Assembly (NCBI RefSeq): GCF_006715085.1
Contig: NZ_VFMM01000002.1
Location: 434,001 to 498,000, forward strand
DNA length: 64,000 bases
Reading direction: 5' to 3'
DNA from: Kribbella jejuensis
GTDB taxonomy: Bacteria; Actinomycetota; Actinomycetes; Propionibacteriales; Kribbellaceae
In this document: one piece after another, positions 1 through 64,000 of the stretch
How positions within the stretch are numbered: position 1 is the stretch's first letter
How the letters are laid out: each line of letters opens with the position of its first letter
Translations under genes and position numbers: made by a program
The notes under the pieces: model-generated
Databases searched by the model: none
The model's input: only the letters and a program-made list of their open reading frames with translations
Told to the model about the DNA's origin: nothing

Positions 1-1478
1 CCGGCTATCGCGGCAACTGGGTCGACTTCGCGTTCGTCCGCAAGTGGTGGGGGCTGCAGACCGACCAGAGCAGCTCGACGCACCCGGTCGCGCCGGACGG
101 TCTGAAGGACGCGCGGCAGTCGCTCGACGACTTCGACGGGATCTCGTACGCGAAGGGGGCGGCGGTCCTCAAGCAGCTCGCCAAGTACCTCGGGGACGAC
201 GTGTTCCGCGCGGGAGTGAACGCGCACCTGGAGGCGCACGAGTTCGGGAACGCGGATCTGCACGAGTTCATCGAGAAGCTCACCGAGGCGGGTGCGCGCG
301 AGCTGGACAACTGGTCCGACCAGTGGTTGCGGACGCCGGGGCTGGACACGATCTCGGTCGAGCCGGCCGGCGGCGGCGTCGTGCTGCACCGGAAGAGTCC
401 GGACGAGTCGCGTCGCTTGCACAAGTTGAGTGTCGGAATGTACGGCGCGGACGGATCGGCTGCACTGGTCGACGCCACGATCACCGAGGACTCGATCGAA
501 GTTGCCCTAGGCAACGGCGTCGCGGGTGGTGTGGTCGTGGCTGATGCCGGCGACGACACCTGGGCGAAGATCCGGCTGGACGCCACCAGCCTCGCCAACC
601 TTCCCGCGGTGCTCCCGACGATCACCGACAGCACCACGCGGGCGGTGATCTGGAACTCCGTCCGGGACGCCGTCGCCGACGCCGAGCTGGATCCGCGGCA
701 GGCGCTCGAGCTGTTCACGGCAGCGCTGCCGGACGAGGACAGCGACGTCGCGGTCGGCTCGTTGATCCGCTGGCTCGAGGACAAAATGCTGGGTGGCTAC
801 CTCGAGTACAACGCGGCGCGCGGACCGGTTGCCGATGCCCTCAGCAACAAGCTCGCCACGACCGCGCCCGGCAGCAGCCTGCAGCTGGTGACCGCCCGCG
901 GCCTGATCTCGACGACCACCGACGTGGCGCTGCTGACGTCGTGGCTGGACGGCTCAGCCGCGCCCGACGGTCTGCAGATCGACGCCGACCTGCGGTGGAC
1001 GCTGGTGCTACGGCTCGTCCGGCTCGGTGCGTTCGGTGCCGCCGAGATCGATGCCGAGCTGGACCGGGACAAGTCGACCGAGGGCGTCATCCACGCCGCC
1101 CGGTGCCGGTCGGCGCTGCCGGACGGCAAGGAGGCGGCCTGGGCACGGATCATGACGGACCCGTCGGTCGGCGTACAGGAGCTGCTCGCCGCGGCCGACG
1201 GCTTCTGGCACCCGGAGCAGGCGGCGATCACCGCGCCGTACGTGCCGCGGTTCTTCACCGACCTGCCGCGGACCGCCGAGATCCGGTCCGGCATGGTGGT
1301 CGGCATCACCGCACGCCGGATCGCCCCGCGCTACGCGATCGACCCGGACCTGGTCGCCCCGGCCGAGGCGCTGATCGCGGACGAGAGCGTGGCGCCGGCC
1401 ATCCGCCGGCAGACGGCCGACTTCCTGGACGGCCTCCGCCGGGCGCTGGAGGTGCGGCGGACGTTCAGCGCACAGTGA
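1..1478 (+). CDS. pepN: Aminopeptidase N (M1 family), C-terminal part, 5' truncated
   Basis: The reading frame is open from base 3 to the TGA at 1476-1478 and has no start here, so about 491 C-terminal residues are visible. The first residues (WVDFAFVRKWWGLQTDQ, then STHPV and FDGISYAKGAAVLKQL) match the part of actinobacterial PepN that follows the HExxH zinc site. The rest is the helical ERAP1-C-like domain. M1 aminopeptidases remove N-terminal residues from peptides in the cytoplasm. The zinc site must lie left of the window. The 3' end overlaps the convergent sigma factor gene by 14 bases. Confidence 0.9.
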   Translation, partial: GYRGNWVDFAFVRKWWGLQTDQSSSTHPVAPDGLKDARQSLDDFDGISYAKGAAVLKQLAKYLGDDVFRAGVNAHLEAHEFGNADLHEFIEKLTEAGARELDNWSDQWLRTPGLDTISVEPAGGGVVLHRKSPDESRRLHKLSVGMYGADGSAALVDATITEDSIEVALGNGVAGGVVVADAGDDTWAKIRLDATSLANLPAVLPTITDSTTRAVIWNSVRDAVADAELDPRQALELFTAALPDEDSDVAVGSLIRWLEDKMLGGYLEYNAARGPVADALSNKLATTAPGSSLQLVTARGLISTTTDVALLTSWLDGSAAPDGLQIDADLRWTLVLRLVRLGAFGAAEIDAELDRDKSTEGVIHAARCRSALPDGKEAAWARIMTDPSVGVQELLAAADGFWHPEQAAITAPYVPRFFTDLPRTAEIRSGMVVGITARRIAPRYAIDPDLVAPAEALIADESVAPAIRRQTADFLDGLRRALEVRRTFSAQ

Positions 1479-2004
1479 GGCGTTCCGCGACCGCGCGGCG
1501 GGCCTGGTGGATGCGGGCTTTCACGGTGCCGAGCGGGACGTCGAGTTCGTCGGCGATCTCGGCGTACGACAGGGCGCCCAGGTCGCGGAGGACCAGCGGC
1601 TGGACGAGCTGGGGGTGGCTGGACTCGAGGGCCTCGAGGGCTTCCAGCAGGTCGAGGCGGGACCCGGCGATGACCGAGGTGGTGCGCGGGTCGACGGCCT
1701 CCGGGAGGACCTCGGCGGACTGCTCGACCGAGCGGCGCTTCAGCGACCGGTAGGTCTGCCGCGCCTGGTTGGTGGCCACGATCGTCACCCAGCCGGCGAA
1801 GCTGCCGGTGCCCTTGAACGTGTGCACCTTGTTCGCGACCTGGAGCAGGGTGTCCTGGACCGCCTCCTCCGCGTCCTCCCGGTACGGAAGGAACTTGGCC
1901 ACCCGCCGCTGCACCTGCGGCCGGATCGCCTGCAGAAGTTGTGGAAGCACCGTCTGATCCCCGGCGGCTGCCCGGGCGGCGAGTTCTTCCAACTCTTCGG
2001 TCAT
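1465..2004 (-). CDS. ECF-type RNA polymerase sigma factor
   Basis: About 179 residues with both sigma-70 domains. Region 2 has the EDAEEAVQDTLLQV stretch followed by a promoter-recognition segment (FKGTGSFAGWVTIVATN). Region 4 has the helix-turn-helix LSYAEIADELDVPLGTVKARIHQARR near the C-terminus. The ATG at 2004 is preferred because a GGGGGAG ribosome site lies just before it; the longer reading frame would need a TTG at 2037. No anti-sigma factor follows. The divergent neighbour 41 bases away is a Ser/Thr kinase, so control by phosphorylation is conceivable (inference). The 3' end overlaps pepN. Confidence 0.85.
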   Translation of the reverse strand: MTEELEELAARAAAGDQTVLPQLLQAIRPQVQRRVAKFLPYREDAEEAVQDTLLQVANKVHTFKGTGSFAGWVTIVATNQARQTYRSLKRRSVEQSAEVLPEAVDPRTTSVIAGSRLDLLEALEALESSHPQLVQPLVLRDLGALSYAEIADELDVPLGTVKARIHQARRAVAERLTVR

Positions 2005-2045
2005 GCTCCCCCTTCTGGACTGGTCTGTGACCGACAATAGCCGGG

Positions 2046-3056
2046 ATGGATGTCATCGGGCGGTACCGGTTACGGGACAAGATCGGCGCGGGTGCGTTCG
2101 CCACCGTCTGGCGGGGGTACGACGACGACCTGGACGTCGACGTCGCCGTCAAGGTGCTGGCGGACAACTGGGCGTCGCGGGCCGACGTCCGGGAACGCTT
2201 CCTGTCCGAGGCACGGCTGATGCGCCGGATCTCCAGCGATCGGGTGGTCCGCGTCTTCGACCTGGGCAAGCTCGACGACGGCCGCCCGTACTTCGTGATG
2301 GACTACGTCGGCGGTGGCACCCTCGGCGACGTACTGCGGCAAGGCCCGCTCGACCCGGTGGACGCGCTCTGGTGGGGCGCGGACCTGGCCCGGGCGGTGG
2401 CCGCCCTGCACAACGAGGGCGTCGTACACCGCGACGTCACGCCGGCGAACCTGCTGCTGCGGGCAGGGGAGGAGGCCGGCGGCGGTACGCACCGGATCGT
2501 GCTCGCCGACCTCGGCCTGGCGAAACGAGCCGCCGAAGCGTCCGGGCTGACCCAGGCGGTCGGTACGCCGTCGTACATGGCGCCCGAACAGGGTCGCGGC
2601 GACGGTGGTTTCGACGAACGCGCCGACATCTACGCCGTCGGCGCGGTCACGTACGCGCTGCTCACCGGGCATCCGCCGTACTCCGCGGGATCGATCGGTG
2701 ACGTGCTGAACCGGGACCCGGACCTGCCACCGCCGAGTCTGCGTCCGGTACTGCACGACTCGGTCGGGCAGCTCGACGACGTGTTCGCGCGGGCGCTCGC
2801 GTACCGGGCGGCGGATCGCTGGGACCGCGCCGACACGCTCGCGGAGCGGTTCGAGGCCGAGGCGTTCCGGCTGGAGCGCGAGGCGCCGTTGCGCGCGGCC
2901 GAACGGACCACGATCACCGAGGACGACCTGGACACCACCGTTGCCACCGATCCGCCGGTACGGCGCCGGCGCCGGAGACGGGCGTGGTTCCTGCTCGCGC
3001 TCCCCGTAATCTTCGTGGCAGCCGGCGTGGGCGGATGGTTCCTCTTCGGACGATGA
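2046..3056 (+). CDS. Membrane-anchored Ser/Thr protein kinase
   Basis: This is a Hanks-type kinase of 336 residues. Visible motifs are the glycine loop IGAGAFATVW (13-22), the ATP lysine VAVK (K36), the catalytic loop HRDVTPAN (128-135), the metal motif DLG (155-157) and the activation-segment end GTPSYMAPEQ. A single membrane helix (WFLLALPVIFVAAGVGGWFLF) ends the protein, so the kinase domain is cytoplasmic. There is no PASTA or other sensor domain outside. The catalytic loop has Thr132 where most kinases have Lys (HRDxKxxN), which may lower or alter activity. It is divergent from the sigma factor gene, which suggests a functional pair. Confidence 0.88.
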   Translation: MDVIGRYRLRDKIGAGAFATVWRGYDDDLDVDVAVKVLADNWASRADVRERFLSEARLMRRISSDRVVRVFDLGKLDDGRPYFVMDYVGGGTLGDVLRQGPLDPVDALWWGADLARAVAALHNEGVVHRDVTPANLLLRAGEEAGGGTHRIVLADLGLAKRAAEASGLTQAVGTPSYMAPEQGRGDGGFDERADIYAVGAVTYALLTGHPPYSAGSIGDVLNRDPDLPPPSLRPVLHDSVGQLDDVFARALAYRAADRWDRADTLAERFEAEAFRLEREAPLRAAERTTITEDDLDTTVATDPPVRRRRRRRAWFLLALPVIFVAAGVGGWFLFGR

Positions 3057-3073
3057 CTGCATAGAGTAGTCGC

Positions 3074-3670
3074 ATGGCTACTTACCGCAGTCTTGTGGTG
3101 ATTCTCGCCTTACTCGCTCCGACTGACCAACCCACGGCCAGCTACTCCTGCCGAGCCGATACCAAGTTCGGAAAGCACACACTGTCCCTGCGCCAGGGGA
3201 TCGATGCGCAGGCACCGCCCGTCGTCTCGGCCAACACCCGCTTCACCATCGCCATCAACTCGCAGCCCGGGTCGCTGCCCACCGAGGTCAAGGGCTTCAA
3301 ACTCCAGGAGGTCCGCGACCTGACCCTTCGTGTCCCGGTCCCGGCCAACGCCTCCTACGTCAGCGCCAGACTGCTGGGTGGCTCAGGCCTCAACTCCACT
3401 CCCTCTGTGCAGTTGGAGGGAAACACCGCAGTCCTCACGGTTCCAGGTCCGATCCCCGGCGGCGCAAGCTACCAACTCCCGACCCTCAGCGTCCGCCTCA
3501 AATCCGGCCGCCGCGGCACCACCATCGAAACCAAACTCAAAGGCACGAGCTACGACGATCCCGGCCTCACGCTGCAGGCCAAGATCAAATGGAAGTTCCT
3601 CAGCACGACCGCTCCGGTCGCCTGCTACCCCGACCCGAACCCGGCCCTCACCCGAACCTCGGTGCGCTAG
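3074..3670 (+). CDS. Secreted protein of unknown function
   Basis: 198 residues. The first 24 residues form a short signal peptide (SLVVILALLAP, then TASYSC at the likely cleavage region). The mature part is rich in Thr, Val and Pro with alternating polar and apolar residues, as in a beta-sandwich. It has two widely spaced cysteines (near the start and in PVACYPD near the end) that could form one disulfide. A TAGAGT hexamer ends six bases before the ATG, so the transcript may be leaderless. The gene follows the kinase by 17 bases on the same strand. I do not recognise the family with certainty. Confidence 0.65.
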   Translation: MATYRSLVVILALLAPTDQPTASYSCRADTKFGKHTLSLRQGIDAQAPPVVSANTRFTIAINSQPGSLPTEVKGFKLQEVRDLTLRVPVPANASYVSARLLGGSGLNSTPSVQLEGNTAVLTVPGPIPGGASYQLPTLSVRLKSGRRGTTIETKLKGTSYDDPGLTLQAKIKWKFLSTTAPVACYPDPNPALTRTSVR

Positions 3671-3688
3671 CCCCGGGGGTCGTCGACT

Positions 3689-3706
3689 ATGAGGCATTCG
3701 CCTCAT
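3689..3706. promoter_or_regulatory. Perfect inverted repeat upstream of the cupin gene
   Basis: ATGAGGC (3689-3695) and GCCTCAT (3700-3706) form a perfect 7-bp inverted repeat with a 4-base centre. It lies 58 bases before the cupin start and 19 after the previous stop. It is not followed by a T-run, so an operator is a better guess than a terminator. The regulator is unknown. Confidence 0.35.
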
Positions 3707-3730
3707 GCCCGGCTTCGGTCGTGCTGGTTA

Positions 3731-3747
3731 CGGTCCTCTCAGGACCG
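3731..3747 (+). promoter_or_regulatory. Short hairpin just before the cupin ribosome site
   Basis: CGGTCCT (3731-3737), loop CTC, then AGGACCG (3741-3747) make a perfect 7-bp stem. It ends a few bases before the GAAAGGAAAG ribosome site of the cupin gene. In RNA this could affect initiation or message stability; in DNA it could be part of an operator. Function is inferred only. Confidence 0.3.
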
Positions 3748-3763
3748 AACGAAAGGAAAGACC

Positions 3764-4132
3764 ATGGCGAAAGCATCGAGTGCGAGCGCCGACAAGGTGG
3801 CCGACTACGGGGTAGCGATCGACCGGACGGCCGAGCTCGGCGGCTACACCGTCAACTTCACCACCATCACCAAGAGCCACGACCTGGGTCCGATGCTCGC
3901 GTCGCTCCCGGGCGGGAACTGCTCCTGCCCGCACTGGGGCTACGTGCTCAAAGGCCGGCTGATCGTTCGCTACCCGGGCGGCGAAGAGATCGTCGAGGCA
4001 GGCGACGCTTTCTACCTGCCTCCCGGACACGCGCCGGAGGCCGAAGAGGGCACCGAACTCGTCCAGTTCAGCCCGACCGAGCAGCTCGCCGAAACAGAGG
4101 CGGCGATCGCGAAGGCCCTCCAAGTCAGCTGA
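3764..4132 (+). CDS. Small cupin-domain protein
   Basis: 122 residues from the ATG at 3764, which has GAAAGGAAAG upstream; the open frame extends further 5' but that part is not protein-like. The sequence is a single small cupin barrel: CSCPHWGYVLKGRLIVRYPGGEEIVEAGDAFYLPPGHAPE carries the usual G-x-x-x-G-x-L and PPGH turns, with His and Glu residues that could hold one metal. No second domain is seen. Two inverted repeats lie upstream. The gene converges on the ALDH gene, and both TGA stops sit in one hairpin. Substrate is unknown. Confidence 0.75.
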   Translation: MAKASSASADKVADYGVAIDRTAELGGYTVNFTTITKSHDLGPMLASLPGGNCSCPHWGYVLKGRLIVRYPGGEEIVEAGDAFYLPPGHAPEAEEGTELVQFSPTEQLAETEAAIAKALQVS

Positions 4133-4147
4133 TCCAGCACGGATCAG
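4129..4147. terminator. Hairpin containing both stop codons of convergent genes
   Basis: CTGATCC (4129-4135) and GGATCAG (4141-4147) form a perfect 7-bp stem with a 5-base loop. The TGA of the cupin gene (4130-4132) is in the left arm and the TGA of the ALDH gene (minus strand, 4144-4146) is in the right arm. There is no T-run, so it is at most a weak two-way terminator or RNA-stabilising hairpin. Confidence 0.4.
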
Positions 4148-5016
4148 ACGCCGATCGGGTGCCAGACGGTCTTCAATTCGAGGTACTGGGTGAGGCGGGA
4201 CAGACCCTGATCGGCGGACCAGTCCTCCGGGCCGGGGCGGCGTACCCGCTTGAGGTTGCCGGCGGCGGCGATCTCAAGGTCGCGGGCCTCGTCCGAGGAC
4301 TCGATCCCGCACAGGTCGATCGCGTTCACGTCCTGGTGGGACGCCAGCCACGGCCCGATCTCGGACGCGGAGCCGGTGAGGATGTTCACCACTCCACCCG
4401 GTACGTCGGAGGTCGCCATCACCTCGCCGAGCGTCACAGCCGGCAGCGGGCGCTCGTACGACGAGACCGCGACGACCGTGTTGCCGGACACGATCGCGGG
4501 CGCGATCACGCTGGTCAGCCCGAGCAGCGACGAGTCCTGCGGTGCGAGTACGGCGACCACACCGGTTGCCTCGGGCAACGAGAAGTCGAAGTACGGACCC
4601 GCGACCGGGTTGCTCGATCCGACCACCTGGGCGAGCTTGTCGGCCCATCCGGCGTACCAGACCCAGCGGTCGATCGCCTCGTCGACGACCGCGCGGGCCT
4701 TGGAGATCGACAACCCCTCACCGGCGGCGACCTCGGCGCTGAACTGCTGGTGCCGGCCCTCCATCACCTCGGCGATCCGGTACAGCACCTGGCCGCGGTT
4801 GTACGCCGTCCGTCCGTGCCAGCCGCTGAACGCCTTCCGGGCCGCGACCACGGCGTCCCGGGCGTCCTTGCGGGAGGCCTGAGACGCGTTCGCCAGGAAC
4901 TTGCCCTTGGCATTGTTCACGATGTACGAACGGCCGGATTCGCTGCGTGGGAAGGCGCCGCCGATGTAGAGCTTGTAGGTCTTGCGCACTTCAAGCCTCG
5001 GAGTCTCAGTGGGCAA
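4144..5016 (-). CDS. Truncated aldehyde dehydrogenase, matching the second half of ALDH16
   Basis: 290 residues, against about 480 for a normal aldehyde dehydrogenase. It has the NAD-binding half (YKLYIGGAF, then WVWYAGWADKLAQ, and DVPGGVVNILTG) but stops before the catalytic cysteine, and the E-L-G-G segment is replaced by DLCGIESSDEARDLE. It ends with ELKTVWHPIGV, as I recall from the C-terminal pseudo-domain of ALDH16 proteins. The start is a TTG at 5016 with CTGGAGG seven bases before it, inside the end of the preceding ALDH gene, so translation is coupled. It is likely a structural partner of the full-length ALDH (inference). An in-frame GTG at 4989 is the alternative start. Confidence 0.8.
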   Translation of the reverse strand: MPTETPRLEVRKTYKLYIGGAFPRSESGRSYIVNNAKGKFLANASQASRKDARDAVVAARKAFSGWHGRTAYNRGQVLYRIAEVMEGRHQQFSAEVAAGEGLSISKARAVVDEAIDRWVWYAGWADKLAQVVGSSNPVAGPYFDFSLPEATGVVAVLAPQDSSLLGLTSVIAPAIVSGNTVVAVSSYERPLPAVTLGEVMATSDVPGGVVNILTGSASEIGPWLASHQDVNAIDLCGIESSDEARDLEIAAAGNLKRVRRPGPEDWSADQGLSRLTQYLELKTVWHPIGV

Positions 5017-6442
5017 GGTAGGCCTCCAGACCGTGGCGACCGCCCTCGCGGCCGTAGCCCGACTCCTTGTAGCCGCCGAACGGCGACGTGGGGTCGAAGC
5101 GGTTGAACGTGTTCGCCCAGACCACGCCGGCGCGCAGCTGGTTCGCCATCCAGAGGATCCGGGAACCCTTCTCGGTCCAGATGCCGGCCGACAGCCCGAA
5201 CGGCGTGTTGTTCGCCTTCTCGACCGCCTCGGCCGGCGTCCGGAACGTCAGCACGGACAGCACCGGGCCGAAGATCTCCTCGCGGGCGATCCGGTGCGCC
5301 TGCGAGACGCCGGTGAAAACGGTCGGTGGGAACCAGTACCCCTGCGAGGGCAGCTCGCACTCCGGCGACCAGCGCTCGGCGCCCTCGTCCTCGCCGATCT
5401 GCGAGAGCTCGCGGATCTTCGCCAGCTGGGCCGGCGAGTTGATCGCGCCGATGTCGGTGTTCTTGTCCAGCGGGTCGCCGACCCGCAGCGTCTCCATCCG
5501 GCGCTTCAGCCGGCCGAGGACCTCGTCGTACACGCTCTCCTGGACGAGCAGCCGCGAACCGGCGCAGCAGACGTGGCCCTGGTTGAAGAAGATGCCGTTG
5601 ACGATGCCCTCGATGGTCTGGTCGATCGGCGCGTCCTCGAAGACGATGTTCGCCGCCTTGCCCCCTAGCTCCAAGGTCACCGCTTTCTCGGTTCCCGCAA
5701 TCGCCTTCGCGATTGCCCGGCCGACGGCAGTCGAGCCGGTGAACGCGATCTTGTCGACATCGGGGTGCTCGACCAGCGCCTGTCCGGTGCGCCCGGCGCC
5801 GGTGACGATGTTCACGACGCCCGGCGGCAGATCCGCCTGCTGGCAGATCTCCGCGAACGCCAGCGCGGTCAGCGGCGTGGTCTCGGCCGGCTTCAGCACC
5901 ACGGTGTTGCCGGCGGCAAGCGCCGGGGCGATCTTCCAGGCCAGCATCAGCATCGGGAAGTTCCACGGGATCACCTGGCCCGCCACGCCCCACGGCCGCG
6001 GGTCGTCGCCGGCACCGGCGTACTCGAGCTTGTCGGCCCAGCCCGCGTAGTAGAAGAAGTGCGCGGCGACCAGCGGGATGTCGACGTCGCGGGACTCGCG
6101 GATCGGCTTGCCGTTGTCCAGCGACTCCAGCACCGCGAGCTCCCGGGAGCGCTCCTGGATCAGCCGCGCGATCCGGAACAGGTACTTCGCCCGGTCCTTG
6201 CCGCTCATCGGACCCCAGACCTTCTCGTACGCCTTGCGGGCCGCGCGAACGGCCCTGTCGACGTCGGCCGGTCCGGCCTCGCTGACCTCGGCCAGCACCT
6301 CCTCCGAGGACGGGCTGACGGTCTTGAACGGCTTGCCGTCGGTCGCATCGGTGAACTGGCCGTTGACGAACAGGCCGTACGACGACTTGATGTCGACGAT
6401 CGCGCGCGACTCCGGCGCGGGTGCGTACTCGAATCTGCTCAT
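5006..6442 (-). CDS. NAD-dependent aldehyde dehydrogenase, catalytic half of a split ALDH16
   Basis: 478 residues with a complete ALDH fold. Visible are the Rossmann motif FTGSTAVGRAI, the general-base segment LELGGKAANIVF, the nucleophile in NQGHVCCAGSR (first Cys, about residue 292) and the C-terminal FGGYKESGYGREGG. It oxidises an aldehyde to the acid with NAD(P). It starts 5 bases after deoC, so acetaldehyde from the DeoC reaction is a reasonable substrate (inference from context). It overlaps the truncated ALDH by 11 bases. Together the two are 768 residues, close to a single-chain bacterial ALDH16. Confidence 0.88.
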   Translation of the reverse strand: MSRFEYAPAPESRAIVDIKSSYGLFVNGQFTDATDGKPFKTVSPSSEEVLAEVSEAGPADVDRAVRAARKAYEKVWGPMSGKDRAKYLFRIARLIQERSRELAVLESLDNGKPIRESRDVDIPLVAAHFFYYAGWADKLEYAGAGDDPRPWGVAGQVIPWNFPMLMLAWKIAPALAAGNTVVLKPAETTPLTALAFAEICQQADLPPGVVNIVTGAGRTGQALVEHPDVDKIAFTGSTAVGRAIAKAIAGTEKAVTLELGGKAANIVFEDAPIDQTIEGIVNGIFFNQGHVCCAGSRLLVQESVYDEVLGRLKRRMETLRVGDPLDKNTDIGAINSPAQLAKIRELSQIGEDEGAERWSPECELPSQGYWFPPTVFTGVSQAHRIAREEIFGPVLSVLTFRTPAEAVEKANNTPFGLSAGIWTEKGSRILWMANQLRAGVVWANTFNRFDPTSPFGGYKESGYGREGGRHGLEAYLAH

Positions 6443-6447
6443 GCCTG

Positions 6448-7407
6448 TCAGTCCAAGGTGAAGTAGTCGGGGCCCGGGTAGTGCCCGGTGGCCAGCTTGG
6501 TGCGCTGCATCAGCAGGTCGTTCAGCAGGCTGGAGGCGCCGAACCGGAACAACTCCGGGTCCAGCCAGTCCGGGCCGGCCGTCTCGTTCACGGTGACCAG
6601 GTACTTGATCGCGTCCTTGGCGGTCCGGATCCCGCCGGCCGGCTTGACGCCGATGTGCAGCCCGGTGGCCTCGTGGTAGTCGCGGACCGCTTCCAGCATC
6701 ACCAGGGTGACCGGCAGCGTGGCCGCGGGCGACACCTTGCCGGTGGAGGTCTTGATGAAGTCCGCGCCGGCCAGCATTGCCAGCCAGGACGCCCGCCGGA
6801 CGTTGTCGTAGGTGACCAGCTCGCCGGTCTCCAGGATCACCTTGAGATGTGCGTCACCGGCCGCCTCGCGGATCGCGGCGATCTCGTCGAAGACCATCGC
6901 GTACCGCCCGGACAGGAAGGCGCCGCGGTCGATCACCATGTCGACCTCGTCGGCACCGGCCGCGACCGCGTCCTTGGTGTCCTGGACTTTGATCGCCAGG
7001 CTGGAACGCCCGCTGGGGAAGGCGGTTGCCACACTCGCCACGTTGATCCCGGAGCCCTGCAGCTCGCGCTTCGCGGTGGCGACGAGGTCCGGGTACACAC
7101 AGACGGCGGCGACCTGCGGCGCGGTCGGGTCGGCCGGATCGGGCCGTTTCGCCTTCGCACACAGGGCCCGCACCTTGCCCGGGGTGTCCTGGCCCTCCAG
7201 CGTGGTCAGGTCGATCATCGAGATCGCCAGGTCCAGCGCGTACTGCTTCGCGGTGGTCTTGATCGACCGCGAGCTCAGCGTGGCGGCCCGGGCCTCGGCG
7301 CCGACCTGGTCGACGCCCGGCAGCCCGAGCAGGAATCGGCGCAGCCGGTCCTCCGAGGACGTCACGTCGGCCAGGGTGTCGACGCCGCTGTCGAGTGTGG
7401 TCACCAC
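6448..7407 (-). CDS. deoC: Deoxyribose-phosphate aldolase
   Basis: 319 residues. DeoC splits 2-deoxyribose-5-phosphate into acetaldehyde and glyceraldehyde-3-phosphate in deoxynucleoside breakdown. The Schiff-base lysine lies in GADFIKTSTGKV (K219) and the second active-site lysine in GVKPAGGIRTAKDA. The protein is longer than the 250-residue E. coli enzyme at its N-terminus, as is common in actinobacteria. It is the first gene of an operon with the two ALDH genes. The phosphomannomutase gene about 4 kb away may belong to the same sugar-phosphate economy, but it is not in the operon. Confidence 0.93.
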   Translation of the reverse strand: MVTTLDSGVDTLADVTSSEDRLRRFLLGLPGVDQVGAEARAATLSSRSIKTTAKQYALDLAISMIDLTTLEGQDTPGKVRALCAKAKRPDPADPTAPQVAAVCVYPDLVATAKRELQGSGINVASVATAFPSGRSSLAIKVQDTKDAVAAGADEVDMVIDRGAFLSGRYAMVFDEIAAIREAAGDAHLKVILETGELVTYDNVRRASWLAMLAGADFIKTSTGKVSPAATLPVTLVMLEAVRDYHEATGLHIGVKPAGGIRTAKDAIKYLVTVNETAGPDWLDPELFRFGASSLLNDLLMQRTKLATGHYPGPDYFTLD

Positions 7408-7449
7408 GGCAGTCTAGTGCGGATTCTGAGCGCCGGTTACGTTGTGCGG

Positions 7450-8010
7450 GTGAAGTCGAATTCGCCCGAGAGCGAGCACTACCTGTCCGCGTCGAACCGG
7501 ATCACCGGGACCGTCGTCCTGGTGATCGGGGCGCTCGGCCTGCTCGACGTGATCCTGGAGTGGCGGACCGCCACCGGGTTGCTGGTCGGCAGCATCATCG
7601 CGATCTTCATGCTGCTCGCCTACGTCGGCCTGATCCGGCCGTCGGTCACGCTCAGTCCGGAGAACCTGCTGATCCGCAACCACCTGCGCGACCACCGGAT
7701 CCCGTGGTCGAAGGTCACCGGCGCCGATGTCACCGACCTGCTCCGGGTGCACACCGACGCGAACCGGTTCCGGGCGTCCGGCGTCCAACTGGTCATGCGC
7801 GATCTCCGCAAGCAACGCGTCGGCGGCCGCAAGCTCGCCGCGGACAGCTCGATCTCGAAGGCCGACATCGTGGTGGGCCGGATCGAGAACCACATGGCAC
7901 AGTTCGCCGGCAAGTCCGACGGTGACATCGTCAGCGAGTGGGCGCGGCCCGAGCTGATCGTCCTCGGCGTACTGGCCATGATCGCGGTGGTCGCCGCCTT
8001 CGTCCGCTGA
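7450..8010 (+). CDS. Membrane protein with PH-like domain
   Basis: 186 residues from a GTG at 7450 (an in-frame GTG at 7444 is also possible). Two hydrophobic helices lie near the N-terminus (ITGTVVLVIGALGLLDVIL and LLVGSIIAIFMLLAYVGLI). A bacterial PH-like segment follows (RPSVTLSPENLLIRNHLRDHRIPWSKVTG), then a linker and a last helix at the C-terminus (LIVLGVLAMIAVVAAFV). This order is typical of small actinobacterial PH-domain membrane proteins of unknown role. There is no clear ribosome site and a TACGTT hexamer lies just upstream, so the message may be leaderless. It is divergent from deoC. Confidence 0.7.
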   Translation: MKSNSPESEHYLSASNRITGTVVLVIGALGLLDVILEWRTATGLLVGSIIAIFMLLAYVGLIRPSVTLSPENLLIRNHLRDHRIPWSKVTGADVTDLLRVHTDANRFRASGVQLVMRDLRKQRVGGRKLAADSSISKADIVVGRIENHMAQFAGKSDGDIVSEWARPELIVLGVLAMIAVVAAFVR

Positions 8011-8014
8011 CCTC

Positions 8015-8887
8015 GTGCCGACCCGCCGTACCTTCGTCCGCACCGGCGCCGCCGCGGCGATCACCGGTGCCGTCTCGGTGGCCGCGCTCGAGAGCGGCGC
8101 GATCCCCGGCCGCGGCCGGGTGCACGAACTGCTCGGGCTCACCGGCCCCGACGGCGTCGTCCCCGCCGTACCGGCCGGTCCGGTCGTCTCCGGTTCGTTC
8201 GCGTCGCGCGCACGCGGGACCGACGTCGGCTACAGCGTGATCTACCCGGACGGGTACACCGCCGGCGCCCGGCTGCCGGTCGTGCTCGCGCTGCACGGTC
8301 GTGGGGGCGACCATCGCTCTGCGGTGAACGACCTCGGCGTCGATCGTTTCCTGAGTTCAGCGATCCGGAACGGTACGCCGCCGTTCGCGATCGCCACCGT
8401 CGACGGCGGCCAGGACAGCTACTGGCATCGGCGCGCGGACGGCGACGACCCCGGGTACATGCTCGCCGAGGAGTTCCTCCCGCTGCTGGCCCGCCGAGGT
8501 TTGAACACCAGCCGGTACGGCGTCTTCGGCTGGTCGATGGGCGGGTACGGCACCCTGCTCCACGTACTGCGCGAGACGGTCAAACCGATCGTCGCCGGTG
8601 CGATGAGCCCGGCGCTGTGGCACTCGTACGACGACGTCCAGCCGGGCGCGTTCGACGATGCGGCCGACTTCGCGCGGAACCAGGTGTTCGGGCACCCGGG
8701 CGCGTTCCGGGACGTTGCCGTTCGCATCGATTGTGGCCGCGACGACCCGTTCGCCGCAGCCGCCCATGACCTGCGGACCGAACTGGGCGCGGCCGGTGGA
8801 CAGCAGCCCGGACTGCACACCGGCGGCTACTGGCGGCGCATGCTGCCTGACCAGTTGCGATTTCTCGGCACCAAACTCGCGAACTGA
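8015..8887 (+). CDS. Exported alpha/beta-hydrolase (esterase, antigen-85-like)
   Basis: 290 residues from a GTG four bases after the previous stop, so probably cotranscribed. The N-terminus RRTFVRTGAAAAITGAV is a twin-arginine-type signal. The core shows LPVVLALHGRGGDH (oxyanion region), GWSMGGYG with the nucleophile Ser174, a late Asp in DCGRDDPF and a His in GLHTGGYW. The layout matches the esterase D / mycolyltransferase-like superfamily. It should act outside the membrane on an ester or acyl substrate. The exact substrate cannot be read from the sequence. Confidence 0.82.
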   Translation: MPTRRTFVRTGAAAAITGAVSVAALESGAIPGRGRVHELLGLTGPDGVVPAVPAGPVVSGSFASRARGTDVGYSVIYPDGYTAGARLPVVLALHGRGGDHRSAVNDLGVDRFLSSAIRNGTPPFAIATVDGGQDSYWHRRADGDDPGYMLAEEFLPLLARRGLNTSRYGVFGWSMGGYGTLLHVLRETVKPIVAGAMSPALWHSYDDVQPGAFDDAADFARNQVFGHPGAFRDVAVRIDCGRDDPFAAAAHDLRTELGAAGGQQPGLHTGGYWRRMLPDQLRFLGTKLAN

Positions 8888-9021
8888 CGGCAAACTCGGC
8901 GCTCCCGAGCGGAACTGTGGCCTGAATCGCCGCGTCAGACTCCGTGTCCGAGCCCAGGTGAACCCCTGTGCACCCCAGGATTGGTCCGACAGGTCCCAAA
9001 GACACATCGAGAGTGGAGCTC

Positions 9022-9966
9022 ATGGTCAACCTCTCCCGTACCACCCTGCGTGGCTTCGCCGCGGTCGGTGCCCTGGCCGGTTTCGCGGCCATGGCGCTGC
9101 CGAACGCGCAGGCCGCACAGACCTCCAGCACCAACACGACGGCGGCGGTCGCCAGCACGCCGCCGGTCGACAGCACCGCCAAGGTGATGAGCCCGCCGCC
9201 GGCCGGCGACTTGCTGACCACGAAGTCGTCGCTGACCAACGTCGTGCGCTACAACCGGCTGTACAAGACCGGCGCGATCACCCCGTCGAAGTGCAAGGAG
9301 GTGAACGTCTCCCTGCGCACCTCCGCGGGCGTCCAGGCGTACGTCTCCCAGCTGGACCGCTGCATCTACGCCGCGTGGGCGCTGCCGCTGAAGCAGGCCG
9401 GTGCGGCGTACAAGGTGGCACCGAAGCTGATCTTCACCACGTCGTACAAGGTGAACTCGCCGTGTGGTCTGGACACCACGGGTCGCGCGTTCATGTGCGC
9501 CGCGGGCGGCAAGTCGTACATCTACTTCCCGGTCACCCCGGTGATCAACTACTGGAAGCAGAACCCGACCTTCGCCCGTGCGTACGCGTCCTTCACGATC
9601 GCGCACGAGTACGGTCACCACGTCCAGTGGCTGACCGGCATCCTGAACGCTTCCTGGCAGCGTCAGTACGGGTTCAGCACCAGCGCGGCGCAGCTCGAGG
9701 AGAGCCGTCGTCGCGAGCTGCAGGCGTCCTGCCTCGGCACCGCGGTCCTCGGTTCGAACAAGCGGTACTACCCGTGGAGCGGCGGCCTGATGACGCAGCT
9801 CAACAACGTGGTCAGCAACAGCGGCGACCAGCCGGGCTACCCGCGTGACCACGGCTCGCTGAAGAACCACGCGTTCTGGTCGACCATGGGCTTCAACGCG
9901 AAGCACAGCTACACCGTCGCGGGCAACTGCAACACCTTCAACGCGTCCTCGGCGTACGTCGCCTGA
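9022..9966 (+). CDS. Secreted neutral zinc metallopeptidase (YpfJ-like)
   Basis: 314 residues. The ATG at 9022 starts a clear signal peptide (LRGFAAVGALAGFAAMALPNAQA). The mature protein has the zinc motif HEYGH (H195-H199) in FTIAHEYGHHVQWLTG, followed by SRRRELQASCLG, where the Glu of RREL is a likely third ligand. This is the layout of the putative neutral zinc metallopeptidase family that includes YpfJ. Cysteines in pairs suggest an oxidised extracellular enzyme. The longer frame to 8968 would bury the signal peptide. A strong terminator follows. Confidence 0.85.
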   Translation: MVNLSRTTLRGFAAVGALAGFAAMALPNAQAAQTSSTNTTAAVASTPPVDSTAKVMSPPPAGDLLTTKSSLTNVVRYNRLYKTGAITPSKCKEVNVSLRTSAGVQAYVSQLDRCIYAAWALPLKQAGAAYKVAPKLIFTTSYKVNSPCGLDTTGRAFMCAAGGKSYIYFPVTPVINYWKQNPTFARAYASFTIAHEYGHHVQWLTGILNASWQRQYGFSTSAAQLEESRRRELQASCLGTAVLGSNKRYYPWSGGLMTQLNNVVSNSGDQPGYPRDHGSLKNHAFWSTMGFNAKHSYTVAGNCNTFNASSAYVA

Positions 9967-9982
9967 CGCAGTTCGTAACTCG

Positions 9983-10014
9983 GCCGCCCGGTACGCGTTG
10001 GCGTACCGGGCGGC
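9983..10014 (+). terminator. Strong intrinsic terminator after the metallopeptidase
   Basis: GCCGCCCGGTACGC (9983-9996), loop GTTG, then GCGTACCGGGCGGC (10001-10014): a perfect 14-bp GC-rich stem with a tetraloop. TGTTGCGTTTT follows, a short T-rich tail of the kind found in actinobacteria. It lies 16 bases after the stop codon. Confidence 0.85.
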
Positions 10015-10124
10015 TGTTGCGTTTTGGCGACACCTGCACGATCAGCGATCGTGCGGTTACTTGTTCCGGGTGCGGACGCCCTAGAGTTCTGAGGTCGATC
10101 GTCGAACGGCAGGAGTCAACGACA

Positions 10125-10574
10125 GTGAACTACGACGAGTTCAACACCGAGTACGCGAAGGTGCTGGACAAGATCAAGAGTGGCCGGTCCACCTGGTCGG
10201 AGCTGTCCGGGCACGTCACCCGGCTGCGCCAGGCGACCGCGGGCATCACCGTGCCGGTGGAGCGCACCCAGGTCGACCACGACCTCGCGGCGCTCAGCCA
10301 GATGGTGGACATGTCCCGGCGCACCAACGACAAGGAAGACGTCTGGACGGTCACGTCCGACGCGATCCGCAAGGCCAGCAGCCAGGAAGGTACGGTCGCC
10401 GACCGGATCGCCCGGATCGAGACCGCCATCAACGACATCTCCGCGCTGGCGAACCGGAACCCGGACGAGCGGGACGCGCTGATGCAGTCCACCAGCACGC
10501 TCCGCATCCTGCACTCGTCGCTGCAGAGCTCGCTGCACGCCGAGCAGGCCGAAGCGGCCGCCGCGGCCCGCTGA
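10125..10574 (+). CDS. Small helical protein of unknown function
   Basis: 149 residues from a GTG at 10125, with AGGAG at 10111-10115 nine bases upstream. The sequence is rich in Glu, Arg, Ala and Gln in long amphipathic stretches (for example DRIARIETAINDISALANR and the Ala-rich end), so it is predicted to be almost wholly helical and perhaps a coiled coil. It has no cysteine, no signal peptide and no membrane helix. I do not recognise a family. It sits alone between the terminator at 9983 and the insertion sequence, which begins 35 bases after its stop. Confidence 0.65.
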   Translation: MNYDEFNTEYAKVLDKIKSGRSTWSELSGHVTRLRQATAGITVPVERTQVDHDLAALSQMVDMSRRTNDKEDVWTVTSDAIRKASSQEGTVADRIARIETAINDISALANRNPDERDALMQSTSTLRILHSSLQSSLHAEQAEAAAAAR

Positions 10575-10608
10575 GTTCCCGAACCACCCGCCAGGTGTTC
10601 CGGGACTA

Positions 10609-11736
10609 GTGTCGTGAGTCATTAGTTCAGTGGTAGTTGGGTAGTGTGGGTTCGTGCCGGATCCAGTAGCTCCTGCGGTGGTGTTGTCCGATGAGCAGCG
10701 TGCGCAGTTGGTGGCGTGGTCGCGGCGTGCGACGTCGGCGAACGGGCTGGCGGTGCGGTCGAGGATTGTGCTGGCCGCGGCCGATGGGCTGAGTACGAGC
10801 GCGGTGGCCCGCAAGCTGGATGTCCATGTCGCGACGGCGCGGCGGTGGCGGGCGCGGTTTGTCGAGCAGGGCTTGGAGGGTTTGCTGGACGAGCCGCGGC
10901 CGGGCCGGCCGCGGACGGTGCGCGATGAGCAGGTCGAGGCGGTGATCACCACGACGCTGGAGACAGCTCCGAAGGATGCCACGCACTGGTCGACGCGGTC
11001 GCTGGCGGCCGAGTTGGGGTTGTCGCAGTCGGCGGTGTCGCGGATCTGGCGGGCGTTCGGGCTGCAGCCGCACCGGCAGGATTCGTGGAAGCTGAGCAAG
11101 GATCCGTTGTTCATCGACAAGGTCCACGACGTGGTCGGGCTCTACCTGAACCCGCCCGAGGCCGCGGTGGTGCTATGTGTGGACGAGAAGTCCCAGATCC
11201 AGGCCTTGGACCGCACCGCGCCGATCTTCCCAATGATGCCCGGCACGCCGGCCCGGGCCAGTCACGACTACAAACGCGCCGGCACCTCCAGCCTGTACGC
11301 GGCGCTCGACATCGCCACCGGCACCGTCATCGGTTCCCTGCACGCCCGGCACCGCGCGATCGAGTTCAAGAAATTCCTCGCCACCATCGACCGCGAAGTA
11401 CCAGCCGAGTACGACGTGCACGTCGTACTCGACAACGCCTCCACCCACAAAACACCTGCGGTGAAACGCTGGCTCACCGCGCACCCACGCTTCGTGCTGC
11501 ACTTCACCCCCACCAGCTCATCCTGGCTCAACCTCGTCGAGCGCTGGTTCGGCGAACTGACCACCAAGAAACTCCGCCGCGGCACCCACCGCTCCGTCCG
11601 CGAACTCAACGCAGACATCCGCGCCTGGATCAACACCTGGAACGACAATCCACGACCCTACGTGTGGACCAAAACCGCCGATCAAATCCTCGAATCCATC
11701 GCCCGCTACTGCACCAGGATTAACGACTCACGACAC
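10609..11736 (+). mobile_element. IS630-family insertion sequence, intact, 1128 bp
   Basis: The left end GTGTCGTGAGTC (10609-10620) and the right end GACTCACGACAC (11725-11736) are perfect 12-bp inverted repeats that extend imperfectly inward. A TA lies on both sides (10607-10608 and 11737-11738), which is the TA target duplication expected for IS630. The flanks read CTAG at both junctions, the target favoured by IS630 itself. The element carries one complete transposase gene. No host gene is disrupted. Confidence 0.92.
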
Positions 11737-11739
11737 TAG
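10654..11739 (+). CDS. IS630-family transposase
   Basis: 361 residues, full length for the family. An N-terminal helix-turn-helix pair (LSTSAVARKLDVHVATARRW and LGLSQSAVSRIWRAFG) binds the element ends. The DDE catalytic triad is D177 (CVDEKS), D260 (VLDNASTHK) and E296 (NLVERWF), with 35 residues between the last two. It catalyses cut-and-paste movement into TA sites. The start is a GTG. The TAG stop at 11737-11739 is outside the element: it is made from the duplicated TA plus the next host base. The gene looks intact and possibly active. Confidence 0.93.
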   Translation: MPDPVAPAVVLSDEQRAQLVAWSRRATSANGLAVRSRIVLAAADGLSTSAVARKLDVHVATARRWRARFVEQGLEGLLDEPRPGRPRTVRDEQVEAVITTTLETAPKDATHWSTRSLAAELGLSQSAVSRIWRAFGLQPHRQDSWKLSKDPLFIDKVHDVVGLYLNPPEAAVVLCVDEKSQIQALDRTAPIFPMMPGTPARASHDYKRAGTSSLYAALDIATGTVIGSLHARHRAIEFKKFLATIDREVPAEYDVHVVLDNASTHKTPAVKRWLTAHPRFVLHFTPTSSSWLNLVERWFGELTTKKLRRGTHRSVRELNADIRAWINTWNDNPRPYVWTKTADQILESIARYCTRINDSRH

Positions 11740-13358
11740 ATACCTGCTGCGGCAGCCAGATCGGTCTTGATGGCTGCCAAGGCATCCGCTGCCTGGGTGC
11801 GCGCCGCGGCGACCTCCGTCGTCACCGGCACGACCACTTCGAGGTAGCACTTCAGCTTCGGTTCGGTCCCCGACGGGCGCACGACCACGCGTGCGCCATC
11901 GGACAGGGTGTAGCGCAGCCCGTCCGTCGGGGGCAGCGACTCCGAGCCCTGACTCAGGTCGTCGATCCGCTCGACGGCGTACGCACCCAGCGTCGTCGGC
12001 GGCGTCGCGCGCAGCCGCTTCATCGCCTTCGCGATCAGCGACAGGTCCTCGACCCGTGCCGACAGTTGGTCGGTCGCGTGCAGACCGTGCTTGATCGCGA
12101 GATCGTCCAGCAGGTCCACCAGCGTCCGGCCCGCGGCCTTCGCCTGCGCCGCCAGTTGCAGCACCCGGATGAGCGTCGACACGCCGTCCTTGTCCTTCAC
12201 GGCCGCCGGGTCCACGCAGTACCCGAGCGCCTCCTCGTACCCGAAGACCAGGTCCGGGACCCGTCCGATCCACTTGAAGCCGGTCAGCGTCTCGACGTAC
12301 CGGACGCCGAACGAGGCCGCGATCTTGCCGAGCAGCGACGACGACACGATCGAACAGGCGGCGACACCGTCGGACCCTGGCAGCAGGAACTCACCGAGCA
12401 GACTGCCCAGTTCGTCGCCTCTGAGCATCCGCCAGCCGTCCACATCCGGGATCGCGACCGCGCAGCGGTCGGCGTCGGGATCGTTCGCGACGGCTATGTC
12501 GGCACCGATCGAGCGGGCCAGGTCGAGCGCGGCGTCGATCGCGCCCGGCTCCTCCGGGTTCGGGAAGGAGACGGTCGGGAAGTCCGGGTCGGGGTCGGCC
12601 TGGGACGCGACCACCTGCGGTACGGCGAACCCGGCGCGGGCCACCGCCTTTTCCACCAGGGCCCGGCCGACACCGTGCAACGGGGTGTAGGCGACGTTCA
12701 GGTCCCGCGGCGCGTCGGCAGGTACCAGCTCGGCGATCCGGTCCAGGTACGCGTCCAGCAGGTCGTCCCCGGCGGTCTGCCAGTCGTCGCCGCGCGGTAC
12801 GTCGGCCAGCGGCCCGACCGCGGCGATCGCGGCCGCTATCTCCGCGTCCGCGGGCGGCACGATCTGCGAGCCGTCGCCCAGGTAGACCTTGTAGCCGTTG
12901 TCCTGCGGCGGGTTGTGCGACGCGGTGACGACCACGCCGGCGACCGCGTGCAGGTGCCGGATCCCGAACGCGACCACCGGCGTCGGGGTGGGGCGATCCA
13001 GCAGTACGGCGTCCAGGCCGGCGCCGCGGATCACCGCCGCGGTGTCCTGCGCGAACACGTCCGACTTGTGCCGGGCGTCGTACCCGATCAGGACCGGGCC
13101 GTCGGTCAGGCCCTTCGCCTTCAGGTACGCCGCGAGACCGGCGGCGGCGCGGATCACCACCACGCGGTTCATCCGGTTCGGCCCGGCGCCGACGGCACCG
13201 CGCAGCCCCGCCGTACCGAACTCCAGCGTGCCGTCGAACCGGTCGGCCAGCTCCGCGGTGTCGCCCGAGTCCAGAAGCTGGGTCAGCTCGGCGCGGGTAT
13301 CAGGGTCGGGGTCCTCAAGCAGCCAGGCTTCGGCAGCGGCCCTCAGATCATCGCTCAC
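11736..13358 (-). CDS. Phosphomannomutase / phosphoglucomutase
   Basis: 540 residues of the alpha-D-phosphohexomutase family, which moves phosphate between C1 and C6 of mannose or glucose. Motifs are GTAGLRGAVGAGPNRMN near the start, the phosphoserine loop TASHNPPQDNGYKVY (S147), the metal loop DPDADRCAVA and the sugar loop GYEEALGY. The C-terminal phosphate loop is VVRPSGTEPKLKCY. The order and length suit the ManB/PgcA type. The stop codon is TAG at 11736-11738, at the junction with the insertion sequence; the insertion regenerated it, so the protein is complete. Confidence 0.9.
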   Translation of the reverse strand: MSDDLRAAAEAWLLEDPDPDTRAELTQLLDSGDTAELADRFDGTLEFGTAGLRGAVGAGPNRMNRVVVIRAAAGLAAYLKAKGLTDGPVLIGYDARHKSDVFAQDTAAVIRGAGLDAVLLDRPTPTPVVAFGIRHLHAVAGVVVTASHNPPQDNGYKVYLGDGSQIVPPADAEIAAAIAAVGPLADVPRGDDWQTAGDDLLDAYLDRIAELVPADAPRDLNVAYTPLHGVGRALVEKAVARAGFAVPQVVASQADPDPDFPTVSFPNPEEPGAIDAALDLARSIGADIAVANDPDADRCAVAIPDVDGWRMLRGDELGSLLGEFLLPGSDGVAACSIVSSSLLGKIAASFGVRYVETLTGFKWIGRVPDLVFGYEEALGYCVDPAAVKDKDGVSTLIRVLQLAAQAKAAGRTLVDLLDDLAIKHGLHATDQLSARVEDLSLIAKAMKRLRATPPTTLGAYAVERIDDLSQGSESLPPTDGLRYTLSDGARVVVRPSGTEPKLKCYLEVVVPVTTEVAAARTQAADALAAIKTDLAAAAGI

Positions 13359-13367
13359 ATGGGCACT

Positions 13368-13829
13368 CTAGTGACCCGACGACTGACACGGCCTGGACCG
13401 GATGTCCGCCACGTAGTCGTCGGGGGCGCCGGCTGCCTCCGCGGCCTCGGCGAGGATGCCGAGGTAGCGGGCCGAGGGCAGGCCGCCCTCGTAGGCGTTC
13501 AGGACGTACATCCAGGCGAGCTGCTCGCCGTCCAGGGTCTGCACCCGGACCTGGATCTTGCTGTACACGTCCTGGTCGATCCACTCCCACTCGTCCAGCC
13601 GCTCGACGTCCTTCGGGTGGACGTCGTACAGCGCGACGAAGACCTGGTTCGACTGGTCGGACGGGTCCTCGACCACGGTCGCCATCGCGCCCTCCCAGCC
13701 GAGCTCCTCGCCGCCGAAGGTGAGGCGCCAGCCGACGATCCAGCCGGTCCCGCGCAGGGGCGAGTACGGGCACCGCTCGGCCATCAGGTTCGGGTCCAGA
13801 TTCGACGCAAACGCGGCGTACAGGGTCAC
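13368..13829 (-). CDS. Gamma-glutamylcyclotransferase-like (AIG2-type) protein
   Basis: 153 residues from a GTG at 13829. The first residues TLYAAFASNLDPNLM match the YxxYGSNL motif of the gamma-glutamylcyclotransferase fold, and RGTGWIVGWRLTFGG and LDEWE are also typical. Family members cleave gamma-glutamyl amides with release of 5-oxoproline, but many actinobacterial copies are unassigned. It is divergent from the LpdA-like gene (31 bases between starts) and lies 9 bases upstream of the phosphomannomutase gene in the same direction, so those two may be cotranscribed. Confidence 0.75.
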   Translation of the reverse strand: MTLYAAFASNLDPNLMAERCPYSPLRGTGWIVGWRLTFGGEELGWEGAMATVVEDPSDQSNQVFVALYDVHPKDVERLDEWEWIDQDVYSKIQVRVQTLDGEQLAWMYVLNAYEGGLPSARYLGILAEAAEAAGAPDDYVADIRSRPCQSSGH

Positions 13830-13860
13830 GGAATCAGAGGATACGGAACAATGGCCTCTC

Positions 13861-15240
13861 GTGGCGCGAGTTGTGATCATCGGAGGCGGTCCAGGCGGGT
13901 ACGAAGCGGCCAGTGCGGCCGCCCAGCTCGGCGGGGAGGTGACGGTTGTCGATTCCGGCGGAATCGGCGGGTCGGGCGTGCGTACCGACGCGGTACCGAG
14001 CAAGACCTTGATCGCCACCGCCGAGGTGATGACCGAGGTGGAGGAGGCGGGGGAGCTCGGCGTCCGGCTGGACGACGGCGACGACGATCCGGCGAACTCC
14101 GTGCGTGTCGATCTCTCCGTCGTCAACAAACGGGTGAAGGCGCTGGCGACCGCCCAGTCGGCCGGAATCGAGCGGCGGCTGGACCGGGACAAGGTCCGGG
14201 TGATCAAGGGCCGCGGCCGGCTGGACGGCCCGGAGACCGTGGTGGTCGGGGACGAACGACTGGACGCCGATGTGGTCCTGATCGCAACTGGTGCAAGGCC
14301 TCGCATCCTGAAGGGCTCGGAGCCGGACGGCGAACGGATCCTCACCTGGGAGCAGGTCTACGAGCTCTCCGAGCTGCCCGAGCGGCTGATCGTGGTCGGG
14401 TCGGGTGTGACCGGTGCGGAGTTCGCCAGCGCGTACGACGCGCTCGGCAGTGACGTCGTACTGGTGTCGTCCCGGGACCGGGTGCTGCCGGGCGAGGACG
14501 CCGACGCCGCGGCGGTACTGGAGGACGTGTTCAAGCGGCGCGGGCTGACCGTGCTGAGCAAGTCCCGGGCCGAGTCGGTGAAGCGGTCCGGCGACGGGGT
14601 CGTGGTGACGCTGACCGACGGGCGCAAGGTCGAGGGTTCGCACGCGCTGCTCGCGGTCGGATCGCTGCCGAACACCGATGACATGAACCTCGCCGAGTCG
14701 GGCGTGTCGCTGACCGACGGCGGCTTCGTACAGGTGGACCGGGTGTCGCGTACGACGGCCCGCGGGGTGTACGCGGCCGGCGACTGCACCGGCGTACTCA
14801 TGCTCGCCTCGGTCGCCGCAATGCAGGGTCGGATCGCGATGGCCCACGCGCTCGGCGACGCGGTCACACCGTTGGACCAGTCAACGGTCTCCGCGAACGT
14901 CTTCACCGCGCCGGAAATCGCCACCGTAGGCCTGTCCCAGGCTGTGGTGGATGCGGGTGGAAGCACCGCACTGGTCGTCAAGGTTGCGCTCGCCGACAAC
15001 GCCCGAGCCAAAATGCAAGGCGTCCGCGACGGCTTCGTCAAACTCTTCTGCCTCCCCAACACCGGCATCGTGGTCGGCGGCGTGGTCGTGGCCCCCCGAG
15101 CCAGCGAACTCATCCACCCCATCTCCCTGGCCGTAGCCGCCCGCCTGACCGTCGACCAGGTAGCCCAGTCCTTCACCGTCTACCCCTCCATCTCCGGCTC
15201 CGTAGCCGAAGCCGCCCGCCGCCTCCACCTCCGCCACTGA
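13861..15240 (+). CDS. lpdA: LpdA-type NAD(P)H-quinone reductase (flavoprotein)
   Basis: 459 residues from a GTG. It has the FAD motif VIIGGGPGGYEA (residues 5-16), a second dinucleotide motif (RLIVVGSGVTGAEFA), the FAD-phosphate motif GVYAAGDCTG and a C-terminal dimerisation domain. It resembles dihydrolipoamide dehydrogenase, but the redox disulfide is missing: the segment reads GGIGGSGVRTDAVPSK where lipoamide dehydrogenase has CLNVGCIPSK. Loss of the disulfide is characteristic of mycobacterial LpdA, a quinone reductase. It probably passes electrons from NAD(P)H to quinones. Confidence 0.85.
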   Translation: MARVVIIGGGPGGYEAASAAAQLGGEVTVVDSGGIGGSGVRTDAVPSKTLIATAEVMTEVEEAGELGVRLDDGDDDPANSVRVDLSVVNKRVKALATAQSAGIERRLDRDKVRVIKGRGRLDGPETVVVGDERLDADVVLIATGARPRILKGSEPDGERILTWEQVYELSELPERLIVVGSGVTGAEFASAYDALGSDVVLVSSRDRVLPGEDADAAAVLEDVFKRRGLTVLSKSRAESVKRSGDGVVVTLTDGRKVEGSHALLAVGSLPNTDDMNLAESGVSLTDGGFVQVDRVSRTTARGVYAAGDCTGVLMLASVAAMQGRIAMAHALGDAVTPLDQSTVSANVFTAPEIATVGLSQAVVDAGGSTALVVKVALADNARAKMQGVRDGFVKLFCLPNTGIVVGGVVVAPRASELIHPISLAVAARLTVDQVAQSFTVYPSISGSVAEAARRLHLRH

Positions 15241-15284
15241 ACCGCCACTGAAGATCGGTTGGACGTGGTGGAGTTGAGCTTTCC

Positions 15285-15312
15285 TTGACGTATGCCTATA
15301 TGGGCATATGAT
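15285..15312 (+). promoter_or_regulatory. Promoter with embedded palindromic operator for the arsR operon
   Basis: -35 TTGACG (15285-15290) and -10 TATGAT (15307-15312) are separated by 16 bases. The spacer and the first bases of the -10 are filled by the near-palindrome TATGCCTATATGGGCATA (15291-15308; 16 of 18 positions pair). The -10 ends six bases before the ATG at 15319, so the transcript is probably leaderless. A repressor bound here would block polymerase, which is the usual ArsR-type self-control. Confidence 0.75.
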
Positions 15313-15318
15313 GGGCGC

Positions 15319-15660
15319 ATGGCTCGGGCTGCTACTACGTCGGATGTTTTCAATGCGATTGCGGAGCCGCAGCGGCGGGGGATTTTGGGGGTGTTGCGGG
15401 GCGGGGAGCGGGCGGTGGGGGAGCTTGCGCGGGAGTTGGGGATGAGTCAGCCGGGGGCTTCCAAGCATCTGCGGGTGTTGCGGGAGGTGGGGCTGGTACG
15501 GGATCGGCAGGTGGGGAAGCAGCGGTTGTACGGGCTGGATGCCCGTGGGTTGCGGCCGGTGCACGAGTGGGTCGGCGGATTCGAGGAGTTCTGGAACGAG
15601 AGCTTCGGGCGGCTGGATGCGTACGTGCAAGAGCTCAAGCAGGAAAGGCAGGAGGACTGA
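15319..15660 (+). CDS. ArsR-family transcriptional repressor
   Basis: 113 residues of winged-helix ArsR type: DVFNAIAEPQRRGILGVLRGGERAVGELA, recognition segment MSQPGASKHLRVLREVGLV, then the wing RDRQVGKQRLYGL. No CxC or other thiol metal site is present, so it is the non-metal class that usually controls SRPBCC (AHSA1) genes. The ATG at 15319 is preferred over the in-frame ATG at 15292, which lies inside the operator. It is followed directly by the SRPBCC gene, with no base between stop and start. Confidence 0.9.
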   Translation: MARAATTSDVFNAIAEPQRRGILGVLRGGERAVGELARELGMSQPGASKHLRVLREVGLVRDRQVGKQRLYGLDARGLRPVHEWVGGFEEFWNESFGRLDAYVQELKQERQED

Positions 15661-16146
15661 ATGAGTACTGCGGGGCGCGAGGCGCGGCCGGCCGTGGACG
15701 ATCGGGAGATCGTGGTGGGGCGGGTGATCGATGCCTCGCCGGAGCTGGTGTTCGAGGCGTTCACCGAGGTGCGGCATCTGTCCCGGTGGTGGGGCCCTGC
15801 CGGGTTCACGACCACCACGAAGGCGTTCGAGTTCGCCGTCGGTGGCGTCTGGGAGTTCGTCATGCACGGTCCGGACGGGACCGACTATCCGGAGTGGATC
15901 CGCTGGACGGAGATCGTGCCGGGCGAGCGGATCGCCTGCGTGCACGGGGAGTTCGACGCAGACCCGAACGCGTTCGAGTCGGTGCTGACGTTCGCGCCTG
16001 ACGGTCCGGGGACGCGGGTCGAGATGCGCGCGGTGTTCCCGACCAAGGAGCTGCGCGACGAGGCGGTCGGGAAGTACCACGCGGTCGAGGGCGGTCTGCA
16101 GACCCTCGCCAACCTGAACGCGTACGTCACCGGGAAGGAAAGCTGA
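15661..16146 (+). CDS. SRPBCC / AHSA1-like domain protein
   Basis: 161 residues with the START-like fold of the AHSA1 family: EIVVGRVIDASPELVFEAF at the start, RHLSRWWGPAGFTTTTKAFEF, and a long C-terminal helix (GKYHAVEGGLQTLANLNAYV). The fold has a deep hydrophobic cavity for small molecules. ArsR-SRPBCC pairs are common and often answer to stress or aromatic ligands; the ligand here is unknown. The start follows the arsR stop directly and the stop overlaps the next start by one base. Confidence 0.85.
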   Translation: MSTAGREARPAVDDREIVVGRVIDASPELVFEAFTEVRHLSRWWGPAGFTTTTKAFEFAVGGVWEFVMHGPDGTDYPEWIRWTEIVPGERIACVHGEFDADPNAFESVLTFAPDGPGTRVEMRAVFPTKELRDEAVGKYHAVEGGLQTLANLNAYVTGKES

Positions 16147-16766
16147 TGGCAGGGAAAGTGTTCTTCAGTGTGTCGATGTCGGTGGACGGCTACATCGCAC
16201 CCGGATCGCTCGGTGAGCTGATGGGCAAGCAGTGGATGGAGCTGCAGCGTTGGGTCTTCCCGCTCAAGTTCTTCCGGGAGAACCTCAAGCTGGGCAAGGG
16301 CGGTGAGGAGGGCCGCAACAACGACATCGCGCGCGAGACCTTCGAGCGCACCGGGGTGAGCGTGATGGGCAAGCGGATGTTCGACGCCGGCGAGCGGATG
16401 TGGCCCGAGGAAGCGCCGTTCCACACTCCCGTGTACGTCGTGACGCACCAGAAGCGCGACCCGTGGGAGCGGCCGGGCGGGACCGTCTTCCACTTCGTCA
16501 ACGACGGCATCGAAGCCGCCCTCGACCAGGCCCGGGACGCGGCCGGCGATCGCGACGTCCGGATCGCCGGCGGTGGCGCGACGATCCTGGAGTACCTGAA
16601 CGCCGGCCTGATCGACGAGTTCTCCATCGCCCTCTCACCCGTGCTGTTCGGCTCGGGCGTACGCCTCTTCGACGGCATCGACGCCTCCCGCATCGCCCTG
16701 CAGCAGACCCACGTCGAACACGCGCCGAACGTCACCCACCTGACCTACACGGTCCACCAGCGCTAG
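16146..16766 (+). CDS. Dihydrofolate reductase-like (RibD C-terminal domain) reductase
   Basis: 206 residues of the RibD C-terminal / dihydrofolate-reductase-like family. Features are FFSVSMSVDGYIA at the start, the segment VSVMGKRMFDAGE, and the NADPH loop RIAGGGATILEYLNAGLIDEFSIALSPVLFGSG. The true role is unknown; related proteins are NADPH-dependent reductases. It is the last gene of the ArsR operon (1-base overlap with the SRPBCC gene), so the reductase and the ligand-binding protein are made together. Confidence 0.85.
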   Translation: MAGKVFFSVSMSVDGYIAPGSLGELMGKQWMELQRWVFPLKFFRENLKLGKGGEEGRNNDIARETFERTGVSVMGKRMFDAGERMWPEEAPFHTPVYVVTHQKRDPWERPGGTVFHFVNDGIEAALDQARDAAGDRDVRIAGGGATILEYLNAGLIDEFSIALSPVLFGSGVRLFDGIDASRIALQQTHVEHAPNVTHLTYTVHQR

Positions 16767-16851
16767 GGGGCGGCCCGGAAAAGTTGTCGGCGGGAGTTGC
16801 CGCAACTTCGGTGGTCTGTACCGCATCGTGAAGGGTGTGAAGATCCTTCGG

Positions 16852-17760
16852 ATGAAACTCAAGCACACGTCCGCGGTAGCGGCTTCGGCGTTGTTGTTGG
16901 GCGGCGTGGCGACCACGCCGGCGACGGCGGCGACGGGAGCGACAGGGGCGACAGCGGCGGCCTGCAGTGTGACTGCTGCTTCCATCACGAGCGGCGGTGA
17001 CATCGCGGGGACGGCGATCACGGCGACCTCCCCGGTCAGCGCGAAGTACACCAAGGGCCCGCACCTGCTCACGCCGGGGATCGCGAAGGCGGCCTCGACC
17101 TGGACGACCGCGCTCGAGGTGCCGGCCGGTTCGACCACGACCGGTCTCGTCGTGCTGAACGACACGCTGTACTCGGCGTACTACTCGGACCTGTCCGGCG
17201 TGCCGCCGACGGGGCTGAAGAAGATCGGCTCCGGCTGGCGGTACTTCTCCGTGGTCGAGGAGTCGTTCTGGCAGAAGGAAACCGGTTCGACAGTGGCGGC
17301 CAGCGCGCGGTACGGCTTCGATGGGCAGTTGCATCGCTGGGTGAAGGATGCGAAGGGTGTCTGGCACGGTGAGATCGCGGCCGGAAACTTCTACTCGGTG
17401 AAGACGATGGCGCTGATCAGCGAGACGCAGACGTACGACACCTTCCTGGCCAACACCCGGGGCGGCGCGCTGTACACGATCCGGATCCCGCGGACCTCGC
17501 CGCTGAAGCCGATCGTGAAGAAGGTCCGCACGTCGACGTGGCAGTCGTTCGAATCGCTGGTCGCGGAGAAGTGCGGCGCCCAGGGCACGCTGCTCGCCGC
17601 GATCGACAAGGACACCGGCTCGGCGTACCTGTACGCCGTTGGTCACGCCAACGGTACGGCGACCGTGATCAAGGGCCTCGGCAAGGTACCGGGGACGTTC
17701 AAGGACCCGGTCTACTCGTTGGGTACTGCCGAGGGGCAGCCGCCACTGTTCGGCGAGTGA
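16852..17760 (+). CDS. Secreted protein, probable beta-propeller
   Basis: 302 residues from the ATG at 16852; an in-frame GTG at 16828 would add eight residues before the signal peptide. The signal is LKHTSAVAASALLLGGVATTPATAA. The mature part has repeated blade-like units with aromatic-Gly pairs (RYGFDGQLHRWVKD, then GVWHGEIAAGNFYSV and GSAYLYAVGHANG), which suggests a beta-propeller as in tachylectin-like or sugar-binding proteins. No catalytic motif is visible. It ends just before a long two-way terminator. Confidence 0.65.
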   Translation: MKLKHTSAVAASALLLGGVATTPATAATGATGATAAACSVTAASITSGGDIAGTAITATSPVSAKYTKGPHLLTPGIAKAASTWTTALEVPAGSTTTGLVVLNDTLYSAYYSDLSGVPPTGLKKIGSGWRYFSVVEESFWQKETGSTVAASARYGFDGQLHRWVKDAKGVWHGEIAAGNFYSVKTMALISETQTYDTFLANTRGGALYTIRIPRTSPLKPIVKKVRTSTWQSFESLVAEKCGAQGTLLAAIDKDTGSAYLYAVGHANGTATVIKGLGKVPGTFKDPVYSLGTAEGQPPLFGE

Positions 17761-17766
17761 GGACCT

Positions 17767-17810
17767 GACAAGGCCCCGGTGACCCGAGTCGCGGTCACCG
17801 GGGCCTTGTC
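17767..17810. terminator. Two-way intrinsic terminator between convergent genes
   Basis: GACAAGGCCCCGGTGACC (17767-17784) pairs perfectly over 18 bp with 17793-17810; the loop is 8 bases. It lies 7 bases after one stop and 5 bases before the other (minus strand). The AAGG and CCTT ends give short A/T tails in both directions, so it can stop both genes. Confidence 0.88.
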
Positions 17811-17814
17811 GATG

Positions 17815-18654
17815 CTAGAAGTCGCCGCCGAAATCTCCGCCGAAGTCGCCACCGCCGAAGTCGCCGAAGTCGCCGCCGCCGTCACCGCCGTCGCCGAAGT
17901 CCCCGTTGTCGCCACCGTTGTCGCCGTTGTCGCCGTCGTTCATGCCGTCCTGGTAGCCGGCGGCGTAGTCGCCGTACCCACCACCGGCGAACATGCCGCC
18001 GAGGGCCGTGCCGATGAACATGCCGGTCAGCACACCGCCGACACCGCCGAACAGACCCTGCGCGTACGGCGAGTACGCCGGGCCGGCCTCCCAGTACGGG
18101 ACCCGCTGCGGGCCGACCATCACCTTGCGAACGTCCGGCTCGGCGCCGGCCCGGACCCGCTCGGCGTCGGCCGCGCAGGCCGGCACCTCACGCGGGGCGC
18201 CGTTCGGCGGGGACCACATCACGTCGACCACGGACTGGCCGTGCTGCGGGTTGAAGAAGCAGGCCGGCCGGCGCTGCGGCAGCGGCTGGCCGTTGACCCG
18301 GGCCTTCACGCAAGCCGCGGCGTACCGGCCGTCCTCGAGGATCTCGACCACGTGCTTGATCTGGTCGGCCTGGGTGACCTGACCGATCGCCTGCTTGGCG
18401 GACTCGTAGGAGTCCAGCGCCCGCTGGTAGTCCTGCCGCGCACCGTCGCCGAGGTCCTTGCCGACCATCTCCAGGTCGAGGTCCTGCAGCTCCTCACCGA
18501 ACCGGGTGATGTCCTCGTCGGCGGTCCGCTTGACCGCCTCGAGCTCGGCCGCGCTGATCTCGTGCTGCTTCTTGTTCTGCAGCTGGGTGCGCCGGTAGGA
18601 GTTGTACGCGAGCACCGCGATCACCACGACCGCGATGATCAGGATGAATTCCAT
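17815..18654 (-). CDS. Membrane protein with Gly/Asp/Phe-rich acidic tail
   Basis: 279 residues from the ATG at 18654, with GAGAGG upstream; the longer frame is not protein-like. An N-terminal membrane helix (EFILIIAVVVIAVLAYNSY) is followed by a helical region with many Glu, Asp and Lys residues. A middle domain has Cys residues (YAAACVKARVNGQPLP, RRPACFFNPQHGQSVVDVMW). A Gly-rich stretch (GLFGGVGGVLTGMFIGTALGGMF) could insert in the membrane. The last 40 residues consist almost only of Gly, Asp, Asn and Phe in GDNG and GGDF repeats, ending in Phe. Function unknown. Confidence 0.75.
   Translation of the reverse strand: MEFILIIAVVVIAVLAYNSYRRTQLQNKKQHEISAAELEAVKRTADEDITRFGEELQDLDLEMVGKDLGDGARQDYQRALDSYESAKQAIGQVTQADQIKHVVEILEDGRYAAACVKARVNGQPLPQRRPACFFNPQHGQSVVDVMWSPPNGAPREVPACAADAERVRAGAEPDVRKVMVGPQRVPYWEAGPAYSPYAQGLFGGVGGVLTGMFIGTALGGMFAGGGYGDYAAGYQDGMNDGDNGDNGGDNGDFGDGGDGGGDFGDFGGGDFGGDFGGDF
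17818..17942 (-). repeat. Degenerate triplet repeats encoding the Gly/Asp/Phe tail
   Basis: The plus strand shows repeated GCCGAAGTC, GCCGCCGAA and GTTGTCGCC units. They encode GGDF-, GDFG- and GDNG-type repeats at the end of the membrane protein. Such simple repeats can vary in length by slippage between strains. Confidence 0.7.
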
Positions 18655-18680
18655 GACGGGCCTCTCTCGGGGGTCCAATG

Positions 18681-18695
18681 GGATAGAGCGTATCC
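18681..18695. promoter_or_regulatory. Possible operator in the divergent region 18655-18817
   Basis: GGATA (18681-18685), five bases, then TATCC (18691-18695), with CAAT-like sequence on each side. It lies 27 bases upstream of the minus-strand membrane protein gene. The rest of the 163-base divergent region shows no further motif I can name. Confidence 0.3.
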
Positions 18696-18817
18696 AATCC
18701 CGCAAATGCGCCGCCGCCACGCAGGGTGACGCAATCCCGGGAAAGCGGTGACCGGCGTCGCACAATGGAGACGCGCGCCGCCCAGCGCCTGTCCGACCCC
18801 CGCCGGAAGGCCTCTGC

Positions 18818-20188
18818 ATGGGCAAGACCGCGCGACTGCTCCCGCTCGTGCTCACCGCGACCGCATTGCTGCCGCAACAACCCTCGAACGACCCGTCCTA
18901 CCAGGAGATCCCGCTCGACGGCGTCTCCGTCCAGGCGCATACCAAACCGTATGGAATGGTCGGCATCACCTGGCCCGAAGGTGTGCGGAACGTCGCCGCC
19001 AAGGTGCGGGTCGAACAGAACGGGAAGTGGACCGATTGGCAATCGTTATCGGTCGAGGACGATCACGGGCCGGATCCATTGGCGCCCGAAGGAATTCAGC
19101 GTGCCGGCACCGAACCGTTGTGGGTCGGTAATGCGACCGGCATTCAGGCCAGCGCTGTCACGAACACCGGTACGACGGTTTCCGGCGCGAAGGTGGTGTT
19201 GATCCAGCCCGGCGTACTGAGTTCCGACGCTGACGACCCCGGTGAGATCGGCGCCGCGTCGAGCGCGTCGCCGTACCCGATGCCGTTGATGGTGAGCCGG
19301 CGGCGCTGGGGCGCCGACGAGCGGCTGCGCGCGTACAACGGGGCCGACTGCGTGCGGCCGCGGTACACGACGACGGTGCTCGGGGCGTTCGTGCACCACA
19401 CCGCCGATCGGAACGACTACACGCGGACGCAGGTGCCGGCGATGGTGCGGGCGATCTACGCGTACCACGTGAAAAGCCGCGGCTGGTGCGACCTCGGGTA
19501 CAACTTCCTGGTCGACCGGTTCGGCCGGATCTTCGAGGGCCGCGCCGGTGGCGCGCAGTTGCCGGTACTCGGTGCGCACACCGCGTCGTACAACGCGAAC
19601 TCGTTCGGTGTCGCGGTGATCGGGAACTTCGACCAGGTGGCGCCGCCGCCGGCGATGCTGGAGTCGACGGCCCGGGTGCTGGCCTGGAAGCTGGACGCCA
19701 ACTACCGGTCGCCCTCGGCAACGATCCGGCTCGACGGAAAGAGCCTGCACACGGTGTCCGGACACCGCGACACCAAGGCGACGGACTGCCCAGGCACCCA
19801 GCTGTACAACAAACTCGGTTGGCTGCGGCAACGAGTGAACACCTTGATGGGCGGGAGTTTCGCGACGCCGATCTACCGCTACGCACGGCAACTCGGGTTC
19901 CGCAACATCGGGCAACCGTTCTGGGGCGAGCATCCGACCCGGACCGGGTGGGCGACGTACTTCGCCACCGTCGACGTCTTCTACTCCGTTGCCACCGGCC
20001 CGCATTCCACCGCCGGCGCGTTCCGGACCCGGTACCGGCGGCTCGGGGCGGGGAGTGCGCGGCTCGGGTTGCCGATCACCGACGCGTACCAGGTGCACGG
20101 CGGGGCGCGGCAGAAGTTCCAGCGGGGCTGGCTGGTCTGGGACCGCCGCGCTCGCCAGGTCCAGGTCGTCTACGGGAGGGCACTATGA
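18818..20188 (+). CDS. Secreted N-acetylmuramoyl-L-alanine amidase (PGRP type)
   Basis: 456 residues. A signal peptide (ARLLPLVLTATALLPQQ) is followed by a beta-rich domain (residues 25-140) and then an amidase-2/PGRP domain. Zinc ligands are visible in AFVHHTADRNDY, in the late His of VSGHRDTKATDCPGTQLY and in the Cys of the same segment; GYNFLVDRFGRIFEGRAGG is the conserved core. The C-terminal 100 residues (GTRFRRLGAGSARLGLPIT-like pattern, QKFQRGWLVWD) look like LGFP wall-binding repeats. It should cut the peptide from muramic acid in the cell wall. Its stop overlaps the SpoIID start. Confidence 0.9.
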   Translation: MGKTARLLPLVLTATALLPQQPSNDPSYQEIPLDGVSVQAHTKPYGMVGITWPEGVRNVAAKVRVEQNGKWTDWQSLSVEDDHGPDPLAPEGIQRAGTEPLWVGNATGIQASAVTNTGTTVSGAKVVLIQPGVLSSDADDPGEIGAASSASPYPMPLMVSRRRWGADERLRAYNGADCVRPRYTTTVLGAFVHHTADRNDYTRTQVPAMVRAIYAYHVKSRGWCDLGYNFLVDRFGRIFEGRAGGAQLPVLGAHTASYNANSFGVAVIGNFDQVAPPPAMLESTARVLAWKLDANYRSPSATIRLDGKSLHTVSGHRDTKATDCPGTQLYNKLGWLRQRVNTLMGGSFATPIYRYARQLGFRNIGQPFWGEHPTRTGWATYFATVDVFYSVATGPHSTAGAFRTRYRRLGAGSARLGLPITDAYQVHGGARQKFQRGWLVWDRRARQVQVVYGRAL

Positions 20189-21420
20189 GAAAACGTGTGA
20201 TCGCGGCGGTCGTGCTGTCGTCGACCCTGGTCAGTACGACCGCGCACGCCCGCGAGATCACGCCGGCCGCTGCTGGGGTGACAGCGCCGGACACGGCGAT
20301 CACCGGACGCGGGTTCGGGCACGGCCGCGGACTGTCGCAGTACGGCGCCCAGGGGGCCGCACTGGCCGGGAAGTCGGTCAAGCAGATCCTGGACTTCTAC
20401 TACCCGGGGACGACCACCGGGAAGGCGACCGGCAGCATCCGGGTGCGGATCAGCGCCGACACCACCGACGGCGTCCGGGTCGCGGTGGTGAACGGGCTGG
20501 CGGTCCGCTCGCTGGCCACCGGCAAGCTGTACACGTTGCCGAAGGCATCGACCATCGACCAGTGGTCGATCGACCCGAACGGCGAGCACGGCACCGAGCT
20601 CAACTCCTACGACGCGACCACCAAGAAGTGGACGCTGTACAAGACGTTCACCGGGATGGCGCAGTTCGAGGGCGCGGCGGTGATCGGGCTGATCCTGCCG
20701 AGCGGCGCCGTACGCCGGTACCGCGGCGTGCTGCGGGCGATCGACGTCGACGGCGCGCACCTCGACACGGTGAACGTACTCCCACTCGAGTACTACCTGC
20801 GCGGCGTCGTACCGCGAGAGGCCGTCACGAGTTGGCGGCCGGCCGCGCTGCAGGCGCAGGCCGTTGCCGCGCGCACCTATTCCGTCTTCCACCGGAACCG
20901 CGCGACGGCGCGAGCGTACGATCTGTGCGACACCACGTCCTGCCAGGTGTACGGCGGGTACGACGACGAGGAGACGTCGACGAACAACGCGATCGCGGAC
21001 ACCGCCGGGCAGATCCGGCTCTACAACGGGAAGCCGATCATCGCGGAGTTCTCGTCGTCGAACGGTGGCGCGACCGCGGCCGGTGACGTGCCGTACCAGC
21101 TGACCAAGGTCGACAGTTGGGATGCGTACCCGAAGAACGGGAACCCGAACGTGACCTGGAAGGTGACCCGGACCGCTGCCGAGATGCAGGCGGTCTTCCA
21201 GGTCGGCACGATCCGGTACGTCCGGGTGCTGAAGCGGACCGGCGTCGGCCCGGGTGGCGGGCGGGCGCTCACCGTTCAAGCGGTCGGCTCCCGTGGCTCC
21301 CGGGTACTGACCGCCGACCAGGTCCGGATCCGGCTGCATCTGCGCTCGTCCTGGATCAGCTTCCCGGCGGTTCGTTCACTTGATATATCAACCGATTCCT
21401 CGGTAGTGCCTGGTCGCTGA
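20185..21420 (+). CDS. Secreted SpoIID/LytB-domain protein
   Basis: 411 residues from the ATG at 20185, overlapping the amidase stop by 4 bases with GGGAGGG upstream. The signal peptide is KRVIAAVVLSSTLVSTTAHA. The SpoIID signature is present: GRGFGHGRGLSQYGAQGAALAG, VLPLEYYLRGVVPREAV, ALQAQAVAARTYS and FSSSNGGATA. SpoIID is a lytic transglycosylase in endospore formers and LytB activates amidases; this host is not expected to form endospores. The tight coupling with the amidase gene suggests that the two act on the same wall substrate (inference). Confidence 0.88.
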   Translation: MRKRVIAAVVLSSTLVSTTAHAREITPAAAGVTAPDTAITGRGFGHGRGLSQYGAQGAALAGKSVKQILDFYYPGTTTGKATGSIRVRISADTTDGVRVAVVNGLAVRSLATGKLYTLPKASTIDQWSIDPNGEHGTELNSYDATTKKWTLYKTFTGMAQFEGAAVIGLILPSGAVRRYRGVLRAIDVDGAHLDTVNVLPLEYYLRGVVPREAVTSWRPAALQAQAVAARTYSVFHRNRATARAYDLCDTTSCQVYGGYDDEETSTNNAIADTAGQIRLYNGKPIIAEFSSSNGGATAAGDVPYQLTKVDSWDAYPKNGNPNVTWKVTRTAAEMQAVFQVGTIRYVRVLKRTGVGPGGGRALTVQAVGSRGSRVLTADQVRIRLHLRSSWISFPAVRSLDISTDSSVVPGR

Positions 21421-21424
21421 ACCA

Positions 21425-21469
21425 TTGACGCGCCCTCCCTGCGCCGGTTAGAACATGACATCGCTGTCA
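21425..21469 (+). promoter_or_regulatory. Promoter and palindrome upstream of the GH76 gene
   Basis: TTGACG (21425-21430), an 18-base spacer, then TAGAAC (21449-21454) form a plausible promoter. Directly downstream TGACA (21456-21460) and TGTCA (21465-21469) form an inverted repeat that could be a repressor site at the transcription start. Confidence 0.5.
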
Positions 21470-21493
21470 ATCACCGCCCTGGAGGAGCCGGAG

Positions 21494-22663
21494 ATGCGCA
21501 GAAAGCTTGGTATATCAACCCGTCTGGCCGCTGGAGTGCTCGCGGTCACGGTGCTCGGAGGCCTGAACATGTCCACGGCGAGCGCTGCGGATCCGGCCGG
21601 GACCGACCCGGTCGCGGCCGCGCGGGCGCGCGCGTCGTACGAGGCCATCAACACCTACTTCGACGCCGGCCGCGGCCTGCTGCTGGAGGAGTACCCGAAC
21701 ACCCAGTCCAACGCGTACTCCTACGTCTGGCCGTACTCGCAAGCCGCGGTCGCGGCCGAGGACCTGGCCGGTGTGCCCGGCGCGGGCGCCGCCGGTTCGG
21801 CGGAGGCGGACCGGCGGATCGCGGCGTACGGGTTCTACTGGAACTCCGGTACGACGCCGCCCGGGTACGACTCGTACGTCCGTCCGCCGAACGGTCAAGG
21901 TGGCGACAAGTTCTACGACGACAACGAGTGGATCGGCCTGAACCTGATCCAGCGGTACCAGCGGACCGGTGACCGCGCCGCGCTGGCCCGGGCCAAGGAC
22001 ATCTTCGCGCTTGTCGTGCACGGCTGGGACACCGATCCGTCGCACCCGTGCGCCGGCGGCGTGTACTGGACCCAGGCGCCGTGGAGCCAGGACCGCAACA
22101 CGATCTCGAACGGCCCGGGCGCCGAGCTCGGCGCGCACCTGTACCTGCTGACCCGGGACAAGTCGTACCTGACCTGGGCGCAGAAGATGTACCAGTGGGC
22201 GCAGACCTGCATGCTCGCGCCGAACGGCCTGTACTGGGACCACATCGACCTGGCCGGCAACATCGAGAAGACCCAGTGGAGCTACAACCAGGGCGTGATG
22301 CTCGGTGCCGGCGTGTTGTTGTTCAAGGCAACCGGTGACGCCCGCTACCTGCGCGACGCGAAGTCGGTCGCCAACGCGTCGCTGGCGTTCTACAACACCC
22401 CGGAGGTGCTCGCGAAACAGGGCGCCGCGTTCAACTCGATCTGGTTCAAGAACCTGCTGATCCTGGACTCGGTCTCGCCGGATCCCCGCTACCGCAGGGC
22501 GATGCAGTCGTACGCCGACTACACATGGAACACCTACCGCGACCCGGCGACGAACCTGTACAAGTTCGGCGCCGGATCGGTGGAGCTGCTGCAGCAGGCA
22601 GGTATCACGCAGATCCACGCCCTGCTGGCCTGGCCGCGCTCTCGTTACGGTCTGCTCGCCTAG
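21494..22663 (+). CDS. Secreted glycoside hydrolase family 76 (alpha-1,6-mannanase)
   Basis: 389 residues from the ATG at 21494, with GGAGGAGCCGGAG upstream. The signal peptide is GVLAVTVLGGLNMSTASAA. The catalytic Asp pair of GH76 is in FYDDNEWIGL (D142, D143). The (alpha/alpha)6 barrel is supported by repeats such as RALARAKDIFALVVHGW and ARYLRDAKSVANASLAFY. GH76 enzymes cleave alpha-1,6-mannan chains, either of fungal walls or of actinobacterial mannan-lipids. The stop TAG shares a CTAG with the convergent cyclophilin stop. Confidence 0.9.
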   Translation: MRRKLGISTRLAAGVLAVTVLGGLNMSTASAADPAGTDPVAAARARASYEAINTYFDAGRGLLLEEYPNTQSNAYSYVWPYSQAAVAAEDLAGVPGAGAAGSAEADRRIAAYGFYWNSGTTPPGYDSYVRPPNGQGGDKFYDDNEWIGLNLIQRYQRTGDRAALARAKDIFALVVHGWDTDPSHPCAGGVYWTQAPWSQDRNTISNGPGAELGAHLYLLTRDKSYLTWAQKMYQWAQTCMLAPNGLYWDHIDLAGNIEKTQWSYNQGVMLGAGVLLFKATGDARYLRDAKSVANASLAFYNTPEVLAKQGAAFNSIWFKNLLILDSVSPDPRYRRAMQSYADYTWNTYRDPATNLYKFGAGSVELLQQAGITQIHALLAWPRSRYGLLA

Positions 22664-23505
22664 GCTGCGGCTGTTGCGCTCTTGATGTCGACCGGAGTGA
22701 TCGGCGTCCCGTCCTGTGGGCTCTGCTGGGGCGTGACGCCGGCCTCCGCGACCTTGTCGATCAGCTTCAGGCTCGGCTCGTCGATCGTCCCGAACACGGT
22801 GTACTGCGCGGTCAGCCCGGACGCGTCGCCGTACACGATGAAGAACTGGCTGCCGTTGGTGTTCGGGCCGGCGTTCGCCATCGCGAGCATGCCGCGGCCG
22901 TACTTGAGCGTCGGGTAGACCTCGTCCGCGAACGTGTACCCGGGCCCGCCGGAGCCGGTGCCGGTCGGGTCGCCGCACTGCAGCACCTGAAGGCCCTCGC
23001 CGACGGTGAGCCGGTGACACTTGGTGTTGTCGTAGTACTTCTGGCCGACCAGGCTGAGGAAGTTCTTCACCGCGCACGGTGCGAGTGAGCTGTCGAGGGT
23101 CAGCTGCAGGTCGCCGATCGACGTGTCGAGGCTGACCTTCGACGTACCGGACGCCTTGGTCTTGCCGTCGGCCGGCAGGTTCACCTTCCGCGCGGCCGGC
23201 TCGGTGCTCTTCTTGTACGCGCAGTTCACCTCGGCCGGGAGCGGCGTCGGGCGCTTCGGGACCGGGAACATCGCGGTCGGGACACTGGACGGCTTGTTCT
23301 CGGGCGCGACCGACGGCGTGGCCGCGGGCTTGTTGTCACTGCCTCCGAAGACCACGAACGCGCCGACCACGACGACGACCACGGTCACCACCGACGCCAC
23401 GGTAATGGCCAGGTTCCGCCGCTGCCGGCGCCGCTCGGCTTCCCGCTCAGCCTGCCGCTTCGCCTTCCGCGCCGCCAGCTGCTGCTCGTGGGTCTTCTTG
23501 GACAT
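22660..23505 (-). CDS. Membrane-anchored cyclophilin-type peptidyl-prolyl isomerase
   Basis: 281 residues. A highly charged N-terminus (KKTHEQQLAARKAKRQAERE) precedes one membrane helix (LAITVASVVTVVVVVVGAFVVF) and a Pro/Ala/Thr linker. The cyclophilin domain shows KNFLSLVGQKYYDNTKCHRL, GMLAMANAGPNTNGSQFFI and YTVFGTIDE, the usual active-site segments. FHR is changed to CHR and GFxxQGGD to GLQVLQCGD, so some active-site residues differ. It probably helps fold exported proteins. The Lys/Arg N-terminus places the catalytic domain outside the cytoplasm. Confidence 0.88.
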   Translation of the reverse strand: MSKKTHEQQLAARKAKRQAEREAERRRQRRNLAITVASVVTVVVVVVGAFVVFGGSDNKPAATPSVAPENKPSSVPTAMFPVPKRPTPLPAEVNCAYKKSTEPAARKVNLPADGKTKASGTSKVSLDTSIGDLQLTLDSSLAPCAVKNFLSLVGQKYYDNTKCHRLTVGEGLQVLQCGDPTGTGSGGPGYTFADEVYPTLKYGRGMLAMANAGPNTNGSQFFIVYGDASGLTAQYTVFGTIDEPSLKLIDKVAEAGVTPQQSPQDGTPITPVDIKSATAAA

Positions 23506-23572
23506 GCAGTAACCCTCCTCGACCGGATGCCTGCACGGAACCTACAGCGTCAACCTGAGAACTGTCTGTCAA

Positions 23573-25348
23573 TCAGTCCTTGATCTCGCAGATGGGGGCG
23601 CCGGCTGAGACGGTGGCGCCGACTTCTGCGTTCAGGCCGGTGACCGTACCGGACTTGTGGGCGTTCAGCGGCTGCTCCATCTTCATCGCCTCGAGGACCA
23701 CGATCAGGTCGCCCTCGGCAACGGTCGCGCCCTCCTCGACGGCGATCTTGACGATCGTGCCCTGCATCGGCGACGTCAGCGAGTCCCCTGATGCCGCCGA
23801 ACCTTTGCTACCGCCCGCGCGCCGGGCCGGCTTCTTCTTGGCCATGCCGCCGGCGGGAGCCGCGACAACCGAACCGAGACCACCCGGCAGCACGACCTCG
23901 AGCCGCTTCCCGCCGACCTCGACGGTCACCCGGGAGCGCTCGTCCTCGACCGGAGCCTCGGCCGTCGGACCCTCGTACGGCGTGAGCTGGTTGTCGTACT
24001 CGGTCTCGATCCAGCGGGTGTGCACCTTGAAGCCGTCGGTCCCGACGAACGCCGGATCCGACACCACCGACGCGTGGAACGGGATCACCGTCGGCATGCC
24101 CTCGACGACGAACTCGCGCAGCGCCCGCCGCGACCGCTCGAGCGCCTGGGTCCGGTCCCGCCCGGAGACGATCAGCTTCGCGACCAGCGAATCGTACGCA
24201 CCCGGTACGGTCTCGCCCTGGTCGTACCCGCTGTCCAGCCGTACGCCGGGACCCGAGGGCGCGTGCCAGCGCAGCAAGGTCCCCGGCGCCGGGAGGAACC
24301 CGCGGCCGCCGTCCTCGGCGTTGATCCGGAACTCGATCGAGTGCCCCGAGACCGGCGGGTCGTCGTACCCGAGAGCCTCGCCGTTGGCGATCCGGAACAT
24401 CTCCCGGACCAGGTCCAGGCCGGTGACCTCCTCCGACACCGGGTGCTCGACCTGCAGCCGGGTGTTCACCTCGAGGAACGAGATCAGCCCGTCCTGCCCG
24501 ACCAGGAACTCACACGTCCCGGCGCCGACGTACCCGGCCTCGCGCAGGATCTTCTTCGACGAGGTGTAGAGGATCTCCAGCTGCTCGTCGGACAGGAACG
24601 GCGCCGGGGCCTCCTCGACCAGCTTCTGGTACCGGCGCTGCAGCGAGCAGTCCCGGGTCGACACCACCACGACGTTGCCGTGGGCATCGGCCAGGCACTG
24701 GGTCTCCACGTGCCGCGGCTTGTCCAGGTACCGCTCGACGAAGCACTCGCCGCGCCCGAACGCGCTGACCGCCTCGCGGGTCGCGGACTCGAACAGTTCC
24801 GGGATCTCCTCTATGGTCCGCGCGACCTTCATCCCGCGACCACCACCGCCGTACGCCGCCTTGATCGCGATCGGCAGACCGTACTCCTCCGCGAACGCGA
24901 CGACCTCCGAAGCGTCCGCGACCGGGTCCGGCGTACCGGGGACCTGCGGCGCGCCGACCTTCTCCGCGATGTGCCGGGCCTTGACCTTGTCGCCGAGCGA
25001 GTCGATCGCCGACGGCGGCGGGCCGATCCAGATCAGCCCCGCGTCGAGCACCGCCTGGGCGAACTCGGCGTTCTCGGCCAGGAACCCGTAGCCCGGGTGG
25101 ACGGCGTCCGCGCCGGAGCGGGCCGCGGCGTCCAGGATCTTCGCGATGTTCAGGTAGGAGTCGGCCGGGGTGGCCCCGTCCAGCGCGTACGCCTCGTCGG
25201 CGAGCCGGACGAACAGTGCGTCCCGGTCCTGGTCGGCGTACACGGCGACACTGCCGAGCCCCGCGTCGGCGGCGGCCCGGACGACCCGGACGGCGATCTC
25301 GCCCCGGTTCGCGACCAGCACCTTGGTGATCTGCTTGCTGTCGGACAC
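23573..25348 (-). CDS. accA: Acyl-CoA carboxylase alpha subunit (biotin carboxylase + BCCP)
   Basis: 591 residues. The biotin carboxylase part has the ATP-grasp glycine loop [45 protein letters not shown] and [15 protein letters not shown] linker rich in Lys, Arg and Ala (around residues 490-515) leads to the BCCP domain with the biotin lysine in [13 protein letters not shown] (K556). It carboxylates biotin for acetyl-, propionyl- or other acyl-CoA carboxylases. The start is GTG at 25348 with AAGGGAG upstream. A beta subunit is encoded at 53656 but is not adjacent, so partner choice is open. Confidence 0.92.
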
Positions 25349-25438
25349 AGCTGACTCCCTTCGGCTGGCCCGAGTCTAGGGTGAAGTGCCCTCCACCGGG
25401 ACCAGGGTGTTGCTCACACCACGCTCTCAGTCAATCAG

Positions 25439-25492
25439 TAACCAGTTCATTTATTGGCTGGTAAATTATTGACCGTCAGAAGTGCATATCCT
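25439..25492 (+). promoter_or_regulatory. AT-rich control region before the gluconolactonase-like gene
   Basis: The 177 bases between accA and the next gene include an unusually AT-rich stretch with ACCAG (25441-25445) and CTGGT (25458-25462) as an inverted repeat, then TTGACC (25469-25474) and TATCCT (25487-25492). The hexamers are only 12 bases apart, so they are not a standard promoter pair. An operator is likely but the regulator is unknown. Confidence 0.3.
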
Positions 25493-25525
25493 TCGGTCGG
25501 AGAGGTCCAATCGGAGGAGATGGTG

Positions 25526-26455
25526 ATGACCGGAATTCTCGAGCCGTTGGCAGGGTTCGCCCCGGCGGTGTGGGAGACGCTCGACGACCGGTTCGCCGGG
25601 CTTCGCGGGGACAGCCGGCTCGAACGGTTGTGGACCGGTGGACGCTGGGTCGAGGGGCCGGTCTATTCGCCGGCCGGGCGGTACCTGCTCTGGAGCGACA
25701 TCCCGAACGACCGGATCCTGCGCTGGGACGAGACGTCGTACCAGGTTTCGGTCTTCCGGCAGCCGGCCGGCAACACCAACGGGCACACGCGCGACACCGA
25801 GGGCCGGCTGATCAGCTGCGAGCACGGCAACCGGCGCGTGACCCGGACCGAGCACCACGGCGCGATCACGGTGCTCGCGCACGAGTACGACGGCAAGCGG
25901 CTGAACAGCCCGAACGACGTCGTCGTGAAGCGCGACGGATCGGTCTGGTTCACCGACCCGGCGTACGGCATCGACTCCGACTACGAGGGCTACAAGGGCG
26001 AGATCGAGACCGGCGGCTGCCACGTGTACCGGGTCGCGCCGGACGGCGCGCTGACCCGCGTCGCCGACGACTTCAACCGCCCGAACGGGCTCGCGTTCTC
26101 CCCCGACGAGTCGTTGCTCTACATCACGGACTCCGAAGAGGGCACGATCCGCGTCTTCACCGTCGACGGCGACAAGCTCACCGGTGGCGACCTGTTCGCC
26201 GAATGCGGCAACGGCATCTTCGACGGCATCCGCCTCGACACCCAGGGCCGGATCTGGGCGTCGGCCGCCGACGGCGTCCACATCTACCACCCCGACGGCA
26301 CCCTGCTCGGCAAACTCCTCGTCCCCGAAACCGTCAGCAACCTGACCTGGGGCGGCCCGAAACGCAACCGCCTGTTCCTCACCGCCACCACCTCCGTCTA
26401 CTCCCTCTTCACCACCGCCAACGGCGCCCCGGAGGCCTACGGCCCGGCGCGGTAA
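25526..26455 (+). CDS. SMP-30 / gluconolactonase-like protein
   Basis: 309 residues from the ATG at 25526, six bases after GGAGGAG; in-frame starts at 25454 and 25520 are less well placed. The six-bladed propeller family is shown by GRWVEGPVYSPAGRYLLWSDIPN (metal Glu in EGP), NRRVTRTEHHG, LNSPNDVVVKRDGSVWFTDPAYG (Asn and Asp ligands) and NGLAFSPDESLLYITDSEEG. These enzymes hydrolyse sugar lactones with a divalent metal. No sugar transporter or dehydrogenase is adjacent, so the pathway is not evident. Confidence 0.88.
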   Translation: MTGILEPLAGFAPAVWETLDDRFAGLRGDSRLERLWTGGRWVEGPVYSPAGRYLLWSDIPNDRILRWDETSYQVSVFRQPAGNTNGHTRDTEGRLISCEHGNRRVTRTEHHGAITVLAHEYDGKRLNSPNDVVVKRDGSVWFTDPAYGIDSDYEGYKGEIETGGCHVYRVAPDGALTRVADDFNRPNGLAFSPDESLLYITDSEEGTIRVFTVDGDKLTGGDLFAECGNGIFDGIRLDTQGRIWASAADGVHIYHPDGTLLGKLLVPETVSNLTWGGPKRNRLFLTATTSVYSLFTTANGAPEAYGPAR

Positions 26456-26525
26456 TCCGTTCGCCTCAGGTCGGGGTGGCGTGTGATGATGGCCTGCTGA
26501 CCTGATGCGAGGAGGAGCTGTGACT

Positions 26526-27302
26526 GTGGTCGGCGAACGAGTGCCTGAACATCTTCGGGAGCTCGCGGAGCGGGTGGTGAAGGCAGCCGAGGCGGACGAG
26601 CGGATGCTGGCGGTGGTCGCCGGTGGATCGGTCGCCACCGGAACGAGTGACGAGTACTCGGACCTCGATCTCGTGCTGGTGTGTACGCCGGAGGCGCACG
26701 AGAGCGTGCTTGCCTCGGCGCGGGAGTTCGCGGAGCGGATCGGGCCGGTGCTGACCAGCTTCACCGGCGAGCATGTCGGTGAGCGGCGGCTGCTGATCGT
26801 TCTCTACGGCCCGCCCCTGGCGCACGTCGACCTGAAGTTCGTCACGCCGGAACAGCTCGCGGTGCGCGTCGAGGACGGTCTGGTGCTGTGGCAGCGGTCC
26901 GATGTCGTGGAGCGTGCGTATGCCGGATCGGCGCCGCGCTGGCCGGAGGCGGACCCGCAGTGGATCGAGGACCGGTTCTGGGGCTGGGTGCACTACATCG
27001 AGGTGAAGATCGCCCGTGGTGAGCTGTTCGAGGCCATCGAGGGGCTGGGCGCGTTGCGGTCGGCCGCGATCGCACCGTTGGCGGTACGTGGGCGGACCGC
27101 GAAGCCGTCCGGCGTACGGCGGCTGGAAACGCTCGCGCCGGAGCTGGTCCCGGAGCTGCGGGCCACTGTCGCGACTGCTGATCCCGAGGACTGCCGGCGC
27201 GCGTTGCGGGCCGCGGTCGCTCTGTACCGCAAGGTGCGCGAGGGTGTGCCGATGGTACGGCGTACCGCCGCCGAGGAAGCCGTCGTCGACTTCCTCGGCT
27301 GA
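26526..27302 (+). CDS. Nucleotidyltransferase-domain protein
   Basis: About 258 residues. The pol-beta-type motif GGSVATGTSDEYSDLDLVLV (G-S, then D-x-D) is at the N-terminus, with a further acidic strand in LAHVDLKFV. The C-terminal half is helical. This is the layout of kanamycin- or aminoglycoside-nucleotidyltransferase-like proteins, whose substrates are often unknown. GGAGGAG (26511-26517) is eight bases before the GTG at 26526; a GTG at 26520 and an ATG at 26505 are in frame and possible. It stops eight bases before the convergent Nramp gene. Confidence 0.75.
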   Translation: MVGERVPEHLRELAERVVKAAEADERMLAVVAGGSVATGTSDEYSDLDLVLVCTPEAHESVLASAREFAERIGPVLTSFTGEHVGERRLLIVLYGPPLAHVDLKFVTPEQLAVRVEDGLVLWQRSDVVERAYAGSAPRWPEADPQWIEDRFWGWVHYIEVKIARGELFEAIEGLGALRSAAIAPLAVRGRTAKPSGVRRLETLAPELVPELRATVATADPEDCRRALRAAVALYRKVREGVPMVRRTAAEEAVVDFLG

Positions 27303-27310
27303 CGGTCCGC

Positions 27311-28747
27311 TCAGAGCTTCTTGAGCTGGTCGATCAAGGTGAAGACGGCCAGGAAACCGAAGGCCAGGAACGAGAAGCCGAGGACCGCGGTTCGCCAGGT
27401 GGTGATGCGGATGGCTTCGGGCAGCGCCCTGGAGTTCATCCACCACAGCAGGCCGGAGTAGACGAACATCATCGTGCCGGCGGTGCAGGCGGAGATGATC
27501 AGCAGCACCAACGGTTGGGTGAGTCCGGCCAGCAGCACGATGATGCCGAAGGCAACCAGTCCCCAGACCAGCCAGAAGTAGAGCTTGGACTCGGTGATCT
27601 TCGACGTCCGCAGATAGCGCGCCTTGATCATGTCGGAGGTCAGCCGGGACGTGTAGTCGACGATCCCGGCGGCCGCCGCGAACAGCGAGAACGCGCCGAT
27701 CGCCCAGAACAGGTAGCCGAACCAGCCGCCGACGACGGTCTGCAGCGTCGTACCCTCGATCTTCAGGAAGCCGATGTTGTTCTTCACGTTGTCGTTGCCG
27801 AACAGCGTCGCGTGGGCGAGCATCGACGTGAAGGCGATCGTCAGCACGGTGATCGCGACGAACGTCGCCGCCTGCTCGATGTTCGCGAACTTCCACCAGC
27901 GCCGCCAGCGGGCCAGATTCTTGTCGTCCGGCGGGAAGGTGTACCCGTTCGCGGTCGGGTCGGCCTCGGATTCGCCGGTGACCGGTGACGTCAGCCGCGG
28001 GACGTGCACACCCATCCCGAAGCCCTTGTCGCGGATCCAGTTGCTCTGCACCAGGTTCTGCCCGCCGCCGGCCCCGGCGTACGCGATCGCGCCCATCACC
28101 AGCGCGAACCCGAGCTGCTCGGCGGGGAACTGCGGCTGCGTGACCGCGTCGCCGAGCGCGCTGTACGTCTTCCCACGGATCGCGAACGCGAGTGCGAGGA
28201 TGACGAGCAGTGCGACGGCCGCGATCTTCACCGCGATCAGCCGCTCGAGCATCACGTAGACGACCGGCGCGAAGGTCAGGATCGCGCCGATCACCAGCAG
28301 CATCACGATCGCGATCCAGCGCGGATCGCCGGCGCCGAACAGGTACGTGAGCATGCTCGCGGAACTGGTCGCCCAGCCGGGCCAGAGGTTCGCGAAGTAC
28401 GTCATGATCGCGAAGAACAGTCCCCAGTGCTTCCCGTACCGGTTGAAGCCGGTCAACGCGGTCTCACCAGTGGCCAGCGTGTACCGCTCGATCTCCATGT
28501 TCAGGAACCACTGCACGACCACGCCGACGACGGCGCCCCAGAGGAACACCAGGCCGACCTGGCTGGAGATGTACGGCCAGAGGATGAACTCGCCGGACGC
28601 CAGCCCGACCCCGGCGCCGACCATGCCGGGACCGATGATCTTCCAGGTGTTCGCGGGCGGCTCGGGCAGGTCCCGAACCTGCGGCGCGGGCAGATTCTTG
28701 GTAGGCAGTGCGAATCGCCCGTGGTCGGTAGGTGCGGTGTCTGTCAT
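27311..28747 (-). CDS. Nramp-like transporter lacking the metal-binding motifs
   Basis: 478 residues with about 11-12 membrane helices and the general Nramp plan. Helix 1 reads IIGPGMVGAGVGLASGEFILWP, where metal transporters have the DPGN motif. Helix 6 reads AIAYAGAGGGQNLVQSNW, where the MPH motif is expected. The hydrophilic insertion (about 240-290) is longer than usual. Divalent metal transport is therefore doubtful; Nramp-related proteins without these motifs carry other solutes. No metal-regulator site is evident upstream. Confidence 0.82.
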   Translation of the reverse strand: MTDTAPTDHGRFALPTKNLPAPQVRDLPEPPANTWKIIGPGMVGAGVGLASGEFILWPYISSQVGLVFLWGAVVGVVVQWFLNMEIERYTLATGETALTGFNRYGKHWGLFFAIMTYFANLWPGWATSSASMLTYLFGAGDPRWIAIVMLLVIGAILTFAPVVYVMLERLIAVKIAAVALLVILALAFAIRGKTYSALGDAVTQPQFPAEQLGFALVMGAIAYAGAGGGQNLVQSNWIRDKGFGMGVHVPRLTSPVTGESEADPTANGYTFPPDDKNLARWRRWWKFANIEQAATFVAITVLTIAFTSMLAHATLFGNDNVKNNIGFLKIEGTTLQTVVGGWFGYLFWAIGAFSLFAAAAGIVDYTSRLTSDMIKARYLRTSKITESKLYFWLVWGLVAFGIIVLLAGLTQPLVLLIISACTAGTMMFVYSGLLWWMNSRALPEAIRITTWRTAVLGFSFLAFGFLAVFTLIDQLKKL

Positions 28748-28840
28748 TCAGGCTCCTCACTTGTCGACCCCCTGCTCCGGAGGGTAACGAATACTGTCGG
28801 CACCGGCGACCCGACACAGGCAAGTGGCAGACTGACGCGC

Positions 28841-31800
28841 ATGGGTGGGGTGACAGTACTGACTGCGTCGTACGCCGGCGCGGCGAGCGCACCTGCCTAC
28901 GCCCGACTGGCCGGTCTGGTCGCCGCACTGCCCGGTGAGCAGCTGGTACGACGTGACGCCGGGCCGTCGGCGCTCGCGTACACCTCCGCCGCCGATGCGA
29001 TCGCCGCCGCCTCATCCCTTCGTGAGTCAGCGTCGGAGGCGCCGGCGGGCGAACTCCTTCGCATCGCTCTCCACACCGCACCAACCGCAGTCCTCGCGGC
29101 CCGTCACGCGGATCAGCTGCTGGACATCACCAACCCCGGCCAAACGTTGCTCACGGCAAGGATTGCTGCAGCGGTGGAAGGATTCGCCGGGCCCGGGGGT
29201 GTGGGACCTGGCGACGAGCGCGTCGGCGGCATCCGGTTGGCCGATCTCGGTGTGCATCGGTTGCGGGATCTGGGGTCGCCGGAGCGGATCTTCGAGCTGA
29301 CGTCTACCGGCCTGCCGGTGCGATCATTGGATCTGGTGCCCAACAACCTGCCGGTGATGTTCACGAGTTTTGTCGGGCGCGCGACGCAGGTTGCTGCACT
29401 GCGGACCCAGCTGGCGGGCAGTCGCCTCGTCACGCTGACCGGACCAGGCGGCAGCGGCAAGACCCGGCTGGCGGCGCAAACGGCTGCTCAGCTGGCCGAA
29501 CGGTGGCCGGACGGCGTGTGGTGGGTCGACCTGTCCGCCGTCACCGACAGCTCGCAGCTCCCCGAAGTCGTTGCCGCCGCGATCGGTTTGCTCGTCGAGC
29601 CAGGTGATCGCCTACTGATCGGGCAGCTCCGCACCAAACAAGCCCTGATCTGCCTCGACAACTGCGAACAGATCATCGAAGGCGTCGCCGAGTTCGTCGT
29701 CGCCCTGCACACCGGTTGCCCTGAGATCACCGTCCTGGCAACCAGCCGCGAGCCCCTCAACCTCCCCGGCGAATCGACCTGGCAGGTCCCCGCTCTCTCA
29801 CCGGACGAAGCCCGAACCCTCTTCCTCGAACGGTTCGGAATCGCAACGGACGCGGAGGATGCGGTGCGATCGATCTGCGCGAAGCTGGACGGGATTCCGT
29901 TGGCGGTGGAGCTGGCGGCCGCTTGGGGCCGGGTGCTGACGCCGGAGCAGCTCGAGGCGGGATTGGCGGATCGGTTCGGGCTGTTGACGAAGAACGTTCG
30001 CGGAGTGGCGGCTCGGCAGCGGACGTTGGCCGCGTCGATCGACTGGAGCTACGACCTGCTGGATGAGGACGAGCGGCGGGTGTTCCGGCGGTTGGCGGTG
30101 TTCTCCGGTGGGTTCGGGCTCGACGCGGTGCAAGCCGTCACGGAGCAGCCCGGCGTACTGGAGATCCACGCGCGGCTTGTCGACAAATCGCTTGTTGTCT
30201 CCGACGGTGGGCGGTACCGGCTGCTCGAGACGATCCGCGAGTACGCGGCAACCCGCGCGACCGCGGACGACGCCGTACAAGACCGGCACCTCGACCACTA
30301 CCTCCAGGTCGCCGAGGCCGCGGAACCCCTGCTGGACAAGGATCGGGACGCCTGGCGCGCGCTCATCGAACCGGACCGCGAGAACTTCCGCGCCGCTCTC
30401 GAACACGGCCTGTCCGCACCCGATCCGGACCGCGGCCGGCGCCTCGCCGCCGCGCTCGGTTGGCTGTGGAACCTGCAGGCGACCGGCCACGAAGGCATCG
30501 GCTACCTCCGTCGCGCGATCGATCGCGCCCCGGACGACCGAACGTTGCTTCAGGCCCGTTTGCTGTACGGCTACGCGACCGTCGCCGACACCGTCGACCC
30601 GTTCGGGTACGACGCCGCCGGCCGCGGGCTCGACCTCGCCACCGAACTCGGCGACGATCGCCTCACCTCACTGTTCCTTGCGCTGAAGGCCGTCGGCGAG
30701 TTCTTCACCGACTTCCAGAAGGCCTGGGACCTGACCGCCGAGGGCGTCCGACTCGCCGACGGCATCGGCAACGAGCACGCCCGGAACGCCAACGTCGCCC
30801 TGCAATGCGTACTGCTTTCGCTCTGGGACCGACATGACGAGCTCCGTCCGCTGCTCGACCGTGCCGCCGACGGGCTGATGTCCAGCGGTGAACGAGGGAT
30901 CGCGTCGACCGTACTGACGACTTGGTCCGAGAGCGCGATGTCCACCGGCGAACCACGGAAGGCCGTCGAGCTCGCCGAACGTGCCCTGGCGGCGGCCGAA
31001 CCGCTCGCCGACTTCCACCGCGTCGGCACCGCCCGCGCCCAGCTCGCCTCCGTACTGGTTCGCGTTGGGCGCGCCGACGAGGCCCGGACGTTGATGCGCC
31101 CGCTGCTGGAGCTCGCCGAGTCCGGTTCCGTCGTACCGAATCTCGGCCAGGTGATGAGCGTGATCTCCTACTGGACGGGCGAGTACGCCGCCGCGGTCGA
31201 GTGGCTTGCCCCGGCCGTCGCGCCGGACGGCCCGCTCGCCGGCACGTTCGTACCCGCGATGCTGCTGCCGACGGTCGCCGCCGCGAAACGCGCACTGGGC
31301 GAGGACGCGACCGAGCTCCTGGAACACGTCGTCGACCTCGCGCGCCGCTACAACCTCCCGCGGATCCTCGCCGACGCACTCGACCAGCTCGGACGTGCCG
31401 CGATCGCCGTACGGCCGGACACGGCCGTCGAGCTTCTGCACGAGGCGCTGACGATCCGCGTCGACCACGGCCTGCGCACGTACCTCATCGACAGCCTGGA
31501 ATCCCTTGCCCTGCTGGCGATCCACACCAATCGTCCTGCGGACGCCGCCCGGTTGGCATCCGCCGCATCCGCCGCACGCAACGAGCTGGGCTTGGCGACA
31601 CCGGCCGATCGCCCTGACCTGCCGACCTCGGACGAGCCGCCGCTGGCGTTGGACGAGGCCGTCGCGTATGCCCGCCGTACCAGAGGAACCCGCGGCCGCC
31701 CGTCCTCCGGCTGGGCCAGCCTGACCCCGACCGAGCAACAGGTCGTCGCGCTCGCGGTCGAGGGCCTCAGCAACCCCGAGATCGGCGAACGCCTGTTCAT

Positions 31801-31894
31801 GAGTCGAGGCACAGTGAAAACACACCTAGCCCACGTCTACACAAAGCTAGGCGTCGCCAACCGCACCGAACTGGCCTCCCTCAAGAAACCCTGA
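28841..31894 (+). CDS. Large LuxR-type ATPase regulator with degenerate cyclase domain
   Basis: 1017 residues from the ATG at 28841; the frame is open further 5' but that region is antisense to the transporter. Residues 1-160 resemble a class III nucleotide cyclase domain without its metal aspartates. An NB-ARC-like ATPase follows, with Walker A GPGGSGKT (201-208), Walker B QALICLDNCEQI and TSREPLNLPGE. The middle is helical TPR-like repeats. The C-terminus is a LuxR helix-turn-helix (LTPTEQQVVALAVEGLSNPE, then RGTVKTHLAHVYTKLGV). These proteins are cytoplasmic signal-integrating activators. Its target is not evident. Confidence 0.88.
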   Translation: MGGVTVLTASYAGAASAPAYARLAGLVAALPGEQLVRRDAGPSALAYTSAADAIAAASSLRESASEAPAGELLRIALHTAPTAVLAARHADQLLDITNPGQTLLTARIAAAVEGFAGPGGVGPGDERVGGIRLADLGVHRLRDLGSPERIFELTSTGLPVRSLDLVPNNLPVMFTSFVGRATQVAALRTQLAGSRLVTLTGPGGSGKTRLAAQTAAQLAERWPDGVWWVDLSAVTDSSQLPEVVAAAIGLLVEPGDRLLIGQLRTKQALICLDNCEQIIEGVAEFVVALHTGCPEITVLATSREPLNLPGESTWQVPALSPDEARTLFLERFGIATDAEDAVRSICAKLDGIPLAVELAAAWGRVLTPEQLEAGLADRFGLLTKNVRGVAARQRTLAASIDWSYDLLDEDERRVFRRLAVFSGGFGLDAVQAVTEQPGVLEIHARLVDKSLVVSDGGRYRLLETIREYAATRATADDAVQDRHLDHYLQVAEAAEPLLDKDRDAWRALIEPDRENFRAALEHGLSAPDPDRGRRLAAALGWLWNLQATGHEGIGYLRRAIDRAPDDRTLLQARLLYGYATVADTVDPFGYDAAGRGLDLATELGDDRLTSLFLALKAVGEFFTDFQKAWDLTAEGVRLADGIGNEHARNANVALQCVLLSLWDRHDELRPLLDRAADGLMSSGERGIASTVLTTWSESAMSTGEPRKAVELAERALAAAEPLADFHRVGTARAQLASVLVRVGRADEARTLMRPLLELAESGSVVPNLGQVMSVISYWTGEYAAAVEWLAPAVAPDGPLAGTFVPAMLLPTVAAAKRALGEDATELLEHVVDLARRYNLPRILADALDQLGRAAIAVRPDTAVELLHEALTIRVDHGLRTYLIDSLESLALLAIHTNRPADAARLASAASAARNELGLATPADRPDLPTSDEPPLALDEAVAYARRTRGTRGRPSSGWASLTPTEQQVVALAVEGLSNPEIGERLFMSRGTVKTHLAHVYTKLGVANRTELASLKKP

Positions 31895-32321
31895 CCATCT
31901 CCACAGCCTTCACGATCCGCCGCTGCCGCGTCTCCGCCCTCTTCGCGTCGTTGATCGCCTTCACGTGCTCACGTCGATGGCTGTAACTCAGCTGGTCGAA
32001 CGCTTCCCGCAGCCCAGCCTCCGCCAGCGCCGCCGCCAGATCGTCCGGCACATCGACCGTCCGCTCACCAGTGTCCCGCTCAACAGTCACCGTCACCGGA
32101 TCCCCGTCGCCCTTACCGAGCTCCGCCCGGATGCTCTTCAAGATGCCGAGCGCCATGCATCCGCCCATCGACGCGATCGACCCTCGATAAGCAATTTCGT
32201 CGAACGTCGCCAGCACTGGAATCCGCCCGCCCCCACCGAGCGCCGTGATCACGTCCGGCGGCACCTCAACCCAGGCGCCGCCGCCGTCGTTCACCCTGAT
32301 CCTGCTCTCGAACGTCTCCAT
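31881..32321 (-). CDS. DUF1905 / YdeI-like (OmdA) domain protein
   Basis: 146 residues from the ATG at 32321. The N-terminal half matches DUF1905 (AWVEVPPDVITALGGGGRIPV and RGSIASMGGCMALGILKSIR). The C-terminal half has the YdeI/OmdA pattern (VDVPDDLAAALAEAG, then SYSHRREHVKAINDAKRAETRQRRI). Such proteins are linked to bacteriocin protection or membrane stress, but the mechanism is unknown. Its last 14 bases overlap the convergent LuxR-type gene. The LysR gene lies 4 bases upstream on the same strand, so they are probably cotranscribed. Confidence 0.82.
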   Translation of the reverse strand: METFESRIRVNDGGGAWVEVPPDVITALGGGGRIPVLATFDEIAYRGSIASMGGCMALGILKSIRAELGKGDGDPVTVTVERDTGERTVDVPDDLAAALAEAGLREAFDQLSYSHRREHVKAINDAKRAETRQRRIVKAVEMVRVS

Positions 32322-32325
32322 GTGT

Positions 32326-33201
32326 TCAAGCGCCCAGTTTTCCGCATTCCGCGGTGATTTCGGCTGTTTGCTGAGCTGCGGCGAAGAAATCGTCGACCAT
32401 TCGCGAGGTGCGTGATTCCGGTACCGCGAGGCATACCTGTTCGGGTGCCAGTTCCGGAATCGGTACATAGCTGATGTCGGGGCGTGAGTAGAACACGGTT
32501 TCCGACCGCGCGACGAACGAGATACCCCGGCCTGCCGCGACGTGCTCGAGCTTCTCCTCCACCCCACGCGCCCGAAGTCCGGAGTCGGGGTGCGGGCGCC
32601 GGGTTGGCTGCGTGCCCGGGTCGGCATGCCAGATCACCGGCTCACCGTCCAGGTCGGCCTCGGAGACCTCCTCCTTGCCCGCCAACCGGTGGTCGGCGGG
32701 CAGCGCCACCATCAGCGGCTCAGTGAAGAGCGGAGTCACGCGCAGCCCGGTCTCGTGGACAGGAAGACGCACATAGCCGACGTCGACGCGGCCGTCGAGC
32801 AGCATCAGGGCCTGGTCGTCCCATTCCATCCGCTGCACGTCCACGACCACGTCCGGGTGCCGGGCCTGGAACGCCCGCGCCGCCGGGATGACCGGGATGC
32901 CGGTCCGGAAGCCCACCACCAGACGCTGGCTCCCGCGACCGGCCACGGCCACTCGGCGCCGGACCGCGCGCACGGAGGCAAGCAGCGGACCGGCGTCGTC
33001 CAGCAACTGTCGACCCGCATCGGTCAGCTCCACGCCGTGGCTGTCCCTGACGAACAGCGAGGCACCGAGATCCTGTTCCAGCGCACGGATCTGCCGGCTG
33101 AGCGCCGGCTGCGCGATGTGCAGATCCTCCGCGGCGCGGCCGAAGTGCAGCCTGTCGGCAACAGCGACGAAGTACCGCAGCTTCCGCAGATCCAGATCCA
33201 T
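32326..33201 (-). CDS. LysR-family transcriptional regulator
   Basis: 291 residues. The N-terminal winged helix (LRKLRYFVAVADRLHFGRAA, then IAQPALSRQIRALEQDLG) is standard LysR. The effector domain (about 90-290) has the two-lobed pattern (SQRLVVGFRTGIPVIPAARAF, VDVGYVRLPV). It is divergent from the SDR gene across 127 bases, the classic arrangement in which a LysR protein controls both genes. I could not pick out a convincing T-N11-A site in the gap. Confidence 0.9.
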   Translation of the reverse strand: MDLDLRKLRYFVAVADRLHFGRAAEDLHIAQPALSRQIRALEQDLGASLFVRDSHGVELTDAGRQLLDDAGPLLASVRAVRRRVAVAGRGSQRLVVGFRTGIPVIPAARAFQARHPDVVVDVQRMEWDDQALMLLDGRVDVGYVRLPVHETGLRVTPLFTEPLMVALPADHRLAGKEEVSEADLDGEPVIWHADPGTQPTRRPHPDSGLRARGVEEKLEHVAAGRGISFVARSETVFYSRPDISYVPIPELAPEQVCLAVPESRTSRMVDDFFAAAQQTAEITAECGKLGA

Positions 33202-33328
33202 GGAACCTCCCGGTCCGGCAATGCCGCCAAGGTATCACCACGGCTGAAACAGGTCTTGGACACGCGATCTCGGCCGGTGGCATCGTCATTTCTCGGACGC
33301 CGGCAAACCTCAATGCAAAGGACTGATC

Positions 33329-34063
33329 GTGGGAAAACTCGATGGCAAGGTAGCGGTGATCACCGGCGGATCAACCGGCATGGCACTGGCCGGCGCGGAA
33401 TTGTTCGTAGCCGAAGGCGCCTATGTCTTCATCATGGGCCGGCGGCAGGACGCACTGGACGACGCCGTCAAGCGGATCGGCCGGAATGTGACCGCTGTGC
33501 AGGGCGATGCGGCCGACCTGGATGATCTGGACCGTTTGTACGACACGGTCAAGGAGGAAAAGGGCTCGATCGACATCCTGTGGGCAAACGCCGGGATGGG
33601 CGAGCCGGCCAAACTCGGCGAGATCACCGAGGAGCAGTTCCATGCCGCCTTCTGGCTGAACGCCCGCGGGACGCTGTTCACGGTGCAGAAGGCGCTGCCG
33701 CTGATCAACGACGAGGGCTCGATTCTGATGACAGGGTCGAACGCCTCGCTCGGGGCCTTCCCCGGCTGGAGTCTGTATGCGGGGAGCAAGGCCGTGCAGC
33801 AGGCCTGGGCGCGCGTGTGGCTCAACGAGCTGAAGGACAGGCGGATCCGGGTGAACGTACTGACCCCTGGCCAGGTGGCCACGGCGAAGCAGGAGGAACT
33901 GTTCGACGAGGAGACGAAAGCGGCGTTCGAGTCGCTGATACCGCGGGGAAAGATGGGCCGCCCTGAGGAGATCGCGGCGGTCGCGCTGTTCCTCGCCTCG
34001 GACGACTCGAGCTATGTGAACGGGCTGGAACTGGTCGCCGACGGCGGCACCACGGCGATCTGA
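33329..34063 (+). CDS. Short-chain dehydrogenase/reductase
   Basis: 244 residues from a GTG at 33329. The NAD(P) loop is ITGGSTGMALAGAELF (usual TGxxxGIG with the last glycine changed). NAG is present in ILWANAGMG, the catalytic Ser in LMTGSNASLG and the Tyr-Lys pair in SLYAGSKAVQQ. The C-terminus VNGLELVADGGTTAI is typical of FabG-like proteins. It oxidises or reduces a small alcohol or ketone. It is probably controlled by the divergent LysR protein and precedes the F420-reductase-like gene. Confidence 0.9.
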   Translation: MGKLDGKVAVITGGSTGMALAGAELFVAEGAYVFIMGRRQDALDDAVKRIGRNVTAVQGDAADLDDLDRLYDTVKEEKGSIDILWANAGMGEPAKLGEITEEQFHAAFWLNARGTLFTVQKALPLINDEGSILMTGSNASLGAFPGWSLYAGSKAVQQAWARVWLNELKDRRIRVNVLTPGQVATAKQEELFDEETKAAFESLIPRGKMGRPEEIAAVALFLASDDSSYVNGLELVADGGTTAI

Positions 34064-34141
34064 TCGGGAGACACCGGCCGACGTGTCGACCCGACCCGGA
34101 ACGAACGAGACAAACATCAAGAACGACGGAGAGGACAGTTC

Positions 34142-34765
34142 ATGAGCAGCATCAGCATCATCGGTACGGGGAACATGGCCGACGCCATCGGCACCCTGGC
34201 AGTCGCCGGCGGCAACACGGTCGAGGTGATCGGCCGCGACGCGGCCAGATCAGCGGCCCTGGCCAAAAAGCTCGGCGGAGGCGCCACGGCCGGGACGTTC
34301 GGTGCCGCCCCGGCCGGCGATATCGTCATCCTCGCAGTGCTGGCCGGCAGCGCCGTGCCGGTCATCCGCGAGTTCGGGGACGCGCTGGCCGGCAAGATCA
34401 TCGTCGACATCACGAACCCTTTCAACGCCACTGGTACCGGGCTGGACGTCCCTCACGACACCTCCATCGCCCAAATGGTGGCCGAGGCTGCGCCGCGGAG
34501 CGCCCATGTCGTGAAGGCGTTCAACACGCTGTTCCGCCACGTCCTGGCGGACGGCAGCCCGGTGGACGTGTTCATGGCCGGCGACGATGCACAGGCCAAG
34601 GCGAGCGTGTCAACGTTCATCGAGAGCCTCGGCCTCCGCCCCCGGGACACCGGCGACCTGAGCATGGCCCACTGGCTGGAGGGAGCGGGCCTGCTGACGA
34701 TGGGCCTGGCCCGCTACGGTGTGGGGCACTTCGACTTCTCCCTCGGCATCAACGACCTCGGCTGA
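34142..34765 (+). CDS. F420-dependent NADP oxidoreductase-like protein
   Basis: 207 residues. The Rossmann start SISIIGTGNMADAIGTLAVAG, the strand DIVILAVLAGSAVPVI and the segment IIVDITNPFN are typical of the F420:NADPH oxidoreductase family (Fno-like) and related NADP-binding proteins. It has no obvious membrane segment. GGAGAGG is upstream of the ATG. It follows the SDR gene by 78 bases, so the pair may form a small redox operon under LysR control. Whether it truly uses F420 cannot be settled by reading. Confidence 0.82.
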   Translation: MSSISIIGTGNMADAIGTLAVAGGNTVEVIGRDAARSAALAKKLGGGATAGTFGAAPAGDIVILAVLAGSAVPVIREFGDALAGKIIVDITNPFNATGTGLDVPHDTSIAQMVAEAAPRSAHVVKAFNTLFRHVLADGSPVDVFMAGDDAQAKASVSTFIESLGLRPRDTGDLSMAHWLEGAGLLTMGLARYGVGHFDFSLGINDLG

Positions 34766-34839
34766 GACGCCGTACCAGCTGGTCGGGCGACCGCGTGCGG
34801 TGCTTGGGTGGGCTTGCCGTTCGGGTCGGTGATTCGGCA

Positions 34840-36927
34840 TCAAGTGATCCTCCGTGGAGAGGCGGCGCGGCGCACAGGGTCTACTCGGCGGGTGCCGGTC
34901 GGACCGACGTGGAAGGTGAAGCCGTGGGGCGTGGTCCATTCGATGGTCCTGTCGTCAACCCGGCGCACGCTCCAGCCACGGGCATGCGTCTTCACCCGAT
35001 GCCCGAACCGCCCCAGCGGCGCAAGATTGGCCGTACTCGTCTGCCCAGGTGGACCGAGCGGATCGTACGGCTCGATGTGGTCGAGGTCGATGGTGTTGGT
35101 CGTTTCGCGGGTCCCGTACGGGAAGAGTTCAACTGGGTGAATCAGCTTGACGCGTTCACGGATGCGGGTGGGGATCTCGTAAGCGTTCACGCTGACGGCG
35201 TCGTTGAGGTCGATGACGGGTTTCACGACGTACGGTCCGTAGCCGACGAGTTCGCTGAGTTGGGCAGCCAGAAGCGGTCCAATACCTTCGGCGCGCAGTA
35301 CGCCGGTGCCGGTCGCGAGGGTGTGATCGGTCAGATGCACCACGACCTCGGTCTTCCCCGGACGTATCTGTCCCTTGTCCGCGCCGTCCCGTCGGCCGCG
35401 CCGGCTCGGTTCGCGATAAGCGTCCTGCTTGACCTGCGCGAGCCGGGCGCGGAGGGCTTGGAGCGCCGCAGGAGTCATCGGCGCACCTTCAGCCGGATCG
35501 CGCCGCGGATCCAGGCCGCCCACTCGCGCATCGAAAGGATCCGAAACCGGCTCGCGATCCTCGGGCCCAGCAGCCTCCAACCACTCATCATCCGGCGGCC
35601 CGAACTGCTCCAGCAGGCCACCTGCTGCGCCCCTGCCCGCAGCCGCGCCACTGAACCCCAGCCCGCCGGAAGCATCTCCGCCGGAAGCGGGCCCGCCAGC
35701 AGCAAGCCGGGCAGGAGCAGGACGGCCACGAGCAAGCCCGGCGAAAGTAGCTCCTGTGGGGACGGGCCCAGGCGAAGCAGCCCCAGCCGCAGCAGCCCCA
35801 GTCGAAGCAGCCTCGGTCGGAGCGGGCCCCGCCGGAGCGAGCGCGGCGGCAGTAGGCCCGGCGGGAGCGGGCCGAGTGGGACCGGGTCCGGCAGGAAGAG
35901 GTCGGGTCGAAGCAGCGCCAGCCGGAGCGGGCGCGGTGGCAGTCGGCCGAGCAGGAACAGACCCGGCGGGAACAGGGCCAGTCGAAGGGGGCTCGGTCGA
36001 AGCAGGCCAGGAGGGAGCAGGCCAGTCAGGACCAGGCCCGCCAGGAGCGGGCTCGGACGATGCCTGCGCGGCGGGAGCGGGCTCGGCTGGAGCGGGGCGC
36101 GCCGCAGCAGACTCAGTTGGAGCGGGCTCGGTGAGAGGGGGCTGGATGGGGGTTTGGTGTGCTTGGGTGAGGAGTTCTTGGGTGAAGCGGGGGTCGGGGA
36201 GGATGCCTACGGCTTCGGCTCGGCGGTGTTGGAGCGAGCGGGTGTCGCCGAGGGCTTTGAGGGCTTCGGCGATGTTGGTGATGGCGGTGTCGTGGCGGTT
36301 GACGGCGGCGGCGGGGGCTTTGATGTAGATGGTTTTGTTGCCGTGTTTGTCGCCGCGGCCGACGTACACGCCGCGGTCGTCGGCCGCCTCGGCGCTCTCG
36401 TCGGCGGCGCGTTGCGGGTCGGCGTACTGCTTGGCGGCTTGGGTGACCTTCTCGAGACGGTACGGGGAGATCGTGTCGATGATCGCGGCCACACGGCGGT
36501 CGACGTACTCCGCGGCGGCGTGGTCGAGTTTGGTGCAGGCGCGGACGATCTGCCTAGCTTTCCACGGGGTTGCCTCGCCTGCCTGGATCCGGGCCCACGT
36601 CAACGGGAACCGGTGGCGCAGGGCGAGCGCGTCGGCGATCAGGTCGCGGCCGACGCCGGGAGACACACCGATGACGACGGCGAACTCGGCGACAGCGAAC
36701 TCCGCGATCTCCGGGCAGCCCTCGCCGCCCAGAACGACGGCCCGTTCGCGGCCGTCACCGGCGCCGCGGGTGGGCCGCGACGGGCAGGTTGAGGGGTGGA
36801 AGCGGTCGGCGTAGATCTGGGCGCACTCGAGCAACCGGGCGTCAGCCTTGTTCGCGATCGCGCGGCAACCGGCGGCCTGCTCCAACAGGTCGCGAGTTGA
36901 GAACGCGCTCAGATCTTCGTCGAACAT
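34840..36927 (-). CDS. DUF222 / HNH endonuclease protein (13E12-type) with long Pro/Ala linker
   Basis: 695 residues from the ATG at 36927; the frame is open further upstream but the promoter lies there. The N-terminal DUF222 region runs to about 250 (STRDLLEQAAGCRAIANKADA, then LDHAAAEYVDRRVAAIIDTI). About 190 residues of Pro, Ala, Gly, Thr and Glu repeats follow (roughly 262-455), an unusually long disordered linker. The HNH nuclease motif is near the C-terminus: TIDLDHIEPY, then STANLAPLGRFGHRVKTH. The family includes the mycobacterial 13E12 repeat proteins. A perfect LexA box covers the start, so DNA damage should induce it. Confidence 0.85.
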   Translation of the reverse strand: MFDEDLSAFSTRDLLEQAAGCRAIANKADARLLECAQIYADRFHPSTCPSRPTRGAGDGRERAVVLGGEGCPEIAEFAVAEFAVVIGVSPGVGRDLIADALALRHRFPLTWARIQAGEATPWKARQIVRACTKLDHAAAEYVDRRVAAIIDTISPYRLEKVTQAAKQYADPQRAADESAEAADDRGVYVGRGDKHGNKTIYIKAPAAAVNRHDTAITNIAEALKALGDTRSLQHRRAEAVGILPDPRFTQELLTQAHQTPIQPPLTEPAPTESAAARPAPAEPAPAAQASSEPAPGGPGPDWPAPSWPASTEPPSTGPVPAGSVPARPTATAPAPAGAASTRPLPAGPGPTRPAPAGPTAAALAPAGPAPTEAASTGAAAAGAASPGPVPTGATFAGLARGRPAPARLAAGGPASGGDASGGLGFSGAAAGRGAAGGLLEQFGPPDDEWLEAAGPEDREPVSDPFDARVGGLDPRRDPAEGAPMTPAALQALRARLAQVKQDAYREPSRRGRRDGADKGQIRPGKTEVVVHLTDHTLATGTGVLRAEGIGPLLAAQLSELVGYGPYVVKPVIDLNDAVSVNAYEIPTRIRERVKLIHPVELFPYGTRETTNTIDLDHIEPYDPLGPPGQTSTANLAPLGRFGHRVKTHARGWSVRRVDDRTIEWTTPHGFTFHVGPTGTRRVDPVRRAASPRRIT
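35560..36140 (-). repeat. Degenerate repeats encoding the Pro/Ala linker
   Basis: Many short, imperfect GC-rich units (plus-strand GAGCGGGC, AGCAGGCC and CCGGAGCG types) encode PAPAEPAPA- and GPAPTEA-like units in the DUF222-HNH protein. The region is simple in both composition and codon use and is likely to vary in length between strains. Boundaries are approximate. Confidence 0.6.
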
Positions 36928-36935
36928 GTGTTCGA
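36920..36935. promoter_or_regulatory. Perfect LexA (SOS) box on the start codon
   Basis: TCGAACATGTGTTCGA has arms TCGAAC and GTTCGA with four central bases, exactly the actinobacterial SOS box pattern. It covers the ATG of the DUF222-HNH gene (36925-36927, minus strand) and touches the -10 element. LexA bound here would block initiation until DNA damage. Confidence 0.88.
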
Positions 36936-36963
36936 TTCTACGCTGATCCGCATGTCGGATCAA
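36935..36963 (-). promoter_or_regulatory. Promoter of the DUF222-HNH gene, leaderless
   Basis: On the minus strand, -35 TTGATC (complement of 36958-36963), a 17-base spacer and -10 TAGAAT (complement of 36935-36940) are followed after seven bases by the ATG at 36927. The spacing predicts transcription starting at or next to the ATG. Confidence 0.75.
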
Positions 36964-37275
36964 ATCGGTGGTGGCCTGGATCTCCTTATCCACAAGGGGA
37001 AATCTGGGCTGACTACGTGGCAGCGAAGGGTAAGCGCGCCGACGCGGATGGCGACACCTCGACGCGGATGAGGTCGCGGAACCGTTTGAGCGACCCGCGG
37101 TTGAATGTCGGCTCGCGATCACACCATGCGCACTCAGCGATCCGTTCCGGCGCGCGATCGGTGGTCAGGGGCACCTCGGCCCACGCAGTTGCAAGGCCGG
37201 AGCCTTACTAGCGACGTCCGCGGAGTGATCCACTGTGGCTGGCATGCGTGCGGTCGAGACGAGTGAGGTTGGCTG
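36964..37275. other. 312-base region without a gene
   Basis: Between the DUF222-HNH promoter and the broken phosphotransferase gene. It holds one TTATCCACA (36986-36994, a DnaA-box-like nonamer) and two copies of CGACGCGGATG within 40 bases. I see no convincing gene, hairpin or promoter for the plus strand. Confidence 0.5.
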
Positions 37276-37960
37276 ATGCAGGCTGTTCCTGGGGTCCTGC
37301 TAGCGGAGGTTCGTGATCGGTACGGCGTCGTAGCCGAGCACGCCGAGCCGGTCGGCGGCGGGACTGCGAGCAAACTGTGGCGACTTGACTCGAATCCGCC
37401 TGTGGTGATTCGGCTGTCACAGTCCGGGCCGGCCGAGAGGATCGCGAACCGGTCCGACTACCGGCTGCCGGAGCAGCAATGGTCCTACAGCGTTGCTGCC
37501 GAGTTCGCCGGCAAGGTCCCCGAGGTGATTGCGCCGCTAGTGGCGTCTGATGGTGAAGCGGCGTTTGTCTGGCACGGGCGGCCGATTACCGTCTGGCCGT
37601 TCGTGATGGGCGCGTCGCTGGACCGGCGGAATTCTGTTGAGCTTCGGCGAGCGGCTCATCTGCTGGCACGGTGTTGTGCCGAGACGGGCGGATCGTGGCT
37701 CTTGTTGATTGGGACGAGGTTGAATGGGGCCCGCTGATCAATGAACTGGCCTGGTCGGTCTGGGAGTTCGGAAAGTCTTCCGCAGGCGATGCATTGGACT
37801 TGGATCGGGCGGCGGAGTTTCTGAGCGAGTATCGGCGTGCCGACGGGCCGGCCCGGCCGTCGCGGGCCTTGATTCCGCTGATTCGAGCGCGTCTTCGCAG
37901 TGACGTCGCGTTTGGCGGCGGGTTCGTCCCGCTGATCCTGTCGAGGATCAGGCGATGGTC
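37276..37960 (+). pseudogene. Phosphotransferase (APH-like) pseudogene with internal deletion and frameshift
   Basis: The first frame (37276-37737) has an APH-type N-lobe: EPVGGGTASKLWRLD, PPVVIRLSQ and FVWHGRPITVWPFVMG. It reaches AAHLLAR and then changes to nonsense. From about 37669 a second frame continues with VLCRDGRIVALVDWDEVEWGPLINELAWSVWEF, the metal-binding part of the C-lobe. The catalytic loop (HGDxxxxN) that should lie between them is absent, so a deletion near 37668 removed it and shifted the frame. The C-terminal end is not clear and runs into the convergent MMPL gene. It cannot make an active kinase. Confidence 0.82.
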
Positions 37961-40114
37961 TCAGCTTTCAGAGCGCTTCGGCAGGTCCGGCTGCTCCTGG
38001 CGGGCGAGTTTGCTGGGCCACCAGACTTTGCGGCCGATGTCGTGGGCCAGGGATGGGACGAGCAGGGAGCGGACGACGGTGGTGTCCAGTAGGACGCCGA
38101 AGGCGACCATGAAAGCTATCTGGACCAGGAAGAGGATCGGGAGAACTGCGAGGGCCGAGAAGGTGGCGGCCAGGACGACGCCGGCGGAGGTGATGACGCC
38201 GCCGGTTACTGCCAGGCCGATGAGGATGCCTGGTCTGGTGCCTTGGGCGTGGGATTCCTCTCGGACCCGGGTCATCAGGAAGATCGAGTAGTCGATGCCT
38301 AGGGCAACCAGGAAGACGAAGGCGTACAAAGGGATTCCTGGGTCCGCGCCCGGAAATTTGAAGACGTGGTTGAACATCAGTGCGCTGACGCCGACGGTCG
38401 CGCCGAACGACAGCACGTTGGCGATCACCAGCAGGACCGCGGCGACGAGTGAACGGAGCAGCAGCATCAGGACGACGAAGATCACCGCGAGGATCGTCGG
38501 GATGATCACGCGCAGGTCACGCTGCGCGGCGTCGAGGACGTCGAGGTTGATCGCGGTGTTGCCGCCGACCAGGATGTCCGGGCTCACCTTGTCCAGCTCG
38601 GTCCGCAGGTGCTTGACCACCTTGGTCGCGGCCGGTGAGTCGGCCCGGATCTTCAGCGTCGCCTGGACCAGGACCTTGCCGTCGACAACCTTCGGCGGTA
38701 CGCCGGGCGCCACCGAGGCGGACGCGGCGCCGACGCCGTCGACCTTGACCGCGGTCTGCACGACCTGGTCCGCCTGTGCCGCGGGGGTGAGGATCTCCAC
38801 CGGCGTACCGGAGCCGGCGTCGAAGTGCTTCGCGAGCCGCTCCTGACCGGTGACCGACTCGACCTTGTTCAGGAACAGGTCCTCCTGCGACGTACCGGAG
38901 GCCTTGAACGTCGGGAGGAACGCCGCGCAGGCGAGCAGGGCGAGCGCGGTGATCGCCCAGACCCGCCGCGACCGCCGGCCGACCAGGCCGGACACGCGGC
39001 CCCACAGCCGGCGCCCGCCGACCTGGTCGCGGGAGTGTACGTGGTCGACGCGCGGGATCGACGGCCAGAAGATCCGCCGCCCGAACGCGAGCAGGATCGC
39101 GGGCAGGAACGTCATCGCCGCGATGAACGCACCAGCGATGCCCAGCGCGCCGACCGGTCCGAGGCCCTTCGTGCTGCCGAGCTTCGACAGCAGCAGGCAC
39201 AGCAGGCCGAGGATGACGGTCGCGGCGCTGGCCGCGATCGGTTCGATCGACGCCCGCCAGGCGACCCGCATCGCCTGGAACTTGCTCTCGTAGTCGTGCA
39301 ACTCCTCTTTGTAACGGGAGACGAGCAGCAACGCGTAGTCCGTCGAGGCGCCGACGACCAGGATGAAGAGGATGCCCTGACTCTGGCCGTTGAGCTGCAG
39401 CACGCCGTGCTTCGCCAGCGGGTACACGACCAGCGCCGCGAGCGCGAGGCCGAACACCGCGGTCAGTAGCACCGCGATGGGCAGGATCGGGCTGCGGTAC
39501 ACGATCAGCAGGATCACGAACACGACCGCGAGCGCGACGCCGAGCAGGATTCCGTCGATCCCGCTGAACGCGACGACGAAGTCCGCGAACACCCCGCCCG
39601 GACCGGTGACGTACACCTGCAGGCCGGTCGGCGTGAGGCTGTTCTTGATCTCGGCGCGGAGTGCCTTCGCCACGGCGTACAGGACGGTCTCGCCCTGGCC
39701 GACGACCTCGTCGGCGCGGTCGCCGTCGATCTGCACGGTGAGCAGTAGCGCCTTGTGGTCCGAGGCCGGTACGGCGGGTCTGACCGGGGCGGTGAGGTAG
39801 TCGCCCAGCTTCTTGCCGTCGCCGAGCTCGAGCCCGGGGATCTTGGCGACGAACCCCTGCAGAACGGTCTGGTCCGCAGCGGTGATCGGGGTGTCACGCT
39901 CGATCAGGACGAAGTACGGGAGTGCCTTGGAGTCGACGAACTTCGCGGCCTCGTTGGCGACCACCGTCGATTCGGCCTTCTTCGGAAGGAAGTTGGCGTT
40001 GTCGTTCTGCTGGACCTCGCTGAGCTTGCCGACCGCGGGGCCGCCGAGGGCGCCCAGGACGAGCCAGACGATCAGTACGGCGGCGATCCCCGCCCTCCAC
40101 CTCCACCGGTTCAC
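37961..40114 (-). CDS. MMPL-family transporter (RND superfamily)
   Basis: 717 residues from a GTG. The layout is that of a small MMPL protein: one N-terminal helix, an outside domain, five helices (for example GIDGILLGVALAVVFVILLIVY), a second outside domain and five more helices. The conserved membrane motif GASTDYALLLVSRYKEEL in the first half has its partner ALGIDYSIFLMTRVREES in the second; the Asp-Tyr pairs carry protons. It exports lipids or hydrophobic compounds using proton flow. The C-terminus (DIGRKVWWPSKLAR) is typical. The substrate cannot be told. Confidence 0.88.
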   Translation of the reverse strand: MNRWRWRAGIAAVLIVWLVLGALGGPAVGKLSEVQQNDNANFLPKKAESTVVANEAAKFVDSKALPYFVLIERDTPITAADQTVLQGFVAKIPGLELGDGKKLGDYLTAPVRPAVPASDHKALLLTVQIDGDRADEVVGQGETVLYAVAKALRAEIKNSLTPTGLQVYVTGPGGVFADFVVAFSGIDGILLGVALAVVFVILLIVYRSPILPIAVLLTAVFGLALAALVVYPLAKHGVLQLNGQSQGILFILVVGASTDYALLLVSRYKEELHDYESKFQAMRVAWRASIEPIAASAATVILGLLCLLLSKLGSTKGLGPVGALGIAGAFIAAMTFLPAILLAFGRRIFWPSIPRVDHVHSRDQVGGRRLWGRVSGLVGRRSRRVWAITALALLACAAFLPTFKASGTSQEDLFLNKVESVTGQERLAKHFDAGSGTPVEILTPAAQADQVVQTAVKVDGVGAASASVAPGVPPKVVDGKVLVQATLKIRADSPAATKVVKHLRTELDKVSPDILVGGNTAINLDVLDAAQRDLRVIIPTILAVIFVVLMLLLRSLVAAVLLVIANVLSFGATVGVSALMFNHVFKFPGADPGIPLYAFVFLVALGIDYSIFLMTRVREESHAQGTRPGILIGLAVTGGVITSAGVVLAATFSALAVLPILFLVQIAFMVAFGVLLDTTVVRSLLVPSLAHDIGRKVWWPSKLARQEQPDLPKRSES

Positions 40115-40179
40115 CTCAGGCAGGGTACCCGGGATCTCTCACTTCCTCCCGGTGGGTGTGCGGGAGCCGTTTCGGCGGC

Positions 40180-40217
40180 GTAACAACAAGATGACTACGC
40201 GGAAACACCCCGGTCAT
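40180..40217 (+). promoter_or_regulatory. GlnR-like box upstream of the nitrate operon
   Basis: GTAAC (40180), ATGAC (40191), GAAAC (40202) and GTCAT (40213) are spaced exactly 11 bases apart, so AC recurs with helical period. GTAAC and GAAAC fit the GlnR half-sites (GTnAC, GAAAC); the other two fit poorly. A TAATCA (40230-40235) could be the -10. GlnR commonly controls nitrate and nitrite assimilation genes in actinobacteria. Confidence 0.5.
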
Positions 40218-40261
40218 AACGTCCAGGCCTAATCAGTGAGGTCGAATGATCGGAGACTGCG

Positions 40262-41629
40262 ATGACGCTCGAAGCAGGACAGGCGGCTGTCGCCAACCGC
40301 GAAGGCAGTGGGGCGGTCGGCACGGTCGAGGCCCCGCGGCGCGGGCGCTGGATCGATGTCTGGGATCCCGAGGACGCTACGTTCTGGGCCGCGAAGGGCC
40401 GCGCGATGGCGCGCCGGAACCTGTGGCCCTCGATCTTCGCCGAGTTCCTCGGCTTCTCGGTGTGGCAGCTGTGGAGCATCGTCGTGGTGTCGATGCCGAA
40501 GGCCGGCTTCACCTACAGCACGAACCAGCTGTTCTGGCTGGTCGCGCTGCCGAGCCTGGTCGGCGCGACGCTGCGGCTGCCGTACACGTTCGCCGTACCG
40601 CGGTTCGGCGGGCGGAACTGGACCACGTTCTCCGCGCTGCTGCTGCTGATCCCGACGGCCGGGCTGTCGTACTTCATGACGCAGCCGGACACGCCGTTCT
40701 GGCTGATGGCGCTGGTCGCGGCGACCGCGGGTGTCGGCGGCGGGAACTTCGCCAGCAGCATGACCAACATCTCCTTCTTCTACCCGGAGAAGGAAAAGGG
40801 TTTCGCACTCGGCGTGAACGCGGCCGGCGGCAACCTCGGCGTCGCGGTCGTGCAGTTGTTCGTGCCGATCGTGATCGTCGCCGGTGCCGGCCTGACGCTG
40901 AACCGTTCCGGTCTGATGTGGCTTCCGCTGATCGTGCTGGCCGCGTTCTGGGCCTGGAAGGCGATGGCGAACCTCTCGGTCGCGAACTCGTCGTTCCGGA
41001 CCTCGATCGCGGCGGCGAAGCGGCCGCACACCTGGGTGATCTCGTTCCTCTACATCGGCACGTTCGGGTCGTTCATCGGGTTCGGGGCGGCGTTCCCGCT
41101 GCTGATCAAGACCACGTTCGCGGGCGTCACCCCGGCGCACTACGCGTTCCTCGGGGCGCTCGTGGGATCGGTCTCGCGGCCGTTCGGCGGCAAGCTGGCC
41201 GACCGGATCGGCGGCGCCCGGGTCACCGTGTGCTCGTTCGTGGTGATGGGGCTCGGCATCGTTTCCGCGATCTTCTCGCTCAAGGCGGAGAGCTTCGGGG
41301 CGTTCCTGGGCAGCTTCCTGGTCCTGTTCGTGGCCAGCGGGATCGCGAACGGATCGACGTACCGGATGATTCCGGCGGTCTTCCGGCTCACCACGCCGAA
41401 CGACCCGGGCCGCGCCCGGCGTGAGGCGGCGGCCTGCATCGGCATCGCGTCCGCGGTCGGCGCGTACGGCGGCTTCCTGGTACCGCGTGGCTTCGCGACA
41501 TCGACGAGCCACTTCGGCTCGCTGATCCCGGCGCTGTACGTGTTCTGCGGGTTCTACGTGGTGTGCCTCGCGGTGACGTACTTCTGCTACCTGCGCAAGG
41601 GCGGCCCGCTCAGCCAGGAGCGCGTGTGA
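40262..41629 (+). CDS. narK: Nitrate/nitrite MFS transporter
   Basis: 455 residues with 12 membrane helices. The NarK/NasA signature is present: the early FLGFSVWQLWSIVV, RLPYTFAVPRFGGRNWTTF, the nitrate motif AGVGGGNFASSMTNISFFYPEKEKG and a second glycine-rich helix AAGGNLGVAVVQLF. It moves nitrate in (or nitrite out) across the cell membrane. It is the first gene of the operon. Its TGA overlaps the GTG of nasA, so the two are translationally coupled. Confidence 0.92.
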   Translation: MTLEAGQAAVANREGSGAVGTVEAPRRGRWIDVWDPEDATFWAAKGRAMARRNLWPSIFAEFLGFSVWQLWSIVVVSMPKAGFTYSTNQLFWLVALPSLVGATLRLPYTFAVPRFGGRNWTTFSALLLLIPTAGLSYFMTQPDTPFWLMALVAATAGVGGGNFASSMTNISFFYPEKEKGFALGVNAAGGNLGVAVVQLFVPIVIVAGAGLTLNRSGLMWLPLIVLAAFWAWKAMANLSVANSSFRTSIAAAKRPHTWVISFLYIGTFGSFIGFGAAFPLLIKTTFAGVTPAHYAFLGALVGSVSRPFGGKLADRIGGARVTVCSFVVMGLGIVSAIFSLKAESFGAFLGSFLVLFVASGIANGSTYRMIPAVFRLTTPNDPGRARREAAACIGIASAVGAYGGFLVPRGFATSTSHFGSLIPALYVFCGFYVVCLAVTYFCYLRKGGPLSQERV

Positions 41630-43746
41630 CCGCTATCGCGACGCACTGTCCGTACTGCGCCCTGCAGTGCGCCACCACGCTGCACCCGGTCTCGCGACCG
41701 GGTGCCGTGGAGGTGCAGCCGAGGGACTTCCCGACCAACCGGGGCGGGTTGTGCCGTAAGGGCTGGACGGCTCCCGACGTACTCACGGTGCCGGACCGGC
41801 TCACCGTGCCGCTCGTCCGCAACGCGGCGGGCGAGCTGGAGGAGACGACCTGGGACGCCGCGCTGGACTTCGTCGCGGCACGGATCACGTCGTTGCAGGC
41901 AGCGCACGGCCACGACGCGGTGGCGGTGTTCGGCGGCGGTGGTCTGACGAACGAGAAGGCCTACGCATTGGGGAAGTTCGCGCGGGTCGCGTTGCGGACC
42001 GCGAACGTGGACTACAACGGCCGGTTCTGCATGTCGTCGGCGGCCGCCGCGACGAACCGTGCGTTCGGGATCGACCGCGGACTGCCGTTCCCGCTGGCCG
42101 ATCTGGGCGGTGCGGGTGCCGTCCTGCTGGTCGGAAGCAACATCGCCGAGACGATGCCGCCGGCAGTGGCGCATCTGCAGGGCGCACGCGACGCGGGTGG
42201 ACTTCTGGTCGTCGACCCGCGCCACTCGGCCACCGCAAGCCTCACCGACGACGGCGCGGGCCTCCACCTGCAGCCGACTCCGGGCACTGACCTGGCTCTC
42301 CTGCTGGCCCTGACGCACGTAGTACTGCAGGAAGGCCTTGCGGACACCGCATTCCTGGCTGAACGGGTCGACGACGCCGACTTACTGATTCGTTCGACTG
42401 CTTCGTGGTGGCCGGAGCGCGCGGAGCGGGTCACTGGTGTACCCGCCGCGACCATCCGTCAGGCTGTGCGGGTGCTGGCGGCGGCGGCTCCGGTGCATGG
42501 CGGCGCGGGCGCGTACATCCTCACCGGGCGTGGGGCCGAGCAGCACAGCAAGGGCACCGACACGGTGACCGCTTGTATCAACCTCGCGTTGGCGCTTGGT
42601 TTGCCCGGGCGGTTGGGGAGCGGGTACGGCTGCATCACGGGGCAGGGCAATGGGCAGGGCGGGCGCGAGCACGGGCAGAAGGCGGATCAGCTGCCTGGTT
42701 ATCGGAGCATCGAGGACCCGGCCGCTCGGTCCCACGTTGCGGAGGTCTGGGGTGTGCGGCCGGAGGAGTTGCCGCGGTCCGGGAAGAGTGCGGTCGAGCT
42801 GATCAATTCGCTCGGTACGGCGGATGGTCCCAAGGCGCTGTTCGTGCATGGGAGCAACCTGCTCGTGTCGGCGCCGAACCTTGCGTCCGTGCGAGAGCGG
42901 CTGAACGCGCTCGAACTGTTGGTGGTTGCGGATGTCGTTCCGTCCGAGACCGCGCTGTTGGCCGACGTGGTGTTCCCGGTCACGCAGTGGGCCGAGGAGG
43001 ACGGGACGATGACGTCGCTCGAGGGGCGGGTACTGCGGCGACGGACAGCGGTGGCGGCGCCGGGTGAGGTGCGGAGCGATCTTGCGGTGTTCGCGGGGAT
43101 CGCCGAGCGGCTCGGCGTACCTGGGTTTTCGACGGATCCGGCCGAGGTGTTCGAGGAGCTGCGCCGGGCGAGCGCGGGCGGGAAGGCCGACTACTCCGGG
43201 ATCACCTGGGAGCGGCTGGACGCCGGCGAGGAGTTGTTCTGGCCGGTTCCGGACGAGGGGCATCCGGGGACGCCGCGGTTGTTCGCGGACGGGTTTCCGA
43301 CCGCGGACGGGCGGGCGCACGTCGTACCGGTCGACCATCGGCCGGTGGCGGACGACCTCAACGGGTCGGCGCCGATGTACCTGGTGACAGGGCGGTTGCT
43401 GCAGCACTACCAGAGCGGGGCGCAGACGCGGCGGGTGCCGGAGTTGGCCGAGGCCGAGCCCGAGGTGTACGCCGAGGTGCATCCGCGAGTGGCGGCGCAG
43501 CTGGGGATCGGCGACGGGCGTCCGGTGCGGTTGCGGACGGCGCGCGGGTCGATGGTGCTGCCGGCCCGGATCACGCCGGACGTCCGGCCGGACACCGTTT
43601 TCGTACCGTTCCACTTCGGCGGTGCCGAAGCGGTCAACGAGCTGACGAACGACGCGCTCGACCCGGTGTCGCGGATGCCCGAGTTCAAGGCGTGCGCGGT
43701 GCAGGTGACGGCGGCGGAGTTGGGCGCGACGGGGGTGCCGGCATGA
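41626..43746 (+). CDS. nasA: Assimilatory nitrate reductase, molybdopterin catalytic subunit
   Basis: 706 residues from a GTG overlapping the narK stop. The N-terminus has the [4Fe-4S] ligands C8, C11, C15 and C43 (HCPYCALQC, then NRGGLCRKGW). The bis-molybdopterin fold follows (FGGGGLTNEKAYALGKFARVAL, GSNIAETMPPAVAHLQ, TDTVTACINLALALG) and ends in the dinucleotide-binding domain (LVTGRLLQHYQSGAQTRR). It reduces nitrate to nitrite in the cytoplasm. Unlike some NasA proteins it has no C-terminal BFD cluster; one is present in the following flavoprotein. Confidence 0.92.
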   Translation: MTAIATHCPYCALQCATTLHPVSRPGAVEVQPRDFPTNRGGLCRKGWTAPDVLTVPDRLTVPLVRNAAGELEETTWDAALDFVAARITSLQAAHGHDAVAVFGGGGLTNEKAYALGKFARVALRTANVDYNGRFCMSSAAAATNRAFGIDRGLPFPLADLGGAGAVLLVGSNIAETMPPAVAHLQGARDAGGLLVVDPRHSATASLTDDGAGLHLQPTPGTDLALLLALTHVVLQEGLADTAFLAERVDDADLLIRSTASWWPERAERVTGVPAATIRQAVRVLAAAAPVHGGAGAYILTGRGAEQHSKGTDTVTACINLALALGLPGRLGSGYGCITGQGNGQGGREHGQKADQLPGYRSIEDPAARSHVAEVWGVRPEELPRSGKSAVELINSLGTADGPKALFVHGSNLLVSAPNLASVRERLNALELLVVADVVPSETALLADVVFPVTQWAEEDGTMTSLEGRVLRRRTAVAAPGEVRSDLAVFAGIAERLGVPGFSTDPAEVFEELRRASAGGKADYSGITWERLDAGEELFWPVPDEGHPGTPRLFADGFPTADGRAHVVPVDHRPVADDLNGSAPMYLVTGRLLQHYQSGAQTRRVPELAEAEPEVYAEVHPRVAAQLGIGDGRPVRLRTARGSMVLPARITPDVRPDTVFVPFHFGGAEAVNELTNDALDPVSRMPEFKACAVQVTAAELGATGVPA

Positions 43747-46700
43747 GGATCGTGATCATCGGCGGCGGGATGGCCGGGCGGCGGCTGGCCGAGTTGCTGC
43801 CGTCGTACGACGTGACTGTGCTGGGCGACGAGCCGTCGTACAACCGATCGCGGCTGACGGAGTACGTTGCCGGCCGCGCGGAAGTTGCTGTTGGCAACGA
43901 GCCTGCTGTGGCGGCGGTTGCGGTGGATCGGGTACGGCGGGTGGTCGTCGGAGCAGACGGCGTCGAGTACCCGTACGACCGGCTGGTGTTCGCGACCGGC
44001 GCGGTACCGGTGGTGCCGGCCGGTGTCGAGGGCGGGTTGCTGCTGCGGTCCGTCGAGGACGCGCGCGCGGTGGTTGCCGCGGCACAGGAGGCGCGGCGGG
44101 CCGTCGTACTCGGCGGTGGTGTGCTCGGTGTCGAGACCGCCTGCGCGCTGCGCGAACGCGGCGTCGCGGTCACCCTCGTCCACGACGGGGAAACCTTGCT
44201 CGACAAGACAGTCCGCCCGTCGGCCGGGCGTCGGGTCACCCGCGCGGTCCGCCGCCTGGGCGTCGAGGTCCTGCTCAACACAGAACTCTCCCGAACAGAG
44301 ACGAAGGACGGTCGCTTCCGAGCGCTGACCTTGCAGAACGGTCACCAGGTGTTCGGCGACCTGCTGGTGGTCGCCTGTGGCGTCCGCCCTCGCACGGAGC
44401 TTGCCGGCGGTCTCACCGCTCGTACTGGGATCGTCGTGGACGAGACGTTCACGAGCCCCGACGACCCCACCGTGCACGCAATCGGCGACTGCGCCGAGCT
44501 GAACGGCCGAGTCACAGGAACAGTCGGATCAGCCTGGGCCCACGCGGAACAGCTGGCCGCCCACCTGCATTCCACCGTGGACGTTGGCGCAGCCTCGGCG
44601 ACTCCAGAGGTGGTTCGGCTGACCGCTGGTGGGCTGGATGTGCTCGTTCTCGGGGACAAGGACGCGACCGGTGCGGTGGTTCGGCTCGAGGACGAGACGC
44701 GGTATGTGCGCGCCGTGCTGCAGGACGGTGTGGTGCGGGCGGCGGTCGCTGTGGGGGCGCCGGAAGTCGCGGCGGAGTTGGTCTTGCTGGCGGACCGGGG
44801 GACACCCGTGGTCGCGGACGGGTTGCTGGAGGCAACCGACGTACCGCAGCAGCAGAAGAAGCCACCGACGGTCTGTCGGTGCAACGGAGTGACCCGGGTC
44901 GCCATCGAGGCGGCCTGGCGTGGGGGTGCCGACAGTGTCGCCGGCATCGCCGCCACGACGCGGGCGACGACCGGGTGCGGAAGCTGCACCGGCGCCGTCG
45001 GCGAACTGCTCGACCGCTTCCGGCGCGGCGAGACCGAACCAGTCCCGAGCAGGAGGGCGACGATGGCAGAGCTGAACAAGGCCAAGCACGTGGTGGTGGT
45101 CGGCGGGGGTATGGTCGCCCACCGGCTGGTCGAGGCGCTCCGGCAGCGCGACACGAACATCGACTACCGGATCACCGTGTACGCCGAGGAGCCGCGGCTC
45201 CCGTACGACCGGGTCGCCCTCACCAGCTACTTCTCCGGCCGCGACCCGCACGACCTGTCGCTGGGTGACCCGGAGCTGTGGGACGACCCGGCGGTGAACC
45301 TCCGCAAGGGCGTCCAGATCACCGCGATCGACCCGGCAGCCAAGACCGTCACGACGGCACGCGGCGAAGTGGTCGGGTACGACGAACTGGTGCTCGCGAC
45401 CGGCTCCGCCGCGTTCGTGCCGCCGGTGAAGAACAACGACGCGCAGGGCTGTTTCGTCTACCGCACGATCGACGACGTCGCCGCGCTGCGTGTGTACGTC
45501 GAGCGGCTCAAGTCCGAAGGCAAGCAGGTCAACGGTGTCGTCGTCGGCGGCGGTCTGCTCGGCCTCGAAGCCGCGGGTGCACTCCGCGCGTTGGGCGCGG
45601 CGACCAAGGTCGTCGAGTTCGCGCCGCGGCTGATGCCGTTGCAGGTCGACGAAGGCGGCGGCGCGGCCCTGTCCCGGTTGATCGCCGGCCTGGACGTCGA
45701 CGTACTCACCGAAACCGCGTGCCAGCGGGTGAAACTGACCTCGCAGGGCGCCGCCCGCGCGATGGCTGTTGCCGACGGCCCCGATCTGCCGGCGGACGTG
45801 GTGGTGTTCGCGACCGGTGTCCGCCCGCGCGACGAGCTCGGCCGCGCGGCCGGCCTGGCGATCGGCGAACGCGGCGGTGTGGTCGTCGACGAGGCCTGCC
45901 GTACGTCGGTACCGGGCGTCTGGGCGATCGGCGAGGTGGCCTGTATCGAAGGACGGGTGTGGGGCCTGATCGCACCCGGCTACACGATGGCCGAGATCGT
46001 CGCGGACCGGCTGCTCGGCGGCGAGGCGACCTTCCCTGGCGCGGACACCTCGACGAAGTTGAAGCTGCTCGGCGTCGACGTCGCGAGCTTCGGTGACGCC
46101 TTCGGTACCACCGAAGGCGCGCTGGACATCGTGTACGCCGACCCGGTGGCCGGTGTCTACAAGAAGCTCGTGCTGTCCGACGACGCCCGTACCCTGCTCG
46201 GCGGCATCCTGGTCGGCGACGCGTCGGCGTACTCCGGGCTGCGTCCGATGGTCGGCCGCGAACTCGGCGCCGATCCGGCCGCGTTCCTGCTGCCCGAAGG
46301 CGCCGCGCCGGTCCAGCTCGAGCTGCCCGACGACGCGCCGGTGTGTTCCTGCAACAACGTCTCCGCCGGCACGATCCGGTGCGCCGTCCGGGACGAGGGC
46401 TGCACCGACATCAAGTCCGTGTGCGGTCGTACCAAGGCCGGCACGAGCTGCGGTTCCTGCCTGCCGATCGTCAAGAACCTGCTGAACACCGAGCTCACCA
46501 AGGCCGGTGTCGAGGTCAGCAAGGCGCTCTGCGAACACTTCGCGCTGTCCCGCGCCGAGCTGTTCGACGCTGTCCGGATCACCGAGCTGCGGACCTTCAG
46601 CGAGATCGTCGAGCGGCACGGCACCGGCCGCGGCTGCGACATCTGCAAGCCCGTGGTGGCGTCGATCCTGGCCAGCATCGACCCGGCCGGGCACGTGCTG

Positions 46701-47639
46701 GACGGCGAGCGCGCGACGCTGCAGGACACCAACGACCACGTGATGGCGAACATGCAGAAGGACGGGACGTACTCCGTCGTACCGCGGATCCCCGGTGGTG
46801 AGATCACTCCGGAGGGCCTGATCACGATCGGCGAGGTGGCGCGCGACTTCGGGCTGTACACGAAGATCACCGGTGGCCAGCGGGTCGACCTGTTCGGCGC
46901 GCGGATCGAGCAGTTGCCGGCGATCTGGAAGCGGCTGGTCGACGCGGGGTTCGAGTCGGGACACGCATACGGCAAGGCGCTGCGGACGGTGAAGTCCTGC
47001 GTCGGGTCCACCTGGTGCCGGTACGGCGTCCAGGACTCGGTCGGGATGGCGATCGCGCTCGAGCTGCGGTACCGCGGGCTGCGGTCGCCGCACAAGATCA
47101 AGCTCGGCGTCTCCGGCTGTGCCCGGGAGTGCGCGGAAGCGCGCGGCAAGGACGTCGGCGTGATCGCGACCGAGAAGGGCTGGAACCTGTACGTCGGCGG
47201 CAACGGCGGGATGACCCCGCGGCACGCCGAACTGCTCGCGTCGGACCTCACCGACGAGCAGTTGTTCCAGGCGATCGACCGGTTCCTGATGTACTACGTC
47301 CGGACCGGCGACCGGCTGCAGCGTACGTCGGTGTGGTTGCGCGAGATCGGCCTGGAGCAGGTCCGGGACGTCGTACTCAACGACAGCCTCGGGATCGCCG
47401 CCGACCTGGACGCCGCGATGGCGCAGCACGTGGACGCCTACGTCGACGAGTGGAAGGCGACGCTCGACGATCCCGACAAGCTGGCCCGATTCGTGTCGTT
47501 CGTGAACGCACCGGATCAGCCCGACGCCGACCTGCGGTACGTGGTCGAGCGGAACCAGCCGCGCCCGGCGACCCCGGCCGAGCGCGGGCAGCTCGAGCCG
47601 GTCCTGCTGGCCGGTCCCCGATTGGAGGTACGCCGATGA
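43743..47639 (+). CDS. In-frame fusion: NasB-like flavoprotein + nitrite reductase large subunit NirB
   Basis: One open frame of 1298 codons with no stop. Residues 1-440 are an FAD/NAD oxidoreductase (RIVIIGGGMAGRRLAELLP, YDRLVFATGAVPVVP, VHAIGDCAELNG) with a BFD-type [2Fe-2S] end (TVCRCNGVTR, then TTGCGSCTGAV), as in NasB, the electron donor for nitrate reductase. Residues 441-1298 are a complete NirB. Between them (45051-45065) lie AGGAGGG, five bases and ATG, a strong internal start. Both a full fusion and separate NirB can be made. In most relatives known to me these are separate genes. The ATG at 43743 overlaps the nasA stop. Confidence 0.82.
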   Translation: MRIVIIGGGMAGRRLAELLPSYDVTVLGDEPSYNRSRLTEYVAGRAEVAVGNEPAVAAVAVDRVRRVVVGADGVEYPYDRLVFATGAVPVVPAGVEGGLLLRSVEDARAVVAAAQEARRAVVLGGGVLGVETACALRERGVAVTLVHDGETLLDKTVRPSAGRRVTRAVRRLGVEVLLNTELSRTETKDGRFRALTLQNGHQVFGDLLVVACGVRPRTELAGGLTARTGIVVDETFTSPDDPTVHAIGDCAELNGRVTGTVGSAWAHAEQLAAHLHSTVDVGAASATPEVVRLTAGGLDVLVLGDKDATGAVVRLEDETRYVRAVLQDGVVRAAVAVGAPEVAAELVLLADRGTPVVADGLLEATDVPQQQKKPPTVCRCNGVTRVAIEAAWRGGADSVAGIAATTRATTGCGSCTGAVGELLDRFRRGETEPVPSRRATMAELNKAKHVVVVGGGMVAHRLVEALRQRDTNIDYRITVYAEEPRLPYDRVALTSYFSGRDPHDLSLGDPELWDDPAVNLRKGVQITAIDPAAKTVTTARGEVVGYDELVLATGSAAFVPPVKNNDAQGCFVYRTIDDVAALRVYVERLKSEGKQVNGVVVGGGLLGLEAAGALRALGAATKVVEFAPRLMPLQVDEGGGAALSRLIAGLDVDVLTETACQRVKLTSQGAARAMAVADGPDLPADVVVFATGVRPRDELGRAAGLAIGERGGVVVDEACRTSVPGVWAIGEVACIEGRVWGLIAPGYTMAEIVADRLLGGEATFPGADTSTKLKLLGVDVASFGDAFGTTEGALDIVYADPVAGVYKKLVLSDDARTLLGGILVGDASAYSGLRPMVGRELGADPAAFLLPEGAAPVQLELPDDAPVCSCNNVSAGTIRCAVRDEGCTDIKSVCGRTKAGTSCGSCLPIVKNLLNTELTKAGVEVSKALCEHFALSRAELFDAVRITELRTFSEIVERHGTGRGCDICKPVVASILASIDPAGHVLDGERATLQDTNDHVMANMQKDGTYSVVPRIPGGEITPEGLITIGEVARDFGLYTKITGGQRVDLFGARIEQLPAIWKRLVDAGFESGHAYGKALRTVKSCVGSTWCRYGVQDSVGMAIALELRYRGLRSPHKIKLGVSGCARECAEARGKDVGVIATEKGWNLYVGGNGGMTPRHAELLASDLTDEQLFQAIDRFLMYYVRTGDRLQRTSVWLREIGLEQVRDVVLNDSLGIAADLDAAMAQHVDAYVDEWKATLDDPDKLARFVSFVNAPDQPDADLRYVVERNQPRPATPAERGQLEPVLLAGPRLEVRR
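45063..47639 (+). CDS. nirB: Nitrite reductase (NAD(P)H) large subunit, internal start
   Basis: 858 residues. NirB reduces nitrite to ammonium with six electrons from NAD(P)H. In order: FAD domain (HVVVVGGGMVAHRLVEALRQ), NAD domain (GVVVGGGLLGLEAAGALRAL), two BFD-type cluster segments (CSCNNVSAGTIRCAV, then TSCGSCLPIV) and the sulfite/nitrite reductase part. The siroheme/[4Fe-4S] ligands are in KSCVGSTWCRYG and GVSGCARECAEARG. AGGAGGG lies five bases before the ATG. The upstream flavoprotein has no stop before it, so NirB may also be the C-terminal part of a fusion. Confidence 0.93.
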   Translation: MAELNKAKHVVVVGGGMVAHRLVEALRQRDTNIDYRITVYAEEPRLPYDRVALTSYFSGRDPHDLSLGDPELWDDPAVNLRKGVQITAIDPAAKTVTTARGEVVGYDELVLATGSAAFVPPVKNNDAQGCFVYRTIDDVAALRVYVERLKSEGKQVNGVVVGGGLLGLEAAGALRALGAATKVVEFAPRLMPLQVDEGGGAALSRLIAGLDVDVLTETACQRVKLTSQGAARAMAVADGPDLPADVVVFATGVRPRDELGRAAGLAIGERGGVVVDEACRTSVPGVWAIGEVACIEGRVWGLIAPGYTMAEIVADRLLGGEATFPGADTSTKLKLLGVDVASFGDAFGTTEGALDIVYADPVAGVYKKLVLSDDARTLLGGILVGDASAYSGLRPMVGRELGADPAAFLLPEGAAPVQLELPDDAPVCSCNNVSAGTIRCAVRDEGCTDIKSVCGRTKAGTSCGSCLPIVKNLLNTELTKAGVEVSKALCEHFALSRAELFDAVRITELRTFSEIVERHGTGRGCDICKPVVASILASIDPAGHVLDGERATLQDTNDHVMANMQKDGTYSVVPRIPGGEITPEGLITIGEVARDFGLYTKITGGQRVDLFGARIEQLPAIWKRLVDAGFESGHAYGKALRTVKSCVGSTWCRYGVQDSVGMAIALELRYRGLRSPHKIKLGVSGCARECAEARGKDVGVIATEKGWNLYVGGNGGMTPRHAELLASDLTDEQLFQAIDRFLMYYVRTGDRLQRTSVWLREIGLEQVRDVVLNDSLGIAADLDAAMAQHVDAYVDEWKATLDDPDKLARFVSFVNAPDQPDADLRYVVERNQPRPATPAERGQLEPVLLAGPRLEVRR

Positions 47640-48025
47640 GCATCGTTGCTTGTGGTCCGACTGTGGTGTGTGCTTTCGACGTGTTGTTGCCGGAGCGTGG
47701 GGTCGCCGCGCTGCTCGGGGACACGCAGATCGCGCTGTTCCGCACCCACGACGGCGAAGTGTTTGCCGTCGGCAACCAGGACCCGTACAGCGGGGCGAAC
47801 GTGATGTCGCGGGGCATCGTCGGCAGCCGCGGCGACGTACCGACGGTGGCGTCGCCGATGTTCAAGCAGGTCTTCGACCTGCGCACCGGGGTGTGCCTGG
47901 ACGATCCGGAGGTCCGGCTGCCGGTCTACCCGGTCGAGATCGTCGACGGCCGGGTGGTCGTCGGTGGCCCCGACGACAGCGACGGTAGCGACGGCATACC
48001 AAACGGTATGGTACGGTCCCGGTGA
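47636..48025 (+). CDS. nirD: Nitrite reductase small subunit
   Basis: 129 residues from the ATG at 47636, overlapping the nirB stop by 4 bases with GGAGGTA upstream. It has a Rieske-like fold without the usual Cys-His cluster ligands, as normal for NirD: ALFRTHDGEVFAVGNQDPYSGANVMSRGIVG, then FKQVFDLRTGVCLDD. The last 20 residues (Asp/Ser/Gly-rich, then IPNGMVRSR) go past the usual end. That part of the message contains a 6-bp hairpin, CATACC (47995-48000) with GGTATG (48005-48010), just before the next start. Confidence 0.92.
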   Translation: MSIVACGPTVVCAFDVLLPERGVAALLGDTQIALFRTHDGEVFAVGNQDPYSGANVMSRGIVGSRGDVPTVASPMFKQVFDLRTGVCLDDPEVRLPVYPVEIVDGRVVVGGPDDSDGSDGIPNGMVRSR

Positions 48026-49146
48026 CGCGGACGGGCCCGCTGAGCGGCTGCACGATCGCGATCTCCGCGCACCGGCGCGCGGAGGACCTGATCGCGTCGT
48101 TCGAACGGCGCGGCGCGAAGGTGCTGCACGCGCCGACGCTGCAGATCGTGCCGGTCGCCGACGACCACGCGCTGATCGAGGCGACCCGGCGGGTGATCGC
48201 GAACCCGCCGGACGACGTGGTTGTCACGACCGCGGTCGGATTCCGCGGCTGGATCGAGGCGGCCGACACCGCCGGGCTCGCGGCCGAGCTGCTCGGGACG
48301 TTGGAGCAGTCGCGGATCCTGGCCCGCGGTCCGAAGGCGCGCGGCGCGATCCGCGCGGCCGGCCTGGTCGAGCACTGGTCGGCGCGCTCCGAGACGACGG
48401 CCGAGGTCGTGGAGTGGTTGCGGGAACAGGGCGTCGACGGCCGGAAGATCGTCGTACAGCTGCACGGGCTGTCGGATCCGGCGCTGCAGGAGGCGTTGCG
48501 GTCGGCGGGTGCCTCGGTGCGTGGGCTGGAGGTGTACCGGTGGGGACCGGCGCCGGACCCGGCGCTCGTCGAGCGGATGATCTCGCAGGTGTGCGGTGGG
48601 ACCGTCGACGCCGTCGTGCACACGTCGGCGCCCGGTGCGCAGGCGATGCTCGACGCCGCGGCGCTGACCGGTCAGTACGACGAGTTGGTGGCGTCGTTGC
48701 GGACCGGGCGGGTGCTCAACGCGTGCGTCGGGCCGGTGACGGCCGGACCGTTTGTGGCGCTGGGGTTGGAGCCACTGGTGCCTGATCGGTTCCGGTTGGG
48801 GGCGCTGATCCGGATCGTCACGGACCGGCTGACCGACGACAACGCACGGTCCATCGAGACGGCGTTCGGGCAGTTGGTGATCCGCGGCGGCGCGGCGGTG
48901 CTCGACGGCGTCGTACTGCCGTTGGGGCCCGGTCCGCGGGCCGTTCTGGCTGCGCTCGTCGCGGCCGGCGGGGACGTGGTGTCGCGACCGGAGTTGCTCG
49001 CGGTACTGCCCGGCGCGGAGGACGTGCATGCGGTGGAGGTGACGGTGAACCGCCTGCGTACGGCGGTGGGACGGCCCGAGTTGGTGCGGACCGTCGTACG
49101 ACGTGGTTATCGGTTGGCTGTCGAACCGGCGGGAGTTCCTACATGA
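48022..49146 (+). CDS. HemD-like protein fused to a winged-helix DNA-binding domain
   Basis: 374 residues from a GTG overlapping the nirD stop. Residues 1-265 resemble uroporphyrinogen-III synthase (GCTIAISAHRRAEDLIASFERRGA, then TTAVGFRGWIEAAD and VDAVVHTSAPGAQAMLDAA). Residues 285-370 form an OmpR/PhoB-type winged helix (GGDVVSRPELLAVLP, then HAVEVTVNRLRTAVG and TVVRRGYRLAVEP). Similar fusions sit next to nirBD in mycobacteria and streptomycetes. It may make the siroheme precursor, or sense it and control the operon (inference). Confidence 0.85.
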   Translation: MTRTGPLSGCTIAISAHRRAEDLIASFERRGAKVLHAPTLQIVPVADDHALIEATRRVIANPPDDVVVTTAVGFRGWIEAADTAGLAAELLGTLEQSRILARGPKARGAIRAAGLVEHWSARSETTAEVVEWLREQGVDGRKIVVQLHGLSDPALQEALRSAGASVRGLEVYRWGPAPDPALVERMISQVCGGTVDAVVHTSAPGAQAMLDAAALTGQYDELVASLRTGRVLNACVGPVTAGPFVALGLEPLVPDRFRLGALIRIVTDRLTDDNARSIETAFGQLVIRGGAAVLDGVVLPLGPGPRAVLAALVAAGGDVVSRPELLAVLPGAEDVHAVEVTVNRLRTAVGRPELVRTVVRRGYRLAVEPAGVPT

Positions 49147-49856
49147 CTGACCTTGTCGCGGTGGCTCACGGAACGGCCGATCCTGCTGGGATCGCGGTCG
49201 TCCACGACCTGGTTCGCGAGATGGCCCGGCAACGGCCGGACCTCCCGATCTCGTTGGGTTTCGTCGATCTCCTCACGCCTGCGCTGCCATCGCTCGTCCA
49301 TCGCATCACCTCCGACGCGGACGAGGCGGTCGTCGTACCGCTGCTGCTCAGCTCGGGTTACCACGTGTACGTCGACGTGGCCGCCGAAGCGCGCCGCTAC
49401 CCCGGCCGCGTCCACGCGGCCGCCGCCCTCGGCCCGGACCCCGTGCTCGTCGAAATCCTCGCCGACCGTCTCGGCGACCTCTCCCGTGTCGACCAGGTGG
49501 TCCTCGCCGCGGCCGGTTCGTCCGATCCGCGCGCCCTGACCGACTGCGAAACTACCGCCACGCTCCTCGCCCGACGTATCGACCGCCCGGTCCACGTCGG
49601 CTACATCTCCGGCTCCGGCGACCGCCTCCCCGCCGTACTCGCCCGAACCCGCGGCCGGCTCGCGATCGCGACGTACCTGCTCGCCCCCGGTTTCTTCAAC
49701 ACCCTCGTCCACCGCCACGCCGGCCCCCACCCCGTCACCCCACCCCTGGCCCCCGACCCCCGCCTGGCCACCCTCGCCCTCCACCGCTACGACGCCGCGC
49801 GGGCGGAGGCCGGTGCTTGCTTGTGGGACGACGCCGGGAGCATCGTGGGGGTGTGA
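49143..49856 (+). CDS. Sirohydrochlorin chelatase (CbiX/SirB family)
   Basis: 237 residues from the ATG at 49143, overlapping the previous stop by 4 bases. It is a two-lobed CbiX-type chelatase. Likely metal ligands are H9 in AVAHGTAD and H74 in LLLSSGYHV. The second lobe has VLAAAGSSDPRA and YLLAPGFFNTLV, but its matching His positions are less clear. It inserts ferrous iron into sirohydrochlorin to give siroheme, the cofactor of NirB. The methyltransferase that makes the precursor is not in this window. Confidence 0.88.
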   Translation: MTDLVAVAHGTADPAGIAVVHDLVREMARQRPDLPISLGFVDLLTPALPSLVHRITSDADEAVVVPLLLSSGYHVYVDVAAEARRYPGRVHAAAALGPDPVLVEILADRLGDLSRVDQVVLAAAGSSDPRALTDCETTATLLARRIDRPVHVGYISGSGDRLPAVLARTRGRLAIATYLLAPGFFNTLVHRHAGPHPVTPPLAPDPRLATLALHRYDAARAEAGACLWDDAGSIVGV

Positions 49857-50083
49857 GCCCGAAGAAGTGGGACGAGCTGAGTCCGCGGAGCCGGCGGTTG
49901 GTCGTGGTCGGGGCGGTGGCTGAGAGCGTGCTGAAGTCCATCGCGCTGGCGGACCTCGCGCGACGTCCCGCGGAGCAGGTACGGGGCCCGAAACCCGCGT
50001 GGGCGGTGTTCCTGACGTTGTTCAACTCGGTCGGCGTGGCGCCGGTCGCCTACTGGCTGTTCGGGCGCCGCAAGACCACCTAG
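49853..50083 (+). CDS. Small membrane protein (PLDc_N-like)
   Basis: 76 residues from a GTG at 49853 overlapping the chelatase stop by 4 bases, so it is the last gene of the nitrate operon. Two hydrophobic segments are present (RRLVVVGAVAESVLKSIALADLA and AWAVFLTLFNSVGVAPVAYWLFG) with a basic end. The second segment, ending YWLFGRRK, resembles the short PLDc_N domain found at the start of cardiolipin synthases and in free-standing small proteins. No catalytic residues are seen. Its role in nitrate use is unknown. Confidence 0.65.
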   Translation: MSPKKWDELSPRSRRLVVVGAVAESVLKSIALADLARRPAEQVRGPKPAWAVFLTLFNSVGVAPVAYWLFGRRKTT

Positions 50084-50100
50084 CGGCTTGTGAGGGCACG

Positions 50101-50529
50101 ATGCCTGAAGCTGTGCGTACCGTCCGGATCAACCGTCCGGCGGCCGACGTGTTCGCGTTCTTCGCCGACGGCGAGAACGATCCGCAGTGGCGCACCGGGG
50201 TGAAGGAGATCAGCCGAAACGGCCCGATCGGCCCCGACGCGACGTACCACCAACGAATCGCAGGCCCCGCCGGCCGGGCGATCCCGTCCGACTACCGCGT
50301 AACGGCGTACGAACCCAACACCCACCTGGCCTTCGAAGTCACCGCCGGCCCCGTACGCCCAACCGGCGACTACCGCTTCACCCCGGTCGACGACGCCACC
50401 GACGTCACCTTCAAACTCTCCGCCAACCTGTCAGGCCTGAAAAAACTCCTGATGTCCAAACCCGTCCAGCAATCCATGAACTCCGAAGTAGCCGCCCTCG
50501 ACCGAGCCAAACAAATCCTCGAGAGCTAG
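50101..50529 (+). CDS. SRPBCC-family (polyketide cyclase-like) protein
   Basis: 142 residues from the ATG at 50101. It has a START-like fold: RTVRINRPAADVFAFFADGENDPQWRTGVKEI at the start (quoted in part as ADVFAFFADGENDPQW), THLAFEVTAGPVRPTGDYRF and a long C-terminal helix (VQQSMNSEVAALDRAKQIL). It binds a small hydrophobic ligand or cyclises one; nothing shows which. It lies 17 bases after the small membrane gene, so it may be read as an extension of the nitrate operon. Confidence 0.78.
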   Translation: MPEAVRTVRINRPAADVFAFFADGENDPQWRTGVKEISRNGPIGPDATYHQRIAGPAGRAIPSDYRVTAYEPNTHLAFEVTAGPVRPTGDYRFTPVDDATDVTFKLSANLSGLKKLLMSKPVQQSMNSEVAALDRAKQILES

Positions 50530-50591
50530 AGCACCGGGCTGAGCACCCGGAAAGGCGAACGAAGAGTCGCTCTGACGGCTAGTCTGCGCGG

Positions 50592-51218
50592 GTGGGGATC
50601 TATGAGGACTTGCTGAAGGCGACCGGGGACCCGGATGGGTTGGGCGGGATTCGGGAGCGGATTCTGGCCTGGATGCTGCCTGGGTTCATGGACCGGGCCG
50701 AGGTGATCGAGGCGGCGACGGAGTACGTCGAAGGCAGGGAGCTGCTGACCGGCCCGCAAGTCGAGCAACTTGTCGACGAGCTGTGGCGTCAGCGGCTGGA
50801 CGAGCAGAAAGACTGGCCGGAGCGGACCGACGCCGACAAAGTCGCGGCGGCCTTCGCCGAACTCGACGCCGCCGGGATCGTCGCGCGGATGAACTTCACC
50901 TGCTGCCAGACCTGCGGATCCACCGAGATCGACGACGAGCGTCCGGCCGACCGCCCCTCCACCGGCTACGTCTTCTTCCACTCCCAGGACGGCGAACGCC
51001 TCGCCGACAATCCCGCGCACTTGTTCCTCGCCTACGGCGCTTTCGACATCCCCGAACCTGAATGGCTCGACGGCGTGACCGCGATCGGCAATCAGGTGGC
51101 CGCCGTACTGCGTGCCCACGACCTCCCGGTGACATGGAACGGTTCCTCCGACCAGCGGATCCAGGTAGGACCCCTGAACTGGCAACGCCGCCTGCCTACG
51201 GCTCGGCAGAACAGCTGA
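50592..51218 (+). CDS. Conserved hypothetical protein (DUF6891-like)
   Basis: 208 residues from a GTG at 50592. The N-terminal part is helical (IRERILAWMLPGFMDRAEVIEAATEYV). The middle has FTCCQTCGSTEIDDE, two Cys pairs close together that could hold a metal or form disulfides. It is followed by GYVFFHSQDGERLAD and a C-terminal segment PVTWNGSSDQRIQV. The pattern matches actinobacterial proteins of the DUF6891 type as I recall. No membrane or signal segment. Function unknown. It faces the convergent nuclease-like gene. Confidence 0.65.
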   Translation: MGIYEDLLKATGDPDGLGGIRERILAWMLPGFMDRAEVIEAATEYVEGRELLTGPQVEQLVDELWRQRLDEQKDWPERTDADKVAAAFAELDAAGIVARMNFTCCQTCGSTEIDDERPADRPSTGYVFFHSQDGERLADNPAHLFLAYGAFDIPEPEWLDGVTAIGNQVAAVLRAHDLPVTWNGSSDQRIQVGPLNWQRRLPTARQNS

Positions 51219-51261
51219 CTTTCGGGGACCTTGTCGCCGGCCTTCGGCCAGCTCGGGAGTG

Positions 51262-52023
51262 TCAGCGCGAGATCGAGGAGCCGTGCCAGGCGAGAGCCCG
51301 GAGCAGATCGTCGCGGAGCCGGTGGATTGTTCCGCTCACGGTTGGAGGTACCCCGTCCAGATCCAGCGGTGCCGATTCCACAGCCTTGCCGAGCTCGTCC
51401 CAGGTAGTCCAGGCGATCGTTGCTGGGATCCGTGCGATCAGGTCGTCGTCCGACGCGCCGATGCCGGTCGTTCGCGCGAGTACGTCCTCGAGGTGATACG
51501 TGACGGCTGCCTCCAGCGAGAGGCGCCCGTGGCCTCTGACCGGCACCGGTGGTGGCGACGCCGTGATCAGCAGAAGCATCGGCCGTGCATCGGCGGCATC
51601 CCGCAGCACGCACACGTACTCCCGTGCGAGCTGCTCCGGCTGGAAGGCCGACCGTCCGAGGCCTTTGGCCTCGATCAACACGTGGCAGCTCGGGGTGGTC
51701 AGGACGCCATCCGGTTGTACGACGACTCCGTTGGGAGACAGCCGTGACTCGTCGGGCAGCAGCGTGAACGTCGCTTGCTCCGCTTCTGCCGCGACGAGCT
51801 CCCGCGTCTCGTCGGCGCCGTGGGCATTGCGCAGAACTGCGGCCAGGAAGACCGATCGCGGAAGGTACGACAACGTGCCGAGAACTTCCGCGGTCAGAAC
51901 GTTCTCGCGGCCTCGGCCTCCGTCCCGGTAGCCGCGGACCCGTGGGCCCTCCCACGAGATCTCCTCCAAGAGGCGGCCGAGCACGGAGCTGTTGCCGAGG
52001 CCTTCGGGGACGGTGGGCGGCAT
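51262..52023 (-). CDS. Hypothetical protein with PD-(D/E)XK nuclease-like motif
   Basis: 253 residues from the ATG at 52023. The central part reads VVVQPDGVLTTPSCHVLIEAKGLG (D, then E-x-K; around residues 100-122). This is the strand-Asp, strand-Glu-Ala-Lys arrangement of the PD-(D/E)XK nuclease fold, and a Gln/Glu helix follows (FQPEQLAREYVCVL). This fold includes restriction enzymes and repair nucleases. No methyltransferase or helicase is adjacent. It lies 3 bases downstream of the MerR gene on the same strand, so the two are probably cotranscribed. Confidence 0.6.
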   Translation of the reverse strand: MPPTVPEGLGNSSVLGRLLEEISWEGPRVRGYRDGGRGRENVLTAEVLGTLSYLPRSVFLAAVLRNAHGADETRELVAAEAEQATFTLLPDESRLSPNGVVVQPDGVLTTPSCHVLIEAKGLGRSAFQPEQLAREYVCVLRDAADARPMLLLITASPPPVPVRGHGRLSLEAAVTYHLEDVLARTTGIGASDDDLIARIPATIAWTTWDELGKAVESAPLDLDGVPPTVSGTIHRLRDDLLRALAWHGSSISR

Positions 52024-52026
52024 GTC

Positions 52027-52431
52027 CTACTCCTTGCTGTTGCGGAGGGCTTGTAGGTCTGCGTGGCAGCGGGCTTCTACTTCGGCGAGGTCTTGGAGGG
52101 TTTGTTCGATGTCTTGGCGGCGTTGTTCGAGTTCCTGGCGGCGGTGGGTGATCTGGTTCAGGAGGTAGACGAGTTGGCCTTCCTCGCCGGGTTCGGCGTC
52201 GTACATGTCGACGATCCTGGCGATCTCGTCGAGGGAGAAGCCGAGGCGTTTGCCGCGCAGGATGAGGGCCAGGCGGATGCGGTCGCGGGGGTGGTAGACG
52301 CGGGTCGTGCCGCGGCGTTCGGGGGTGAGCAGGCCGCGGTCCTCGTAGAAGCGGATCGTGCGGAGCGTGACGTCGTACTCGGCGGCGAGTTCGGCGATCG
52401 ACCAGGTCTCGGGCACCCGGCTATTGTGCAT
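52027..52431 (-). CDS. MerR-family regulator (LiuR-like)
   Basis: 134 residues. The MerR winged helix is at the N-terminus (WSIAELAAEYDVTLRTIRFYEDRGLLTPERRG in the usual order, with TRVYHPRDRIRLALI) and a long coiled helix follows (ITHRRQELEQRRQDIEQTL). No Cys ligands are present, so it is not a metal sensor. The similarity in style and the divergent acyl-CoA dehydrogenase suggest LiuR, which controls leucine and related acyl-CoA breakdown. A 30-bp palindrome lies in the shared promoter region. Confidence 0.85.
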   Translation of the reverse strand: MHNSRVPETWSIAELAAEYDVTLRTIRFYEDRGLLTPERRGTTRVYHPRDRIRLALILRGKRLGFSLDEIARIVDMYDAEPGEEGQLVYLLNQITHRRQELEQRRQDIEQTLQDLAEVEARCHADLQALRNSKE

Positions 52432-52441
52432 GCTGACCAGC

Positions 52442-52471
52442 GTGCTTTACGTTTACGTAAGCGTCAAGCAC
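52442..52471. promoter_or_regulatory. 30-bp palindromic operator between merR and the acyl-CoA dehydrogenase
   Basis: GTGCTTTACG (52442-52451) and CGTCAAGCAC (52462-52471) are inverted arms matching at 9 of 10 positions, around a 10-base centre that contains TTACGTAA. It fills most of the 53-base divergent gap. Size and position fit a MerR-type site controlling both directions; the TTTACG/CGTCAA core resembles LiuR sites as I recall them. Confidence 0.7.
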
Positions 52472-52484
52472 GAGGGAGTGCGGT

Positions 52485-53648
52485 ATGTACGAGTTGTCCG
52501 CCGAACACCAGGAGTTCCGGCGTAGCGTTCGCGACTTCGCGGAGGCGGAGATCGCGCCGTATGCGGCCGAGTGGGACCGCAAGCACTACTTCCCGGTCGA
52601 GGTCGTGCAGAAGATGGGGCGGCTGGGGCTGTTCGGCCTGACCGCGCCGGAGGAGTACGGCGGGGCCGGCGGCGACTTCACCAGCCTGTGCGTGGCGATC
52701 GAGGAGATCTCCCGGGTCGACCAGTCGATGGGGATCACGCTCGAGGCGGCGGTCGGGCTCGGGATCAACCCGATCCTGACGTTCGGTACCGACGAGCAGA
52801 AGGCCACCTGGTTGCCCGACCTGGTCGCGGGCACGAAGCTGGCCGGGTTCGGGCTGACCGAGCCGGAGTCGGGGTCGGACGCCGGTGCCACCAAGACCCG
52901 CGCGGTGCTCGACGACGGCGAGTGGGTGATCAACGGCTCGAAGCAGTTCATCACCAACTCCGGCTCGAGCATCACGAGCGTCGTCACGGTCACCGCCCGC
53001 ACCGGTGAGCGCGCGGACGGCAAGCCGGAGATCTCCACGATCATCGTCCCGAGCGGTACGCCGGGATTCACTGCGGAGGCGGCGTACGACAAGCTCGGCT
53101 GGCATGCGTCCGACACGCATCCGCTGTCGTTCGTGAACTGCCACGTCCCCGAGGCGAACCTGCTGGGGCAGCGCGGCAAGGGGTTCGGCCAGTTCCTCGC
53201 GACGCTCGACGACGGGCGGGTGGCGATCAGCGCGGTCGCACTCGGATGTATCCGGGCCTGCCTTGAGCTGTCCACCCAGTACGCCGGTGAGCGGCAGACG
53301 TTCGGCGTACCGATCGGCCGCAAGCAGGGTGTCGCGTTCCAGATCGCCGACCTGAAGGTGATGGCGGACGCGGCCGAGCTGCTCGTCTACCGGGCCGCTG
53401 CGCTGAAGGACGCCGGGGCGCCGATGCAGGAGTTCAAGCAGGCCGCTGCGGTCGCCAAGCTGTACGCGACGGAGTCGGCGGTGACCGCGACCCGGATCGC
53501 GACCCAGGTCTTCGGCGGCTACGGCTTCATGGAGGAGTACCCGGTCACCCGGTTCTACCGCGACGCGAAGATCCTGGAGATCGGCGAGGGTACGTCGGAA
53601 GTACAGCGGATGCTGATCGCCCGGAGCCTCGGGCTCCCGGTGGAATGA
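52485..53648 (+). CDS. Acyl-CoA dehydrogenase
   Basis: 387 residues, full length for the family. FAD segments are FGLTEPESGSDAGATKTRA and FITNSGSSITSVVTVTA. The C-terminal part has RQTFGVPIGRKQGVAFQIADL, FGGYGFMEEYPVTRFYRDAKI and the end IGEGTSEVQRMLIARSLG. It introduces a trans-2 double bond into a short or branched acyl-CoA and passes electrons to ETF. AGGGAG precedes the ATG. It is the first gene of the operon with the carboxylase beta subunit, divergent from the MerR regulator. Isovaleryl- or similar branched acyl-CoA is a plausible substrate (inference). Confidence 0.92.
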   Translation: MYELSAEHQEFRRSVRDFAEAEIAPYAAEWDRKHYFPVEVVQKMGRLGLFGLTAPEEYGGAGGDFTSLCVAIEEISRVDQSMGITLEAAVGLGINPILTFGTDEQKATWLPDLVAGTKLAGFGLTEPESGSDAGATKTRAVLDDGEWVINGSKQFITNSGSSITSVVTVTARTGERADGKPEISTIIVPSGTPGFTAEAAYDKLGWHASDTHPLSFVNCHVPEANLLGQRGKGFGQFLATLDDGRVAISAVALGCIRACLELSTQYAGERQTFGVPIGRKQGVAFQIADLKVMADAAELLVYRAAALKDAGAPMQEFKQAAAVAKLYATESAVTATRIATQVFGGYGFMEEYPVTRFYRDAKILEIGEGTSEVQRMLIARSLGLPVE

Positions 53649-53655
53649 TGGCTGC

Positions 53656-55185
53656 ATGACCCACGATCACTGGACCGAGGTCAAGGTCGCTCGCGAGGCA
53701 ACCCTGGCGCCACCCGAGAAGGCAGCGGCCAAGCTCAAGAGCCAGAACAAGTTGTACGTCCGCGACCGGATCGCGCTGCTCGTCGACGAGGGCAGCTTCG
53801 TCGAGGACGCGCAGCTCGCGAACGCGCTGAACCCGGGCCTGCCCGCGGACGGCGTGGTCACCGGCCGCGCGCTCGTCGACGGCCGGCCCGCGCTGCTGGT
53901 CGCCAACGACCCGACCGTGAAGGCCGGCTCCTGGGGCGCCCGGACGGTCGAGAAGATCGTCCGCGTCACCGAGGTGGCACTCCGCGACGAACTGCCGATC
54001 TTCTGGCTGATCGACTCGGCCGGCGCCCGCATCACCGACCAGGTCGAACTGTTCCCGGGCCGTCGCGGTGCCGGGCGGATCTTCCACAACCAGGTCGCGC
54101 TGTCCGGAAAGGTCCCGCAGATCTGCTGCCTGTTCGGCCCGTCGGCGGCCGGTGGTGCGTACATCCCGGCGTTCTGCGACATCGTGATCATGGTCGACGG
54201 CAACGCCTCGATGTACCTGGGCTCGCCGCGGATGGCCGAGATGGTGGTGGGCGAGAAGGTGACGCTGGAGGAGATGGGCGGCGCCCGGATGCACACCAGT
54301 GTCTCCGGCTGCGGCGACCTGCTCGCGTCCGACGACACCGAGGCGATCGAGCTCGCCAAGCAGTACTTCTCCTACCTGCCGGGTTCGTGGCGTTCGCGGC
54401 CGCCGTCGTACGACGCCTCGGACGCCGGCCGCGACTTCACTCGGGACCTGGTTCCGGCCGAGGAGAGCGTCGGGTTCGACATCCACGACGTGATCGACGC
54501 GGTGCTGGACGCGGACACGTTCTTCGAGATCAAGCCGTCGTACGCGCCCGAGTTGGTCGTCGGGTTCGGGCTGCTCGCGGGTCAGGTGGTCGGGATCGTC
54601 GCGAACCAGCCGGCGGTGAAGGGCGGCGTACTGTTCGTCGACTCCGCCGACAAGGCCGCGCGGTTCATCTGGCTGTGCGACGCGTTCAACGTGCCGCTCG
54701 TGTACCTGTGCGACGTACCGGGGTTCATGATCGGCAGCGAGGTCGAGCGGGCGGGGATCATCCGGCACGGCGCGAAGATGATCACCGCTGTGTCCGAGGC
54801 GACCGTCCCGACAGTCTCGGTGATCGTACGGAAGGCGTACGGCGCCGGGCTCTACGCGATGTGCGGCCCGGGTTTTTCGCCCGACGCGTGTATCGCGCTG
54901 CCGACGGCGAAGATCGCGGTGATGGGTCCGGAGGCGGCGATCAACGCCGTGTACTACAACAAGATCCAGGAGATCGCCGACGAGACCGAACGCGTCGAGT
55001 ACGTCTCCAAGCTGCGCGAGGAGTATGAGACCGACATCGACATCCTCCGCCTCGCCGCCGACCTGGTCATCGACGCCATCGTCGAACCCGAGAACCTCCG
55101 CAACGACCTGATCGCCCGGCTGGCCGCCGCGCAGTCCAAGGACCGAACCTTCTCGCACCGCCGCCACGGAGTCCCGCCCGTGTAG
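53656..55185 (+). CDS. Acyl-CoA carboxylase beta subunit (carboxyltransferase)
   Basis: 509 residues with both crotonase-type halves. Visible are RDRIALLVDEGSFVED, FWLIDSAGARITDQVE, GPSAAGGAYIPAFCD (first oxyanion site), GSPRMAEMVVGEKVTLEEMGG and KAYGAGLYAMCGPGFSPDACIALPTAKIAVMGPE (second; quoted in part). It transfers CO2 from biotin to an acyl-CoA. The order after an acyl-CoA dehydrogenase suits methylcrotonyl-CoA or a similar enoyl-CoA. The biotin subunit is not adjacent; one is encoded at 23573. Confidence 0.92.
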   Translation: MTHDHWTEVKVAREATLAPPEKAAAKLKSQNKLYVRDRIALLVDEGSFVEDAQLANALNPGLPADGVVTGRALVDGRPALLVANDPTVKAGSWGARTVEKIVRVTEVALRDELPIFWLIDSAGARITDQVELFPGRRGAGRIFHNQVALSGKVPQICCLFGPSAAGGAYIPAFCDIVIMVDGNASMYLGSPRMAEMVVGEKVTLEEMGGARMHTSVSGCGDLLASDDTEAIELAKQYFSYLPGSWRSRPPSYDASDAGRDFTRDLVPAEESVGFDIHDVIDAVLDADTFFEIKPSYAPELVVGFGLLAGQVVGIVANQPAVKGGVLFVDSADKAARFIWLCDAFNVPLVYLCDVPGFMIGSEVERAGIIRHGAKMITAVSEATVPTVSVIVRKAYGAGLYAMCGPGFSPDACIALPTAKIAVMGPEAAINAVYYNKIQEIADETERVEYVSKLREEYETDIDILRLAADLVIDAIVEPENLRNDLIARLAAAQSKDRTFSHRRHGVPPV

Positions 55186-55199
55186 GTAGGGTCCCAGCC

Positions 55200-55976
55200 A
55201 TGGGTGCAAACGATTTCGCCGCGCGGGTCCGGGGGCGGGAGAAGCTGGTCGGGTATTGGGTGACGCTTGATTCGCCTGCCGCGGCTGAACGGATCGGGCG
55301 GTTGGGGTACGACTACGTGGTGCTCGACGGACAGCACGGGTTGATCGGGTACCAGGGGTTGATGACCGGGCTGCTCGCGATCGACGCCGGTTCCTCGATC
55401 GGGCCGCGGGCGTCGGTCGGGCTGGTGCGGGTGGAGGCGAACGACCCCACGCCGATCGGGCGGGCCCTGGACGCCGGTGCGGCCGGCGTGATCGTTCCGC
55501 TGGTCGACACCTCGGGGGACGTGGCGCGGGCGGTGCGCGCGGCGAAGTACCCGCCGGCCGGGGTGCGTTCGTTCGGTCCGATGCGGGCCGCGTTGCGGAT
55601 CGGCCCGGTCCCCGCGGACAGCGACCGGGCGACCGTCGTGCTCGCGATGATCGAGACGGCGCTCGGGCTGCAGAACGTGGCCGAGATCTGTGCGACGCCC
55701 GGTCTCGACGGCGTCTACGTCGGACCGTCGGATCTCAGCCTGGCGCTCGGCGCGCGGTTCCCGGGAGATCCCGAGGTGGACGAACCTTTCGAGCAGGCGA
55801 TCGAACTGATCGCACGGACCGCCCAGGAGACAGGCATCGCGGCAGGCATCCACACCTTCGACGGCGAGTCGGCGAAGAAGAGACTGGACCAGGGCTACAC
55901 CTTCGCCACCGTCGCCTCCGACCTCAGCCACCTCGAGGCGATCGCGGCCGCACACCTGCAGACTGCACGCTCCTAG
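55200..55976 (+). CDS. HpcH/HpaI-family aldolase
   Basis: 258 residues. The metal-dependent class II aldolase fold is shown by LVGYWVTLDSPAAAERIGRLG, DYVVLDGQHGLIGYQGLM (the His acts as base), GVIVPLVDTSGD, VRSFGPMRAAL, LAMIETALGLQNV (metal Glu) and DGVYVGPSDLSLALG (metal Asp). Members split 2-keto-4-hydroxy acids or CoA esters such as citramalyl-CoA. It lies 14 bases after the carboxylase gene, so it belongs to the same operon and may act at the end of the same acyl-CoA route. The substrate is not certain. Confidence 0.85.
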   Translation: MGANDFAARVRGREKLVGYWVTLDSPAAAERIGRLGYDYVVLDGQHGLIGYQGLMTGLLAIDAGSSIGPRASVGLVRVEANDPTPIGRALDAGAAGVIVPLVDTSGDVARAVRAAKYPPAGVRSFGPMRAALRIGPVPADSDRATVVLAMIETALGLQNVAEICATPGLDGVYVGPSDLSLALGARFPGDPEVDEPFEQAIELIARTAQETGIAAGIHTFDGESAKKRLDQGYTFATVASDLSHLEAIAAAHLQTARS

Positions 55977-56033
55977 GAACACGTTGGTGTGCTGTGGGGT
56001 TAAGTTCGGGGAGAGCACACCGAGGAGGTCCGG

Positions 56034-56723
56034 ATGAAGGCACCCGAGCGCGGCGCGTTGCCGCTGGGGCTGGCGGCGACGTTGGGGCGGGCCTACGGGC
56101 GGCTGACCGAGACGGTGCAGGGGCTGAGCGACGCGGACTTCCGCCGCGAGACGCGCTGCCCGGGCATGCCGGTCGGTCCGCTGCTCGTGCATCTGTTGTA
56201 CGACGCCGAGCGGGCGCTGATCGCGTTCGCCAGCCCGGCCGTGGCCGAGCCGGACCGGGACTTCGTCACGTACTGGAAGGACGTCCCGCCGCAGGGTGGT
56301 ACGAGCTTCGTGTCGGCCGTCGCCGCGGCCTACCGGAAACCGGCGCAGCTCGTCCAGCACTGGCGTGAGGTCTCCGAGGCCGCGGCCCGCGCCGCCGCGG
56401 CCGGGCTGGCGACCAAGGACCGTTGCGTCGAGACCCAGGGCCATGTGCTGCGAGCGAAGGATTTCGTCGCCACGTTGGTGCTCGAGGCAACGGTTCATCA
56501 CCTGGACATGACCGTTGGTCTGCCCAATGCACCGGAGCCGGACCCCGAGGCGCTGCAGGTCACCGCCCGGACGCTGGACGGCCTGTTCGGACCCGAGGCG
56601 TGGGACGTGATCGCCTGGGACACCACGACGTACATCCTGAAAGCGACCGGCCGCCTGCCACTCGACGAGGCCGATCTTGACATGCTCGGCCCGCACGCGA
56701 GCCGGCTGCCGCTGCTGGCCTAG
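56034..56723 (+). CDS. Mycothiol-type maleylpyruvate isomerase N-terminal (DinB-like) protein
   Basis: 229 residues with GAGGAGG before the ATG. It is a four-helix DinB/MDMPI protein: LSDADFRRETRCPGMPVGPLLVHLLYDAERAL holds the first conserved part (CPGMPVGPLLVHL), and LVLEATVHHLDMTVGLPN holds the paired His-His and Asp that bind a metal in this family. Actinobacterial members are thought to use mycothiol. The last part (FGPEAWDVIAWDTTTYILKATGR) is typical. Substrate unknown. The stop codon lies in a short tandem repeat. Confidence 0.8.
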   Translation: MKAPERGALPLGLAATLGRAYGRLTETVQGLSDADFRRETRCPGMPVGPLLVHLLYDAERALIAFASPAVAEPDRDFVTYWKDVPPQGGTSFVSAVAAAYRKPAQLVQHWREVSEAAARAAAAGLATKDRCVETQGHVLRAKDFVATLVLEATVHHLDMTVGLPNAPEPDPEALQVTARTLDGLFGPEAWDVIAWDTTTYILKATGRLPLDEADLDMLGPHASRLPLLA

Positions 56724-56762
56724 AAGACTGGCCCCCTAGAAAGACTGGCCCCGAAGACTGGC
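56720..56762. repeat. Short tandem repeat at the end of the DinB-like gene
   Basis: CTAGAAGACTGGCCCC (56720-56735), CTAGAAAGACTGGCCCC (56736-56752) and a partial GAAGACTGGCTCAG follow each other. The first copy holds the TAG stop. The array fills the whole space up to the convergent CobW-like stop. Confidence 0.8.
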
Positions 56763-57845
56763 TCAGAAGACGCCGGCGAAGGGGTCCTCCAGTTCGCTCC
56801 AGTTGAGGCTGGCGAGTTCGGACTCGGTCAGCAGGCAGGCATCGAGGATGGCCTGCAGGCGGGCCGGGTCGAGGCCCATACCGGTCGCGACCACCGTGCA
56901 CTCGGCGAGGTGCTCGGTCTCGGACCATTCGCCGAGCATGCCGAGCGACGCGCTGTACCCGGCCGACTCCCAGCGGACCCGTTGGGTCGGACGGTTCGCC
57001 AGCCAGACCACGCCGCGACTGCGGACCACGCCGTTGACGATGTCCTCGAGCGCGTCGTTCAACCGGGCCGGATGCAACGGTCGCGTCGACCGCCACAGTA
57101 CCGTGGTCACGCCGTCGCCACTCGGCTGCACGCGGTCCGACTGGTTCGACACAGCAAGTTCGCCCGCCCACGCCTCGGCCGCGTCGAAGTCGAACCGCCC
57201 GGTCCGTGCCACCGGCCCCTCCGGTACGCCGGACGCGCCCGCCCGCACCACCGACGTCCGTGGGTTCAGATGCTCCAGCAGGTGCTCGAGCCGCACCAAG
57301 GCCGTACTCCGATGCGCATTGGCGAGTACGCACACGTCGGCGTACTCGATCTGGCGGGCCGTCAGCTCCGCGACATTGCGCCGATCCGGCAACCCGAGCG
57401 CGAGCCCGCGTTCGGCGAGCAGCTCGTCGCCGGACAGTTGCTCGACGAGCAGTACGGCGTCGACGACGCAGGTGACCGTGTCGACGACGATCTCCGGCAG
57501 CGCCGCGACCAGCGTGCTGACCAGCGGCCGCGCCTCCATCGCGGGTGGCGCCGCGAGCACGACGTGATCCCAGTGCGCACGCGCGACGAGGGCCTCGAGC
57601 AACGGCACCAGCGACTCGATCAGCTGGCATGCACCACAGTCGTCGCCGACCGTGAACTCACCCGCGTCGATCGGCCCGGACCGGTCCTGCACCCGCCAGG
57701 TCAGCACGCCGCGACCGGGCAGCTCGTCCTGATCGACCGCCACGACCACGGTGGTGGCGTCGGTCATCGCTTCCAGCACGGGCTCCCGCAGCGTCGCGGA
57801 CAGCCCGACCAACAAGGACAACGGAGTCTTCGACTGGGCGGTCAT
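56763..57845 (-). CDS. CobW-like (COG0523) protein without a P-loop
   Basis: 360 residues from the ATG at 57845 (a GTG at 57851 is in frame but lies before the likely transcription start). The later part matches CobW metallochaperones: DDCGACQLIESLVPLLEAL (in place of the usual CxCC region), TCVVDAVLLVEQLSGDEL, RQIEYADVCVLANAHR (in place of NKTD) and the C-terminal STRPLHPARLNDALEDI, with VVRSRGVVWLANRP. The N-terminus reads LSLLVGLSATLREPVLEAM, where GTPases have GxxGxGKT, so GTP binding is doubtful. A Zur box in its promoter ties it to zinc starvation. Confidence 0.82.
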   Translation of the reverse strand: MTAQSKTPLSLLVGLSATLREPVLEAMTDATTVVVAVDQDELPGRGVLTWRVQDRSGPIDAGEFTVGDDCGACQLIESLVPLLEALVARAHWDHVVLAAPPAMEARPLVSTLVAALPEIVVDTVTCVVDAVLLVEQLSGDELLAERGLALGLPDRRNVAELTARQIEYADVCVLANAHRSTALVRLEHLLEHLNPRTSVVRAGASGVPEGPVARTGRFDFDAAEAWAGELAVSNQSDRVQPSGDGVTTVLWRSTRPLHPARLNDALEDIVNGVVRSRGVVWLANRPTQRVRWESAGYSASLGMLGEWSETEHLAECTVVATGMGLDPARLQAILDACLLTESELASLNWSELEDPFAGVF

Positions 57846-57851
57846 GCACAC

Positions 57852-57873
57852 ATTATATGAAAACGGTTTTCAT
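57852..57873 (-). promoter_or_regulatory. Zur box and consensus promoter of the CobW-like gene
   Basis: ATGAAAACGGTTTTCAT (57857-57873) is a perfect palindrome around one central base and fits the actinobacterial Zur pattern TGAAAA-N5-TTTTCA. On the minus strand it runs into a perfect -10 TATAAT (complement of 57852-57857), six bases before the ATG. A weak -35 TAGACT lies 17 bases further up. Zinc-loaded Zur would block this promoter. Confidence 0.85.
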
Positions 57874-57941
57874 CAGTCTACCGGTACGGCGTGTCCGGAA
57901 AAGAACAGGCCGTCGCCCCGATCGTCTGGTAGGCAAGGGAC

Positions 57942-59150
57942 ATGGCGATCGAGATCGGGAAGTACACCGGCGGGTGGGAAGAGCTGCTCGAGTTGCTGGA
58001 CGTGGCGTTCTCCGCGCCGTGGTCCGACGAGCAGTACGAGTCCGAGCGGGCGGTCTGGGAACAGCCGCGGAGCATCGTGGCGAGCGAGGACGGTCAGCTC
58101 GTCGGGCACACCGGCACGTTCTCGCACCGGATGTCGGTACCGGGCGGGCAGGTCTCGACCGCGGGCGTGACGATGGTCGGCGTCCGGCCGACGCACCGGC
58201 GGCGCGGGATCCTGCGTGACCTGATGCGCGCGCAGTTGACCGACGTCCACGAGGCGGGGGAGCCGCTGGCAGCGCTGACCGCGAGCGAGCCGGTGATCTA
58301 CCCGCGGTTCGGGTACGGACTGGCCTCCGATCACCAGCAGATCGTCGTACCGAAGGCGTCGCGGGAGCTGCGCCCGGTGGACGGTGTCGACGACGTACGC
58401 GTCCGGTACGTCGACGTCCGCGAGAGCCTGCCGCGCTGCGCGGAGTTGCGGAACCGGCTCGCGCTCGAGCGGCCCGGGATGTTCCAGCACGACGAGCGCT
58501 GGCAGCAGTACACGACCAGCCCGACCGTCGTGAGCAACCTCGCGAGCGCGTCCAAGCTGCGCTGCGTCGTCGCCGAGCGGGACGGCGAGCTCGTCGGCTT
58601 CGCGTACTACCGCACCAAGCGCGCCGAGAAGGGGTATGTCGACGTACAGCGGGTGCATGCCGTCGACATCGCGGCGCATGCGGCGCTCTGGCGATACCTG
58701 CTCGAGCCCGATCTGCTCAGCGAGACGCGCTGCGGGATGCTCGCGTCCGACGACCCGTTGCTGGACCTGCTGCTCGACCCGCGGGCGCCGGGCGCGATCA
58801 CGCGGGACGGCCTCTGGGTGCGGCTGGTCGACGTTGCCCGCGCGCTCGCCGGGCGGACGTATGCCCGCGACGTCGACGTCGTCGTCCAGATCGTCGACGA
58901 CTTCCTGCCGTGGAATGCGGGCCGCTGGCACCTGTCCGGCGGTACGGACGGCGCCTCCTGCGAAAGCACCTCCCGCGACGCCGACCTCACGCTCGACGTC
59001 CGCGATCTGGGCGCCGTCTACCTCGGCCGCCCGTCCCTGGCCCGCCTCGGCCGCGCGGGCCTGGTCACCGAACACACCCCAGGCGCCCTGACCGCAACCT
59101 CGGAAGCGTTTTCCACATCTCGGCTTCCGTTCCTCGATACAGGCTTCTGA
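57942..59150 (+). CDS. Eis-like GNAT N-acetyltransferase
   Basis: 402 residues from the ATG at 57942, with AAGGGA upstream. The N-terminal GNAT domain has the acetyl-CoA loop VRPTHRRRGILRDLMRAQL. A middle domain follows (YPRFGYGLASDHQ), then a C-terminal SCP2-like domain (LDVRDLGAVYLGRPSLARLGRAG). The protein ends in DTGF, and the last Phe carboxylate is the catalytic base in Eis enzymes. Eis proteins acetylate amines such as aminoglycosides or protein lysines, often at several sites; the natural substrate here is unknown. Confidence 0.9.
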   Translation: MAIEIGKYTGGWEELLELLDVAFSAPWSDEQYESERAVWEQPRSIVASEDGQLVGHTGTFSHRMSVPGGQVSTAGVTMVGVRPTHRRRGILRDLMRAQLTDVHEAGEPLAALTASEPVIYPRFGYGLASDHQQIVVPKASRELRPVDGVDDVRVRYVDVRESLPRCAELRNRLALERPGMFQHDERWQQYTTSPTVVSNLASASKLRCVVAERDGELVGFAYYRTKRAEKGYVDVQRVHAVDIAAHAALWRYLLEPDLLSETRCGMLASDDPLLDLLLDPRAPGAITRDGLWVRLVDVARALAGRTYARDVDVVVQIVDDFLPWNAGRWHLSGGTDGASCESTSRDADLTLDVRDLGAVYLGRPSLARLGRAGLVTEHTPGALTATSEAFSTSRLPFLDTGF

Positions 59151-59167
59151 CGGGGTAACCTGCCCAG

Positions 59168-59875
59168 ATGCAGACGCAGCGTAGGGGTGCGCTCGCGGCG
59201 GCGGTCGTCCTGTTCGTCGGGCTCGTGGTGGCCGGCTTCGTCGTCCTCGCATCGGCGAGCGGACCGGTACGGCCGGTCAGCGAGAGCACCCTGAGCCCGC
59301 AGCCGCGGACGCTGCCGCCGAACGTGGTCACCGAGACGCCGCAGACGCAGGGGACACCGACGCCGCGGATGCTGCCGCAGCCGCGCGACACCCCGAGTTG
59401 GCTGCTGTCGATGTGGCAGACGCTGATCTACCTGATCGCGGCGACGATCGTCGTCCTGATCGTGCTGCTGATCATCCGGACCGTCCGCCGCGTCCGGCTG
59501 CCCAAGCTGGAACCCGTCGACAACGACTGGGAGCGAGTGAAGGCCGAGCGGCTGGCCGAGGCCGTCGACACCGGTCTCGCGCAGATCGACACCGGTACGG
59601 CGACCGACGCGGTCGTCGCGTGCTGGGTCGCGCTGGAGCAGGCGGCGGCGTCGGCCGGCGTACCGCGGGATCCGTCCGAGACGCCGGCCGAGTTCACCGT
59701 CCGGGTGCTCGGCGTCGGCGGGATCTCGGAACCAGAACTGATCCGGCTCGGCGAGCTGTATCGCGAGGCGCGGTACTCCACCCACGGTTCGACCGAACAG
59801 GCCCGCACCGAGGCCCGCGCGGCCCTGCTCAGGTTGCGCGAGGAGCTCGCGGTAGCCGTGGAGGCCGGCGAATGA
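59168..59875 (+). CDS. DUF4129-domain membrane protein
   Basis: 235 residues. Two membrane helices: one near the N-terminus (ALAAAVVLFVGLVVAGFVVLA) and one after a Pro/Thr-rich outside loop (TLIYLIAATIVVLIVLLIIR). The cytoplasmic C-terminal part matches DUF4129 (VVACWVALEQAAASAGVPRD, then TPAEFTVRVLGVGGI and LGELYREARYSTHG). It is the first gene of an operon with MoxR and DUF58, found in many actinobacteria. It overlaps the next gene by 4 bases. Confidence 0.88.
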   Translation: MQTQRRGALAAAVVLFVGLVVAGFVVLASASGPVRPVSESTLSPQPRTLPPNVVTETPQTQGTPTPRMLPQPRDTPSWLLSMWQTLIYLIAATIVVLIVLLIIRTVRRVRLPKLEPVDNDWERVKAERLAEAVDTGLAQIDTGTATDAVVACWVALEQAAASAGVPRDPSETPAEFTVRVLGVGGISEPELIRLGELYREARYSTHGSTEQARTEARAALLRLREELAVAVEAGE

Positions 59876-60453
59876 CGTCTTACCGCTGGTCTGCGCTGGA
59901 AGAGAAGGGACCGCCGCCGGAGAAGCAGAAGCGGCGGATGCCCAACAAGATGTTGCTGCAGCATCTCGGGCTGCCCGTGCTGGCGAGCCTTGTGCTCGTG
60001 GCGATCTTCGGGGTGGCCGGGATGGAGCCGCGACCGCTGTGGTTCGTCGCCACCGCGCTCGCCGTCGGCGCGGTCTCGCTCGCGATCCGGCTGATGGTGC
60101 CGCAGGTCCTGGAGACCAGCTGGCCCGGCCGGCACGACGACCGGACGGTCCGGAACCGCACCCAGACCAGCGACACCCAGACCCAGTTCCTCGCCACCTG
60201 GCTGCAGGAATCGGGACGCGAGCGGCGCGCCGGTGAAGGGTCCTTGACCTTCGTACGGCGGATCCGGCCGCTGCTGCTGGAGCTGGCGAGCGATCGGCTG
60301 GTGCACCAGCACGGCATCGACCCGGTGCGCGAGCCGGACCGGGCCCGCGCGATCGTCGGCGACCGGCAGTGGGCGCTGATCAGTGGTGACGACCTACGCA
60401 CCGCGTCACTCGGCGAGATCGAGGACGCGATCCACACCATCGAGAACCTGTGA
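59872..60453 (+). CDS. Membrane protein of the MoxR-DUF58 operon
   Basis: 193 residues from the ATG at 59872. A basic N-terminus (EKQKRRMPNKML) precedes two membrane helices (LGLPVLASLVLVAIFGVAG and LWFVATALAVGAVSLAIRLM). The remaining 110 residues are charged and cytoplasmic (RRAGEGSLTFVRRIRPLLLELASDR, then GIDPVREPDRARAIVGD). Such proteins sit between DUF4129 and moxR genes; their role is unknown. The start overlaps the DUF4129 stop, and moxR begins 9 bases after its stop. Confidence 0.8.
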   Translation: MTSYRWSALEEKGPPPEKQKRRMPNKMLLQHLGLPVLASLVLVAIFGVAGMEPRPLWFVATALAVGAVSLAIRLMVPQVLETSWPGRHDDRTVRNRTQTSDTQTQFLATWLQESGRERRAGEGSLTFVRRIRPLLLELASDRLVHQHGIDPVREPDRARAIVGDRQWALISGDDLRTASLGEIEDAIHTIENL

Positions 60454-60462
60454 GGGATACCT

Positions 60463-61452
60463 GTGACCGATGCCGCGACTGAAGGCGAGCTGACTCTCGG
60501 CGAGGTGTCCGAGCTGAGCCGGCAGGTGCTGGACCGGGTCGGCCAGGCCGTGGTCGGGAAGAGCGAGGCGCTCGAGCTGGTGCTGGCCGGCATCCTGGCC
60601 GGCGGGCACGTACTGCTCGAGGACTACCCGGGGCTGGCGAAGACGCTGGCCGCGCGGTCGTTCGCGCAGGCGCTCGGGCTGGAGTTCCGGCGGGTCCAGT
60701 TCACGCCGGACCTGCTGCCGTCGGACGTGACCGGCGCGTTCGTCTACGACCAGAAGGAGTCGGAGTTCGTCTTCCGGCCCGGACCGATCTTCACCGGGCT
60801 GCTGCTCGCGGACGAGATCAACCGGACGCCACCGAAGACGCAGGCCGCGTTGCTGGAGTCGATGCAGGAACACCAGGTCACGGTCGAGGGGCAGACGTTC
60901 CCGTTGCCGGTGCCGTTCCATGTGCTCGCGACGGCCAACCCGGTGGAGTACGAGGGCACCTATCCGTTGCCGGAGGCACAGCTCGACCGGTTCATGCTGC
61001 GGATCGGGTTCGGGTACCCGAGCCCGGCGGAGGAGTGGGAGGTGCTGCGCCGGCGGATGAGCCGCCGTACCGAGGACCAGTCGGTCGAGGCGGTCACGGA
61101 TGCGGCCGGTCTGCTCGCGGCGCAGCGTGCGGTCGAGACGGTGACGGTCGACGACAGCGTCGGCCAGTACTGCGTGGATCTCGCGACCGCGACGCGTCGG
61201 GACTCGCAGGTTCTCGTCGGTGCGTCGCCACGTGGATCGCTGGCGCTGCTGCTGACGTCGCGTGCGTACGCCGTCATCAAGGGGCGCGACTACGTCGTAC
61301 CGGAGGACGTGAAGGCGGTCGCCGTCGCGGCGCTCGCGCACAGGATCACGGTCCGGCCCGAGCTGTGGCTGCACGAGGTGACCGGAGGGACTGTGGTGCG
61401 GACCGTGCTCGGCTCGGTCCCGGCCCCGCCGACCGTCGCGGTCGCCAGATGA
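60463..61452 (+). CDS. MoxR-family AAA+ ATPase
   Basis: 329 residues from a GTG. MoxR ATPases act as chaperones for the assembly of complexes with von Willebrand-type partners such as DUF58 proteins. The Walker A loop is LLEDYPGLAKTLAARSFA (modified GxxGxGKT, as usual in MoxR), Walker B is LLLADEINRTPPKTQAALLESMQE, sensor 1 is VLATANPVEYEGTYPLPEAQLDRF and sensor 2 is GASPRGSLALLL. The stop overlaps the start of a micro-ORF by 4 bases (ATGA). Confidence 0.93.
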   Translation: MTDAATEGELTLGEVSELSRQVLDRVGQAVVGKSEALELVLAGILAGGHVLLEDYPGLAKTLAARSFAQALGLEFRRVQFTPDLLPSDVTGAFVYDQKESEFVFRPGPIFTGLLLADEINRTPPKTQAALLESMQEHQVTVEGQTFPLPVPFHVLATANPVEYEGTYPLPEAQLDRFMLRIGFGYPSPAEEWEVLRRRMSRRTEDQSVEAVTDAAGLLAAQRAVETVTVDDSVGQYCVDLATATRRDSQVLVGASPRGSLALLLTSRAYAVIKGRDYVVPEDVKAVAVAALAHRITVRPELWLHEVTGGTVVRTVLGSVPAPPTVAVAR

Positions 61453-61496
61453 CTGTGCTCCCTCCGGTCCTCGGTCCAGGCCGGGAGGCCCCATGA
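61449..61496 (+). CDS. Micro-ORF bridging moxR and the DUF58 gene (15 residues)
   Basis: MTVLPPVLGPGREAP, from the ATG in the moxR stop overlap to a TGA that overlaps the DUF58 ATG (61493). It spans the gap exactly, so a ribosome leaving moxR could pass through to DUF58. Its 3' 42 bases are repeated at the next joint. The CCGGGAGGCC in it is the DUF58 ribosome site. Translation is not proven. Confidence 0.5.
   Translation: MTVLPPVLGPGREAP
61455..61496 (+). repeat. Intergenic direct repeat, copy 1
   Basis: 42 bases, 35 identical with 62824-62865. Both copies contain CCGGGAGGCC and end in the ATGA of the next gene, so each carries the ribosome site and the coupled start. Confidence 0.85.
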
Positions 61497-62794
61497 CCTG
61501 GCGACCCACGCACGCGCAGCTCCGGGCGGTTGTCGTCGCCGCGGTGCTGCTCGGTGCTGCCGTGTTGCTGCAGCGGCCGGATGCCGCGGTGTTCGGGTTG
61601 CCGTTGGTGTTCCTGGCGGGCTGGGGGCGGTACTTCCGGCCGCATCAACGCCCGGAGGTACGCACCGAGCTGGACGCGGACGTGCTGTTCGAGGGGCAGG
61701 GCACGACGTACCGCCTCACTGTTGCTGAATCGGTCGACCCCGACATCGACCTGATCGTGGCGGCGTTGCCGCGGACGGCGTGGTTCCAGTACGACCCGCC
61801 GCAGGCCGCGATCGCGGAACCGGTCGCGCACGGCGAGGTGACGCTCGAGGTCGGCGTCCGGTCCAAGCGCTGGGGCCTGCGTTCGTTGGAGCGGCCAACG
61901 GTGACGGCGACGTCGGCGGTCGGGGCGTACCGGGTGCAGGTGACGTCGGTCGGCACGCAGGCGGTGACGACGCTGCCGCTGCGGGAAGGGTTCGAGGCGG
62001 TGGACGCCGTACCGCGTCCTGCTGGGCTGGTGGGGTTGCACCGGTCGCGACGGCCCGGCGAGGGGACCGAGCTGGCCGGCGTCCGGCCGTTCCGTACCGG
62101 TGACCGGTTGCGGCGGATCAACTGGGCGGTCTCGGCGCGGACGCAGGAGCTGCACGTCACGTCGACCTGGTCCGACCGCGACACCGAGGTGGTGATCCTG
62201 GTCGACACCGGCGGCGAGATCGGCCTCAGCGAAGGCATCGACGGGCGGTCGTCGAGCCTCGACACCGCCGTCCGCGCGGCCGCGGCGATCGCCGAACACT
62301 ACCTGCGCAACGGCGACCGGGTCCGGCTGATCGATACCGGCAGCCTGTTCCGCGGGGTGCGTTCGGGCAGCGGTCGAGGGCATCTGCGGCGGATCCTCGA
62401 CACGCTGGTCCATGCCGATCGTGGGGGCCGCCAACAAGACGAGCAACAGTTGGCGCGGCGGAACCGGATCCGCTCGGACAGCCTGGTCCTCGTGCTCAGC
62501 CCGCTGCTGCGGCAGACGATGCTCGGCTACATCGTCACGCTGGTGCACTCCGGCTGCACGGTGATCGCGATCGACACGCTGCCGCCGGACGTCATCTCGA
62601 CGATGGACCTGAATGCCCACGACACCCGCTCCTGGCCGCTCGCGTGGCGCCTGCGACTGCTGGAACGCCGTCGCGACCTGGACCGCTTGAGCGACCTCGG
62701 CGTACCAACCGTTCGCTGGCAAGGCTCCGGCACACTCGACGAAGTACTACGAGACGCCGCCCGCCTCTCCGCCGCACCCCGGATCCGCTCATGA
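61493..62794 (+). CDS. DUF58-domain protein
   Basis: 433 residues. Two short membrane segments lie near the N-terminus (AVVVAAVLLGAAVLL and AAVFGLPLVFLAGWGRYF). A beta-rich region and then the DUF58 signature follow (VRPFRTGDRLRRINWAVSARTQEL). A von Willebrand A-like part begins VVILVDTGGEIGLSEG, a DxxxE version of the metal site. MoxR-DUF58 pairs form chaperone complexes for cell-envelope or stress functions. The start overlaps the micro-ORF stop; the stop overlaps the next micro-ORF start (62791). Confidence 0.9.
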   Translation: MTWRPTHAQLRAVVVAAVLLGAAVLLQRPDAAVFGLPLVFLAGWGRYFRPHQRPEVRTELDADVLFEGQGTTYRLTVAESVDPDIDLIVAALPRTAWFQYDPPQAAIAEPVAHGEVTLEVGVRSKRWGLRSLERPTVTATSAVGAYRVQVTSVGTQAVTTLPLREGFEAVDAVPRPAGLVGLHRSRRPGEGTELAGVRPFRTGDRLRRINWAVSARTQELHVTSTWSDRDTEVVILVDTGGEIGLSEGIDGRSSSLDTAVRAAAAIAEHYLRNGDRVRLIDTGSLFRGVRSGSGRGHLRRILDTLVHADRGGRQQDEQQLARRNRIRSDSLVLVLSPLLRQTMLGYIVTLVHSGCTVIAIDTLPPDVISTMDLNAHDTRSWPLAWRLRLLERRRDLDRLSDLGVPTVRWQGSGTLDEVLRDAARLSAAPRIRS

Positions 62795-62865
62795 CGGTAC
62801 TGATGCCGCGACTCCGTCGCGGCGGGCTCCCTGTGCTCCTCAGTCCAGACCGGGAGGCCGCATGA
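62791..62865 (+). CDS. Micro-ORF bridging the DUF58 gene and the next membrane gene (24 residues)
   Basis: Begins MTVLMPRLRR and ends VLLSPDREAA. The ATG overlaps the DUF58 stop and the TGA overlaps the next ATG (62862), just as for the micro-ORF at 61449. The two peptides share the MTVL start and the (G/D)REA end. Translation is not proven. Confidence 0.5.
   Translation: MTVLMPRLRRGGLPVLLSPDREAA
62824..62865 (+). repeat. Intergenic direct repeat, copy 2
   Basis: Second copy of the 42-base repeat (see 61455-61496; 35 of 42 bases equal). It has the same CCGGGAGGCC ribosome site and coupled ATGA start. Confidence 0.85.
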
Positions 62866-63410
62866 CCGCGGACGAGAAGATCACGCAATGGCTGGCGGAA
62901 CTGCGCGCGACCAGCCGGGCCGTACTGCTGGCCCGGTTCGTCATCGCGGTAGCCGGCACGGTCGCGATCGTCGTACCGACCATCCAGCCCTGGGATCAGC
63001 TGGACCTGGTCGTCTATCTGGCCGTGCCGCTCCTGCTCGCGACCGTCGTCATCCCCGACTCGGTCTCCGGAACGCTGTTCCTGCTGGTCGTCACCCTGGG
63101 CTGGCTGATGCGCGCCCCTGGCACCATCACCTGGTCCCTGACCATCACCGCCATGGCCTTGGCCACCCTCCACCTGGCCGCCGCCTTCGCCGCCCAACTC
63201 CCGTCCTACGCGCAGGTCCATCCCGCCTCCCTGCGCCGCTGGTGGTTGCCCGGAACAACCGCCCTGCTCCTGGCGCCGGCGGTGGCCGGCGCCGCCGCGT
63301 TGGTACAGAACGCCAACGTCCCCGGATCCCTGCTGATCACCGTCGCCGCGATAGCGCTGACTGCCGTCACCCTCTGGCTGATCACGGACCAAAAACTGAA
63401 GCGCGACTAG
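62862..63410 (+). CDS. Polytopic membrane protein of unknown function
   Basis: 182 residues with about five or six membrane helices (AVLLARFVIAVAGTVAIVV, LDLVVYLAVPLLLATVVI, GTLFLLVVTLGWLMRA, ITITAMALATLHLAAAF-like segment, LPGTTALLLAPAVAGAAALV and SLLITVAAIALTAVTLWLI). The N-terminus is short and charged and the C-terminus is basic (TDQKLKRD). It has no motif I recognise. It is the last gene of the DUF4129-MoxR-DUF58 operon and is coupled to it through the micro-ORF, so it probably serves the same complex at the membrane. Confidence 0.75.
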   Translation: MTADEKITQWLAELRATSRAVLLARFVIAVAGTVAIVVPTIQPWDQLDLVVYLAVPLLLATVVIPDSVSGTLFLLVVTLGWLMRAPGTITWSLTITAMALATLHLAAAFAAQLPSYAQVHPASLRRWWLPGTTALLLAPAVAGAAALVQNANVPGSLLITVAAIALTAVTLWLITDQKLKRD

Positions 63411-63441
63411 CTTGTCGGTGGTCGGTCCTAGGATCGCCGGC

Positions 63442-64000
63442 ATGACCCGATATGTGGACGAGGATCTGCACGGTGCAGAGTTCCGCGAGTGCGATCTCAC
63501 CGGCGCGCGCCTGATCGGCGTCGTCATGCAGGACGCGGTGATCGACGGGCTCGTCACCAACTTGGTGGTGAACGGTGTCGAGGTCACCGGGTACGTCGAG
63601 GCCGAGCTCGACCGGCGATATCCGGTCCGGGTGCTGATCCGCTCCGAGGAGCCTGCCGACCTGCGCGAAGCAGCACGTCAGCTGCACGCCGCATGGGCCG
63701 CCACGATCGCGCGCATCCGCCGTACGCCCGGCATCGAGCGCCGCAGCGTGAACGACGAGTGGTCGGCCGCGCAGACGTTGCGCCACCTGGTCTTCGTCCA
63801 CGACTCGTGGTTCCGCCGCTGCTGCCTCGGCTCGACGGAGCTGTTCACACCGATGGGCATCGGCCCGGACGTCGAACCGTACCGCGGGGCACACGGCATC
63901 GACCGCTCCCTCGACCCCGACCTCGACGAAATCGTCGGCGTGCGGGAGGCACAGGCCGCCGAGCTCGAGCGTTGGCTCGACCAGGTCACCGCCGAGCAGC
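63442..64000 (+). CDS. Pentapeptide-repeat plus DinB-like protein, 3' truncated by the window
   Basis: 186 residues are visible from the ATG at 63442 to the right edge, with no stop. The first 50 residues have pentapeptide-type steps (LHGAEFRECDLTGARLIG, then AVIDGLVTNLVVNGVEV). A DinB-like helical domain follows (EEPADLREAARQLHAAWAATI, WSAAQTLRHLVFVHDSWFRR) with His residues typical of the metal site. Such fusions are known in actinobacteria as DinB-family proteins of unknown substrate. Confidence 0.78.
   Translation, partial: MTRYVDEDLHGAEFRECDLTGARLIGVVMQDAVIDGLVTNLVVNGVEVTGYVEAELDRRYPVRVLIRSEEPADLREAARQLHAAWAATIARIRRTPGIERRSVNDEWSAAQTLRHLVFVHDSWFRRCCLGSTELFTPMGIGPDVEPYRGAHGIDRSLDPDLDEIVGVREAQAAELERWLDQVTAEQ

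Follow-up and report, generated by a model that had tools for sequence, protein, structure and literature searches.

In Bacillus-type nitrate assimilation, the flavoprotein NasB carries a BFD [2Fe-2S] domain and serves as the electron donor to NasC, which has no BFD domain of its own. In actinomycete nas operons, nasC, nasB and nirB are neighbours, often with ATGA overlaps, and NasB ends at a stop codon. In-frame internal starts give a long and a short product in the case of IF2 and CheA. The same has been described for Cas11b (PMC11899642).

Here, a 64,000-nt stretch of the Kribbella jejuensis genome (contig NZ_VFMM01000002.1, positions 434,001 to 498,000; hereafter the window) was analysed, in which NasB and NirB share one open reading frame. 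We consider it quite likely that nasB and nirB have been a single gene since the Kribbella ancestor, and that its message is read in two ways, giving a NasB-NirB fusion and free NirB. No description of such a fusion was found in the open-access literature.

Architecture of the fused frame and its operon

Translation of the window yielded a single stop-free frame of 1298 codons, comprising 440 codons of NasB and 858 of NirB (Table 1). This agrees with the first-pass annotation, and the same frame was recovered in 36 Kribbella genomes. According to Pfam, residues 1–440 contain Pyr_redox_2 followed by one four-cysteine BFD domain, as in NasB, and residues 441–1298 contain Pyr_redox_2, two BFD stretches, NIR_SIR_ferr and NIR_SIR, which make up a complete NirB. 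The NirB part scored 1033 bits against the curated NCBIfam family TIGR02374 (nirB; cut-off 578), its four sirohaem/[4Fe-4S] cysteines are invariant, and the gene for its partner NirD follows directly. No second NasB was found elsewhere in the window's own genome. The fusion had been credited with three sets of cluster ligands. Four invariant cysteines are indeed present in each of two BFD domains, but the third holds only three, and NirB additionally carries the sirohaem/[4Fe-4S] cysteines.

In a structure model of residues 1–860, the two flavin domains were predicted confidently (mean pLDDT near 90) and the BFD region weakly, while pLDDT fell below 50 at linker residues 432–436. The pTM of 0.51 does not fix the relative placement and packing of the arms. 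PDB relatives matched the flavin domains only, with E-values of 1e-20 or better.

The first gene of the operon encodes a transporter, and the genes 3' of nirD are a HemD-regulator gene and a CbiX-like gene. The nasC product has a [4Fe-4S] domain and no BFD domain (Pfam); its best NCBIfam match is NasC, at 733 bits under a cut-off of 1100. Judging by its junctions, the nitrate operon is fully coupled through 4-nt GTGA/ATGA stop-start overlaps (at 41626, 43743, 47636, 48022 and 49143), the nasB/nirB joint being the sole exception. The RTGA overlap between the nasC stop and the NasB start was present in 35 of 35 genomes.

At the end of the operon (48022–49146), a uroporphyrinogen-III synthase (HEM4) is fused to a Trans_reg_C DNA-binding domain; we presume that this gene may correspond to the mycobacterial NnaR-type regulator. 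On the other side, translation inspected by eye revealed a divergent gene for an MMPL-type membrane transporter (37961–40114, − strand) adjoining the operon. A similar gene, also recognised by eye, lies beside the transporter-nirB locus of another Kribbella genome (L037, 2357–4537, − strand).

Table 1. Features of the nitrate operon in the window and of related loci in other Kribbella genomes (positions are those of the window unless a locus handle is given; residues are numbered along the fusion).
Feature	Coordinates	Strand	Basis
NarK/Nrt-type nitrate/nitrite MFS transporter gene, first gene of the operon	40262..41629	+	NCBIfam NarU/NarK families; Pfam MFS_1
nasC, assimilatory nitrate reductase catalytic subunit (Mo-bisMGD, [4Fe-4S]); GTGA overlap with transporter gene	41626..43746	+	Pfam Molybdopterin, Molydop_binding, Molybdop_Fe4S4
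Fused nasB-nirB open frame, 1298 codons	43743..47639	+	Translation; frame shared with 36 Kribbella genomes
NasB FAD/NADH domain, residues 1–258; ATGA overlap with nasC stop	43743..44516	+	Pfam Pyr_redox_2
NasB BFD [2Fe-2S] domain, residues 376–424, Cys 378/380/412/415	44868..45014	+	Pfam Fer2_BFD; Cys invariant in 36 genomes
In-frame linker without stop, residues 425–440 (16 residues)	45015..45062	+	Codon-position changes; low pLDDT
Putative internal Shine-Dalgarno AGGAGGG for NirB, within linker codons	45051..45057	+	Arg codon conservation; duplex energy
NirB module, 858 codons, own ATG	45063..47639	+	TIGR02374; ATG in 36/36 fused genomes
NirB FAD/NADH domain, residues 449–736	45087..45950	+	Pfam Pyr_redox_2
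NirB first BFD domain, Cys 868/870/903/906	46341..46487	+	Pfam; Cys list
NirB second, partial BFD-like domain, Cys 930/965/968 only	46530..46682	+	Pfam (third BFD stretch of the fusion); Cys list
NirB nitrite/sulphite reductase domains, sirohaem/[4Fe-4S] Cys 1086/1092/1126/1130	46755..47378	+	Pfam NIR_SIR_ferr, NIR_SIR; Cys list
nirD, small (Rieske-type) subunit; ATGA overlap with nirB	47636..48025	+	TIGR02378; Pfam Rieske_2
NasC-NasB(short)-NirB frame, 1865 codons	L036 1888–7485 (also L083)	−	
Single-chain NasC-flavodoxin-FAD-NAD nitrate reductase	L154 673–4812	−	
Single-chain NasC-flavodoxin-FAD-NAD nitrate reductase	L155 2721–6626		

The joint across Kribbella and beyond

NirB was found in all 38 Kribbella genomes sampled and NasB in 36, and in every NasB-bearing genome the two formed one stop-free frame. 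Identity to the window ranged from 61 to 84% in the NasB part and from 84 to 97% in the NirB part. NasB residue 430 and the NirB ATG are 30 nt apart in 34 genomes, 27 nt in one (L029) and 33 nt in one (L035), so that linker indels comprise a single codon and the two parts always stay in phase. At the level of sequence, the fusion is real and genus-wide in Kribbella. A stop codon at the joint, which the first-pass annotation had proposed to look for in relatives, was absent throughout the genus and present outside it. In other genera, nasB and nirB are often adjacent and separated by a stop; each of the three relative phases occurs, and the genes either overlap by ATGA or are spaced by as much as 1000 nt and more. 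Fusions were absent from the matches listed from samples of the order, class and phylum, from plasmids (where no place covers 80% of the query) and, outside Kribbella, from 78 named loci. One contig named Streptomyces sp. SID13031 (NZ_JAAGLV010000022.1, L081) groups inside Kribbella, and its name looks wrong.

Substitutions in the linker followed a coding pattern. On the tree of 36 genomes, linker codons 424–435 had accumulated 6, 6 and 32 changes at codon positions 1, 2 and 3, respectively (third-position excess, p = 1e-7). The pN value was 0.058, compared to 0.16–0.23 in the part of NasB N-terminal to the BFD domain, and pN/pS was 0.21. The third-position excess and low pN therefore argue that the linker evolves as translated, constrained protein, with GETEPVP-(S/T/A)-RRAT as the sequence conserved at the protein level. 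The absence of stops was not significant as a stand-alone test, about 30% of neutral simulations of the linker being stop-free as well. Synonymous conservation in sliding windows was also dropped as evidence: variation was low at the joint but lower still in other windows along the frame, and codon choice was used as the test for this reason.

The in-frame join might be an accident without function, with NasB and NirB working as if apart and the frame persisting by inertia. The stop-free share of the neutral simulations would fit such a history, as would the ancestral adjacency of nasB and nirB in actinomycetes. However, the linker has undergone only 3-nt length changes and protein-like substitution, whereas other genera space the two genes freely. 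We regard an accidental join as unlikely.

The joint reads CCG AGC AGG AGG GCG ACG ATG GCA. The strong internal start proposed earlier, AGGAGGG followed by five bases and ATG, is thus present as described, and the site is kept in the genus. At codons 437 and 438, 71 of the 72 cases use AGG or AGA for arginine (36/36 and 35/36 genomes), the exception being AAG. Elsewhere in the same frames, AGG accounts for 3.4% and AGA for 0.6% of 3783 arginine codons (4.0% together), and among 91 arginine columns only this pair is AGG/AGA in at least 30 of the 36 genomes. The variants AGAAGG and AGGAAG remain Shine-Dalgarno-like. Predicted pairing of the joint with the 16S tail ranged from −7.4 to −12.6 kcal/mol over the 36 genomes; the window reached −12.6, against −9.9 at its NasB start. 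In 33 of the 36 genomes, the joint had the strongest Shine-Dalgarno sequence of all in-frame ATGs, and the NirB ATG was kept in all 36. Retention of rare arginine codons at this site therefore points to nucleotide-level selection over and above that on the encoded residues, and the conserved ribosome site and start codon are naturally read as an internal start of NirB.

The fusion could instead be made and then cut by a protease, so that the cell would hold separate NasB and NirB. There is a precedent in the fused MoaX of M. tuberculosis, which is cleaved after translation (PMC4326299), and the linker is flexible, with low model confidence. Against this, no conserved cleavage motif was identified within a linker conserved at the protein level, and a cell supplied with enough NirB by cleavage would have no need to keep the internal start. 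Processing of this kind appears decidedly unlikely.

Conversely, only the fusion may matter, and the internal start may be left over from an ancestor with two separate genes. Two points agree with this possibility: any translation of NasB necessarily yields the fusion, there being no stop codon, and substitutions in the linker have coding periodicity. Yet the site occupies codons that are rarely used elsewhere in these frames and is still kept in 36 of 36 diverged genomes, its variants stay Shine-Dalgarno-like, and two sister genomes (L037, L038) have a stand-alone NirB. We therefore consider a relic very unlikely.

A sequencing or assembly error, such as a missed base at the joint, can be dismissed because the identical frame runs uninterrupted through all 36 independent genomes, several of them single-contig, and nothing was found in its favour. 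The ATGA at the NirB start might have concealed a stop or a programmed frameshift, but this reading was also rejected: ATGA occurs in only 19 of the 36 genomes and lies outside the fused frame. For the same reasons, it looks like the trace of a former overlap.

NasC and the scaffold question

The presence of NasB was linked to that of NasC. A NasC orthologue lies upstream in all 36 NasB-bearing genomes, and both are absent from the two others, where NirB directly follows the transporter gene. These two genomes have no NasC orthologue at the locus (best matches elsewhere, 36–38%) and instead carry a nitrate reductase of 1301 or 1379 residues fused to CysJ-type flavodoxin/FAD/NAD domains. Judging from them, the NasB arm is present or missing together with NasC, and NirB is kept even where the arm is missing. 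Since NasC lacks a BFD domain, analogy with Bacillus-type Nas suggests that it needs the BFD domain of NasB, a dependence that the two NasB-less genomes support.

The suggestion that the fusion places nitrate and nitrite reduction on one scaffold was not borne out, as the molybdenum subunit NasC is encoded by a separate gene. Because NasC is a separate chain, the fusion joins the electron supply and not both catalytic centres. The suggestion holds only in a weaker sense, namely that the electron donor of NasC would be tethered to NirB.

In Kribbella sp. VKM Ac-2568 (L036, L083), a single 1865-codon frame runs through NasC, a shortened NasB and NirB. The shortened NasB has lost its N-terminal FAD-binding part and kept the BFD cysteines. 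If true at the protein level, a single polypeptide would carry out both nitrate and nitrite reduction; the frame was seen in one genome and could also represent a degenerating locus.

Proposed expression and comparison with known systems

The fusion is probably functional as well as conserved, with a conserved second start. In many relatives a GGAGG site precedes an ATGA in which the NasB stop and the NirB start overlap. The most likely origin is a short indel that shifted the frame near the end of such an overlapping NasB gene in the Kribbella ancestor; one or two bases would have sufficed to turn the overlap into a fusion while leaving the ribosome site in place, and the Kribbella genes with ATGA at the NirB start now have it out of frame.

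As deduced from the sequence, ribosomes that start at NasB must read into NirB because there is no stop codon. Two products are accordingly expected, the 1298-residue fusion, which is the sole possible form of NasB, and free NirB. The first-pass annotation had suggested this pair from one message, and the stop-free frame and the Shine-Dalgarno sequence held on arginine codons in 36/36 genomes support it. Initiation at the NasB ATG (43743), coupled to the nasC stop, would continue to 47639 and yield the fusion; initiation at the internal AGGAGG/ATG (45051/45063) would yield ordinary NirB. The NasB arm is predicted to relay electrons from NADH, via its FAD and [2Fe-2S] BFD domain, to NasC, the separately encoded nitrate reductase, and the NirB part, with NirD, would reduce nitrite to ammonium.

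The NirB family forms dimers. If Kribbella NirB is dimeric, mixed dimers with zero, one or two NasB arms could arise, which would tether the electron donor of NasC beside the nitrite reductase and keep NirB in excess. Accumulation of both proteins, their ratio, docking of NasC and any channelling of nitrite are what we infer from this scheme, and avoidance of free nitrite, as proposed in the first-pass annotation, could follow. A broader proposal is tentative and, taken as a whole, rather doubtful: the Kribbella assembly for nitrate-to-ammonium reduction would consist of NirB dimers with 0, 1 or 2 NasC-docking NasB arms, their number set by the two starts, and in VKM Ac-2568 it would have advanced to a single 1865-residue NasC-BFD-NirB chain that could reduce nitrate to ammonium alone via the NirB flavin.

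A natural gene fusion whose old start site is still under selection would allow fused and free forms of an enzyme to be compared in one cell, and the physical coupling of nitrate and nitrite reduction in assimilation becomes a directly testable question. For annotation, the locus calls for caution: a gene caller is forced to pick the 1298- or the 858-residue product, though both are probably real.

Compared to the NirB family (TIGR02374), of which the C-terminal 858 residues are a complete member, the additional part is an N-terminal second FAD/NADH-BFD module. The pairing of a BFD flavoprotein donor with a BFD-less NasC is shared with the Bacillus type. Bacillus NasB, however, is stand-alone and larger, whereas Kribbella NasB has 440 residues and is tethered to NirB. 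The single-chain NasC-CysJ-type reductases (L154, L155) likewise combine electron supply and nitrate assimilation in a single polypeptide, but there the flavodoxin/FAD/NAD domains are fused to the nitrate reductase, while in the fusion NasB is joined to NirB. As in Cas11b, IF2 and CheA, one frame has two starts and the short product would be the C-terminal part; in Kribbella, in contrast, that part is a complete enzyme, encoded by a separate gene in relatives. With other actinomycete nas operons the locus shares the same neighbours and domains, and it differs in having joined NasB and NirB frames with a retained internal start.

Follow-up and report, generated by a model that had tools for sequence, protein, structure and literature searches.

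Metal delivery by proteins of the G3E family is coupled to GTP. How, then, could a family member that has lost its nucleotide-binding motifs act in zinc starvation? This question is raised by a gene in a 64,000-nucleotide stretch of the Kribbella jejuensis genome (hereafter the window), for which the original prediction had envisaged a Zur-controlled zinc chaperone unable to bind GTP, for example one acting as the partner of an active CobW protein. The span of 56763-57873 assigned to the gene at that time holds the coding part, 56763-57845, whereas its end at 57873 takes in the operator.

Promoter and operator of the CobW-like gene

The features of the locus are compiled in Table 1. Read along the minus strand, the -35 hexamer TAGACT is followed by the palindrome ATGAAAACCGTTTTCAT, the -10 hexamer TATAAT, the bases GTGTGC, and the ATG at 57845. 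The palindrome fills the 17-bp spacer between the two hexamers and overlaps with TATAAT by one base, and six bases separate the -10 hexamer from the ATG, all of which confirms the originally predicted Zur-type arrangement. As the palindrome is located within the promoter spacer, RNA polymerase should be kept out by a repressor bound there, and the short distance between TATAAT and the ATG predicts a leaderless message, in support of the leaderless-type promoter that had been proposed. An in-frame GTG at 57851 is an alternative start, but the ATG was preferred, as it is retained at this position in relatives, followed by the same protein start.

Table 1. Coordinates of the gene, its cysteine site and its promoter elements in the window
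Feature	Position	Strand	Evidence
P-loop-less COG0523/CobW-fold protein gene	56763..57845	-	translation: 360 aa and stop, ATG start
CxxC site Cys70-Gly-Ala-Cys73, replacing CxCC	57627..57638	-	invariance of Cys70 and Cys73 in orthologues
-10 hexamer TATAAT	57852..57857	-	sequence; conserved in orthologous promoters
17-bp perfect palindrome ATGAAAACGGTTTTCAT, predicted Zur operator (core 57858-57872)	57857..57873	.	sequence
-35 hexamer TAGACT	57875..57880	-	sequence

With up to three mismatches permitted, the palindrome pattern matched once within the window (0.03 matches expected), and the exact core TGAAAANNNTTTTCA has a single occurrence across the 7.5-Mb genome. The box was judged against the mycobacterial Zur consensus given in an excerpt of PMC7174638. 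With a Zur-type palindrome lying over its promoter, the gene is a predicted member of the Zur regulon. A Zur-type box was present in all 18 named Kribbella loci examined. It is unlikely to be the operator of the divergent GNAT gene, as only 7 of these 18 loci have a GNAT frame at a distance of up to about 215 bases from the start of the gene; the box thus goes with the CobW-like gene.

Conservation within the genus

Orthologues with at least 80% identity were found in 37 of 38 Kribbella genomes; genome G026 has no orthologue, and in genome G031 the orthologue is present in two pieces, the N-terminal one with 59% identity. The palindrome core and a TATA[ACG]T -10 hexamer are present in all 36 parsed orthologous promoters, with six bases between the -10 hexamer and the start codon in 34 cases and seven in the other two. 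The -35 hexamer is TGGACT in 29 of the 36 promoters, TAGACT in four, TTTACT in two, and different in one. Cysteine invariance was assessed in 37 orthologues; the promoter set comprises 36, since the K. sandramycini orthologue (L046, the same gene as L151), whose ATG does not lie in the conserved reading frame, was excluded for this reason. In this orthologue (L151:3985-4030), the box is present, and a frameshift, another start, or an assembly error could be behind the displaced ATG.

In 35 comparisons with the window gene, dN/dS values ranged from 0.08 to 0.21, which, together with the presence of the gene in 37 of 38 genomes, rules out a decayed pseudogene.

The CobW fold is kept without nucleotide motifs

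The COG0523 body is indeed retained, as originally noted: the Pfam model CobW_C matched with 61.1 bits (cut-off 22, E 9.8e-17), in agreement with a CobW fold of COG0523, and the Pfam model cobW matched marginally and partially (23.1 bits, cut-off 20.7), covering profile positions 57-178 of 180 and leaving the P-loop part unmatched. In an alignment with P-loop relatives, GLSATLRE is found at the position of GFLGAGKT, and NAHR at the position of NKxD, so that both Walker A (GxxGxGKT) and the guanine motif are absent, in line with the earlier claim. Across the orthologues, the Walker A position reads GLS[AT]TLR[EQGD]PVL. The ExxG motif is lost as well, with APPAME in the window protein, and GCICC of the P-loop relatives corresponds to DCGAC, which means that CGAC or CGSC stands in place of the CxCC metal motif. 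C70 and C73 are invariant in the 37 orthologues and across all 33 rows of alignment A2, and the same 37 orthologues contain further conserved cysteines. As the window protein has DDCGxCQL where its paralogue in the same genome (paralogue B, see below) and the mycobacterial protein Mrf have HxCxxC or a closely similar motif, its metal site may differ. At the level of sequence, operator and promoter conservation, motif loss, the predicted fold, purifying selection, and the lack of a P-loop COG0523 partner in the genome can be regarded as established.

The AlphaFold2 model of the window protein had a pLDDT of 88.4, and the nearest solved fold was YjiA (Foldseek E 1.1e-17, TM normalized by query 0.37-0.42). 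The comparison of YjiA with the model in VIA gave Z scores of 14.1-14.6 over 271-289 residues at an rmsd of 8.8-9.5, a high value, which suggests that the relative placement of the two domains in the crystals is not the one in the model. A phmmer search of the PDB with the single window protein gave no match, and in a profile search of the PDB, YjiA was the only sequence match. According to the model, the G3E/YjiA fold appears to be kept while the nucleotide site is absent, which would make a GTP cycle impossible for this protein.

Relatives in the phylum

A COG0523-like protein without GTPase motifs and without the second cysteine of CxCC has a precedent in Rv0106, as described in an excerpt of Haas et al. 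(2009). MSMEG_6069, which like Rv0106 goes by the name of Mrf (Mpy recruitment factor) in mycobacteria, is a member of the Zur regulon and sits between rpmB and rpmE2 (PMC7174638, excerpt). In the corresponding part of the review PMC13418864, Mrf is described as a CXXC protein that is stabilized when zinc-free and through which the hibernation factor Mpy is recruited to zinc-free ribosomes. Wider Zur regulons are treated in excerpts of PMC2823685 and PMC6103462. The original view of a zinc chaperone without GTP binding is therefore right with respect to the missing GTP motifs, but in light of Rv0106/Mrf it poses no new puzzle.

In a phylum survey of 296 genomes, 46 matched the Mrf model NF047431 and six exceeded its cut-off. 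All six genes above the cut-off (L053-L058) encode proteins with CxxC and without a P-loop; the name "GTPase" that NCBIfam gives to this model misfits the members seen. The window protein reached 131.3 bits with this equivalog model, below the curated cut-off of 375, and its top NCBIfam match was the ZigA model with 142 bits (cut-off 600). As a true P-loop CobW protein obtained 162 bits with the Mrf model and thus outscored the window protein, this model cannot discriminate, and a decision between Mrf and ZigA by model score fails.

In a tree of 61 rows, 14 P-loop and 47 P-loop-less rows were split on a branch with 100/100 support. A quick tree of 83 rows reproduced this split with an SH-aLRT support of 99; here, a single row with a degraded P-loop was placed with the P-loop rows. 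For the 61-row tree, the 83 rows were reduced by removing five that were long or odd and by thinning those of the window lineage, of paralogue B and of the P-loop proteins; L127_16 and L088_5 were omitted from both trees. The window lineage, paralogue B and Mrf each formed one group in the 61-row tree. The order among these three and the others had a support of 57/83, and the stem of the window lineage was long (1.66), so that a sister relationship of the window lineage to Mrf is not established. The degraded P-loop GFLRAGKSD of another CobW-like protein (L076), which falls outside the main P-loop-less group, is perhaps an independent loss.

Of the genes examined, all 9 of the window lineage, all 11 of paralogue B and 5 of the 6 for Mrf had a Zur-type box upstream, in a scan that allowed up to three mismatches and was based on approximate starts and mononucleotide shuffles. 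Such boxes also precede the genes of some P-loop relatives. No Zur-type box was found just upstream of the P-loop-less genes of family f4, which may be due to their operon location or to a different regulation. This family (L064, L073, L121, L128, and similar genes) is P-loop-less yet keeps a CxCC-like CACC.

A second paralogue and other Zur-type boxes in the genome

The genome contains two CobW_C genes, the window gene and paralogue B at C1:2803730 (L004). Paralogue B is likewise P-loop-less, has CVSC, and is preceded by a two-mismatch box just upstream. It is flanked by a divergent L33 gene and, on the other side, by an L31 gene; this L31 has no cysteine, and none occurs in the part of L33 that was read. 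Paralogue B is present in 36 of 38 Kribbella genomes. As it is paralogue B that, much like Mrf, has genes for zinc-free ribosomal proteins (L33 and L31) on its two sides, the window gene represents an additional copy kept across the genus. The orthologue flanks retrieved for the window gene contained no match to L31 or L33 patterns. A Kribbella-type paralogue was also seen on a contig titled Streptomyces sp. SID13031 (L158), a record that may be misnamed.

A znuA-type gene carries a one-mismatch box at its start, and one of the three FUR-family genes of the genome lies about 2 kb from it; we infer that these two genes are znuA and zur. Genome-wide, the two-mismatch box occurred at 29 sites, in comparison to 4 in a reversed control. 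Of ten sites that were inspected among the 29, three lie next to zinc-related genes, namely the window gene, the znuA-type gene and paralogue B. At the other seven (L006, L007, L010, L013, L015, L017, and L018), visual inspection of a rough list of frames revealed no recognizable zinc gene. Further Zur-type boxes, a search for which had been proposed originally, thus exist at the znuA-type gene and at paralogue B, but with 29 sites versus 4 in the control, the two-mismatch box is not useful as a list of the Zur regulon. A literature search found no paper on Zur in Kribbella.

A zinc-gated adaptor as candidate mechanism

That the window protein belongs to the P-loop-less COG0523 proteins on the Rv0106/Mrf-like side and is regulated by Zur is a conclusion that we draw with considerable confidence. 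With more reservation, we lean towards the view that it is a GTP-independent, zinc-gated adaptor, a Zur-repressed pseudo-GTPase similar to Rv0106/Mrf and probably linked to the ribosome. For this mechanism, we infer Zur binding, a leaderless start, zinc gating and a ribosome role. In the presence of zinc, Zur on the palindrome between the -35 and -10 hexamers would block RNA polymerase. In the absence of zinc, the promoter would open and a leaderless mRNA would start at or next to the ATG. The protein would then serve as a zinc-gated protein-protein adaptor with the zinc-free form being active, as mycobacterial Mrf recruits Mpy, and its partner could be the single HPF of this genome, which is a long one. 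By kinship, a ribosome link is likely; a role of the window protein itself at the ribosome or in hibernation, for which we argue by analogy, is put forward tentatively. What bears against the Mrf-like reading is that the gene in the Mrf-type neighborhood is the other paralogue and not the window gene.

In principle, paralogue B could do the Mrf job, and the window protein could have another client, such as Clp proteolysis, for which it would be an adaptor, or a single zinc enzyme. The position of paralogue B next to the zinc-free L33 and L31 genes and the long stem and altered cysteine context of the window lineage agree with such a division, but as nothing points to any specific client, we regard it as rather doubtful. 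Somewhat less probable still is a GTP-independent zinc carrier that binds zinc via CxxC and other residues and hands it over to a client enzyme in starvation. The COG0523 ancestry, the top match to ZigA, the Zur-type box, and the invariant Cys70 and Cys73 along with the other conserved cysteines are in line with a carrier, whereas the GTP coupling of metal delivery in the G3E family speaks against it, as does the loss of the second CxCC cysteine and of the nucleotide motifs, a combination also seen in Rv0106/Mrf with its reported recruitment role.

The original suggestion of a partnership with an active CobW protein was not upheld. The two PF02492 matches of the genome are UreG and Ffh, and a P-loop COG0523 gene is consequently absent from it; a P-loop CobW query matched only the two P-loop-less genes. 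An intact P-loop CobW gene does occur in three of the 38 Kribbella genomes (G001, G004, and G006), but 35 have none while the window gene is kept in 37, so that a role as partner subunit of such a protein is rejected for this genome, as far as recognizable P-loop partners are concerned, and highly improbable in general. A broken P-loop CobW gene is found in genome G009, where a fragment with in-frame stops (C1:4369925-4370252) has 63-80% identity to the G004 gene, which suggests that the loss of P-loop COG0523 is ongoing in the genus.

Implications

The occurrence of P-loop-less, mostly CxxC-containing COG0523 proteins in several actinobacterial families, often encoded under Zur-type boxes, indicates that the Rv0106/Mrf architecture is no peculiarity of mycobacteria. 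Kribbella keeps two such copies under strong selection and has almost no P-loop relative left, which makes it a place outside pathogens to study how such a protein works. As a speculation to which we give little weight, the response of Kribbella to zinc starvation would rely on two COG0523 proteins without a P-loop and, in most species, on none with a P-loop. The paralogue would be tied to zinc-free ribosomes and the window protein would be a distinct adaptor, likewise gated by zinc, that has a client of its own; actinobacteria would thus have replaced gating by GTP with gating by zinc before diversifying it.

Comparison with known systems

The kind of protein is not new. Because its architecture and regulation are already found in the literature on Rv0106/Mrf, what is added here is a second copy throughout the genus, with a leaderless-type promoter that is almost invariant. 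Like Rv0106 and MSMEG_6069 (Mrf), the window protein is COG0523-like, predicted here to be under Zur-type control, and devoid of GTPase motifs and of the second CxCC cysteine. Unlike Mrf, it stays under the cut-off of the Mrf model, has DDCGxCQL in place of a form like HGCxxCxxR, and is encoded by a gene that has its own leaderless-type promoter and is not beside genes for zinc-free ribosomal proteins. With the zinc metallochaperone GTPases ZigA and YciC, it shares the COG0523 fold and, as predicted for the window gene, regulation by zinc starvation, but it differs from them in having no P-loop or NKxD, in having CGAC instead of CxCC, and in its score with the ZigA model (142 versus 600). E. 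coli YjiA (1NIJ, 4IXM) provides the closest solved fold and, in contrast to the window protein, is a GTPase with P-loop and CxCC, with 17% identity over the structural alignment.
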